A DNA stretch of 40,405 nucleotides from Thermoflexales bacterium (GTDB lineage Bacteria > Chloroflexota > Anaerolineae > J036 > Brachytrichaceae): contig JAIBCK010000024.1 of assembly GCA_019694215.1 (NCBI GenBank), forward strand, positions 1 through 40,405, in the 5' to 3' direction. A program made the position numbers and the translations under genes. Below, piece after piece: positions 1-40,405 of the stretch. The notes beneath the pieces are model-generated. The model was given only the letters and a program-made list of their open reading frames with translations, ran no database searches and was not told the DNA's origin. Position 1 is the first letter of the stretch. Every line of letters starts with the position of its first letter.

Positions 1-1070
1 CCGCGCCAGGTCTCGAGCGCCAGGATGGCGAAGGCGAAGGCCTCCTTGGCCAACGCAGGGATGCCAGCCTCATCCGAGCGCCGCACACGGATGCTGCGGC
101 CGGGCGCGGCGAAGGCGTTGAGCTGCTTCGCCAGCATCGCCATCAGGGTGGGGTTGAGCGCGCCGCCCCCGGAGACCAGCACCTCGTCGGGCATCCCGGG
201 CAGGAAGTCGCGATACGCCAGCGCGATTGACAGCGCGGTAAACGCCGTGCTGGTGGCGACGACGTCCTCGGGGGCGCGGCCACGCGCCAACCCGCGCTGC
301 CAGATCATCTCGCCGAACTGCGCCCCGAACACCTCGCGGCCGGTGGTTTTCGGCGGTTGTGCGCGCAGAAAGGCGTGGTCCATCAAGTCTTCGAGCAGGC
401 TGCCGTCGACCTGGCCCTGCGCGGCCAACCGGCCGTCCAGGTCGCATTGCAGCTCGCCGCCGCTGGCCCGCCGCGCGGCATCATCGATCAGCATGTTGCC
501 GGGCCCGGTGTCAAAGGCGAAGACCGCCGTCGCGTCCGGGCCCTCTTTGGCGGGTAGATACGTCACGTTGGCGATGCCGCCGATGTTCTGCGCGGCACGG
601 ATGAGGGTGGGGTGCTGGAGCAGCAGCGCGTCGACATACGGCACCAGCGGCGCGCCCTGGCCACCGGCGGCCATGTCGCGGGCGCGGAAGTTCGAGAGCG
701 TGGTGATCCCGGTCCGCTCCGCGATCACCGCCGGCGAGCCGAGTTGCAGCGTGCTGTGGGCGGGGATGTGCCACATCGTCTGACCGTGGCTGCCGATCAG
801 GTCGATGTCCTCCGCCGTCAGCCCGGCCGCGCGGGCACCGGTCAGTGCGGCTTCGGCAAAGGCCTCGCCCAACGTGACATTGAGCGCGCACAGGCGATCG
901 ACGCTGCCGTGCTCGGGCCGCACGCAGGCCAGGATCTCATCGTGCAGGGCATCGGGAAAGGGCGTCAAGGTGTGGGAGAGCAGCCGATATCCGCTCTCCC
1001 CACCGGTTTCGACCACGGCCGCATCGATGCCGTCGGCCGAGGTCCCGGACATCAGGCCAATGGCAATCAT
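1..1070 (-). CDS. anmK: Anhydro-N-acetylmuramic acid kinase, 3' end cut by window edge
   Basis: Phosphorylates and opens 1,6-anhydro-MurNAc released during cell-wall turnover, giving MurNAc-6-phosphate in the cytoplasm. The start is the ATG at 1070. The frame is open for 356 codons to the window edge, so perhaps 10-20 C-terminal residues are missing compared with the usual ~370. Family landmarks are all in order: MSGTSADGID at residues 7-16, then GSHGQTMWH, TLQLGSPAVIAERTG, FRARDMAAGGQGAPLVPYVD, NIGGIANVTYL and the nucleotide-binding FDTGPGNMLID. The start codon overlaps the stop of the upstream MaoC-like gene (ATGA), so the two are translationally coupled. Identity is near certain; the window edge prevents seeing the stop codon. 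Confidence 0.95.
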   Translation of the reverse strand, partial: MIAIGLMSGTSADGIDAAVVETGGESGYRLLSHTLTPFPDALHDEILACVRPEHGSVDRLCALNVTLGEAFAEAALTGARAAGLTAEDIDLIGSHGQTMWHIPAHSTLQLGSPAVIAERTGITTLSNFRARDMAAGGQGAPLVPYVDALLLQHPTLIRAAQNIGGIANVTYLPAKEGPDATAVFAFDTGPGNMLIDDAARRASGGELQCDLDGRLAAQGQVDGSLLEDLMDHAFLRAQPPKTTGREVFGAQFGEMIWQRGLARGRAPEDVVATSTAFTALSIALAYRDFLPGMPDEVLVSGGGALNPTLMAMLAKQLNAFAAPGRSIRVRRSDEAGIPALAKEAFAFAILALETWR

Positions 1071-1531
1071 GCGGCCGGCTTCATCTTGATCAGGATGCTC
1101 CAGGTGCCGCGTTGCACGACCTGGCCATCCTGATTGACGACGCTGATCTTGAAGGCGACCTTGCCGCAGTTCAGCCGCGGCACGGCCTTCGTCTCGGCCA
1201 CTTCGGCCACGACGTGGATGGTGTCCCCCAGGAAGATGGCCCCGGTGAACTCCCATTCCAGGCCGCGGAAGACCTCGACGGTGCCGACCATGAAGCCCAT
1301 CTGGAAGGCCAACCCCGATGCGATGCTCAGCCCGAGCAGCCCGTGCGCGATGCGACGGCCAAATCGCCCGCCCTTGACAAACGCCTCGCTGGTGTGGATC
1401 TCGTTGTAGTCGCCCGAGACCCCGGCAAAGGCCACCACATCCGCCTCGGTCACCGTGCGTGACGCCGAGGTGATGCGGTCGCCCACGACGAACTCCTCAA
1501 AGAACAGGCCCTGGATCGGCTTTAACGCCAT
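1067..1531 (-). CDS. MaoC-like hotdog-fold dehydratase/hydratase
   Basis: 154-residue single hotdog domain of the MaoC/(R)-specific enoyl-CoA hydratase group. The hydratase-2 motif appears as SGDYNEIH, giving the expected catalytic Asp41 and His46 with Asn43 between them; the usual Pro after the Asn is Glu. The ATG at 1531 is preceded by AAAGGAGA with 7-nt spacing, which decides it over the TTG at 1537. Such proteins act on 3-hydroxyacyl/enoyl-CoA or related thioesters, but the substrate cannot be read from sequence. It leads a two-gene unit with anmK (4-nt ATGA overlap), an odd pairing of lipid/CoA and wall-recycling functions that I would not over-interpret. Confidence 0.85.
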   Translation of the reverse strand: MALKPIQGLFFEEFVVGDRITSASRTVTEADVVAFAGVSGDYNEIHTSEAFVKGGRFGRRIAHGLLGLSIASGLAFQMGFMVGTVEVFRGLEWEFTGAIFLGDTIHVVAEVAETKAVPRLNCGKVAFKISVVNQDGQVVQRGTWSILIKMKPAA

Positions 1532-1593
1532 GGTCAATCTCCTTTGGCGGGATTGTACCGATGCCGTGGTCTAGTCGATCCAGGGCCCCGGCG

Positions 1594-3525
1594 CTATCGC
1601 CACACGATGGGGACAAAGATCGCGGAAGGCCTGCCGAAGATCTCGATGTCATCGATCGCCATCCCCGCGTAGTTGACCGAGCTGTCGGAATCAATGTGAA
1701 AGCGCAGCTGGATGGTCTTGCCCGCGAAGTCGGTGATGTTGGCGCGGTGACGCCCCCAGCCGGCCGACTCCTGAATGGTTTGAAACGGGTTGCCGACCGA
1801 CTCATCCATCGCATAGCTGTAGTGTCGCCACACCGTGCGCGTATGCCCGGGGTTGCCCACTTCAATGACGTCGACCTGGCCGTGGTCGTAGCTCGCGTCC
1901 TCCAGCTGATACTTCATCCACCAGGACAGCAGCACGTCATCCGTCGCAGGGGCCAACGAGATCGGCGGGGAGAAGAGGTCCTGCGAGGCGTTGTTCGAGT
2001 AGTTGCCGGTCAGATTGGTCTTGAAGCAGCTGCTCCCGGAGTGACAGCTGTCGATCGGCGCCGCAGAAGGCAACCCCAGCGCCCACTGGTCAAAGGTGCC
2101 GCTGTGCGTGTAGCCTGAAGCGCCATTCTCGAAGTCGGCTTTGTAGAGGTGGCCACAGGTGCCCGTAGAACAGGCCGGTGGCGTGGGGTCATAGCAGGTC
2201 TCGATCTTCCAGCTGTACAACGTACCCGTATTGCCCGCGACATCGTCGCGCAGGACGAGCTTCCAGGTGCCGGCTGCGAGCTGTCCGCTGGCCCAACCCA
2301 GCAGGTAATCGGGCTCGGGCCGAAAGGCCATGCCATTGACCGAAGCAAACACCCCGATGGGCAGGGCGGCATCGTCCGCGAGCCACACGTTCATCGTGGG
2401 GTTTGTGGAAGCGCCGATGTCCGTGAACAGCACGATGGCATTGCCGTCCGGCGGGTAGAGGGTCACGTCCAGGTCGGGCATGTTCGCATGCGCCAGAGAC
2501 AGCCAGACCGCCAGCCGATCGAAGATCATGTTGCCCCCGACGGTGATCGTGGAGGTGACCGTGCCGGCATCGGCAATGGCCAGGTTCGGTGTCACCTGGT
2601 TCCAGGCGCAGACCAGCGCCTTCTGCGGCGAAACGGAGACGCTGAGCTGATACGTCGCCAGGGTCGCCTGCGTCGTGGTGACGGCGACGTAGTAGACGCC
2701 GCTGCTGCCGGCCGTCATGAAGTGGGCCCTGGAGTTGGGCGTGTTCAAGCTGGCATCCGATGCATACAGGAAGGCGTTGTCGAACTGCCCGATGCCAACG
2801 CCGAGGTTTGCAGTGCCCCCGTCTCGTTCAGGATCGGCATCCAGCGAGGCGAAGACGGTATCGCCGGCGTTGAGCACCACCTGGAAGTAATCGGGATTGG
2901 CCGCCGTCACCGTGCCCGACACCCAGCCGGAGGCGGGCAGAACCATCGCAACGGAAGGGTCGTTGTTCGGTTCCGTCTCGTTGGCCATGCCACTGGTCTG
3001 AATGGCCACATGCAGGACATACGGGCGGATGGTCGTGGCGAATATCGGTCGCACGCGCAGGTAGTAGGTGCCCGATGCTGTCAGCAGGCTGCCGGCGATC
3101 GAGGGCGAATTGATGGCAAAGGAGCCATCATCGTTGTCGGTCTCCAACACCGTCACCCCATCGGGTGCGATCAAATCCAGCACCGCGTCCCGGCCCGCGA
3201 TCGTGATGTTGGCCGACCCGGCCGTCATCGCCGCCGCGTAGACGCGGTCGCCGGCCGTGCCCTGGAATGAATAGTAGTCGGCCTCGCCGTTGGGCCAGAT
3301 ATAGCCCTTGATCGTTGCGCGCAGGCCGCCCAGTGCCATTGCCGTTGCGGTGCTGTCGTTCGGCTCGACTTCATCGACCTGCGCCGGTCCGGGCGTGACG
3401 TTGGGCGACAGCCCGCCGACATCCCGGGCAGGCCGCGCCTGCACCCCCTGGCCGACGCCCAACGACGCGAACGCGATTGCCAACGCCAACGCGGCGCGGC
3501 CCACGGCTGTGCTGTGATATGACAT
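1594..3525 (-). CDS. Secreted PPC-domain and P-domain protein without protease module
   Basis: 643 residues. The ATG at 3525 is chosen because it follows GGGGGGAAG and begins a clear Sec signal peptide (about residues 1-30, ending GVQA-R). An upstream in-frame start at 3609 would bury the signal. The mature protein has two bacterial pre-peptidase C-terminal (PPC) domains, marked by DEVEPNDS and NETEPNND openings. A proprotein-convertase P-domain-like jelly roll follows (PDLDVTLYPPDG through GTWKLVLRDDVAGNTGTLYSW). The C-terminal jelly roll/MAM-like region resembles those of immune-inhibitor-A proteins (FENGASGYTHSG through YAGMAIDDIEIFG). No catalytic protease motif is present, so it is probably an adhesive or scaffolding exoprotein. 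Confidence 0.8.
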   Translation of the reverse strand: MSYHSTAVGRAALALAIAFASLGVGQGVQARPARDVGGLSPNVTPGPAQVDEVEPNDSTATAMALGGLRATIKGYIWPNGEADYYSFQGTAGDRVYAAAMTAGSANITIAGRDAVLDLIAPDGVTVLETDNDDGSFAINSPSIAGSLLTASGTYYLRVRPIFATTIRPYVLHVAIQTSGMANETEPNNDPSVAMVLPASGWVSGTVTAANPDYFQVVLNAGDTVFASLDADPERDGGTANLGVGIGQFDNAFLYASDASLNTPNSRAHFMTAGSSGVYYVAVTTTQATLATYQLSVSVSPQKALVCAWNQVTPNLAIADAGTVTSTITVGGNMIFDRLAVWLSLAHANMPDLDVTLYPPDGNAIVLFTDIGASTNPTMNVWLADDAALPIGVFASVNGMAFRPEPDYLLGWASGQLAAGTWKLVLRDDVAGNTGTLYSWKIETCYDPTPPACSTGTCGHLYKADFENGASGYTHSGTFDQWALGLPSAAPIDSCHSGSSCFKTNLTGNYSNNASQDLFSPPISLAPATDDVLLSWWMKYQLEDASYDHGQVDVIEVGNPGHTRTVWRHYSYAMDESVGNPFQTIQESAGWGRHRANITDFAGKTIQLRFHIDSDSSVNYAGMAIDDIEIFGRPSAIFVPIVWR

Positions 3526-3585
3526 GCTTCCCCCCGGAAACGTGAACTTTGGCGCCCGGCCAGATTTGGCCGGGGCACGGCCGGG

Positions 3586-3591
3586 ATTATG
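3586..3591 (-). promoter_or_regulatory. -10-like CATAAT for the PPC-domain exoprotein
   Basis: On the minus strand CATAAT (5 of 6 matches to TATAAT) lies about 60 nt upstream of the exoprotein ATG. No convincing -35 is visible. It would give a leader of about 54 nt that ends in the G-rich Shine-Dalgarno. Confidence 0.35.
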
Positions 3592-3631
3592 GGCAGATCG
3601 CGAAAACACGCCAGTGGCCCCACCCGGCGCA

Positions 3632-3659
3632 TTGACCGTCGGGAAAAGCTGCGTATAAT
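3632..3659 (+). promoter_or_regulatory. Sigma-70-type promoter of the rplU-rpmA-rpmE operon
   Basis: TTGACC (3632-3637), a 16-nt spacer and a perfect TATAAT (3654-3659). This is the best consensus promoter in the window. Transcription should start near 3666, leaving a leader of about 100 nt before rplU, long enough for autoregulation by a ribosomal protein, although I cannot assign a known leader motif. Confidence 0.8.
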
Positions 3660-3764
3660 CGTCGGGCTATTTTGTGGACCAAAGCCGCGGCCCTGCCGCG
3701 CTCCAGGCGAGGGGAATGGACCAATTGCCTGGGTGAGATGGCCACGAAATCAAGGGAACCCAAC

Positions 3765-4061
3765 ATGTACGCAATTGCCCAGGTCGGCGGCCGCCAGTAT
3801 CGCGTGTCGCCGGGCGACGAGATTCTCGTCGAAAAGCTGGACCAGCCCGCTGGCAGCGAAATCAAACTGCCCGTGCTTCTGGTCTCGGATGATGCCGGTG
3901 TTCGCATTGGCGCGCCGCACGTGGCGGGGGCCGATGTCACGGCCAAGGTGATGCGCGACGAGAAAGGCGAGAAGCTGATCGTCTTCAAGTATCACCCCAA
4001 GAAGCGCTATCGCCTCAAGAAGGGTCATCGCCAGACGTACACCCGCTTGAAGATCGCGTAA
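3765..4061 (+). CDS. rplU: 50S ribosomal protein L21
   Basis: 98-residue L21, a 23S rRNA-binding protein of the large subunit. It begins [18 protein letters not shown] and ends with the typical [19 protein letters not shown] tail. The ATG at 3765 follows AAGGGA with 7-nt spacing; the longer open frame upstream (to 3672) is not L21-like. First gene of a three-gene ribosomal operon; rpmA starts 13 nt after its stop. Confidence 0.97.
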
Positions 4062-4074
4062 GGAGAACGACAAA

Positions 4075-4341
4075 ATGGCTCACAAAAAAGGCGGTAGCAG
4101 CAGCACGAACGGGCGCGAGAGCAATTCCCAGCGCCTTGGCGTCAAGGTATACGGCGGTCAGGCCATCCGCTCGGGCGGGATCATCGTCCGCCAGCGGGGC
4201 ACCCGCGTGAAGGCCGGTGCCAATGTCGGTGTCGGCAAGGATCACACCCTGTTCGCGACGGCCGATGGCGTGGTCGCGTTCGAGACCCTGCCCACCGGTG
4301 CCAAGCGTGTTTCGGTCGTGGCGTCCGCGCCGCAGGCGTAA
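4075..4341 (+). CDS. rpmA: 50S ribosomal protein L27
   Basis: 88-residue L27, whose N-terminus reaches the peptidyl-transferase centre. It starts [20 protein letters not shown] with no N-terminal extension of the Firmicutes type that needs proteolytic removal. The conserved core GVKVYGGQ and IIVRQRGTR are present. AAGGAGA precedes the ATG. Second gene of the operon, 13 nt before rpmE. Confidence 0.97.
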
Positions 4342-4354
4342 CGGAGAAGGCGAG

Positions 4355-4681
4355 ATGAAGCCCAATATCCATCCCAAGTACTACCCGCAGGCGAAGGTCT
4401 TCGTCGGTGGCCAGCTCGTCGGCACGGTCGGGTCCACCCGCCCGGAGCTGCACCTCGACGTGTGGTCGGGCACGCATCCGTTCTACACGGGCGAGCAGCG
4501 CATCATCGACACCGAGGGCCAGGTCGATCGCTTCCAGAAGCGCCTCGAGCGCCGCAGTGGCGAAGTGACCACCAAGGTGGAGAAGCAGAGCCGCCGGCGC
4601 GCCAAGCGCCAGATCGCGGAAGTCATCGATGACGAGGCCGTCGCGCCTGCCGCCACCGATGACGCCGAAGCGGCCAGCTAA
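4355..4681 (+). CDS. rpmE: 50S ribosomal protein L31, zinc-free type with C-terminal extension
   Basis: 108 residues beginning MKPNIHPKYYPQAKVFVGG. GGAGAAGG precedes the ATG at 4355. The L31 core is clear (LDVWSGTHPFYTGEQR, VDRFQKR). However, the positions that hold the four zinc-binding cysteines in E. coli L31 (CSC and CSKC) read VFV and WSGT, so this is a cysteine-less, zinc-independent form. After the usual ~70 residues comes an extra basic then acidic tail (SRRRAKRQ, later Glu/Asp/Ala-rich) of about 38 residues. Third gene of the ribosomal operon, ending 22 nt before the shared terminator. Confidence 0.92.
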   Translation: MKPNIHPKYYPQAKVFVGGQLVGTVGSTRPELHLDVWSGTHPFYTGEQRIIDTEGQVDRFQKRLERRSGEVTTKVEKQSRRRAKRQIAEVIDDEAVAPAATDDAEAAS

Positions 4682-4703
4682 CCGCGCGGCAGCAGCCAAA
4701 ACA

Positions 4704-4740
4704 AAACACCCCCGCATCACGCGGGGGTGTTTGTTTTTCC
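4704..4740. terminator. Bidirectional intrinsic terminator between rpmE and HU gene
   Basis: A 12-bp perfect stem (4704-4715 with 4721-4732) closes a 5-nt loop. It is followed by TTTGTTTTT-type sequence on the plus strand and preceded by AAAACAAAA, which reads as a T-tract on the minus strand. It can therefore stop both the ribosomal operon and the convergent HU transcript. Confidence 0.9.
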
Positions 4741-4752
4741 CGAAGCAGCGAT

Positions 4753-5070
4753 CTACTTGATCGCGTCCTTCATGCCCTTGAGGAAGCGGGCGGTAACCTT
4801 CATGCTGGCCGGCTTGGCCTTGACCGTCATCATCTCGCCCGGCTTGAAGGGATTGGGCTTGGTGCCCGCCTTGGTGGCCGGCTTCTTCTTCGAGGTCGCC
4901 TTCATGACGCCCGGAAGGGTGAAGGCCATCGGGCCGCGCGTGCTGAGTTCCTTGACCATCAGCTCGCCAAGCGCGTCGAGCACGGCGTTCACCTGAACCT
5001 TGGTCAGCTCGGTCTTCTCGGCGATCGCGCCGACGACCTGCGACTTGGTCAACTGCTTCTTGTCTGCCAT
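4753..5070 (-). CDS. HU/IHF-family DNA-binding protein
   Basis: 105-residue nucleoid-associated protein that bends DNA as a dimer. The N-terminal helices (KSQVVGAIAEKTELTKVQVNAVLDAL) and the C-terminal KAKPASMKVTARFLKGMKDAI match the family. The DNA-contacting beta arm is the variant TKPNPFKPGEMMTVKA, where classical HU has RNPxTGE. The ATG at 5070 follows AAGGAGA; the open frame continues upstream to 5139 but without family similarity. Monocistronic, convergent with rpmE across a shared terminator. Confidence 0.9.
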   Translation of the reverse strand: MADKKQLTKSQVVGAIAEKTELTKVQVNAVLDALGELMVKELSTRGPMAFTLPGVMKATSKKKPATKAGTKPNPFKPGEMMTVKAKPASMKVTARFLKGMKDAIK

Positions 5071-5127
5071 TCTGTTTCTCCTTGAGTGTTGCGCGGCCGA
5101 AGCGCTGCCGTCCGCGCCGATGCGGAC

Positions 5128-5156
5128 ATTAACGCACAAAAAGGCCTGATACGCAA
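5128..5156 (-). promoter_or_regulatory. Promoter of the HU gene
   Basis: On the minus strand, TTGCGT (5156-5151), a 17-nt spacer and GTTAAT (5133-5128). The start would be near 5121, giving a leader of about 50 nt with the AAGGAGA site. Each hexamer matches only 4 of 6 consensus bases. Confidence 0.45.
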
Positions 5157-5159
5157 GGG

Positions 5160-5240
5160 TTTTCCACAGAAAATCCCCGAAAATGCCTGAAAAACAGGCG
5201 TGTTTTCCACAAATTTTCCCCGCGAGCCTGAATTTCAGGC
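5160..5240. promoter_or_regulatory. Two DnaA-box-like 9-mers and two GCCTGA palindromes upstream of HU
   Basis: TTTTCCACA occurs at 5160-5168 and 5203-5211. Both fit the relaxed DnaA box TTWTNCACA. Between and beside them lie the inverted repeats GCCTG-AAAAA-CAGGC (5185-5199) and GCCTGAA-T-TTCAGGC (5226-5240), the second overlapping the DUF1992 stop codon. The stretch is clearly AT-richer than its surroundings. It could be regulatory for HU, a weak terminator for DUF1992, or both. Confidence 0.4.
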
Positions 5241-5699
5241 CTTTTCGCGGGTGATACGGGCGAGCTCTTCGGCTGCCCGGAGGGGCCGCCGCTGCACCAG
5301 CGCGGTCGGCGCGCGCAGGTTGTAGGCGAAGATCTGCTTGTTGATCTCGGCGATATCGGCTTCCAGACGGGCCACGATGGCGCGCCAGCGCGCCTCGATT
5401 TTCTCCCGCTCGCTGAAGTCCTCCGCCTGGGCCTGCCGGCGCAAGCGCCAGGCGTGCCCACGCGCGGCGCGCGCCAGGGCTTCCTCGATCAGCCTGCGCA
5501 GCCCCTTGTCCTCGTCGATCCAGCCGGGCAGGGCGCCGGCATTCTTCAGGATGCGCGCGACCAGCCGCTCGTCCTCCGGGATGTGGGCCTCGTCGGGGTC
5601 CTCGCTCAGCCGGCCCCGCCCGGTGGGTGGCTTGAGGTCGCCGTGCTCCTGCGCCTCACGGATTTTGTTCTCGACCAGCCGATCCCAGCGATTGGACAT
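5235..5699 (-). CDS. DUF1992 (DnaJ-homologue C28-like) domain protein
   Basis: 154 residues; the conserved DUF1992 segment covers about residues 8-75, with VENKIREAQEHGDL, GRGRLSEDPD and the LVARILKNAGALPGWIDE block. The rest is charged and helical, probably coiled coil (residues about 90-125). Function is unknown for the family. No Shine-Dalgarno is visible; instead CACAAT sits 6 nt before the ATG, which fits a leaderless start. It lies 31 nt downstream of yraN on the same strand. Confidence 0.8.
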   Translation of the reverse strand: MSNRWDRLVENKIREAQEHGDLKPPTGRGRLSEDPDEAHIPEDERLVARILKNAGALPGWIDEDKGLRRLIEEALARAARGHAWRLRRQAQAEDFSEREKIEARWRAIVARLEADIAEINKQIFAYNLRAPTALVQRRPLRAAEELARITREKA

Positions 5700-5730
5700 G
5701 CCGCGATTGTGCCATGGAAGGCATGAGAAG

Positions 5731-6090
5731 TCACAGGGCGGCTTCGTAGTGGCTCAGCCGCGTCACGGCGTTGCGCGCATCCAGGTCGATGGCAATCACA
5801 TCGAAGCGCACCTCGGCCTCCAGCAGGTCGTGGGCCACGAGATAGGCCTCCGCCGTTTGTCTGATCTTTTCCCGTTTTGCGCTGCCGAGCGTCTCCTCGG
5901 GAGCGCCACGCGCCTGGCCGTGCCGCGCCCGCACCTCGACAAAGACGAGCAACCCGTCCCGCCGCACCACCAGATCGAGCTCGCCGTGGCCGTGCCGCCA
6001 GTTGCGCGCCACGATCTCGTAGCCGTGCGTCTCGAGGTGGCGGGCGGCGAGGGCCTCGCCCCACTGGCCGGTCTGTTTGCGTGTCGCCAT
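5731..6090 (-). CDS. YraN/UPF0102 family putative endonuclease-fold protein
   Basis: 119 residues, the usual family size. The restriction-endonuclease-like signature is intact: GEALAARHLETHGYEIVARNW, then GELDLV (Glu37, Asp39) and FVEVRAR (Glu52), with Arg in place of the more common Lys after the Glu-Val. The ATG at 6090 has no strong Shine-Dalgarno. It lies 61 nt downstream of the small membrane protein gene and upstream of DUF1992 on the minus strand. The cellular role of the family is not settled. Confidence 0.88.
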   Translation of the reverse strand: MATRKQTGQWGEALAARHLETHGYEIVARNWRHGHGELDLVVRRDGLLVFVEVRARHGQARGAPEETLGSAKREKIRQTAEAYLVAHDLLEAEVRFDVIAIDLDARNAVTRLSHYEAAL

Positions 6091-6151
6091 GATGCCGTGG
6101 TCGTGTGGGCGGAATTTCGCCAGCCGCCCAACGTCCTATCATCCGCAGCGG

Positions 6152-6583
6152 CTAGGCTTCCTCTTCGGCCTCGGGCGGATGGGCGGCCTGCCGCCCGGCG
6201 ATGCGCGCCGCGATGATGGCCGTGCCGAGATACATCACGCAGAAGCCGGCAATCAACCCGGCCTTGAACTCGGCATGCCACAGGGTCTGGGCGAGCAGGG
6301 CATAGCCGACCTGACCCAGCGCGGCGCCCAACCCCACCCATGCCCCGGTGGCGGTTCCGGCCAAAGCGCCGTAGCGCGGATCGGTGTACGGTTCGGCGGC
6401 CTTGCGCCCGGCACGAATGGCCTGCACCAGCGTCACGCTGAGGATGGCGAGATACCCGGCCGCCAGCGCGGCACCGACCAGAAACAGGTTCGGGATGAGC
6501 GAGACGAGCGATCCGCCCACGGCCAGCGCTGCCAGCGCGGCAAAGAGGGCGGTCATGAACAGGGATTGAAGGCGCAGCGACAT
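6152..6583 (-). CDS. Small four-helix membrane protein, unknown
   Basis: 143 residues with about four predicted membrane segments: roughly residues 9-30, 34-56, 74-96 and 106-127. A short acidic tail (PPEAEEEA) follows. The loop between helices 2 and 3 holds KAAEPYTDPRYG. I do not recognise a family. No Shine-Dalgarno; TACACT lies 9 nt before the ATG (6593-6598, minus), consistent with a leaderless message. It is divergent from the WXG100/JAB gene across 76 bp. Confidence 0.65.
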   Translation of the reverse strand: MSLRLQSLFMTALFAALAALAVGGSLVSLIPNLFLVGAALAAGYLAILSVTLVQAIRAGRKAAEPYTDPRYGALAGTATGAWVGLGAALGQVGYALLAQTLWHAEFKAGLIAGFCVMYLGTAIIAARIAGRQAAHPPEAEEEA

Positions 6584-6644
6584 ACGGCGGCCAGTGTACG
6601 CGATTCACGAAGGTGCGTGACTTGCGCGGCAGGCCGTTCGGGCC

Positions 6645-6650
6645 TAAGAT
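6645..6650 (+). promoter_or_regulatory. -10-like TAAGAT immediately upstream of the WXG100/JAB gene
   Basis: TAAGAT ends 9 nt before the ATG at 6660 with no Shine-Dalgarno between. TTGCGC lies 17 nt further upstream (6622-6627). Predicted transcription start is therefore at or next to the start codon. Confidence 0.5.
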
Positions 6651-6659
6651 GATCCTGCC

Positions 6660-7733
6660 ATGCCAGGAGAAACGATCCGCGCCGACTACGAGGAGCTGGC
6701 CCAAATCGCCAGCCTGTGGAAACGTGAAAGCGACGCCGTGGGGCAGACCGTCTCCGCGCTGCGCCGCGAGATGGCCGTGCTCGAGGGCGGCGACTGGGTC
6801 GGCCAGGGCGCCCGCGCCTTCTATGCGGAGATGAACGGGAGTGTGCTCCCCAGCGTTGTGCGCCTTGGCGCCGCGTTGGGTGAGGCCGCCCAGGTCTCCG
6901 CCAAAATCAGCGCCCTCGTCCAACAGGCCGAGGATGCGGCGGCCGCGGTGTTGCGCGGCCCGGGCACGGGCGGCGATGCCAAACTGCCGGCCATGGGGGT
7001 GACCGCCGATCAGGTCCAACCCAAGGCGTCCAACATCGGCGCCACGCTTGGAGGCATCCTGGGCGGCATCTTCGGCGGCGCGGCTGGCGCGGCTGCCGGC
7101 GCGAAGGCGGGCTCGATGTTCGATCATCCGGGCGGCACGTTCGTCCCCCTCGCGGATGCGCCGAAGACACTCGATGTTCCCAAGCCGCTGAACGACGGCC
7201 TGGCCGATGCCTGGAAGGATTCCTTCCCGGGCGGCCACTCGCAGGAGCAGGGCGGCATGCTCGTCCAGGACAAGGACGGCAACCTCGTCTTCCGGCGCGG
7301 CGCCTCCGGATCCTCGGGGGCCTTCACGCCCAACTACGGCGACCTGAAGGACGGCGACACGCTGATTGCGCTCGTGCACACGCACCCCTACGATGCGACG
7401 GAGGGCGGGCACACGGATGTCTCCTTTAGCGGCCCGGACATCGCCAACCTGGTCAACCGACGCGACCCGATGAAGATGGTTCAGAGCGGCGACGGCCAGT
7501 TTGCCGTCCTGCGCACCCAGGAATTTGACAGGCGCGTCAACGGGTTGGACAACGCTGGCAAACAAGCGTTGTACGATCAAATGAAGGCCGACTACGACAC
7601 GACCTTCAATGCCAACGCGGACACGCTCAGCTTCTCAGAGCGCAGCCAGCGCGCGGCCGAGGCCGTGGCGAAGAAATACGACCTGGCCTACTACCAGGGC
7701 AAGGATGGCGCGCTCACCCGCAAGACGCCATGA
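6660..7733 (+). CDS. WXG100-like protein with C-terminal JAB/DUF4329-like metallopeptidase domain; candidate secreted effector
   Basis: 357 residues. The N-terminal ~95 residues form a WXG100/ESX-like helical hairpin with Trp46-Val-Gly48 at the turn. Residues 125-152 form a glycine/alanine-rich zipper (GGILGGIFGGAAGAAAG) that could insert in membranes. The C-terminal domain (about 190-295) has a JAMM-like arrangement: Glu196 in a QEQGGML context, His240-Thr-His242-Pro, then Ser257-Gly-Pro-Asp260. This matches JAB or DUF4329 toxin domains of polymorphic toxin systems. A charged helical tail ends the protein. WXG100 domains direct export through ESX/type VII-like or related machines in other bacteria; none is encoded here. 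Its partner gene begins 26 nt downstream. Effector function is inference. Confidence 0.7.
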   Translation: MPGETIRADYEELAQIASLWKRESDAVGQTVSALRREMAVLEGGDWVGQGARAFYAEMNGSVLPSVVRLGAALGEAAQVSAKISALVQQAEDAAAAVLRGPGTGGDAKLPAMGVTADQVQPKASNIGATLGGILGGIFGGAAGAAAGAKAGSMFDHPGGTFVPLADAPKTLDVPKPLNDGLADAWKDSFPGGHSQEQGGMLVQDKDGNLVFRRGASGSSGAFTPNYGDLKDGDTLIALVHTHPYDATEGGHTDVSFSGPDIANLVNRRDPMKMVQSGDGQFAVLRTQEFDRRVNGLDNAGKQALYDQMKADYDTTFNANADTLSFSERSQRAAEAVAKKYDLAYYQGKDGALTRKTP

Positions 7734-7759
7734 GGAGACGCCCGCAGACAGGATTCGCC

Positions 7760-8182
7760 ATGAGCAACCTCACCTTCGCCATTCACCCCCATCGTGCCGG
7801 CTGCTGGCAGGTCATCGCGACCGCCCGGCACGGCGCGCACACGGCGGATGCCAGCATCGTCGTCGCCGCCGCGGTGCAGCCGGATACCGGTACCCCGCTG
7901 CATGGCGGCCTCGCAGCCAGCCTGGCCTGGGCGGCGCTGGGTCACCAGCTTCTGGCCGGGGATGCGGTCGCTGCGGCGGCCTGTTTCCGTGCCGGTCTGA
8001 CCGTGCTGGGCGAGCGCTACGCCACCTTTGACGTGTCCGAGGACACCGGCCTCAAGATTGCCGCGGCCGAGCAGCAGCTTGCAAAGGGTCACGCGGAGCA
8101 GGGCGCCAATGGGCTGGCGGCCATGCTTGCGCTGCGGCAAGGGTTCTATCGCGACCGTTATGCAGATGCGCTCGTCGCCTGA
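7760..8182 (+). CDS. Small protein downstream of WXG100/JAB gene; candidate immunity protein
   Basis: 140 residues, cytosolic in appearance, with no signal or membrane segment. The middle (about residues 48-80) is an Ala/Leu-rich helical stretch, followed by helices containing KIAAAEQQLAKGHAEQG. I recognise no family. The start at 7760 has AGGA with 6-nt spacing; an alternative ATG at 7730 overlaps the previous stop. Its only apparent partner is the WXG100/JAB gene, and gene order (effector then small orphan gene) is that of effector-immunity pairs. It is convergent with ligA, with 13 nt between stops. Confidence 0.6.
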   Translation: MSNLTFAIHPHRAGCWQVIATARHGAHTADASIVVAAAVQPDTGTPLHGGLAASLAWAALGHQLLAGDAVAAAACFRAGLTVLGERYATFDVSEDTGLKIAAAEQQLAKGHAEQGANGLAAMLALRQGFYRDRYADALVA

Positions 8183-8195
8183 GCGCTGAGGCCGG

Positions 8196-10274
<2,079 letters not shown>

Positions 10275-11843
10275 CTAGTCGAGCTGGCGATAGCCGGGCA
10301 GGGTGAGGAACTCCTCGTAGCGCTCGGCCAGCACCAGCGTATCGAGCAGTGCCAGCGCGTCGCGGAAGCGCCCGCGCTCCAGCCCGCCGATGCGGGCCAC
10401 TTCCTCGTCGCGCAGCTGGGCATACAGCGCGGGCGTGAACGCGCGCCCATCCGCCAGGGTCGCCGCGTTGCGCAGCCATTGCCACAGCTGCGAGCGCGAG
10501 ATTTCGGCGGTCGCGGCATCCTCCATCAGGTTGTTGATTGCCGCCGCGCCATTGCCGCGCAGCCAGCTCTCGATGTACTGCAAGCCGACCGAAATGTTGT
10601 TGCGCACGCCGGCTTCGGTCACCGTGCCGTTGGGGATGGCGAAATCTGTCAGCGCCCGGGCGTTGGGTACGACCTCCTCACGCAGGCGCTCCTTCAGATG
10701 CGGCCGCTCGCCGAGTTTGGCGTCGAAGCAGGCGAGCGCCGTAGGCACCAGGTCCGGATGCGCCACCCAGGTGCCATCAAAGCCGTCGCCGCTCTCGCGC
10801 TCCTTGTCCGCGCGCACGGCTTTCAGCGCGGTCTCGTTCACCGCGGCGTCCTTGCGGCTGGGGATGAAGGCGGCCATCCCGCCAATGGCATGCGCGCCGC
10901 GCTTGTGGCAGGTGCGCACCAGCAGCTCGGTGTAGGCGCGCATGAACGGCACCGTCATCGTCACCTGCGCGCGGTCCGGGAAGATCAGCCCGGGCCAGGT
11001 CTTGAACTTCTTGATGCAGCTGAAGATGTAGTCCCAGCGCCCGGCGTTGAGCCCGGCCGAATGCGCGCGCAACTCGTAGAGGATCTCCTCCATCTCGAAG
11101 GCGCCCAGGATTGTCTCGATCAGCACCGTTGCGCGGACGCTGCCCGAAGGCACGCCGCAGTAGCCTTCAGCGAAGAAGAAGACGTCGTTCCACAACCGCG
11201 CCTCCAGGTGGCTCTCGAGCTTGGGGAGGTAGAAATACGGGCCACTCCCGCGCGAGAGCAGCTCGCGGGCGTTGTGGAAGAAGTACAGCCCGAAGTCGAA
11301 CAGGCTGGCGCTCACGGGCGCGCCATCCAGCGTGGCGTGCTTCTCGGTCATGTGCCAGCCGCGCGGGCGGACGAGCAGTGTGGCGACCTTTTCGTTGAGC
11401 GCGTATTCGCGCCCGTCGGGTGCGGTGAAGGCGATGCGCCTGCGGATGGCGTCCTGCAGGTTGATCTGCCCCTGGATGACGTTGTCCCAGGTGGGTGCGT
11501 TGGCGTCCTCGAGGTCGGCCATGAACATCGGCGCGCCGCTGTTGAGCGCGTTGATCATCATCTTGCGCTCGACCGGGCCGGTGATCTCGACGCGTCGGTT
11601 CTGCAGATCGGCCGGCGTCACCGCGACTTTCCAATCGGCATTCCGAATGCCGGCCGTCTCGGGCAGGAAGTCGAGCGCGACCCCCTGTTCGATGTCGCGC
11701 TGTCGCTCGGCGCGCCGCGCAAGCAGCGCTTCACGGCGCGGGTTGAAGGCGCGCTGGAGGGCTTCGACGAATGCCAGGGCTTCCGGGCTGAGAACTGTGG
11801 CGTAGGCGACGCTGACGGGGGCGCTAATCTTGATCGGGCTCAT
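10275..11843 (-). CDS. aceB: Malate synthase A
   Basis: 522 residues; condenses glyoxylate with acetyl-CoA to malate. The family signature is intact ([14 protein letters not shown], residues 261-274), as are [15 protein letters not shown] (107-121) and the catalytic Arg region [14 protein letters not shown] (157-169). It ends in the expected helical C-terminal plug region. No isocitrate lyase lies in this window, so the glyoxylate source is unknown. There is no Shine-Dalgarno: TAAAAT ends 6 nt before the ATG, so the mRNA is probably leaderless. The gene is divergent from the MoxR gene across only 28 bp. Confidence 0.97.
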
Positions 11844-11849
11844 GCCGGG

Positions 11850-11862
11850 ATTTTAGTATGAT
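11850..11862. promoter_or_regulatory. Back-to-back -10 elements in the 28-bp aceB/moxR gap
   Basis: Minus-strand TAAAAT (11855-11850) sits 6 nt from the aceB ATG. Plus-strand TATGAT (11857-11862) sits 9 nt from the GTG of the MoxR-type gene. Only one base separates the two hexamers. Each promoter's upstream half must lie inside the other gene's coding sequence. Confidence 0.55.
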
Positions 11863-11871
11863 GCTTGCATC

Positions 11872-12882
11872 GTGAAACCCTCCGACCTGGCAGCCTTCCT
11901 CGACACCCTGGTGGCGCGACAAGTGAAGTTGAGCCTGATGATCTGGGGCCCCCCCGGCATCGGCAAGAGCAGCATCGTGGCCCAGACCGCCACGGCGCGC
12001 AAAATTGGATTCATCGACCTGCGCCTGTCGCAGCTCGCCCCCACCGACCTGCGCGGATTGCCCGTCGCCCGAAACGGCGTCTCGCGCTGGTATCCGCCGG
12101 AATTCCTCCCGCGCAGTGGGGCCGGCGTGCTCTTTCTGGATGAGATCAATCTGGCTCCGCCGACCATGCAGGGCATGGCGCAGCAGCTCATTCTGGACCG
12201 CAGGGTGGGAAATTACGTTGTGCCGCCAGGCTGGTTCATCTGGGCGGCCGGCAACCGCAGCGAGGACCGCGCCGCCGTCTTTGACATGCCGGCCCCGCTC
12301 GCCAACCGCTTTCTGCATCTGGACACCCAGCCCGACCTCGACAGCTTCAAGGCCTACGCGCTCAAGGCGGGCCTGCACGAGCAGATCATCGCCTTCCTGG
12401 CGTTCCGTCCGAACCTGCTGCACAAGCTGGACGCCCAGCAGCCGGCCTGGCCCTCCCCACGCTCCTGGGCGATGGCCTCCCAGCTGCATGCCATTCGCAC
12501 CGATGTCGCGCCCGCCATCGGCGCCGCGGCCGCAGCGGAGTTCAAGGCGTTTTGCGAGGTGTATCGTGACATCCCCGACCTCGAGCGCGTGCTCGACGGG
12601 CGCGGGGCCGGGCTGCCCTTCCCGGAGGAGCCCTCGATGCGTTATGCGACCGTGGTTGGGCTGACCACCCGGGCGGAGACCCCCGAGCGCGCCTTCCACG
12701 GCTTCAAGTGGCTGACCCGCGTGGCCTCGGTCGAGTGGGCCCAGCTGTGCGCGGCGGATCTTTTCCGGCTCATGCGCATGCAGCGCAAGCACCGCGCCCT
12801 CTTCCGCCTGATCGAGGCCGATCCCGAGCTCACCGTCTGGATCGACCAGTTCAATGCGCTGGCCGGTGCGCCGGCCGCGTAG
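11872..12882 (+). CDS. MoxR-type AAA+ ATPase
   Basis: 336 residues. Walker A is GPPGIGKS (26-33), Walker B VLFLDEIN (Asp90-Glu91), and sensor-1 is IWAAGNR. The arginine-bearing MPAPLANRFLHLD segment follows. MoxR-like ATPases act as chaperones with VWA-domain partners, and such a partner starts 6 nt downstream, making a two-gene operon. The start is the GTG at 11872: no Shine-Dalgarno precedes it, but TATGAT lies 9 nt upstream, which favours a leaderless message. The molecular client is unknown. Confidence 0.88.
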   Translation: MKPSDLAAFLDTLVARQVKLSLMIWGPPGIGKSSIVAQTATARKIGFIDLRLSQLAPTDLRGLPVARNGVSRWYPPEFLPRSGAGVLFLDEINLAPPTMQGMAQQLILDRRVGNYVVPPGWFIWAAGNRSEDRAAVFDMPAPLANRFLHLDTQPDLDSFKAYALKAGLHEQIIAFLAFRPNLLHKLDAQQPAWPSPRSWAMASQLHAIRTDVAPAIGAAAAAEFKAFCEVYRDIPDLERVLDGRGAGLPFPEEPSMRYATVVGLTTRAETPERAFHGFKWLTRVASVEWAQLCAADLFRLMRMQRKHRALFRLIEADPELTVWIDQFNALAGAPAA

Positions 12883-12888
12883 GCCGCC

Positions 12889-14058
12889 ATGACCGCGCAG
12901 ACCGACCTCCAGCGCGAGATCAGCGCGACGCTGCTGCGCATCTGCGCCCACAGCGCCTTCTTCGCCACGCTTGCGCTGCACGCGCCGATCAAGGTCAGCC
13001 AGGAAGTGCCGACCGCGGCGACGGATGGCAAGTCCATCTTCGTCAACCCCACCTTCTGGGGTTCGCTCAAACCCGGCGAGCGCGACGGCCTGCTCCTGCA
13101 TGAGGTGCTGCACGCGGCGCTGCTGCACGTTCCGCGCCGCGCCGGGCGGGATCCCAAGCTGTGGAACTACGCCGCCGACATCGTCATCAACGGCATGATC
13201 CTGCGCGAGGGCTTTGCGCTCCCCGAGGGCGGGCTGCGCGATGTCGAGCGCGAGCACCTCAGCACCGAGGAGGTCTACGACCTGCTGGCGCGCGAGGCCG
13301 AGGTGCCCGAGACGCAAACGATCGAAATCGATCTGCTCGACAAGACCCCGGCCGATGGCGAGGCCCGCCCGGGCGACGGTGGCGACGGCGACAGCAGCGA
13401 CCCCGGCGAGGCGGCCCGCCAGGCCGAGGCGGCGCGGCAGTGGAAGAACGCCGTCGAGCAGGCCCGCGTCATCGCGCGCAGCTCGGCGTCCGGGCGCATC
13501 CCCGCCCGCATCGAGCGCGAGTTCGACGCCATCACCGGGAGCCGGCTGGACTGGCGCGCGCACCTGTGGCGCTACCTCACCCAGATGCCCACCGACTTCG
13601 GCGGCTACGACCGCCGCTTCATCGGGCGCGGCCAGTATCTGGACACGCTCGAGGGCGACAGCCTGAACGTGCTCGTGTGCGTGGACACCAGCGGCTCGAT
13701 CGACACGTCCGCGCTGACCGCCTTCACGTCCGAGTTGCAGGGCATCCTGCGCGCCTATCCACAAACACGCTGCGAGCTGTACTACGCCGACGCCGAGGTG
13801 TATGGCCCATGGGCGCTGCGGCCCGGCGTTGCGCCGCCGCCTCCCATCGGGGGCGGGGGGACGGACTTCGTGCCCTTCTTCGACACGGTCGCGCGACACC
13901 CCTTCACGCATGGCCGAACCGTGGCCGTGTATCTCACCGATGGCTTTGGCAGCTTCCCCGACCCGGCCCCCCGCATCCCGACCCTGTGGGTGGTCCTGCC
14001 CGGGGGCCGCGCGCTGAATGATTTTCCGTTTGGCGAAACGGTGCGTCTCTTGCAGTAA
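12889..14058 (+). CDS. VWA-like protein with HExxH putative metallopeptidase domain (DUF2201 type)
   Basis: 389 residues. The N-terminal half carries a zinc-peptidase motif HEVLH (His71, Glu72, His75), continuing AALLH, typical of DUF2201. A low-complexity acidic/Gly linker (about 160-190) follows. The C-terminal VWA-like domain has a MIDAS motif DTSGS (Asp266, Ser268, Ser270) and further acidic loop residues (GGGGTDFVPFF). It pairs with the MoxR-type ATPase directly upstream (6-nt gap). By analogy with MoxR-VWA systems it may assemble metal sites or remodel complexes; whether the HExxH centre is catalytic is unknown. Convergent with the next gene, 15 nt away. Confidence 0.87.
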   Translation: MTAQTDLQREISATLLRICAHSAFFATLALHAPIKVSQEVPTAATDGKSIFVNPTFWGSLKPGERDGLLLHEVLHAALLHVPRRAGRDPKLWNYAADIVINGMILREGFALPEGGLRDVEREHLSTEEVYDLLAREAEVPETQTIEIDLLDKTPADGEARPGDGGDGDSSDPGEAARQAEAARQWKNAVEQARVIARSSASGRIPARIEREFDAITGSRLDWRAHLWRYLTQMPTDFGGYDRRFIGRGQYLDTLEGDSLNVLVCVDTSGSIDTSALTAFTSELQGILRAYPQTRCELYYADAEVYGPWALRPGVAPPPPIGGGGTDFVPFFDTVARHPFTHGRTVAVYLTDGFGSFPDPAPRIPTLWVVLPGGRALNDFPFGETVRLLQ

Positions 14059-14073
14059 GGTCGCGGCTGAAAA

Positions 14074-14565
14074 TCAAACGTTGCGCAGATGGGGCGGCAG
14101 ACGGCGCTTGCGGCGTGAGGGTGCCGTGGGCACCGGGGCCGCGGGTGCGGACGGCGGCGATGCAGGCGGGGGCGGCGCCGTCGCGCGCCAGCGCTCCCAC
14201 AAGCGGTTGGCCGCCAGCTCCGCGACGCCCGGCCGCGAGAAGACCACGTCGTAGCTCGGGCCGACGAAGTTGCGCGTGTCATTCGTATCCCAGCCCGGGA
14301 TGACGAAGTGCTGGCTGTCGAGCAGGACGATGGGATAGCGCTCGCTGATGTCCCAGCGCGCCACTTCCTCGCGCCAGAAGGCGTTGAAGGGCTCGCCCTC
14401 GGTCTTGTCCTCCCAGCGCGTGCGGATCTCGAGCATGTTTGCGCCGTGGGCGCGGATCTCCCAGACATGGGCGGGCATGTCGCAGCCCATGGTCTCGCCC
14501 ACCCATTCCCCGGCAAATTCGACGGACTTGGGCGTCGGCGCTGGCGACGGCGTGGACGTGCTCAT
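14074..14565 (-). CDS. Hypothetical protein with Pro-rich ends
   Basis: 163 residues. Central globular part of about 110 residues (EFAGEWVGETMGCDMPAHVW through VAELAANRLWERW) reads like a small beta-rich domain. The N-terminus is Ser/Thr/Pro-rich and the C-terminus Pro/Ala-rich, ending in a basic RRKRRLPPH. I recognise no family. The ATG at 14565 is preferred: TAGAAT lies 7 nt upstream (14573-14578, minus) and no Shine-Dalgarno is present; the longer frame to 14604 would overlap galE. Divergent from galE across 37 bp. Confidence 0.6.
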   Translation of the reverse strand: MSTSTPSPAPTPKSVEFAGEWVGETMGCDMPAHVWEIRAHGANMLEIRTRWEDKTEGEPFNAFWREEVARWDISERYPIVLLDSQHFVIPGWDTNDTRNFVGPSYDVVFSRPGVAELAANRLWERWRATAPPPPASPPSAPAAPVPTAPSRRKRRLPPHLRNV

Positions 14566-14572
14566 CGTCGGC

Positions 14573-14596
14573 ATTCTAGCCCGCGCCTGATAAGAT
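14573..14596. promoter_or_regulatory. Divergent -10 elements between hypothetical gene and galE
   Basis: Minus-strand TAGAAT (14578-14573) is 7 nt from the ATG at 14565. Plus-strand TAAGAT (14591-14596) is 6 nt from the galE ATG at 14603. The 37-bp gap leaves no room for leaders or Shine-Dalgarno sites. Confidence 0.5.
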
Positions 14597-14602
14597 GCCC
14601 GC

Positions 14603-15583
14603 ATGATGAACGTACTCGTCGCCGGCGGGGCCGGCTACATCGGTGGCATCGTCTCGCAGCTGTTGATCGAGGCCGGTCACCGCGTCACCGTCTTCGACAA
14701 CCTGAGCAAGGGGCACCGCGAGGCCGTGCCCGAGGCCGCGGCCTTCGTGCGGGGCGATCTCGCCCATCCGGAGGACATCGCCGCCGCGATGCGCCAGGCC
14801 CGCCCTGACGCCGTCCTGCATTTTGCCGGCCTGACGGAGGCTGGCGAGAGCATGCAGCAGCCGGCGCGCTACTTCCGCGCCAACGTCAGCAACACGCTCA
14901 ACCTGCTCGAGGCTTGCGTCAACGCCGGGGTGGGGCGCTTTGTCTTCTCTTCGACGGCGGCCATCTTTGCGGCCAACGATGCGCTGATTAGCGAGAGCTC
15001 GCCCATCTCCCCGGCCAACTGCTATGGCGAGACCAAGCTCATGGTCGAGAAGATGTTGAAGTGGTTCCACGCCATCCACGGCCTGCGCTATGCCGCGCTG
15101 CGCTACTTCAATGCCTGCGGCGCCGTCGGCCCGCGCGGTGAGGCCCACGACCCCGAGACGCACCTCATCCCGCTCACGCTGCGCGCCGCGCTCGGGCTGC
15201 GGCCGGACATCGCCATCTTCGGCACCGACTACCCGACCCCGGATGGCACCTGCGTCCGCGATTACATCCATGTCGCCGATCTGGGTAGCGCACATTTAAA
15301 GGCGTTGGACTATCTGGACACCCACGACACGATCACCTGCAACCTTGGCAACGGGGCGGGCTACAGCGTGCGCGAAGTCATCGACGCGGCGATCGAAGTG
15401 ACCGGCAAGGACATCGCCATCCGCGAGACCGCGCGCCGGCCCGGGGACGCCCCGCGCCTGGTCGCTGCCTCGGACCTGGCCCGCCGCGAGCTGGGCTGGG
15501 TGCCGCGCATCACCCAGCTCCCCGACATCATCGGGGATGCCTGGACGTGGATGCGCGCCCACCCACGCGGCTACCAGCCCTGA
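14603..15583 (+). CDS. galE: UDP-glucose 4-epimerase
   Basis: 326-residue extended short-chain dehydrogenase that interconverts UDP-glucose and UDP-galactose (or related sugars) with tightly bound NAD. The Rossmann motif is GGAGYIG; the catalytic pair is Tyr141/Lys145 in CYGETK, with SSTAAIF supplying the Ser/Thr. The C-terminal LGWVPR segment is typical. MMN gives two possible ATGs, at 14603 or 14606. No Shine-Dalgarno; TAAGAT 6 nt upstream suggests a leaderless start. Likely supplies sugars to the glycosyltransferases in the region. Confidence 0.92.
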   Translation: MMNVLVAGGAGYIGGIVSQLLIEAGHRVTVFDNLSKGHREAVPEAAAFVRGDLAHPEDIAAAMRQARPDAVLHFAGLTEAGESMQQPARYFRANVSNTLNLLEACVNAGVGRFVFSSTAAIFAANDALISESSPISPANCYGETKLMVEKMLKWFHAIHGLRYAALRYFNACGAVGPRGEAHDPETHLIPLTLRAALGLRPDIAIFGTDYPTPDGTCVRDYIHVADLGSAHLKALDYLDTHDTITCNLGNGAGYSVREVIDAAIEVTGKDIAIRETARRPGDAPRLVAASDLARRELGWVPRITQLPDIIGDAWTWMRAHPRGYQP

Positions 15584-15659
15584 CCTGACGCGGCCCCGCG
15601 GGGGTCAATCGGAGGGCGCCCGTCCGGCGCGCCGGACCCGTGCCGGCGATGATCTGCGC

Positions 15660-17186
15660 GTGTCCCTGATCGCCCGCACCGGCCGGCCGGTCGTCGCGCT
15701 GCTGTGCGCCGCGCTTCTCGCCGCCTGCGCCGCACCGACTCCGACGCCACCGTCGCCATCCGTGCCGCCTCCTGCGAGCCTGACGCCCGTCGCCCCCGCG
15801 CGCCTGACGGCCACCCCGACAACGCCTCGCCCAACGGTCGTCGTCGTGACGCCGACGCCCGATCCGCCCCGCGGCGTGCCCAGCACGGGCGTGGTCACAG
15901 TCACCTACACCGTGCTGCGCGGCGATACGCTGAGCGGCATCGCGGCCGGCTTCGACATGAGCGTGGACGACCTCGCCCGCTTGAACGGCATCGACAACCC
16001 GGCCTTCATCCGACCCGGTCAAGGCCTGATCGCGCTCGAACAGGTGAGTGGCAACGGCCCCTCGGTCAAGCTCCTGCCGGACAGCGAGCTGGTCAATGGC
16101 CCCGCCGCGGTCGGCTTCGACCTCTCCGGCTTCATCGCCGCACAACCGGGGTTGCTCCGCACCTACACCGAGACCGTGGACGGCGAGGCGATGACCGCCG
16201 ACCGCGTTCTTGGGCGTGTGGCCGAACAGGCCAGCGTCAACCCGCGTCTGTTGCTCACCGCACTGGAATACGCCGGCGGCTGGTTGAGCAACCCCGATCC
16301 ACCCCGTGACAAGCGCTGGTATCCGCTTGGCAATGCGCGCGCGACCATCACCAACAGCCTGTATCTGCAGCTGCAATGGGCGGCGGCGCGTTTCAACGAG
16401 GGCTACTACGGCTGGCGTCTCGGCACGCGCCTGCAGGTCAAGCTCGCGGATGGCAGCCGTGCGTTTGTCGGGGATCGCATCAATGCCGCCACGGCCGGGG
16501 TGCAGAACTACCTGGCGCTGCTCCATCCGCGCGGGGCCTGGCTCAACGCCGCCGGCGCGGGCGGCTTCATCGAAACCTATCGCCGCCTGTTTGGCGACCC
16601 CTGGGCGCGCGATGCCGGGCCGCCGCTGGCCGGCGCGCCACCGCAGCCCGCGCTGACGCTGCCCTGGGCGCGCGGCGAGACCTGGTATCTCACCGGCGGG
16701 CCGCACGCGGCCTGGGCGGCCGGCACGCCCTGGGGCGCGCTCGACTTCGCTGCGGTGCGCACCTGGGGCTGTCGCGAACTCGATGACTGGGTCACGGCGA
16801 TGGCTGCCGGGCCGGTCGTACGGAGCGGGCTGGGGGACGTTGTGCAGTCGCTCGATCCCGCCGCCGACGAGCGGGTGGGCTGGAGCGTGCTGTATCTGCA
16901 CATCGGCACGCCTGACCGCGTCCCGCGTGGCCGCCAGCTTGGGGTGGGGGATGCCATCGGGCACCCATCCTGCGAAGGCGGGGTGGCCCTCGGCGCGCAC
17001 GTGCATGTCGCGCGCAAGTACAACGGGGAATGGGTCAACGCGGTGGGCGCCTTCCCTTTCGTGCTGGACGGTTGGACGGTCTTCGAGGGCGACGTCGATT
17101 ACGACGGCGGGCTGAGGCTGGGCGAGCAGCGCCGCGAGGCGTGCGAGTGCAAGGAGCCCGAGACGAACGGATTGACGCGGCCGTAG
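15660..17186 (+). CDS. Lipoprotein with LysM domain and M23-like peptidase domain
   Basis: 508 residues from the GTG at 15660. This start puts a short basic N-terminus before a hydrophobic segment and lipobox LLAAC (Cys23). A Pro/Thr linker follows (24-75), then one LysM peptidoglycan-binding domain (83-126), a helical middle, and a C-terminal LytM/M23-like domain. The metal-ligand candidates there are His349 and Asp362 (in a WGALDFA context) and His447-Val-His449. These are the positions expected for a zinc endopeptidase, so cell-wall hydrolase activity is plausible. No Shine-Dalgarno; GATGAT lies 6 nt before the GTG. Longer starts upstream would hide the signal. Confidence 0.82.
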   Translation: MSLIARTGRPVVALLCAALLAACAAPTPTPPSPSVPPPASLTPVAPARLTATPTTPRPTVVVVTPTPDPPRGVPSTGVVTVTYTVLRGDTLSGIAAGFDMSVDDLARLNGIDNPAFIRPGQGLIALEQVSGNGPSVKLLPDSELVNGPAAVGFDLSGFIAAQPGLLRTYTETVDGEAMTADRVLGRVAEQASVNPRLLLTALEYAGGWLSNPDPPRDKRWYPLGNARATITNSLYLQLQWAAARFNEGYYGWRLGTRLQVKLADGSRAFVGDRINAATAGVQNYLALLHPRGAWLNAAGAGGFIETYRRLFGDPWARDAGPPLAGAPPQPALTLPWARGETWYLTGGPHAAWAAGTPWGALDFAAVRTWGCRELDDWVTAMAAGPVVRSGLGDVVQSLDPAADERVGWSVLYLHIGTPDRVPRGRQLGVGDAIGHPSCEGGVALGAHVHVARKYNGEWVNAVGAFPFVLDGWTVFEGDVDYDGGLRLGEQRREACECKEPETNGLTRP

Positions 17187-17204
17187 GCCCGCCGCGCGGG
17201 GTCG

Positions 17205-17741
17205 CTAGTGCCCGGTCTCGTTCGTGTAGTGGTTTTCGAGCGAGATCGAGTGTTGGTAGCTTCGTACCGGCTCCGACCAGCGGCTCTTGATATACGCCAG
17301 CGCCGCGGCCTGATCGAGGCTGCTCAGGATGCCCCGAAAGCCCTGCATCTCGGTGTGCTCGGGCTCGATGCCAAACATCACGTTGTTGAGCAGCGTGGCA
17401 TCGGCGTGCTGCCAGGTGTGCCCGATGTCCGAGTGTGCGGGGGCCATGTAGCGACCAAACGTGTTCATGTAGGCCCAGCCGTTCTGGCCCTCGAGCTGCG
17501 CCCCGTGACAGCGCGCGCAGGACTCCGCATACACCGTCCTGCCCCGCTCGACCAGCGCGGGATCCAGCGCCGGAACGGCATACACCCCGGCCGCCCTCTG
17601 CGCGGCCTCGAGTTTGCCAGGCGCGATGCGCGCCTCGGTTGCCGTGGCGTTCGTGGCAAGGGTGGCAAAACGCGTCACCGCGGCGATGCTCGCGGCGAGG
17701 GTGGCGACCAACGCAAGGATGATCGCAGTGCGGCGCGACAT
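17205..17741 (-). CDS. Exported monohaem cytochrome c
   Basis: 178 residues with an N-terminal signal/anchor (about residues 5-30) and a single haem motif Cys75-Ala-Arg-Cys78-His79 in YAESCARCHG. Met132 (EMQGF) is the likely sixth ligand. The class I fold is supported by the final helix AAALAYIKSRW. It would carry electrons on the outer face of the membrane. TAGAAT lies 6 nt before the ATG (17748-17753, minus) and there is no Shine-Dalgarno, so it is probably separately transcribed and leaderless although tyrS ends only 37 nt upstream. Confidence 0.9.
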   Translation of the reverse strand: MSRRTAIILALVATLAASIAAVTRFATLATNATATEARIAPGKLEAAQRAAGVYAVPALDPALVERGRTVYAESCARCHGAQLEGQNGWAYMNTFGRYMAPAHSDIGHTWQHADATLLNNVMFGIEPEHTEMQGFRGILSSLDQAAALAYIKSRWSEPVRSYQHSISLENHYTNETGH

Positions 17742-17778
17742 GCAGGAATTCTAGCCCGGCCGAAGGCCTTGCGCGCCG

Positions 17779-19011
17779 TCAGCCCTTGTGCACGCGCGCG
17801 TACTGGCGCTTGCCGACCTTGAGGACGACCGGCTGCGCGAGGTCCAACGTTTCTTTCCAATCCGCGACCTTGCGCCCGTCCACCGTGACGCCACCCCCCT
17901 CGATCAGACGGCGGGCCTCGCCCTTGGACTTGGCCAGCTTTGCCTCGGCGATGACATCCACGATGTTGAGCGAGCCCGTCACGGTTACGTCGGGGATGTT
18001 CTCCGGCACCTCGCGTTCGCGGAAGCGGGTGATGAAATCGCGCTCGGCGCGCGCGGCAGCGTCCGCGTCGTGGAAGATGGTCACGATCTCGCGGGCCAGC
18101 TCCATTTTGAGGTCGCGCGGGTTGTTGGCCGGGTCCGCAATGCGCTTCAGCACATCGGCGAGCATCGGCGGTGTATAGCGCGTGGCCAGCTCGAAATACA
18201 GCGGCATGGCGGCATCCGGCACGCTCATGACCTTGCCATACATGTCCTCGGGCGTGGACAGGATGGGGATATGGTTGCCCAGCGACTTCGACATCTTGAT
18301 GACGCCATCCGTGCCGGGCAGAATCTTGACGAACACGCCGATCTGCGGGCGCTTGCCCGCGGCCTGCTGCAGCTTGCGGCCTGCCGTCAGCACGTTGAAG
18401 AACTGATCGGTGCCGCCCACCTGCACGTCGGTGTCCTGGGCCACGGCGTCGTAGCCCTGCATCAGCGCGTAAAAGGTCTCGTGCAGGTAGATTGGATCGC
18501 CCTTCTCCAGCCGCTGCGCAAAGTTCTCGCGCGTCAGGAACTGCTGCAGGGTGAAGTTCTCGGCCAGCTTGATCACGTCGAGGAAGCTCAACTCGCTCAG
18601 CCACTCGGCGTTGAAGCGCACCTGCGTGCGCGAGCGGTCCAGGATCTTGAAGGCCTGTTCCGAGTAGGTTCGGCTGTTCGCCGCCACCTGTTCCGAGGTC
18701 AGCTGCGGGCGCAGCTTGTCCTTGTCCGAGGGATCGCCCAGCAGGCTCGTGTAGGTGCCGATCAGAAAGGTGACGTCGTGGCCGAGCTCCTGGAACTGGC
18801 GCAGCTTGCGCATCGTGATGGTGTGGCCGATGTGCAGGTCGGAAGTGCGCGGGTCATAGCCGCAATACACCTTGAGCGGCTTTCCGGTCCGGGCGCTTTC
18901 CTCGAGCCGCACGCGCAGTTCGCGCGCCATCGTTGCGGCGATCTGGGGGTCGCCGTAGTCCGTGCCCTGCATCAGCAGGGCCACCTGTTCATCGATCGTC
19001 ATCGTCGCCAT
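17779..19011 (-). CDS. tyrS: Tyrosyl-tRNA synthetase
   Basis: 410 residues, class I synthetase. HIGH is at 60-63 (DLHIGHT) and KMSKS at 239-243; the anticodon-binding middle and a C-terminal S4 RNA-binding domain (AKSKGEARRLIEGGGVTVDG) are present. The ATG at 19011 overlaps the glycosyltransferase gene by 23 nt; an ATG at 19002 is an alternative. No Shine-Dalgarno, so it relies on translational coupling at the end of a seven-gene minus-strand operon. An essential gene in this position suggests the operon is expressed constitutively. Confidence 0.97.
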   Translation of the reverse strand: MATMTIDEQVALLMQGTDYGDPQIAATMARELRVRLEESARTGKPLKVYCGYDPRTSDLHIGHTITMRKLRQFQELGHDVTFLIGTYTSLLGDPSDKDKLRPQLTSEQVAANSRTYSEQAFKILDRSRTQVRFNAEWLSELSFLDVIKLAENFTLQQFLTRENFAQRLEKGDPIYLHETFYALMQGYDAVAQDTDVQVGGTDQFFNVLTAGRKLQQAAGKRPQIGVFVKILPGTDGVIKMSKSLGNHIPILSTPEDMYGKVMSVPDAAMPLYFELATRYTPPMLADVLKRIADPANNPRDLKMELAREIVTIFHDADAAARAERDFITRFREREVPENIPDVTVTGSLNIVDVIAEAKLAKSKGEARRLIEGGGVTVDGRKVADWKETLDLAQPVVLKVGKRQYARVHKG

Positions 19012-20083
19012 GGCGCGCCGGATTGTAACGGACGAATTCCCGCGCCTTTGCCATGCTCGTCGCCCAGCTTGGATGCACATCGAAGCGCGCCCGGGCGGCC
19101 AGGCTCATCGCTGCCAAACGCTTGCGATCCATCTGCACGGCGTTCAGGGCGCCCGCGATGGCTGCCGCGTCGCCCGGCGCCACCAGCCAGCCGTCGGCCT
19201 CCGGCGTGATGATCTCGCCGGCCGCGCCGGCCCGGCTGGCCAGCGCGGGCAGCCCGAACCCCATCCCCTCGATGTAGACGATGCCGTAGCCCTCGTAACT
19301 GGAGGGCAGCGCCAGCACATCGCTCTCGCGCAGCGCCGCCCCGAGCGCGTCATCGCTCAGCGCGCCGTCAAAGCGCACCCATGCCGCGCGCTGGCCGGCC
19401 TCGGCCTGCCGGCGCAGGCCTGCGGCATAGTCCGTTTCTGTCGGATGCCCAACGATGCGAAGCCGCACACTTCCGGGCGCCAGGCGGATGACTGCGTCGA
19501 TCAGCGTGTGCAAACCCTTGCGCGGGATGAGGTTGCCGACAGCGATCACCCGGAGCGGCCCACTGTGCGTTGTGCGAAGGAGAATCTCGTCCCGGCCCGG
19601 CAGCGCCTTCCAGCGGTCCCCGGCCGGGAGCGCCACGCAGCCCGGCTTGTCGGCGCCGATCAGCGCCTCGACCGCCGCGCGGGTCGTCGCGCTGTTGAAG
19701 ATGAATCCATCCAGCCCGCGCAGATACGCGCGCTCGACGGCGGCGTAGCCGCGGTTCTGCCAGGCCGCCCGCGCCTCGCTCGCGCGCAGGTGATGGACGA
19801 TGCCGATCCGCCGCACACCGGCCGGCACCAGCCGCCCGGCGCGCAGCAGCGATGGGTGATTGAGCTCATCCTCGAGCAGGACCTCGCCGCGGAAGGCGCG
19901 CAAGCGGGCCGCCCAGGCCGGAGACACGCTATCGCTCAGGTGGCGGGCATAGCCGCGCCAGGGTCGGGACAGGATTTCGACCGTGTCCCCGCCAGCGCGC
20001 AGGGCGTCGACGAGATGGCGGTCGTAGCGATAGCCCCCGGACTGATCGGCCAGCGCGCCGTAGATCACCAGCCCGATGTGCAT
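18989..20083 (-). CDS. Family 4 glycosyltransferase
   Basis: 364 residues with GT-B fold. The N-terminal acceptor domain starts HIGLVIYGALADQSGGYRYD, and the donor domain has the GNLIPRKG loop and the E-x7-E-like SYEGYGIVYIEGMGFG motif. Retaining transferase using a nucleotide sugar; acceptor unknown. Starts 6 nt after the PTPS-like gene and its end overlaps tyrS. Its place among pyrimidine/pterin-type genes suggests the acceptor may be a small heterocycle rather than cell wall. Confidence 0.88.
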   Translation of the reverse strand: MHIGLVIYGALADQSGGYRYDRHLVDALRAGGDTVEILSRPWRGYARHLSDSVSPAWAARLRAFRGEVLLEDELNHPSLLRAGRLVPAGVRRIGIVHHLRASEARAAWQNRGYAAVERAYLRGLDGFIFNSATTRAAVEALIGADKPGCVALPAGDRWKALPGRDEILLRTTHSGPLRVIAVGNLIPRKGLHTLIDAVIRLAPGSVRLRIVGHPTETDYAAGLRRQAEAGQRAAWVRFDGALSDDALGAALRESDVLALPSSYEGYGIVYIEGMGFGLPALASRAGAAGEIITPEADGWLVAPGDAAAIAGALNAVQMDRKRLAAMSLAARARFDVHPSWATSMAKAREFVRYNPARHGDDDDR

Positions 20084-20089
20084 GGCGGC

Positions 20090-20470
20090 TCAGTTCAGCG
20101 GCTGCGCGTAGGCCGCCCAGGCGATGTCGTTCTCCCACAGCTTGACCGTCATCGCGCTCAGCGTGTCGGCTCGGATGGCACCCGCAAGCCGTTCGCACAG
20201 GAAGCGCGCAAAACGCTCCAGGCTCGGGTTCAGCCCGGCGAATTCAGGCAGGTCGTTGAGCACGCGGTTGGCGTAGCGGGCAATCTGCGCGTCGAGCGCG
20301 CGCTCGATGTCCAGGATATCGACGAGATAGCCATGCTGATCCAGACGCGGCCCGCTCAGCGTGAGCTCGAGCACGTAGGCGTGGGCGTGAACGTCGTTCT
20401 CGGCGCCCCAGTCGCCGCCGATCAGGGCGTGTTGGGCGATGAATTTGCGTTGGACGGATACCGAATACAT
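20090..20470 (-). CDS. 6-pyruvoyl-tetrahydropterin synthase/QueD homologue with altered catalytic site
   Basis: 126 residues of the T-fold PTPS/QueD family. The zinc ligands are kept: His14 (AQHAL), His28 and His30 (VHAHAY). The catalytic residues are not. The Cys that lies four residues before HxH in QueD is Glu24, and the LDHxxLN motif reads YANRVLND, replacing Asp-His with Ala67-Asn68. The C-terminal Glu113 (LWEN) remains. PTPS-III enzymes of folate synthesis also have Glu for Cys, but they would normally keep Asp-His. The substrate is therefore uncertain and 6-carboxy-tetrahydropterin synthesis is unlikely. The ATG at 20470 lies inside the upstream dehydrogenase gene (49-nt overlap). Confidence 0.85.
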   Translation of the reverse strand: MYSVSVQRKFIAQHALIGGDWGAENDVHAHAYVLELTLSGPRLDQHGYLVDILDIERALDAQIARYANRVLNDLPEFAGLNPSLERFARFLCERLAGAIRADTLSAMTVKLWENDIAWAAYAQPLN

Positions 20471-21486
20471 GACGACTCCGGCGCGCGGCCCCAGTTGCCG
20501 CGCGTAAAGGCGACCTGCAGCGTCTCGCCCGGCCGCGCATCCACCTGCGCGTAGGCGGCCGCGGCGCGGTCGAGCGGATAACGGTGCGTGATCAGCCGCG
20601 CGGGCTGCACGGCGCGGCAGAGCTGCCAGGCCGTCGCGATGCGGCGGGCCTTGCTCCAGCGCCCGCTCAGGGCGGGGGCCAGCGTGCTGACCTGGCTGCT
20701 GATCAGGCGGATGCGCGAACGGTGGAAGCGCCCGCCCAGATCGAGCTCGACGCGCTTGCGGCCATACCACGAGCCGATCACGACGCGCCCGTCAAAGCCG
20801 CACAGCGCGATGGCCTGATCGAGCGCGGCCGGCGCGCCGCTCAGCTCGTAGACCAGGTCGGCGCCCTCGCTCCCGGCGCTGCCCTGCGTCGGATCGTGCG
20901 ATTGCGTGGCGCCCAGCGCCAGCGAGGCGTGCCGCCGGTTTGCAAAACGGTCAAAAGTGACAATCAGCTCGGGACCGAGCCGCGCCAGCGCCGCCGTCGT
21001 AAGCAGCCCGACGATGCCCTGACCGAGCACGACGATGCGCTCGCCCAGCAGGGGGGCGCCATCGTGCGCGAAATTGACCGCCGTTTCCAGGTTGGGCAGA
21101 AAGAGGGCGTCCTCATCGCTGATCCCGTCCGGGATTGCGATCAGCTCGGCGACCGGGGCGACAAAGGCGCTGGCGTGCGGCTGAAAGGCGAACACCCGCC
21201 GATCCTGCCAGCCCGCCTCGACGCCGGGACCGAGTGTTATGACCCGCCCAACGCAGGAATATCCATAGCGGAGCGGGTAGCCAAGCGTGCCGCCCAGGGC
21301 CGCGATGGTGGCGTCGGTGGACTCGCCCGGCGGGAACTGGCCGCGGTAGATCAGCATCTCGGTGCCGGGGCTGATGGCAGAGGCCAGCACCTCGACGCGC
21401 ACCTCGCCCGGACCCGGTGCGGCGAGGGCGAGCTCGCGCACGGCGACCTGGCCGGGGCCGTCGAACCACAGGGCGAGTGCGCTCAT
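20422..21486 (-). CDS. MDR-superfamily zinc-type dehydrogenase lacking the catalytic-zinc Cys
   Basis: 354 residues. GroES-like N-terminal domain and Rossmann nucleotide-binding domain (VVLGQGIVGLLTTAA). Where alcohol dehydrogenases have the catalytic-zinc Cys, this protein reads ISPGTEMLIYRG, the form seen in BchC-like and related MDR proteins, and there is no structural-zinc Cys cluster. It probably oxidises or reduces a polyol or side chain with NAD(P). Its start overlaps the stop of the ribD-like gene (ATGA) and its C-terminus overlaps the PTPS homologue by 49 nt. The last ~20 residues look like read-over of the next gene's start region. Confidence 0.85.
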   Translation of the reverse strand: MSALALWFDGPGQVAVRELALAAPGPGEVRVEVLASAISPGTEMLIYRGQFPPGESTDATIAALGGTLGYPLRYGYSCVGRVITLGPGVEAGWQDRRVFAFQPHASAFVAPVAELIAIPDGISDEDALFLPNLETAVNFAHDGAPLLGERIVVLGQGIVGLLTTAALARLGPELIVTFDRFANRRHASLALGATQSHDPTQGSAGSEGADLVYELSGAPAALDQAIALCGFDGRVVIGSWYGRKRVELDLGGRFHRSRIRLISSQVSTLAPALSGRWSKARRIATAWQLCRAVQPARLITHRYPLDRAAAAYAQVDARPGETLQVAFTRGNWGRAPESSCIRYPSNANSSPNTP

Positions 21487-22148
21487 GCGGCCTCCCGATC
21501 CGACAGCCGCGCTTCGAGCACGCGGTCATCGCCCAGGTCACGCCAGACCGGATCATGCAGCTGGAGGGCAAGGGGGCGGGTGAGTGCGGGCAGCCCGCCG
21601 AGCCAGCGCGGTGCCACGGTGACGCTGATGCGGTCGGCGTGGCCACCGGCCAGGAACGCCGTCAATACCCCGGCGCCGCCCTCGACCATGAGGGTGCGGA
21701 TTCCACGCCCGCCCAGCGCCGCCAGCAGCGCGGAGAGGTCGATACGCCCGGCCGCGTCACTGGCCAACGGAAAAAGCTCGGCGCCGAGCGCCTGCAACGG
21801 CTCGACCAGGGCGGCATCCCCGGCGGCCGCGTGCGTTGTGGCCAGCCAGGGGCGGTGGGTGGGATGGCGGAGCAGGGCCGCCGAAAGCGGCAGCCGCAAC
21901 CGACTGTCCAGCACGATGGGCTGCGGGTGGTTGCCGCTGGCGAGGCGCACGGTGAGGCGGGGGTCATCGGCCAGCACGGTGCCGATCCCGACCAGCACGG
22001 CGTCATGCGCCGCGCGCAGGCGATGCGTGTATGCCAGGCTTTCCGGGCCGCTGAGGGGGGTGCGGGTCCCCGGGCGCGCCGCAATGCAGCCGTCCAGGCT
22101 CTGCGCATACGCGACGGTGACGAGGGGGCGTCGGTCGGAGACGGCCAC
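21483..22148 (-). CDS. RibD C-terminal (DHFR-like) reductase, stand-alone
   Basis: 221 residues matching the reductase half of RibD, with no N-terminal deaminase domain. Landmarks are VAYAQSLDGCIAA, VGIGTVLADDPRLTVR, PIVLDSRLRLPL and LMVEGGAGVLTAFL. Stand-alone versions reduce the ribosyl side chain of aminopyrimidine phosphates. Starts at a GTG (22148) 3 nt after the ribA stop. With ribA directly upstream, the simplest reading is reduction of the ribA product to 2,5-diamino-6-ribitylamino-pyrimidinone phosphate, without deamination by this protein. Confidence 0.88.
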   Translation of the reverse strand: MAVSDRRPLVTVAYAQSLDGCIAARPGTRTPLSGPESLAYTHRLRAAHDAVLVGIGTVLADDPRLTVRLASGNHPQPIVLDSRLRLPLSAALLRHPTHRPWLATTHAAAGDAALVEPLQALGAELFPLASDAAGRIDLSALLAALGGRGIRTLMVEGGAGVLTAFLAGGHADRISVTVAPRWLGGLPALTRPLALQLHDPVWRDLGDDRVLEARLSDREAA

Positions 22149-22151
22149 GCG

Positions 22152-22757
22152 TCAGCCCAGGTCGAGCAGGTGGCGCATGCGGGCCGCCTTGGTGCGCAGG
22201 TAGTGCGCGTTGTCCGTGTTCTCGGCCACCTGCAGCGGGACGCGCGCGCTGACATCCACGCCGAGCGCGCGCAGGCTGTCGATCTTGGCCGGATTGTTCG
22301 TCATCAGGCGGATCGAAGCGACGTTCCAATCGCGCAGGATCAGCGCTGCGGCGGTGTAGTCGCGCTCATCAGCCTGGTGGCCAAGCAGCAGGTTGGCATC
22401 CACGGTGTCATAGCCCTCATCCTGCAGGTTGTAGGCGCGCAATTTGCTCAGCAGGCCGATCCCGCGTCCTTCCTGGCGCAGGTAGATGATCATGCCGGCA
22501 CCCGCTTCCGCGATCAGCGCCATGGCCAGGTTGAGTTGCGGCCCGCAATCGCAGCGCCGTGAGCCGAGCACGTCCCCCGTGAAGCACTCCGAGTGAATGC
22601 GGACGAGAAAATTACGTTTTGCAGTCGGATCGCCCATCACCAGCGCAAGGTGTTCCTTGCTGTCATGATTGTTGGCATACAGGGCGAGCTGAAACTCGCC
22701 GGCATCGGTCGGCACGCGGGCGACGGCCTGGCGTGTCAGGGTCAGGGCGTCGGTCAT
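22152..22757 (-). CDS. ribA: GTP cyclohydrolase II
   Basis: 201 residues; opens GTP to a 2,5-diaminopyrimidine with loss of formate and pyrophosphate. Zinc ligands Cys58, Cys69, Cys71 (HSECFTGDVLGSRRCDCG), the catalytic YLRQEGRGIGL and YNLQDEGYDTVDAN blocks are intact. Tyr109 matches E. coli RibA Tyr105, so formyl release should be normal. No DHBP synthase (ribB) domain is fused, and no ribB, ribE or ribH is nearby. Its ATG overlaps the stop of the preceding membrane-protein gene (ATGA). Confidence 0.96.
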   Translation of the reverse strand: MTDALTLTRQAVARVPTDAGEFQLALYANNHDSKEHLALVMGDPTAKRNFLVRIHSECFTGDVLGSRRCDCGPQLNLAMALIAEAGAGMIIYLRQEGRGIGLLSKLRAYNLQDEGYDTVDANLLLGHQADERDYTAAALILRDWNVASIRLMTNNPAKIDSLRALGVDVSARVPLQVAENTDNAHYLRTKAARMRHLLDLG

Positions 22758-23107
22758 GGGCGTCTGCCGGGCGTCAGGCGCCCGAAGGCCCAGGTCGCGG
22801 CGATGAGCAACAGCTCATCGATCTTGGCCACGTAGCCCATCCAACCCTCAGGCAGGCTCTTGTCCCCGAGCACCACCCACGCCAGAATGGTGACGATGGA
22901 AAATGCGATCAGGGCGTAGCGCACCAGCGCTTCCCTGCCGGCCAGAAATGCGGGCTGGACGACCACCAGTGCCGCAAGTGCCAGAAATCCGATGCCGTTC
23001 AGCACGAACGGGATGCCCGCGCCGGGCGCCCGGACGAAGTGGATGATTGCCGTGATGGCTGCCAACACGAGGATGGCCGTACGCAAAAATGATCGGTTGT
23101 TCAACAC
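22754..23107 (-). CDS. Small integral membrane protein at head of ribA operon
   Basis: 117 residues from the GTG at 23107 (GAGGAA 3 nt upstream; a TTG immediately after is possible). Four hydrophobic segments, about residues 8-24, 33-50, 65-83 and 95-110. No family recognised. A longer frame upstream to 23284 lacks support. It is coupled to ribA by an ATGA overlap, hence a possible transporter or membrane anchor for the pathway, though nothing in the sequence proves this. Confidence 0.65.
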   Translation of the reverse strand: MLNNRSFLRTAILVLAAITAIIHFVRAPGAGIPFVLNGIGFLALAALVVVQPAFLAGREALVRYALIAFSIVTILAWVVLGDKSLPEGWMGYVAKIDELLLIAATWAFGRLTPGRRP

Positions 23108-23118
23108 GCGTTCCTCGC

Positions 23119-23146
23119 AGTATCCGTGGGCGCAGTGAACCGTCAG
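23119..23146 (-). promoter_or_regulatory. Candidate promoter of the seven-gene ribA-tyrS operon
   Basis: On the minus strand, CTGACG (23146-23141), a 16-nt spacer and GATACT (23124-23119). Transcription would start near 23112, only about 5 nt before the GTG. I looked for an FMN riboswitch in the 183-bp gap (23108-23290) and found none of its conserved blocks. Confidence 0.4.
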
Positions 23147-23290
23147 CGAACAATGCGCAGACCGGATGTCCCTCCCCACCGATGATTGCGAAGGATCATA
23201 GCAAACTGGCTGAGAGGCCCATGAGGGAAAACGCCTCTGGCTGTACCCGGGGGTGGGGCCGTCCGCCCGGGGGTCTCGCGTCACGGGTGC

Positions 23291-24316
23291 TCAGCAGGGC
23301 AGGTGCGCAACGCTGGCGCGTTCGATCAGTCGGGCCTCGAAGAGCTGGGTGTTGTCGTGGCCGCGCTTCAAGCGCTTCCGCGTCTGCGCCTGGAGGCCTT
23401 CGAGCAGGGCCTGTACCGCGGCCTCTGCCACCGCCTCAACCGGGTGCTCGAGCACCGTCAGCGCGGGGTCGACAAATTCGGACCAGGGCGAGGAGTCAAA
23501 GCACACCAGCGAGAGGTCGCGCGGACAGTGTCCACCACAGTCGTGCAGCCCTTGCAGCGTCCCCATCGTCACGGCGTTGCTGCCGACGAGCAGGGCGGTC
23601 GGCGGCTCGGCCTCCGCCAGCAGCTTCGGAATGCATGCGGCGGCCTCGATCCGGCTGCGCCCGGTGGGGGAGCCGACCTGAATGATGCGCGGCGCGAGAC
23701 CGGCTTTGGTCATCGCGGTCCGATACCCCCGTGCGCGCGCCGTAAAGGGCTCGCGGTTGATCTCCCGGGTCAACAGCGCAATTCGGCGGTGCCCGTGCGC
23801 CAGGAGATGTTCCGTGCCCCGGCGTGCGGCGGCGGCGCTGTCCAGCGCGACCAAGGGGGCGTCGAGCCCCTTGGGGCGGCGGTCGACGAAGACGAGTGGC
23901 CGGCCGGAGCGCAGCAGCGCGTCGTGCTCGGGCAGGTGTTCGCCGTTCGATATGACAACGGCCCCGTCGATGCGGTGGCGGATGAACTGGTCGAGCGTCG
24001 TGGCTTCCAGTACGGGGTCTTCGTCGACGTTTCGCAGCCAAACCGAGTAGCCCGCCGGCCGCAAGCGCCGATCGATCTCCCGGTAGAGCAGGGCATTGAG
24101 CGGCAGTTGGATGCTCGACACGATCAGCCCGATCATGCGCGTGGCGCCCCCGCTGAGGTGGCGGGCGGCTGCGCTGGGCCGATAGCCGGTTTGCAACATG
24201 ACCCGCTCCACCTTCTTGCGGGTCGCAGGCAGGACATTCCGCGTGCCGTTCATGACATGCGAGACCGTGGCCTGGCTGACGCCCGCGAGGCGGGCAACGT
24301 CTTTGATAGTGACCAT
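23291..24316 (-). CDS. LacI-family transcriptional regulator
   Basis: 341 residues. N-terminal helix-turn-helix TIKDVARLAGVSQATVSHVMNG, hinge helix SAAARHLSGG, then a periplasmic-binding-protein-like ligand domain (IGLIVSSIQLPLNALLYREI through LSLVCFDSS and TVLEHPVEAVAEAAV). Usually senses a sugar or related metabolite. Divergent from the class III CoA-transferase across 317 bp that carry operator-like sequences, so that gene and itself are the obvious targets. Confidence 0.93.
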   Translation of the reverse strand: MVTIKDVARLAGVSQATVSHVMNGTRNVLPATRKKVERVMLQTGYRPSAAARHLSGGATRMIGLIVSSIQLPLNALLYREIDRRLRPAGYSVWLRNVDEDPVLEATTLDQFIRHRIDGAVVISNGEHLPEHDALLRSGRPLVFVDRRPKGLDAPLVALDSAAAARRGTEHLLAHGHRRIALLTREINREPFTARARGYRTAMTKAGLAPRIIQVGSPTGRSRIEAAACIPKLLAEAEPPTALLVGSNAVTMGTLQGLHDCGGHCPRDLSLVCFDSSPWSEFVDPALTVLEHPVEAVAEAAVQALLEGLQAQTRKRLKRGHDNTQLFEARLIERASVAHLPC

Positions 24317-24328
24317 GATGACTCTCGA

Positions 24329-24461
24329 TGAAACGTGTATGTGCGCCCTGAACTGTCGCGCTGCACCGTAAAGATGCCTGTGTGATTGCCACGCAGTGCG
24401 CTGAAAACTGGCGCCCGTTCCCGGGAACTACAAACCGATTTAGTCCCACCGAAAACCGATT
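24329..24461. promoter_or_regulatory. Operator-like motifs in the lacI/CoA-transferase intergenic region
   Basis: The 317-bp gap (24317-24633) has no credible gene. It holds TGAAACGTGTAT (24329-24340), a LacI-type half-palindrome 13 nt from the lacI start. It also holds a perfect 12-bp palindrome GTTCCCGGGAAC (24417-24428), and two copies of AAACCGATT (24432-24440 and 24453-24461) exactly 21 bp, or two helical turns, apart. A CG-centred A/T-flanked core is typical for LacI-family operators. The rest of the gap shows nothing I can name. Confidence 0.4.
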
Positions 24462-24633
24462 GCGCAAGCGGCGGACGCGCGCTGTCTGAGGCGTCACACG
24501 GGCCCCTGAAGATGTCGCTGCGGTGTCCTGTCATTGTGGGACACCGGCCGCGTCCGCGCCTGACAACTTCCTGATGAAATGCCGCCAACCGCCCGACGGG
24601 CGGCGCATGGCATGTGGCGCGGATAATGCCGCC

Positions 24634-25848
24634 ATGAACGATGCAACCGCATCCTCCCCCCGCCCGTCCGGCGCGCTGGCTGGTGTGCGCGTGCTGGACC
24701 TCTCGCGCGTCCTGGCCGGACCGTTTTGCACGCAGGTGTTGTCGGACTACGGGGCCGAGATCTTCAAGGTCGAGCAGCCCGGGAGCGGCGATGGCACCCG
24801 CCAGTGGGGGCCGCCCTGGATGGGCGACCAAAGCGCCTACTTCACCGCCGTCAACCGGAACAAGCAGTCGCTGACGGTCAACCTCAAGCACCCTGAAGGG
24901 CGCGCGGTGATCGCGCGTCTGGCGGGTCAGTGCGACGTACTGATCGAGAATTTTCTGCCGGGCGCGATGGACGAGATGGGGCTGGGATACGCCGCCCTCT
25001 CCGCCGGGCACCCGGGCCTGATCTACTGCGCCGTGACGGGCTACGGCCACACCGGACCCTGGCGCGACCGGCCCGGCTACGATCTCGCCATTCAGGCCCA
25101 GTCCGGCCTGATGTCGATCACCGGACCGGCCGATGGCCCGCCCAGCAAGGTCGGGGTCGCCATTGCCGACATCACTGCCGGCCTGTTCGGCGTGAGCGCC
25201 ATCCTTGCCGCGCTGCTGCACCGGGAGCGGACCGGGCGGGGCCAGTTCATCGACATCGCGCTGCTGGATGCCCAGATTGGCTGGCTTGCCAACGTTGGGC
25301 AGAACGCGCTGGCCGGCGTCACGCCGCAGCGCTATGGCAACGCCCACGCCAGCCTGGTGCCGTATGAGATCTTTGACACGGCGGATGGAAAGTTCGCCGT
25401 CGCCGTCGGCGCGGATGGCCAGTTTCGCAAGCTGTGCGACCTGCTTGGCGCAACCGAGCTCAAGGCCGAGCCCCGCTTTGCCACCAACCCCGGCCGCGTC
25501 ACACACCGCGCCGAGCTCATTCCCCGCCTGCAGGTCCACCTGCGGCGCTTCACCACGACGGCGTTGGACGCGGCATGTGCCGCGGCGGGCATCCCGGCCG
25601 GCGCGATCCAGGATGTGCCAACCGCGCTGGCGCATCCGCAGACGCAGGCCCGCGGGATGACGCCGACGCTCGTGGACGCCCACTCGGGTCCGATCCGCGT
25701 GATCGGCCCGGTGGCCAAGATGTCGGCCACGCCGCCGGCGGTGCGCAGCGCGCCGCCCCGACTTGGCGAACACACTGAGCTCGTCCTGCGCGCGGCGGGA
25801 TATTCGGATGATGAGATTGCAGCGTTGCGCGCCGGTGGGGCGCTGTAG
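24634..25848 (+). CDS. Class III (CaiB/BaiF) CoA-transferase
   Basis: 404 residues; transfers CoA between carboxylic acids. The family opening GVRVLDLSRVLAGPFCTQVLSDYGAEIFKVEQP, the NRNKQSLTVNLKHPEGR segment and catalytic Asp150 (RPGYDLAIQ) are present, as is the GRGQFIDIALLDAQ region. Substrate cannot be predicted. The ATG at 24634 has no Shine-Dalgarno; GATAAT lies 6 nt upstream (24622-24627). Divergent from a LacI-family regulator that may control it. Confidence 0.92.
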   Translation: MNDATASSPRPSGALAGVRVLDLSRVLAGPFCTQVLSDYGAEIFKVEQPGSGDGTRQWGPPWMGDQSAYFTAVNRNKQSLTVNLKHPEGRAVIARLAGQCDVLIENFLPGAMDEMGLGYAALSAGHPGLIYCAVTGYGHTGPWRDRPGYDLAIQAQSGLMSITGPADGPPSKVGVAIADITAGLFGVSAILAALLHRERTGRGQFIDIALLDAQIGWLANVGQNALAGVTPQRYGNAHASLVPYEIFDTADGKFAVAVGADGQFRKLCDLLGATELKAEPRFATNPGRVTHRAELIPRLQVHLRRFTTTALDAACAAAGIPAGAIQDVPTALAHPQTQARGMTPTLVDAHSGPIRVIGPVAKMSATPPAVRSAPPRLGEHTELVLRAAGYSDDEIAALRAGGAL

Positions 25849-25876
25849 TCCGCGGCGAAATCACCACAGCCTGATC

Positions 25877-27448
25877 ATGAATACAACGGACATATCTTAT
25901 CTTCGGTCGGTCCGGCGCTGGTCGCTCAGCCAGTGGATCGTTCTGGCGGCCACGCTGCTCAGTGCGCTGCTCGTCGCCATCGCCGTCGAGCGTCCCTCGC
26001 AGTGGGTGGATGAGCGCATCGCGTTGTCGCTGGTCGACGCCCCCGATCCGGGTTCGGCGCTGGCCAATGTCATCGCCGGCGAACGCCGCCCACCGGCTTG
26101 GCATCTGCTGTTGTGGGCCTGGTCACAGGGCGCGGGCGACACCGAACGCAGCGCGCGTCTGTTCTCGGGGCTGTGGGCGATCCTGCTGGTGCCGGCCGTC
26201 TATCAGCTGGCGCGCGCCTTCACCAGCCGCAAGGGCGCTGCGTATGCCGCCCTTTTCGCAGCCACTGCGCCGGTCGTCATCAGCTATGGTCAGACCGTCC
26301 GCTACTACGGCTTTGTCGCCGCGATGGCGGCGCTGTCGTTCGCCGCCTTCTTCCGGCTGATGCAGGGACGCGGCCGGCCCTGGCTGGCGTATGCCGTCAG
26401 CACGGGGCTGTTGCTGTACTCGGACTATCCCGCCTACGGCGTCCCGCTGGCGCAGGGGTTGATCGGCCTGCTCCTCTGGCGCAGGCGCTTTTCGCGGCCC
26501 CACGATCCGCGCAGGCGGTGGTTGGCAATTCTCGTTGGGCTTGGGCTGCCCCTGCTGCTGTGGGTGCCGGTTGTGCTTCTGCAGGGCGGGCGCGATTTTG
26601 GACAGGCCGAGCTCTCGGGCGGAGTCTCTGGCGTCATCCTGCGCCTGGGCTACTCGGCCTATGCCTGGCTGGTCGGCGAGACGCTCTTCCCGTGGTCGCC
26701 GCTGGCCATCGCCGGGCTGCTGGCCGGGTTGTTGCTGGCCGTGCTCGGGTTGCGCGCCCTGCGTCCGCGCACACAGGGCGCCTGGTGGGTGGCCTTCGGC
26801 GTGCCGCTGCTGATCGCGCAGATCCTGCTGGCCACCGTCGCGGTGGACGCCCCCTTTGTCAACGCGCCGCCGCGCTCGATGGCGTGTTTCGGGCTGGTCT
26901 GTGTGCTGGTTGGCGCGGGCCTTGCCGCGTTGCGCCGACCGGTCTTGCTCGGTGCTGCGCTGGTGGCCGTCCTGGGCGCGCACGGAGCGGGGCTGCTGAA
27001 CTACTACCGCGGTGAGGCCTTCCTCAACACCGTCTACAACACCCCGGCGCGCGAGGTCGCCCGGGCGGTCGCCGCCTCCGCGCAGCCCGGCGATGCCATC
27101 GTCGGTGAGTCAGACAGCGTCGTGGATGTCTACCTGCCGCCGGCCCTGAGGGCGGGGTATTTCGATCTGAGCGACCAGGCCGGGCTGGCTGCCTGGCTCA
27201 GCGATCATCCGGCCGCCACGGTCTGGCAGATCGAGCTGGGACGCGACCGCACGCGCAACCCCGCCGCGGAGCTGCAACGCACGGCGCTGCTGGGGGATGC
27301 AAGACAGCCTCGTCAGTTGGTCGGTCAGCGCGGCTTTGGCGGGCAGGACCCGCTCTACCGGGCGCTGAAGGGACGCCTGCTCGGGAGAGAGGTCTACGAG
27401 TACCGCCTGACCGTCCATCAACTGTCACCGCTGCCGGTTTTGAAATAG
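25877..27448 (+). CDS. GT-C fold membrane glycosyltransferase (PMT/ArnT-like)
   Basis: 523 residues with about ten membrane segments. The first extracytoplasmic loop carries the acidic motif WVDERIAL where GT-C enzymes place their catalytic Asp/Glu, and SYGQTVRYYG follows. The C-terminal ~110 residues are soluble and outside. It would transfer a sugar from a polyprenyl-phosphate donor to a protein or lipid outside the cell. Start at 25877, 28 nt after the CoA-transferase stop, with no clear Shine-Dalgarno. A second, unrelated-length GT-C gene lies at 32400. Confidence 0.75.
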   Translation: MNTTDISYLRSVRRWSLSQWIVLAATLLSALLVAIAVERPSQWVDERIALSLVDAPDPGSALANVIAGERRPPAWHLLLWAWSQGAGDTERSARLFSGLWAILLVPAVYQLARAFTSRKGAAYAALFAATAPVVISYGQTVRYYGFVAAMAALSFAAFFRLMQGRGRPWLAYAVSTGLLLYSDYPAYGVPLAQGLIGLLLWRRRFSRPHDPRRRWLAILVGLGLPLLLWVPVVLLQGGRDFGQAELSGGVSGVILRLGYSAYAWLVGETLFPWSPLAIAGLLAGLLLAVLGLRALRPRTQGAWWVAFGVPLLIAQILLATVAVDAPFVNAPPRSMACFGLVCVLVGAGLAALRRPVLLGAALVAVLGAHGAGLLNYYRGEAFLNTVYNTPAREVARAVAASAQPGDAIVGESDSVVDVYLPPALRAGYFDLSDQAGLAAWLSDHPAATVWQIELGRDRTRNPAAELQRTALLGDARQPRQLVGQRGFGGQDPLYRALKGRLLGREVYEYRLTVHQLSPLPVLK

Positions 27449-27455
27449 ACGGTTG

Positions 27456-27464
27456 TGATATCAT
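27456..27464 (+). promoter_or_regulatory. Extended -10 promoter for rpsF-ssb
   Basis: TGATATCAT is an extended -10 (TG-n-TATCAT); the -35 region is weak. Transcription would begin near 27471, so the hairpin at 27510-27539 would be inside the rpsF leader. Confidence 0.45.
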
Positions 27465-27509
27465 CCGTGCCCGCTTCGCACGTCGAAGCGACTTTCCGCT
27501 CCACCGACT

Positions 27510-27539
27510 GGCGGGCCGCCCTTGCGGGCCCGCCTTTTT
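27510..27539 (+). terminator. GC-rich hairpin with T-tract upstream of rpsF
   Basis: Arms 27510-27519 and 27524-27534 pair over 10 bp with one bulged G, loop CCTT, then five Ts. It looks like an intrinsic terminator. It could end the upstream glycosyltransferase transcript, or act as an attenuator in the rpsF leader if the promoter at 27456 is used. Confidence 0.65.
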
Positions 27540-27577
27540 GATGGGTGGGGCAACAATCCCGAGGAAGGAGAGAAACT

Positions 27578-27934
27578 GTGCGCGAATACGAGCTGACTTA
27601 CATCGTCAAACCCGATCTGGATGCCGCGGCCCTTGCCGCCACGATCGAGAAAGTGAATGGCTTCATCGCCGCCGAAAACGGCAGCATCGTGAAGACCGAT
27701 ATGTGGGGCATGCGCAAGCTGGGGTATGAAATCCGCCGCTATCGCGAGGGCCACTACATCCACAACGTGATCAAACTGCCCGAGGCCGCCCCGGCGCGCC
27801 TGGAGAATCGCATCAAGCTCACCGAGGACGTGATCCGCCACATGCTGGTGATCGCCGAGCCCCTCAAGACCCCGCGCAATGCGCCGCCGCCCGCGCCGGC
27901 ACCAGCCCCGGAGAACGCCGAGCCGGCCGCCTGA
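27578..27934 (+). CDS. rpsF: 30S ribosomal protein S6
   Basis: 118-residue S6, partner of S18 on the small subunit platform. REYELTYIVKPDLD, WGMRKLGYEIRRYREGHYI and the helix before LTEDVIRHMLV are characteristic; the C-terminus is Pro/Ala/Glu-rich. The start is the GTG at 27578 behind AAGGAGA; an in-frame ATG at 27545 would add unrelated residues. It is followed by ssb, but the usual rpsR is not in this operon. Confidence 0.95.
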   Translation: MREYELTYIVKPDLDAAALAATIEKVNGFIAAENGSIVKTDMWGMRKLGYEIRRYREGHYIHNVIKLPEAAPARLENRIKLTEDVIRHMLVIAEPLKTPRNAPPPAPAPAPENAEPAA

Positions 27935-27960
27935 TCGTCCCGCCCGCGCGGGGGCCTTCG

Positions 27961-28341
27961 ATGCGCAGCCTGAACAAAGTCATGATCATCGGCCAGCTGG
28001 GCCGTGATCCCGAGATGCGCTACACGCCGTCCGGGAAAGCGGTCACGTCCTTTGCGGTGGAAACCCGCCGCGTGTGGACGAGCGCCGATGGCGAGCGCCA
28101 CGACGAGAGCGAATGGTTCAACGTGGTGGCGTGGGGGGCCCTGGCCGAGATTTGCAAGCAGCATCTCACGCGTGGCCAGCAGGTGTATGTCGAAGGGCGC
28201 CTCCAGACGCGCGCATGGGAGGATCCGGATGGCAAGCGCCATCACCGCACTGAGATCGTCGCCAACGAGATGTTGATCCTGGGTGAGCGTCGCGGGCATG
28301 CCTATGCCGACGAGGACGAAGAGCCCGACTTCAACTTCTAG
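27961..28341 (+). CDS. ssb: Single-stranded DNA-binding protein
   Basis: 126 residues with one OB fold (LNKVMIIGQLGRDPEMRYTPSGKAV, ESEWFNVVAWG, VYVEGRLQTRAW). The glycine-rich linker usual between OB fold and tip is almost absent, but an acidic C-terminal tip (DEDEEPDFNF) that recruits partner proteins is kept. Shorter than the typical 140-180. It lies 26 nt after rpsF and 16 nt before the SurA-like gene. Confidence 0.95.
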   Translation: MRSLNKVMIIGQLGRDPEMRYTPSGKAVTSFAVETRRVWTSADGERHDESEWFNVVAWGALAEICKQHLTRGQQVYVEGRLQTRAWEDPDGKRHHRTEIVANEMLILGERRGHAYADEDEEPDFNF

Positions 28342-28357
28342 ATAGCAGTCAGAGACC

Positions 28358-29659
28358 ATGTCCAAAAAGCCAGAAACCGAGCCAACCCCCCCGAAGCAGG
28401 AGCCCAAGCTCCTGCGCAGCAACCGCTGGCGGGGCGGCTATGAGATGCCGGACTTCAAGCCCCGTCAGGATCGCAGCGCGACCACGCGCAAGATCGTCAT
28501 CATCGGCAGCGCCATTACCGGCGTGCTTACGCTGCTGCTGATCGGGGCGGCGGCCCTTCAGCTGTTGGTGGTGGAGCCCAATGCCGCGGTCGCGACCGTG
28601 GGTGGCGAGTCCATCAGCAAGGTCGAGCTGCAGCGCCGGATGAAGGCCGAGTTCCAGGGCACGCTCTACAACCTGCAGTCGATGAGCAACCAGATCACCC
28701 AGCTCAGCCAAAGCGGGGATGAGGGTTCCCAGTTTCTGGTCCAGATCTACCAGCAGCAGTTTCAGCAGCTGGCGTCGCAGGTCGATTCCGGCCAGGTGGC
28801 CAACAGCGCCATGAACTCCCTGATCGCCGACAAGCTCGTGCGTCAGGAAGCGACCCGCCGCGGCCTCACTGCGAGCGCGGCCGAGTCCGAGCGGGAGATG
28901 CAGACGTCGATGGGCTACTACGCTCAGACGCCCACACCCTTCCCCACCGTCACCCCGCAGCCCACCGTGGCCGGCATGACCGAGACCCTGCCCACCGCGA
29001 CGCCGCGCCTGCAGCCGACCTCGATTAGCGAGGCCGACCTGGAGCAGGGCCGCCAGCGCGCGCAGACCTTCTACACGGACCTGGGCTATCCCGCCAGCGA
29101 GCTGCAGAAGTCGTACGAGCAGAGCGTCATCATCCGCAAGGTCAAGGAAGCCTTCGCCGCGACGGTGACGACGACGGCGCCGCACGTGCAGTACACCTAC
29201 ATTCAGTTCACCGAGCAGGCCACGGCCACACTCGCGCTCAACCGCCTGACTTCGGGCGCCATCACGGTGGCCGCCCTCGTCAGCGAGACCAACGCAATCA
29301 CCCAACCCGTTTCGGTCGGCAATGGTGTGGCCGGGACGTGGGCGCCGACGGAGGACCTGGCCGGCCAGTATGGCGACGCCATCGCGGCAGCGCTCACGGG
29401 CGGCGCGCTGGGCAAGCCGAGTGCCGTGCTCACCGGCACGCAGGGCGGCTTCTACATCGTCGTGCCGACGGCGCGCGAGGTGCGCGCCTACGCCGAGGAC
29501 GATCTCAAGGCCCGCCAGGATGCCGCCTACACGGACTGGCTGTCTGCCGCGGTGCTCGACACCAACACCGTCAAGAAGCTGGTGGACCCGGCCACGCTGG
29601 TCCCGAAGGACCTTCGCGACCTGATCACCAACCTGCGCCAGCAGCTCAACCTGCCCTGA
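28358..29659 (+). CDS. Membrane-anchored SurA/PpiC-like chaperone-type protein
   Basis: 433 residues: cytoplasmic Pro/Lys-rich N-terminus (1-45), one membrane anchor (about 47-70), then a SurA-N-like helical region beginning [19 protein letters not shown] Thr/Pro linker ([15 protein letters not shown]) interrupts it around residues 188-200. The C-terminal half has the register of a degraded parvulin-type domain ([21 protein letters not shown] through [14 protein letters not shown]) with no convincing catalytic His pair. Probably an extracytoplasmic folding factor or a non-catalytic relative. Distal gene of the rpsF-ssb cluster, ended by a hairpin. Confidence 0.7.
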
Positions 29660-29668
29660 CCCGATGAC

Positions 29669-29702
29669 CGGCGGTCCCGATGGAAAATCGGGGCCGCCGT
29701 TT
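29669..29702 (+). terminator. Hairpin terminator before atpA
   Basis: A 13-bp stem (29669-29681 with 29687-29699, one G-T pair) around a GGAAA loop, followed by only three Ts. Strong stem but weak T-tract, so read-through into atpA is possible. Confidence 0.6.
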
Positions 29703-29704
29703 GA

Positions 29705-29710
29705 TAAAAT
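29705..29710 (+). promoter_or_regulatory. -10-like TAAAAT of atpA
   Basis: TAAAAT lies just after the hairpin and 40 nt before the atpA ATG, leaving a short leader that contains GGAGGA. The -35 would fall inside the terminator hairpin and is not consensus. Confidence 0.4.
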
Positions 29711-29750
29711 CAGCCCGTTTAGACACCGACTTTCGGAGGATCAAGCCGCT

Positions 29751-31454
29751 ATGTCCCGTACGGAAAGCCCTGCCATTTTCAATCTCGATGACGTCACTGC
29801 CGCGCTGCGCGCCCAGATCGACAAGTTTGCGCCCGCCGTGGCCGCGGTCGATGTCGGCACGGTCATGGACATCGGCGACGGCATTGCCCGTTGTGCGGGC
29901 CTGACCGGCGCGCAGGCCGGTGAGCTGGTCGAGTTCACCAAGACTGGCACACTGGGTCTGGCGCTCAACCTCGAGCCGGACAACATCGGCGTCGTGGTCA
30001 TGGGCGACTACCAGAACATCGAGGAAGGCGACACGGTCAAATCGACCGGGCGCGTGATCTCGGTCCCGGTCGGGCGCGCGCTGATCGGCCGCGTCGTCGA
30101 CCCGCTCGGCCGCCCGCTGGACGGCAAGGGCCCGATTGCGACGAACAAGTTCCGCCCCCTCGAGCGCATCGCCCCGGGCGTGATCAAGCGCCAGAACGTC
30201 GACACGCCGCTGCAGACCGGTGTCAAGGCCATCGACGCCCTGATCCCGATCGGGCGCGGTCAGCGCGAGCTGATCATCGGCGACCGCAACACCGGCAAGA
30301 CCGCGGTCACCATCGATGCCATCATCAACCAGAAGGGCAAGGGCGTGGTGTGCATCTACGTTGCGATCGGCCAGAAGCTGGCGCAGATCGCGCGCGTGCA
30401 GGCGACGCTCGAGAAGTACGGCGCGATGGAATACACCACCATCGTGGCGGCCTCCGCGTCCGAGAGCGCGGCGCTGCAATACATCGCCCCCTACGCCGGC
30501 GCGGCGATGGGCGAGGAAGTGATGGAAGACGGCGTGATGGTCGGCGACACGTTTGTCAATGATGCGTTGTGCGTCTACGACGACCTCACCAAGCACGCGT
30601 ATGCGTATCGCCAGGTTTCGCTGCTGCTGCGCCGCCCGCCCGCCCGTGAGGCGTATCCCGGCGACATCTTCTACCTGCACTCGCGTCTGCTCGAGCGCGC
30701 CGCCCGCCTGGCCAAGCGCTGGGTGATCCGCGCCAAGGACGCCAGCGCCGATTGGGGCAAGGGCGAGGGCGCCAATGGCAAGGTGTATGAAGGTGCGTTG
30801 GGCGAAGAGAACGCCAAGCACGACCTCAAGGCCATGGGCGACGGCTACAAGCTGGTGGCCGATCCGGCCTCCGGGGGCTCGGTGACGGCGTTGCCGATCA
30901 TCGAGACGCAGCTCGGCGACATCTCCGCGTATGTGCCGACCAACGTGATTTCGATCACCGATGGCCAGCTCTTCCTCGAATCCGACCTGTTCAACTCCGG
31001 CATCCGCCCGGCCATTTCGGTCGGTCTCAGCGTCAGCCGCGTGGGTGGCGATGCGCAGACCCGCGCGATGAAGCAGGTGGCCGGCAAGATGAAGCTCGAG
31101 CTCGCGCAGTTCCGCGAGCTGGCCGCCTTCGCCAGCTTTGGCGAGGGCCTGGACAAGAAGACCGTCGAGCAGCTCGAGCGCGGTCGGCGCCTGACCGAAC
31201 TGCTCAAGCAGGGTCAGTATGAACCCCGCTCGTTGTCCCAGCAGACCACCGCGATGTTCGCCGCCAACAATGGCTATCTCGATGGCGTGCCGGTCAGCCG
31301 CGTCGTGGCCTGGGAAGCCGCCTTCATCAAGTACATGGACAGCGCCTACCCCGAGCTGATGGCGACGATCATGGCCGACAAGCGCCTGACCGACGACACC
31401 ATCGCCCGTCTGCGCGAGGCCATCGAAGGCTTCAACCGCAGCTGGAGCAACTAG
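29751..31454 (+). CDS. atpA: F1 ATP synthase alpha subunit with insertions
   Basis: 567 residues against about 505 in most bacteria. Non-catalytic nucleotide site GDRNTGKT (177-184), CIYVAIGQK and the [27 protein letters not shown] block identify alpha. Two insertions explain the extra length. About 8 residues lie in 257-268 (after AGAAMGEE), and about 50 residues lie at 323-374, between ERAARLAK and the [12 protein letters not shown] strand, containing [20 protein letters not shown] precedes the ATG. Followed by atpG 4 nt later, but no atpH, atpD, atpC or Fo genes are adjacent. Confidence 0.96.
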
Positions 31455-31458
31455 ATCC

Positions 31459-32358
31459 ATGGCGACCGCACGAGAGATTCGCCGGCGCATCAAAAGCGTC
31501 AAGAACATCCGGCAGATCACCAAGGCCGCTCAGGCGGTCTCCGCCAGCCGCGTGCGGCGCGCGGTGGATCAGGCCTCGGCCACGCGCCCGTACACGCAGC
31601 GCGCGCGCGAGCTGCTGGCCAGCATCGCGTCGATCGCCGGCGGCGAGACGCGCCACGCCCTGCTGACCTCGCGCGACAGCGTGCGTAACATCTACGTTGT
31701 GCTGATCTCGTCCGACCGCGGCCTGTGTGGCGCCTTCAACACGAACGTCTCGCGCATGGCCTTCGGTTTCGGGCGCGAGCAGACCGCCGCGGTGAGCTAC
31801 ATCGCGGTGGGCCGCAAGGGGCTCAACTTCCTGTATCGCCGCGGGGCCAAGGTCATTGCGGACTTTTCCGGGTTGCCGCAGAAGCCCTCGCTGCTCGACA
31901 CCACGGCCATCACGCGCACCGTCGTCGATGCGTTTCTCGAAGGCAAGGCCGACGAGGTCCATCTCGTCTTCACCGACTACGTCAGCCCGGCCGTGCAGCG
32001 CCCTGTCGTGAAGAAGCTGCTGCCACTGGCGACCGCCGAGTTGCTGCCCGAGGGGCACAACGCCAGCGGCCCCAAACCCGCCTACGACTTCGAGCCGGAC
32101 CCGGCGCAGATTCTGGATACGCTCCTGCCGCGCCTGACCGAGATGCAGCTCTACCAGGCCATCCTGGAGTCGCTTGCCTCCGAGCACAGCGCGCGCATGG
32201 TGGCGATGAAGAACGCGACGGACAACGCGAGCGAGCTGATCACGTCGCTCACGCTCAACTACAACAAGGCCCGCCAGGCCGGCATCACGAACGAGCTGCT
32301 GGACATTGCGGGTGGCGCCGAGGCGCTGCGTCAGGCGCTCAAGGCAAAGGCGTCCTGA
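31459..32358 (+). CDS. atpG: F1 ATP synthase gamma subunit
   Basis: 299 residues, the rotor stalk of F1. The N-terminal ATAREIRRRIKSVKNIRQITKAAQAVSASRVRRA helix and the C-terminal MVAMKNATDNASELITSLTLNYNKARQAGITNELLDIAGGAEAL helix are diagnostic, with ISSDRGLCGAFN in the Rossmann part. Note QAVSAS instead of the common MVSASK. It begins 4 nt after atpA; the next gene is a glycosyltransferase, not atpD. Confidence 0.97.
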   Translation: MATAREIRRRIKSVKNIRQITKAAQAVSASRVRRAVDQASATRPYTQRARELLASIASIAGGETRHALLTSRDSVRNIYVVLISSDRGLCGAFNTNVSRMAFGFGREQTAAVSYIAVGRKGLNFLYRRGAKVIADFSGLPQKPSLLDTTAITRTVVDAFLEGKADEVHLVFTDYVSPAVQRPVVKKLLPLATAELLPEGHNASGPKPAYDFEPDPAQILDTLLPRLTEMQLYQAILESLASEHSARMVAMKNATDNASELITSLTLNYNKARQAGITNELLDIAGGAEALRQALKAKAS

Positions 32359-32399
32359 CCGCGCGCCGCGGTTCGTTGCGGCAGGTCTGATCGAAACGC

Positions 32400-34058
32400 A
32401 TGGCCCGATCCCGGCTGGTTTGGCTGATCCCACTGGTCGCGATCGGGCTATTTTTGTCCATCGCCCTGCGCCAGCTCTGGCTGCCGGGCTTCTATTACGA
32501 CGAGGGCTTTGACCTCGTCCCGATGATGGCGCTGCTGCGCGGCGAGACGCCCGAGCTCCTGCGCGGCATCGGCCTGCAGCTGGGCGGGTTGCACCTCCCG
32601 CTGATGAAGATGGACTATCTGGGCTCGCTGACGGGCTACGTCACGCTGCCCTTCCTGGCGGTCTTCGGGCCGGGCGTCGTCGCGGCCCGCCTCCAGCCCA
32701 TCACCTTCTCGTGCGTGACGATCGTGCTGGCCTTCATCCTGGCGCGGCGCTGGTTTGGGCTGCGCGTCGCGGCCCTGACGGCGCTGCTGTTGGCCGTCAA
32801 CCCATCGTTCATCTGGTTCTCGCGCCAGGGCATCACGGTGACCTCGACGATGACGGTGTTTTCGTTGGGCAGCCTGCTGGCCCTGGATGTCGCGCGCGCC
32901 CGGGGGAAGCCGCGCGGGGCGCTCATCGTTGCCGGGCTGCTCGCCGGGCTGGGGCTGTGGGCGAAGTTTGTCTTTCTGTGGTGGCTGGCGCTGCTTGGCA
33001 TGATCGGGCTGATCTGGCTGGTGGCGCGCGGGCGAAGCGCGCTGATGGACCGCCTGCGTTGGGCGTGTCGGGCGCTGCCGTGGATCGCGCTCGGGTTTGT
33101 GCTCGGCGCGGGGCCGCTCATCGCCTACAACCTGATCGGGTTGAGTCAGGGCGTTGGCGCGCCGACGATCAACCTGCTGCTGGGGTCGCTGACCGGTCCG
33201 ACGCAATACGGGCTGAACAACAGCGCCTTTCTGGAGAACCTGTCCAAGCGGCTGGCGGACTTCGAGGTCTTTTTGAACGGCAGCTACTTCTGGTACAACG
33301 GCGTGCCGTATGGCAATGTCTATACCCTGCCGTGGCTGCTGGCCGCGGCCGTCCTCGTCTGCGCGTTGGCGGCGCGTCAGCCGGGTGGGCGAAAGATCCT
33401 GGCCGTGCTGGCGTGCATCCTCGTCTACCTGCCGATTTCGTCGTTCACCGTGTCGGGGCTGTGGGCGACCCACATCTTCGTCCTGCTCCCGTTGCCGCAG
33501 TTGATCATGGCCGCCGCTGCCGTGTGGCTGGCGGAGGCCGTGGTGCCGCGTCTGGCGTTGGCCTGGCGCAACGCCGCTGTGCTGGGGCTGGCCTTTGCGC
33601 TGCTCGCGCTGCCCTTTGCGCGCGACCTGTGGGTGAGTGAGCAGCACCATGCCACGCTGGCGCGCACGGGTGGCTCGGGGCGTTTCTCGGATGCCATCTA
33701 CACGTTGGCGGACTGGCTCAAAGCCCGGGGCGCAGCTCGTCCTGTTGCGTTGGATTGGGGCATTCAGGCCAACCTCGAAGTGGTGAGTGGGGGCGCGGTG
33801 CGGCCGACCGAGGCGCACTTCTTCAGTGGCGACGCGAGCGACGCCTTCAAAGCCGAGGTGCGCGGGCTGCTGGCCGATCCCGACCGGCTGTATGTCGTGC
33901 TCTGGTCGGGCGATGCAACGGCGCGCGGGTTCGCGGTGTTTGACCACCGCGCCCAGTTCGAGGCCCTCGCACGCGAAGTGGGCCGGACCCCGCGCGAGGT
34001 CTTTGTCGCCTCGGAGCGGGGCGGGTTGCCGGTGTATGTCGTCCTCCAGGCGCGCTGA
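32400..34058 (+). CDS. GT-C fold membrane glycosyltransferase
   Basis: 552 residues, about ten to eleven membrane helices. The first loop holds FYYDEGFDLVPMM, the acidic motif at the GT-C catalytic position, and RQGITVTSTMTV follows helix 3. A soluble C-terminal domain (about 440-552) faces outside. Likely transfers sugars from polyprenyl-phosphate carriers. Starts 41 nt after atpG with no strong Shine-Dalgarno, and its 3' end overlaps the APH-like gene by 23 nt. Confidence 0.78.
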   Translation: MARSRLVWLIPLVAIGLFLSIALRQLWLPGFYYDEGFDLVPMMALLRGETPELLRGIGLQLGGLHLPLMKMDYLGSLTGYVTLPFLAVFGPGVVAARLQPITFSCVTIVLAFILARRWFGLRVAALTALLLAVNPSFIWFSRQGITVTSTMTVFSLGSLLALDVARARGKPRGALIVAGLLAGLGLWAKFVFLWWLALLGMIGLIWLVARGRSALMDRLRWACRALPWIALGFVLGAGPLIAYNLIGLSQGVGAPTINLLLGSLTGPTQYGLNNSAFLENLSKRLADFEVFLNGSYFWYNGVPYGNVYTLPWLLAAAVLVCALAARQPGGRKILAVLACILVYLPISSFTVSGLWATHIFVLLPLPQLIMAAAAVWLAEAVVPRLALAWRNAAVLGLAFALLALPFARDLWVSEQHHATLARTGGSGRFSDAIYTLADWLKARGAARPVALDWGIQANLEVVSGGAVRPTEAHFFSGDASDAFKAEVRGLLADPDRLYVVLWSGDATARGFAVFDHRAQFEALAREVGRTPREVFVASERGGLPVYVVLQAR

Positions 34059-34932
34059 CGCCGGACGCGCACCCAGCGTCGCCCTTGCGCGCGCGCTGAT
34101 CGCCGAGCAATTCCCGCACTGGTCGCGTTTGCCGGTGCGCGCCGTGCGGCCGGGCGGGTGGGACAACCGCACGTATCGGCTGGGTGAGGCGTTGTCCATC
34201 CGCATGCCGAGCCGGGCGTCGTATGCCGCGCAGGTCGAGAAGGAGCAGCGCTGGCTGCCGCGTCTCGCCGCACAACTACCGCTGCCGATCCCACAACCCA
34301 TGGCGCAGGGCGCGCCCGGGCAGGGCTATCTCTGGCCGTGGTCGGTGTATCGCTGGCTGCCGGGCGAGCCGACGCAGCGCGAGCAGGTGCGCGACGTCGT
34401 CGCCTTTGCGCGTGCGCTGGGCGGCTTCCTGACGGCGTTGCGGGCCTGCGATGCGACGGGCGGGCCGCCGCCGGGCGCGCACAACTTCTGGCGCGGGGCA
34501 CCGCCCTCGATCTACGATGCCGAGACCCGCGCCGCGCTGCGCGCCTTCTCCGGGCGGCTGGATGTCATCGCCGCGGAGCGCATCTGGGAGGCCGCGCTGG
34601 CGGCGGAGAACGCGCATTCGCCGGTCTGGGTGCATGGCGACGTCGCGGTGGGCAACCTGTTGCTTGAGAAGGGCACGTTGTGCGCGGTGATCGATTTTGG
34701 CAGCTCGGCGGTGGGCGACCCGGCCTGCGACACGACGATGGCGTGGACGTTCTTCACCGGCGAGGGCCGGCACGCCTTCCTGGACGCGCTGCAGCTGGAT
34801 GCCCCGACGCTGGCGCGTGGGCGTGGCTGGGCGCTGTGGAAGGCGCTCGTCACCCTGCGCGATTTCGACGGCGTGGACGCGGCAAAGGTGCGTTGGGCAG
34901 AGCAGACGCTGAGCGAGCTGTTGGGAGAATGA
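34036..34932 (+). CDS. Aminoglycoside-phosphotransferase-like (APH/choline-kinase fold) kinase
   Basis: 298 residues. The Brenner motif is HGDVAVGNLLL (His200, Asp202) and the metal-binding DFG-like motif is IDFGSSAVGDP (Asp220). N-lobe PGGWDNRTYRLGE precedes. The ATG at 34036 overlaps the preceding glycosyltransferase gene by 23 nt; the open frame upstream is its shadow. Such proteins phosphorylate antibiotics or many small hydroxyl compounds; context gives no hint of resistance. Confidence 0.85.
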   Translation: MSSSRRADAGRAPSVALARALIAEQFPHWSRLPVRAVRPGGWDNRTYRLGEALSIRMPSRASYAAQVEKEQRWLPRLAAQLPLPIPQPMAQGAPGQGYLWPWSVYRWLPGEPTQREQVRDVVAFARALGGFLTALRACDATGGPPPGAHNFWRGAPPSIYDAETRAALRAFSGRLDVIAAERIWEAALAAENAHSPVWVHGDVAVGNLLLEKGTLCAVIDFGSSAVGDPACDTTMAWTFFTGEGRHAFLDALQLDAPTLARGRGWALWKALVTLRDFDGVDAAKVRWAEQTLSELLGE

Positions 34933-34962
34933 CGGGGGATCGCGGACCGCGGATGGGGAAGA

Positions 34963-35175
34963 GACCGAAGACCGAGAAGAGACCGAAGACCGAGAACAGA
35001 CCGAAGACCGAGAACAGACCGAAGACCGAGAACAGCCGAAGACCGAGAACAGACCGAAGACCGAGAACAGACCGAAGACCGAGGACGGATGACCGAAGCA
35101 GGCTCGGTCCGATTGACGCGGACGGGGAACAGACCGAAGACGGAGAACAGACCGAAGACCGAGGACGGATGACCG
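34963..35175 (+). repeat. 18-bp minisatellite (GACCGAAGACCGAGAACA)
   Basis: Seven near-identical units run from 34963 to 35085; one unit has lost a base at about 35035. After a 46-nt spacer two more units follow (35132-35165). Both blocks end in the same 26-nt sequence (35070-35095 and 35150-35175). Since 18 is a multiple of 3 the array stays open in frame and would encode RPKTEN repeats, but nothing suggests translation. The 398-bp gap 34933-35330 holds only this array, the 14-bp array and the rarA promoter. Confidence 0.9.
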
Positions 35176-35226
35176 GACTGGGATCGAGTGCGTGGCGACT
35201 GAGTGGCAACACAGCGTACCCGCTTC

Positions 35227-35296
35227 CGTCGTCGGTCGGCCGTCGTCGGTCGGCTGTCGTCGGTCGGCTGTCGTCGGTCAGCTGTCGTCGGTCGGC
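35227..35296 (+). repeat. 14-bp minisatellite (TGTCGTCGGTCGGC) before rarA
   Basis: Five consecutive 14-bp units, differing only at the first base (C or T) and one internal G-to-A. Its reverse complement (GCCGACCGACGACA) resembles the 18-bp unit nearby, so the two arrays form a large imperfect inverted repeat. Confidence 0.85.
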
Positions 35297-35318
35297 CGTC
35301 GTTCCGCCGTCCGCCCGC

Positions 35319-35324
35319 TACACT
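35319..35324 (+). promoter_or_regulatory. -10-like TACACT of rarA
   Basis: TACACT ends 6 nt before the rarA ATG, directly after the 14-bp array; no Shine-Dalgarno lies between. This fits a leaderless message. Confidence 0.5.
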
Positions 35325-35330
35325 ACCCCC

Positions 35331-36731
35331 ATGCCGGATCTCTTCGACCATGCCGCCAGCGAGCAGATTGCCAGCGAGTCGCCGCTCGCCGCACGGATGC
35401 GCCCGCGCAACCTTGATGACTTCATCGGCCAGGAGGACATCGTCGGCCCGGGCAAGCTGCTCCGGCGCGCGATCGAGGCAGACCGGCTGTTCTCCTCGCT
35501 GATTCTGTGGGGGCCACCGGGCACCGGCAAGACCACCCTGGCCCGCATCATCGCCAACAAGACGCGCAGCCACTTCGAGACGCTCAACGCGGTCATGGCC
35601 GGCGTGGCCGACATCCGCAAGGTCGTGGCCGACGCGCGCGAGCGACGCCGGTTGTATCGCCAGCGCACCATCCTGCTGGTGGATGAGATTCACCGTTTCA
35701 ACAAGAGCCAGCAGGACGCGCTGCTGCCGCATGTCGAGGACGGCACCCTGATCCTGGTCGGCGCCACAACGGAGAATCCCTACTTCGAGGTCAACAGCGC
35801 GCTGATCTCCCGCTCAAGGCTCTTCCAGCTGAACGGATTGACCGACGCCCACATCGTCACGCTGTTGCGACGCGCGCTCAGTGACCGGGAGCGCGGCTAC
35901 GGGCTGCGGCGCATCGAGGCCGACGAGGCCGCGCTGGCACACCTGGCCCGCGTCGCGGGCGGCGATGCGCGCAACGCGCTGAATGCGCTCGAGCTGGCTG
36001 TCGAGTCCACGCTGCCCGCTGCAAACAGCGTTACACACATCACGCTGGCGGTTGCGCAGGAATCCATCCAACGGCGGGCGGTGCTGTACGACAAGGAAGG
36101 CGACGCCCACTACGACACCATCAGCGCCTTCATCAAGAGCGTGCGTGGCAGTGACCCGGACGCGGCGCTGTACTGGCTGGCCAAGATGCTGTATGCCGGC
36201 GAGGACCCGCGCTTCCTCATGCGCCGGCTGCTGATCCTGGCCAGCGAGGACATCGGCCTCGCCGATCCGCACGGCCTGGTCGTGGTCGCGGCGGCGGCGG
36301 CCTCGCTGGACTACATCGGCATGCCGGAGGGGATGTATCCGCTGGCCGAGGCGACGCTGTATCTGGCCACCGCGCCGAAGAGCAACAGCGCCGGTGGCTA
36401 CTTCCGGGCGAGGGCGCAGATCGAGGCGGCCGGCGCGGGCGAGGTGCCCGATCCGTTGCGCGACACCAGCCGGGACGCGCAGGGGCTTGGGCATGGCAAG
36501 GGCTATCTGTATCCCCACGACCACCCCGAGCACTTTGTCGCGCAGAACTACCTGCCGCGCGAGATCGCGGGGATGACGTTCTACGCGCCTTCGGGCGAGG
36601 GCTACGAGGCCGAGGTTGGCGCGCGCTTGGCCCGCTGGCGGGACGCGCAGCGTCGGGCGCTGGGCGTCGAGGGCCGCGAGGGGCCGCAGCTCACGCAGGC
36701 CGAGATCGATCGCATGAAACGCGAGCGGTGA
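35331..36731 (+). CDS. rarA: Replication-associated recombination ATPase RarA/MgsA
   Basis: 466 residues, AAA+ clamp-loader relative acting at stalled forks. It begins PDLFDHAASEQIASESPLAARMRPRNLDDFIGQ. Walker A is GPPGTGKT, Walker B LLVDEIHRFNKSQQD, sensor-1 GATTENP, and the arginine finger is in SRSRLFQL. The C-terminal MgsA tetramerisation region (GEDPRFLMRRLLILASEDIGLADP) is complete. Start at 35331; a far longer frame running back through the repeats is rejected. Leaderless-type TACACT upstream. Confidence 0.96.
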   Translation: MPDLFDHAASEQIASESPLAARMRPRNLDDFIGQEDIVGPGKLLRRAIEADRLFSSLILWGPPGTGKTTLARIIANKTRSHFETLNAVMAGVADIRKVVADARERRRLYRQRTILLVDEIHRFNKSQQDALLPHVEDGTLILVGATTENPYFEVNSALISRSRLFQLNGLTDAHIVTLLRRALSDRERGYGLRRIEADEAALAHLARVAGGDARNALNALELAVESTLPAANSVTHITLAVAQESIQRRAVLYDKEGDAHYDTISAFIKSVRGSDPDAALYWLAKMLYAGEDPRFLMRRLLILASEDIGLADPHGLVVVAAAAASLDYIGMPEGMYPLAEATLYLATAPKSNSAGGYFRARAQIEAAGAGEVPDPLRDTSRDAQGLGHGKGYLYPHDHPEHFVAQNYLPREIAGMTFYAPSGEGYEAEVGARLARWRDAQRRALGVEGREGPQLTQAEIDRMKRER

Positions 36732-36787
36732 CCCGGTGCGCTGGCTCCAGGCATTCGCATGACGGACAAAAGTCATCCAACCGGGCG

Positions 36788-36793
36788 TACAAT
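36788..36793 (+). promoter_or_regulatory. -10-like TACAAT of the YbaK-family gene
   Basis: TACAAT (5 of 6 matches) ends 7 nt before the ATG at 36801. The inverted pair ATGAC-N8-GTCAT (36759-36776) lies just upstream. Confidence 0.5.
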
Positions 36794-36800
36794 CCCGTTG

Positions 36801-37286
36801 ATGGACGCGCCCACACCGCCCGTATCGGCGGCCCTGCGCGCGCTTGGTATTCCGCATCGCGTGTTCGTCCATTCGGGTGAAGTGACCTCCCTCGAACAGG
36901 CGGCCCGCGAGCGCGGTCAGGCACCGACGCAGGTCGTTCGATCCATCCTCTTCCGGCTGGGCAGTGATCGTTTTGCCTTTGTGTTGGTCGCCGGCCCGGC
37001 GCAGATCGCCTGGAAGGCGCTGCGCGCGGCGGTGGGTCAATCCCGCCTCACCCTTGCCAGCGAACCGGAAGTGCTGGCGGCGACGGGCTACGTCCGCGGC
37101 GCCGTCGCGCCCTTTGGGCTCCCCGCGCCAATTCCCGTCTTTGTCGACCGCGCCGTTCTGGTGGATCGCGAGCTGTCCATGGGCAGCGGCGTCCGCAACG
37201 TCGCGATCATGCTTTCCAGCGCCGACCTGCAACGGGCTCTGCCGGATGCCGTCGTCGGCGATTTTGCCGCGGAGGGGGAGGCTTGA
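36801..37286 (+). CDS. YbaK/EbsC-family aminoacyl-tRNA deacylase
   Basis: 161 residues, single YbaK domain related to the ProRS editing domain; such proteins hydrolyse mischarged tRNAs in trans. HRVFVHSGEVTSLEQAARERG, VVRSILFRLG and the ELSMGSGVRNVAIMLS strand fit the family. At the position of the catalytic Lys (VVKSLLF-type) there is Arg, so activity or specificity may differ. Start at 36801, preceded by TACAAT at 7 nt and no Shine-Dalgarno. Confidence 0.85.
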   Translation: MDAPTPPVSAALRALGIPHRVFVHSGEVTSLEQAARERGQAPTQVVRSILFRLGSDRFAFVLVAGPAQIAWKALRAAVGQSRLTLASEPEVLAATGYVRGAVAPFGLPAPIPVFVDRAVLVDRELSMGSGVRNVAIMLSSADLQRALPDAVVGDFAAEGEA

Positions 37287-37334
37287 TGCCCGCCCGATCC
37301 CGCCTCCCGCTCCGTGTGCAGGACATGACGTACG

Positions 37335-38486
37335 ATGAGTGCTGTTTCCGCGCCAACGCGACCCCGCGCCGCTGCGCGCAGCCGTGTCCCGGCCCGCGCC
37401 CAACCGACTCGGGCAACCCGCGCGCGCAAGACCGCCATGCGTGACTTCTGGGTGGGTTGCTATGCCCCGACCGGGACGCCCTCGCTGCGCCGATTACGGT
37501 GGAGCCCGGGCGCGCGCACGCTGACCTCTGTGGTTGACAACGCTGCGCTGACCAACCCGAGCTTTCTGGCCGCGCGCGCGGATGGCCGTTTCCTGTATGC
37601 CGTGAGCGAGGTCGAGACCGGCGAGGGCGCGGTGGCCGCCTTCGCCGTCGAGGCTGAGGGACTTCGGTTGATCAACACCGTGCCCTCGGGCGGGCGCATC
37701 CCCTGTCATGTCACGGTGACGCCCGATGAGCGCGCCCTGCTGGTGACCAACTACGGCACGGGTAGCGTGGGCGTTTTCCCCCTTGACGCGGGTGGCCCGG
37801 TCAAGGGGCTGTGGAGCCTCACCCAGCTCTCGGGTAGCGGTCCCGTGACGGTGCGTCAGGAAGCCGCACACACGCATCAGACTCTGTTTGCATCGCCGAC
37901 GCTGGCGCTGGTGTGCGATCTCGGCGCGGACCGCCTCTTCCGCTTCACCTGGTCGGGCCAGCGCATGGCGCTCAGCCTGGCGACGCCGCCCTCGCTCAAC
38001 AGCCTGCCCGGCGCAGGACCGCGTCACGCATGTGTGCATCCGACGTTGGGCGCGATTCTCGTGGCGAATGAGCTGGACAGCACCCTGTCTGTTTTCGATG
38101 CCAGTGGCCGCATGACGCAGAACGTGGCCACGACACGCACCGACAACCACGGGACAAACTATCCGGCGCACATCGCGCTGACCCCTGATGGGGGCTTTGT
38201 GCTGGTTTCCAACCGCGGCGATGACACGATCGCGGTCTATCGCATCGATCCCGCCTCGGGCGTGATCAAGCGGGTGGGCTATGCCGCCGCGGGCGGGGCC
38301 TGGCCGCGCCACTTCGCGATCCTGGATGCGGATGGTCGAGGCGGCCAGCCCTGGCATGTCGTGGCGGCCTGCCAGCGTGGCAACTGCGTGACGGTGCTCC
38401 CGCTGGATGCGGCGACCGGGATGCCTGGCCCCGCCGTAGCCCGCCTTGACGTGCCCGCACCGGGATGTATCCTGCCCATCCCATGA
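37335..38486 (+). CDS. Lactonase family beta-propeller (6-phosphogluconolactonase, YbhE type)
   Basis: 383 residues from the ATG at 37335. The propeller begins at residue 35 (MRDFWVGCYAPTG), so the start could instead be the ATG at 37437; the first 34 residues are Arg/Ala-rich and may not be translated. Only a weak AGGA 11 nt upstream favours the longer form. Repeated blade motifs include GGRIPCHVTVTPDERALLVTNYG and NYPAHIALTPDGGFVLVSNRG, and HTHQ is at the usual position. Opens 6-phosphogluconolactone or related sugar lactones. Its stop overlaps the KDPG aldolase start. Confidence 0.87.
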   Translation: MSAVSAPTRPRAAARSRVPARAQPTRATRARKTAMRDFWVGCYAPTGTPSLRRLRWSPGARTLTSVVDNAALTNPSFLAARADGRFLYAVSEVETGEGAVAAFAVEAEGLRLINTVPSGGRIPCHVTVTPDERALLVTNYGTGSVGVFPLDAGGPVKGLWSLTQLSGSGPVTVRQEAAHTHQTLFASPTLALVCDLGADRLFRFTWSGQRMALSLATPPSLNSLPGAGPRHACVHPTLGAILVANELDSTLSVFDASGRMTQNVATTRTDNHGTNYPAHIALTPDGGFVLVSNRGDDTIAVYRIDPASGVIKRVGYAAAGGAWPRHFAILDADGRGGQPWHVVAACQRGNCVTVLPLDAATGMPGPAVARLDVPAPGCILPIP

Positions 38487-39133
38487 ATGCCCGCAGCAAC
38501 GCCCTCGATACCATCACCCGTTCCCGGCTCGTCGCCATCGTTCGCCTGCCCGCGTTGGAGGATGCGGTGGCCCTCGCCCGCGCGCTGACGGCGGGCGGCA
38601 TCCGCGTCTTTGAGTTCACCCTCACCACGCCGGGAGCGCTGGCGGCCATCTCGGCCGTGATCGAGCACCTGCCCGAGGTCGCCCAGGGCGATGCCGTGGT
38701 CGGCGTGGGCTCGGTGCTGACGCCCGAGGACGCCCACGCCGCGATCGATGCCGGCGCGCGCTTTGTGGTCTCGCCCGTCTTCAAGCCCGATGTGATTGAT
38801 GTTTGCGCGTTGCGCGAGACACCCGTCTTCCCGGGTGCCTACACCCCGACCGAGATCGAGGCGGCCTGGGCGGCGGGGGCGGCCGCGGTCAAAGTCTTCC
38901 CGGCGCGCGGTTTGAGCCCAACCTACCTCCGCGACCTGCTGGAGCCGATGCCGTTTCTCAAGCTCATGCCGACGGGCGGCATCGATGCCGGGAATGCCGC
39001 GGCCTGGCTCAAGGCCGGTGCTGTTGCCGTCGGTGTTGGCGGGGCGCTGGTGGACAAGGCCGCCGTGGCCCGCCGCGATTGGGCGGCGCTGACCGCCGCG
39101 GCGCGTCGGCTGACCGAGGCGATTGCAGCGTGA
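38483..39133 (+). CDS. eda: 2-keto-3-deoxy-6-phosphogluconate (KDPG) aldolase
   Basis: 216-residue TIM-barrel aldolase splitting KDPG into pyruvate and glyceraldehyde-3-phosphate. Schiff-base Lys137 lies in AVKVFPA; Glu44 is in FEFTLTT; GVGSVLTPEDA and MPTGGI phosphate loop are present. The Arg that normally follows in EVTLRT is Thr here. The ATG at 38483 overlaps the lactonase stop (ATGA), overriding an in-frame ATG at 38465. The sugar kinase start overlaps its own stop. Confidence 0.94.
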   Translation: MNARSNALDTITRSRLVAIVRLPALEDAVALARALTAGGIRVFEFTLTTPGALAAISAVIEHLPEVAQGDAVVGVGSVLTPEDAHAAIDAGARFVVSPVFKPDVIDVCALRETPVFPGAYTPTEIEAAWAAGAAAVKVFPARGLSPTYLRDLLEPMPFLKLMPTGGIDAGNAAAWLKAGAVAVGVGGALVDKAAVARRDWAALTAAARRLTEAIAA

Positions 39134-40134
39134 GCGGCGATCCCGGCGGCCGCTACGACGTCGTCACGCTCGGCGAGACCATGCTGCGCCTCTCGCCCCC
39201 GGTCAACCGGCGGCTGGAGCAGACCCTCCACTTTGAGGTGGAGATCGGCGGCAGTGAGTCAAATACCGCCGTTGGGCTGTCGCGGATGGGCTTGCGCGCG
39301 GCCTGGCTCTCGCGCATGACCGACAACGCGCCCGGCCGCATCGTGACGCGCCTGATCGGCGCGCAGGGCGTGGATGTCTCACACGTGGCCTGGACGCGCG
39401 AGGACCGCGTGGGGGTGTTCTATTTTGAGGAGGCCCGGCCGCCGCGCCCCAGCCGCGTGGTGTATGACCGCGCCGGCAGCGCGTGCAGCCGCATGACGCC
39501 GGCCGATTTGCCGGCCGCGTTGTTCGTCCCCGGCGCGGCGCGGCTGCTGCACCTGACGGGCATCACGCTGGCCCTGTCCGCCACCGCCGCGGACACCTGC
39601 CTGGCCGCGCTGGCCCGGGCGCGCGCCGCAGGCTGGTGGATCAGCGTGGACTTGAACTATCGCAGCCTGCTCTGGACGCCCGCGCAGGCGGCGGTGGGCC
39701 TCGCGCCCGCGCTGGCCGAGGCCGATCTCGTCTTCGCGCCGTGGGGGGATGTGCAGGCGTTGTACCCCGGGGCCGCGTCGCCGGAGCTCGGCCTGCGCGC
39801 GATGCGGGCGCGGGCGCCGCGGGCCACGCTGGTGATGACGGCGGGCGCCGCGGGCAGCCTGGCCCTGGCAGCGGGCAGCGAGGAGATCGTCACGCAGCCC
39901 GCGTTCGAGGCCACCGAGGTCACCCGGCTGGGCGGTGGGGATGCCTTTTCGGCCGGCTTTCTGTATGGCTGGCTAACGGACTCGGACGGCCCGGCGCGGC
40001 TTGCCCGCGCGTTGCGGTATGGCGCCGCGTTGGCGGCGTTGAAGTACACCATTCCGGGCGACCTGCCGCTGGTGGATGCGGCGGATGTGCATGCGTTGGC
40101 CGAGAGCGGCCGTACGGCGCGGCTGGTGCGATAG
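39130..40134 (+). CDS. kdgK: PfkB-family sugar kinase, probable 2-keto-3-deoxygluconate kinase
   Basis: 334 residues from the GTG at 39130, which overlaps the aldolase stop (GTGA). The ribokinase fold shows VVTLGETMLRLSPP, GGSESNTAVGLSRMG and the catalytic GGGDAFSAGF (Asp271). KDG kinase is the best guess because the product KDPG is the substrate of the aldolase directly upstream. Together with the lactonase, the operon covers much of a semi-phosphorylative Entner-Doudoroff route; a dehydratase is missing from the window. Confidence 0.87.
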   Translation: MSGDPGGRYDVVTLGETMLRLSPPVNRRLEQTLHFEVEIGGSESNTAVGLSRMGLRAAWLSRMTDNAPGRIVTRLIGAQGVDVSHVAWTREDRVGVFYFEEARPPRPSRVVYDRAGSACSRMTPADLPAALFVPGAARLLHLTGITLALSATAADTCLAALARARAAGWWISVDLNYRSLLWTPAQAAVGLAPALAEADLVFAPWGDVQALYPGAASPELGLRAMRARAPRATLVMTAGAAGSLALAAGSEEIVTQPAFEATEVTRLGGGDAFSAGFLYGWLTDSDGPARLARALRYGAALAALKYTIPGDLPLVDAADVHALAESGRTARLVR

Positions 40135-40231
40135 GGCGGGTGGCCTGGACGGCGGGCGGCGGACCGCGGACGGCGGCAGGCTCCGGCGGACGAATACATC
40201 CCATAACACCCCGTTGTGCATCCTGAGCGGC

Positions 40232-40405
40232 GGCGATCGCTTTGCCCCTACAGAATCGGTCTCGGCCGGGGGCGGGGCGGGCGAAGCAATCGCCGTGACG
40301 CCAGACCTGCCGCGGTTCGGTGGCGATCGCTTCGCCCCTACAGGATCTGTCTCGGCCGGGCGCGGGGCGGGCGAAGCAATCGCCGTGACGTCAGACCTGC
40401 CGCGG
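40232..40405. repeat. Tandem 90-bp hairpin-forming repeat (REP/MITE-like), cut by window edge
   Basis: Two copies, 40232-40321 and 40322-40405 (six bases short at the edge), differ at few positions. Each contains a 16-bp near-perfect inverted repeat: 40232-40247 with 40279-40294, and 40322-40337 with 40369-40384. Loops are 31 nt. The arms read GGCGATCGCTTCGCCC and GGGCGAAGCAATCGCC. No coding potential. The region 40135-40231 between kdgK and the repeat is GC-rich with nothing I can name. Confidence 0.85.

Follow-up and report, generated by a model that had tools for sequence, protein, structure and literature searches.

A gene in a Thermoflexales contig (GenBank JAIBCK010000024.1, assembly GCA_019694215.1) encodes a protein of the PTPS/QueD family in which the expected catalytic residues appear to be replaced. 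This raises the question of whether such a protein is still an enzyme and, if so, which pathway it serves. The stretch of DNA analysed, referred to below as the window, is 40,405 nucleotides long.

Operon Structure

The PTPS gene is part of a tight operon with the order DUF7475-RibA-RibD_C-dehydrogenase-PTPS-glycosyltransferase (Table 1). Gaps between the genes do not exceed 6 nt and overlaps do not exceed 49 nt. The dehydrogenase gene runs 49 nt into the PTPS gene and is itself overlapped by the RibD_C gene by 4 nt, the gap between RibA and RibD_C is 3 nt, and the GT4 gene begins 6 nt past the PTPS stop. The catalytic zinc ligands are missing from the dehydrogenase in all relatives aligned, and motifs resembling S-x-x-S-x-GTE and YGY are common to the enzymes of Streptomyces, Thiodictyon, Methylosinus and Chloroflexota. 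Plasmid relatives of this dehydrogenase are annotated as “zinc-binding”, yet the ligands are lost in every phylum aligned. The tyrS gene (17779–19011) follows the GT4 gene on the same strand with a possible short overlap, and may be co-transcribed with the operon.

Table 1. Genes of the operon and active-site positions of the PTPS protein, in window coordinates.
Feature	Position	Strand	Evidence and remarks
DUF7475-like small membrane protein	22754–23107	minus	likely GTG start at 23107; PF24287 weak, below cut-off; three hydrophobic segments; homologue beside RibA in other loci
GTP cyclohydrolase II (RibA)	22152–22757	minus	sole genome copy; TIGR00505 above cut-off; KxRAY Tyr kept
RibD_C reductase without deaminase domain	21483–22148	minus	PF01872, E 2.6e-42; sub-cut-off match to the archaeal diaminopyrimidine reductase model (E 5.9e-35)
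Zinc-less medium-chain dehydrogenase, BchC-like	20422–21486	minus	ADH_zinc_N, E 8.3e-9; BchC model, 6e-24, below cut-off
PTPS/T-fold protein, 126 aa	20090–20470	minus	ATG at 20470, stop 20090–20092; PF01242 match
His14, zinc ligand	20429–20431	minus	alignment
Glu24-Asn25, catalytic-Cys column and the next one	20396–20401	minus	invariant in 101/101 relatives (alignment)
His28-Ala-His30, two of three zinc ligands	20381–20389	minus	alignment
Ala67-Asn68, where the catalytic Asp-His is expected	20267–20272	minus	alignment
Glu113, anchor position	20132–20134	minus	conserved in 100/101 relatives (alignment)
GT4-family glycosyltransferase	18989–20083	minus	PF00534, E 2.6e-27

Fold and Active-Site Residues

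The PTPS protein matches the Pfam PTPS family (PF01242) with an E-value of 4.5e-25 and 88.4 bits, above the curated cut-off of 22.4. Against the NCBIfam QueD equivalog model it scores 43.8 bits and does not reach the cut-off of 89.25. An AlphaFold2 model, built with the window protein and 34 relatives as input, features a T-fold with a pLDDT of 93.6. The nearest solved structure is SCO6650 (PDB 3d7j; TM 0.88, Z 18.2), also the best PDB match by sequence (E 3.6e-12), with E. coli QueD behind (Z 16.6); the model was fold-matched to QueD and PTPS as well.

The residue columns were read from an alignment of the window clade (101 sequences) with nine canonical QueDs. All nine QueD rows carry Cys in column 24 and Asp-His in columns 67–68, where the window protein has Glu24 and Ala67-Asn68. 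The sequence-only reading had proposed exactly these replacements, together with the presence of the zinc ligands His14, His28 and His30, and the alignment agrees with it on each point. A Cys or Asp-His pair hidden by an indel, which that reading had named as a possible error, is ruled out by the alignment with the nine QueDs. Glu113, the pterin/pyrimidine-anchor position, is kept in the window protein and in all QueD rows.

In a scan of genome contigs, the PTPS protein had at least 418 relatives. Within the window clade (n = 101), His14, Glu24, Asn25, His30, His46, Asp51, Asn81, Ser83 and Glu85 are invariant. An Asp67-His68 pair occurs in none of the 101 rows. Most sequences have Arg or Lys in column 67 (94 of 101) and Asp or Glu in column 68 (97 of 101), hence Ala67-Asn68 itself is a quirk of the window sequence, and the loss of Cys and Asp-His is a property of the whole clade. 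This loss is common to two related groups, namely a second Chloroflexota group (FGPA, HGH) and the SCO6650 type (FGPAQ, HGA). The zinc ligands are kept in the window protein, as had been claimed, but not throughout the clade, where His28 is replaced by Asn in 16 of the 101 sequences. With the third His being Ala in proteins of the SCO6650 type, these replacements suggest that zinc binding may be dispensable.

One copy (genome G184, locus L049, 7458–7841) is an orphan with no cluster neighbours, in which Glu113 is replaced by Lys, Trp21 by Ala and Trp112 by Tyr. It is the sole case of Glu113 to Lys among the 101 sequences, and its genome is the sole PTPS-positive one without RibA (n = 32). A search for phage carriage of the PTPS gene gave no match.

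Subfamily Placement

The PTPS family encountered here is already recognised, with both SCO6650 (PDB 3d7j) and the PTPS-IV neighbourhood published. The SCO6650 structure paper reportedly describes the protein as having neither zinc nor PTPS activity. To our knowledge, no catalytic activity has been assigned to the PTPS-IV subfamily, and we know of no assay for the window clade.

The motifs of the subfamilies are CxxxHGH for PTPS-I, CxxxxxHGH for PTPS-II and ExxHGH for PTPS-III (PMC5041015). The window protein reads ExxxHAH in place of the PTPS-I motif, with Ala67-Asn68 instead of the catalytic Asp-His of QueD/PTPS-I, and, unlike PTPS-II, has no Cys near the His pair. It resembles PTPS-III in the acidic residue ahead of the zinc His pair, and the Cys-to-Glu replacement had been compared with that subfamily; the comparison does not hold, as Glu24 occupies the PTPS-I Cys position (−4 from the first zinc His) and Asn25 the PTPS-III Glu position (−3) (motif from PMC5041015). 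The folate genes are absent, too. With QueD/PTPS-I the protein shares the T-fold, the zinc His positions and the anchor Glu, but it lacks Cys and Asp-His, and no queuosine genes surround it.

Members of the PTPS-IV subfamily of COG0720 “preferentially” carry the signature FGPAQ and lie in a neighbourhood of PF00925 and PF01872 (AGeNNT 2017, PMC5445326). The same two families, GTP cyclohydrolase II (PF00925) and RibD_C (PF01872), adjoin the window gene, but in place of the signature, which is not strict, the window protein has WGAEN; it is therefore called a variant or sister of PTPS-IV. The window clade probably falls in the same tree group as PTPS-IV. It is set apart by its WGxEN motif, by a long branch of its own and by Glu24-Asn25 and His46, which never vary. 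SCO6650 likewise has no Cys and no Asp-His. It is only 31% identical to the window protein, has FGPAQ and HGA where the latter has WGAEN and HAH, and lacks the third zinc His. A close relative of SCO6650 on a Streptomyces plasmid shares its locus with the dehydrogenase, GT4, methyltransferase and RibA genes known from window-type clusters; unlike the window, this locus also has a creatininase gene nearby, and the RAY motif of its RibA carries Met in place of Tyr.

In a tree of 72 sequences, the window clade, the FGPA clade and the SCO6650 type are grouped together apart from QueD (support 97/90), and a smaller tree unites the three again (98/97). The AU test rejected neither placement of the window clade with QueD (p 0.29) nor that with PH0634 (p 0.31), which is not surprising with 127 columns. 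The kinship with PTPS-IV thus rests on bootstrap support and gene order. Judging by the tree and the gene order, we place the window protein as a putative divergent Chloroflexota sister of the published, uncharacterised PTPS-IV (FGPAQ) subfamily, and not in QueD, PTPS-II or PTPS-III. The sequence-only reading had maintained that it is no canonical QueD/PTPS, and this is supported.

Genome Content and Co-Distribution

The window genome is 96% complete and contains one PTPS and one RibA, the latter being that of the operon. The canonical queD and folB that the earlier reading had asked after were both sought, and neither is there; no second PTPS was found. FolE, FolE2, FolB, HPPK and lumazine synthase had no match in this genome either, where, at 96% completeness, single absences could be gaps. 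The folate pathway expected alongside a PTPS-III enzyme is not apparent in this genome, which has no match to HPPK, FolE or FolE2.

Among Chloroflexota, RibA is present in 31 of 32 PTPS-positive genomes versus 3 of 20 PTPS-negative ones, the latter being the first 20 listed genomes of the same family or class (Fisher p 9e-10, in a test that ignores phylogeny). The association has the same direction in the four families (f1, f2, f4 and f7) that hold both states. Lumazine synthase is present in 5/32 carriers, and RibA is still kept in 26 of the 27 that lack it. RibA therefore tracks the PTPS protein and not riboflavin synthesis. Full-length QueC, at E below 1e-70, was matched in 2/32 carriers, and the window genome has a partial weak match only. 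A general role of the cluster as a FolE replacement is not supported, FolE being present in 26/32 carriers. These distributions warn against inferring riboflavin, folate or queuosine synthesis from a RibA or PTPS gene.

Recurrence of the Cluster

The cluster is common, with hundreds of loci, and occurs in several phyla, with carriers in Chloroflexota, Streptomyces and Proteobacteria; the Anaerolineae genomes that have it without lumazine synthase also have GTP cyclohydrolase II. Counts were made on 63 Chloroflexota loci whose flanks extend at least 4 kb upstream and 3 kb downstream. Of these, 56 carry GT4, and in 55 it lies directly downstream of PTPS on the same strand; the dehydrogenase was found in 52/63, the methyltransferase in 38/63, RibD_C in 37/63, RibA in 35/63 and an LPG_synthase_TM membrane protein in 31/63. 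Without exception, RibA, RibD_C, the dehydrogenase, GT4 and the methyltransferase share the strand of PTPS. In the Chloroflexota FGPA group, RibA, RibD_C, the dehydrogenase and GT4 are likewise present. Plasmid copies occur in Streptomyces, Thiodictyon, Methylosinus, Rhodobacteraceae, Neorhizobium and Microbacterium, and here the dehydrogenase adjoins PTPS, followed mostly by GT4 and the methyltransferase. Genes for CDP-alcohol phosphatidyltransferase and LPG_synthase_TM lie near the clusters in Streptomyces, Microbacterium and some Chloroflexota; as putative cluster members, they hint at a membrane link. A literature search found no published pathway with this gene set.

Several loci deserve separate mention. 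In eight Chloroflexota loci (L039, L043, L046, L050–L052, L134 and L152), a 2-phosphosulpholactate-phosphatase-like gene or a Na+/H+ exchanger gene is located between the dehydrogenase and PTPS. Chloroflexota-type clusters were found on contigs binned to other phyla (L114, a Calditrichia MAG, and L137, a Smithella MAG), reflecting either a binning error or transfer. Two Neisseria gonorrhoeae records of about 2.17 Mb (H27, NZ_CP119142.1, and H28, NZ_CP119140.1) are listed as plasmids, and their size looks chromosomal.

Proposed Pathway and Alternative Explanations

We regard the window protein, with moderate confidence, as a divergent T-fold enzyme resembling PTPS-IV, at work in a dedicated pathway that is initiated by GTP cyclohydrolase II and distinct from the synthesis of riboflavin, folate and queuosine. 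Most likely, it would act on the diaminopyrimidine derived from GTP cyclohydrolase II, or on a pterin formed from it, toward a glycosylated compound. A non-canonical reaction on a pyrimidine derived from RibA and RibD_C, or on the pterin made from that pyrimidine, is plausible and fits the operon, what the genome contains and the co-distribution. To this extent, the earlier suggestion of a different reaction, perhaps on a pyrimidine, stands; the likeness to PTPS-III does not, and the family was already published.

In such a pathway, RibA would open GTP to 2,5-diamino-6-ribosylamino-pyrimidinone 5′-phosphate, as is the activity of its family, and RibD_C would reduce the ribosyl group to ribityl, the 2-amino group presumably staying in place as there is no deaminase. 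The zinc-less dehydrogenase may then oxidise a side-chain hydroxyl to a ketone. If the ketone were at C2′, ring closure by the 5-amino group could give a dihydropterin (dihydroneopterin phosphate) with no need for GTP cyclohydrolase I, a route that is chemically plausible but speculative. The PTPS-like protein would hold the pyrimidine or pterin via Glu113 and the zinc His cluster, with Glu24 possibly acting as the general base or acid in place of Cys and Asp-His in ring closure, tautomerisation or side-chain processing. Judging by gene order, the glycosyltransferase would add a sugar and, in most relatives, the methyltransferase a methyl group. The full version of this scheme, in which RibA, ribosyl reduction, C2′ re-oxidation by the zinc-less dehydrogenase and closure by the Glu24 T-fold protein lead from GTP to a pterin without GTP cyclohydrolase I, and the glycosylated, methylated product is a new cofactor or membrane-associated molecule across several bacterial phyla, is put forward tentatively, as an unlikely case. 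The putative orphan GTP-derived metabolite is directly testable by metabolomics.

The alternative that survives best, though we regard it as improbable, is that catalysis has been lost and the protein is a pterin- or pyrimidine-binding carrier or a subunit of the dehydrogenase. The catalytic triad is gone in all clades of the group, which is consistent with this idea, as is the reported lack of zinc and PTPS activity in SCO6650. However, six residues (Glu24, Asn25, His30, His46, Asp51 and Glu85) never vary and Glu113 almost never does (n = 101), a pattern resembling a working active site. Less probable still is an odd branch of riboflavin or deazaflavin (F420) synthesis with the PTPS protein as an accessory, despite RibA and RibD_C being riboflavin-type enzymes and Zallot et al. 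placing PTPS-IV in F420 synthesis, as unpublished data (PMC5041015). Lumazine synthase is absent from the window genome and 27/32 carriers, and neither known route has a place for the glycosyltransferase and methyltransferase.

A PTPS-III-type enzyme with a catalytic Glu replacing FolB in folate synthesis is very unlikely: Glu24 lies close to the first zinc His and the genome lacks FolB, but the motif is ExxxHxH and not ExxHGH (PMC5041015), HPPK, FolE and FolE2 are all missing from the window genome, and the neighbours are RibA and RibD_C with no folate genes. A divergent QueD still serving queuosine synthesis is the least credible, since against the PTPS/QueD fold, the status of sole PTPS in the genome and the NCBI annotation of plasmid relatives as 6-carboxytetrahydropterin synthase stand the QueD score of less than half the cut-off, the clade-wide loss of Cys and Asp-His, the rarity of full-length QueC among carriers, its partial weak match in the window genome and the lack of FolE or FolE2 there to supply the substrate. 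The public annotation is almost certainly wrong for these PTPS proteins.

RibA Variants

A dedicated pathway starting from RibA can also be viewed in the light of the two RibA variants in the clusters. In RibA of the Streptomyces cluster, Met replaces the Tyr of RAY, a residue that E. coli and the aligned Chloroflexota RibA keep. Spoonamore et al. (2006) reportedly found that such a Met-type enzyme of S. coelicolor goes no further than the formylated pyrimidine. In riboflavin synthesis, formamide hydrolases of the creatininase family act in the deformylation of that pyrimidine (PMC9478397). Met-type RibA with creatininase and Tyr-type RibA would then yield the same diaminopyrimidine, and this common end point would support the RibA product as the PTPS substrate. 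Creatininase was looked for near the Chloroflexota clusters, and none was found. On a Streptomyces fungicidicus plasmid (L053, 10578–13138), the Met-type RibA lies beside a creatininase-family gene. The same plasmid carries an LPG_synthase_TM gene at 10578–11792, which is missing from the PLSDB gene table.
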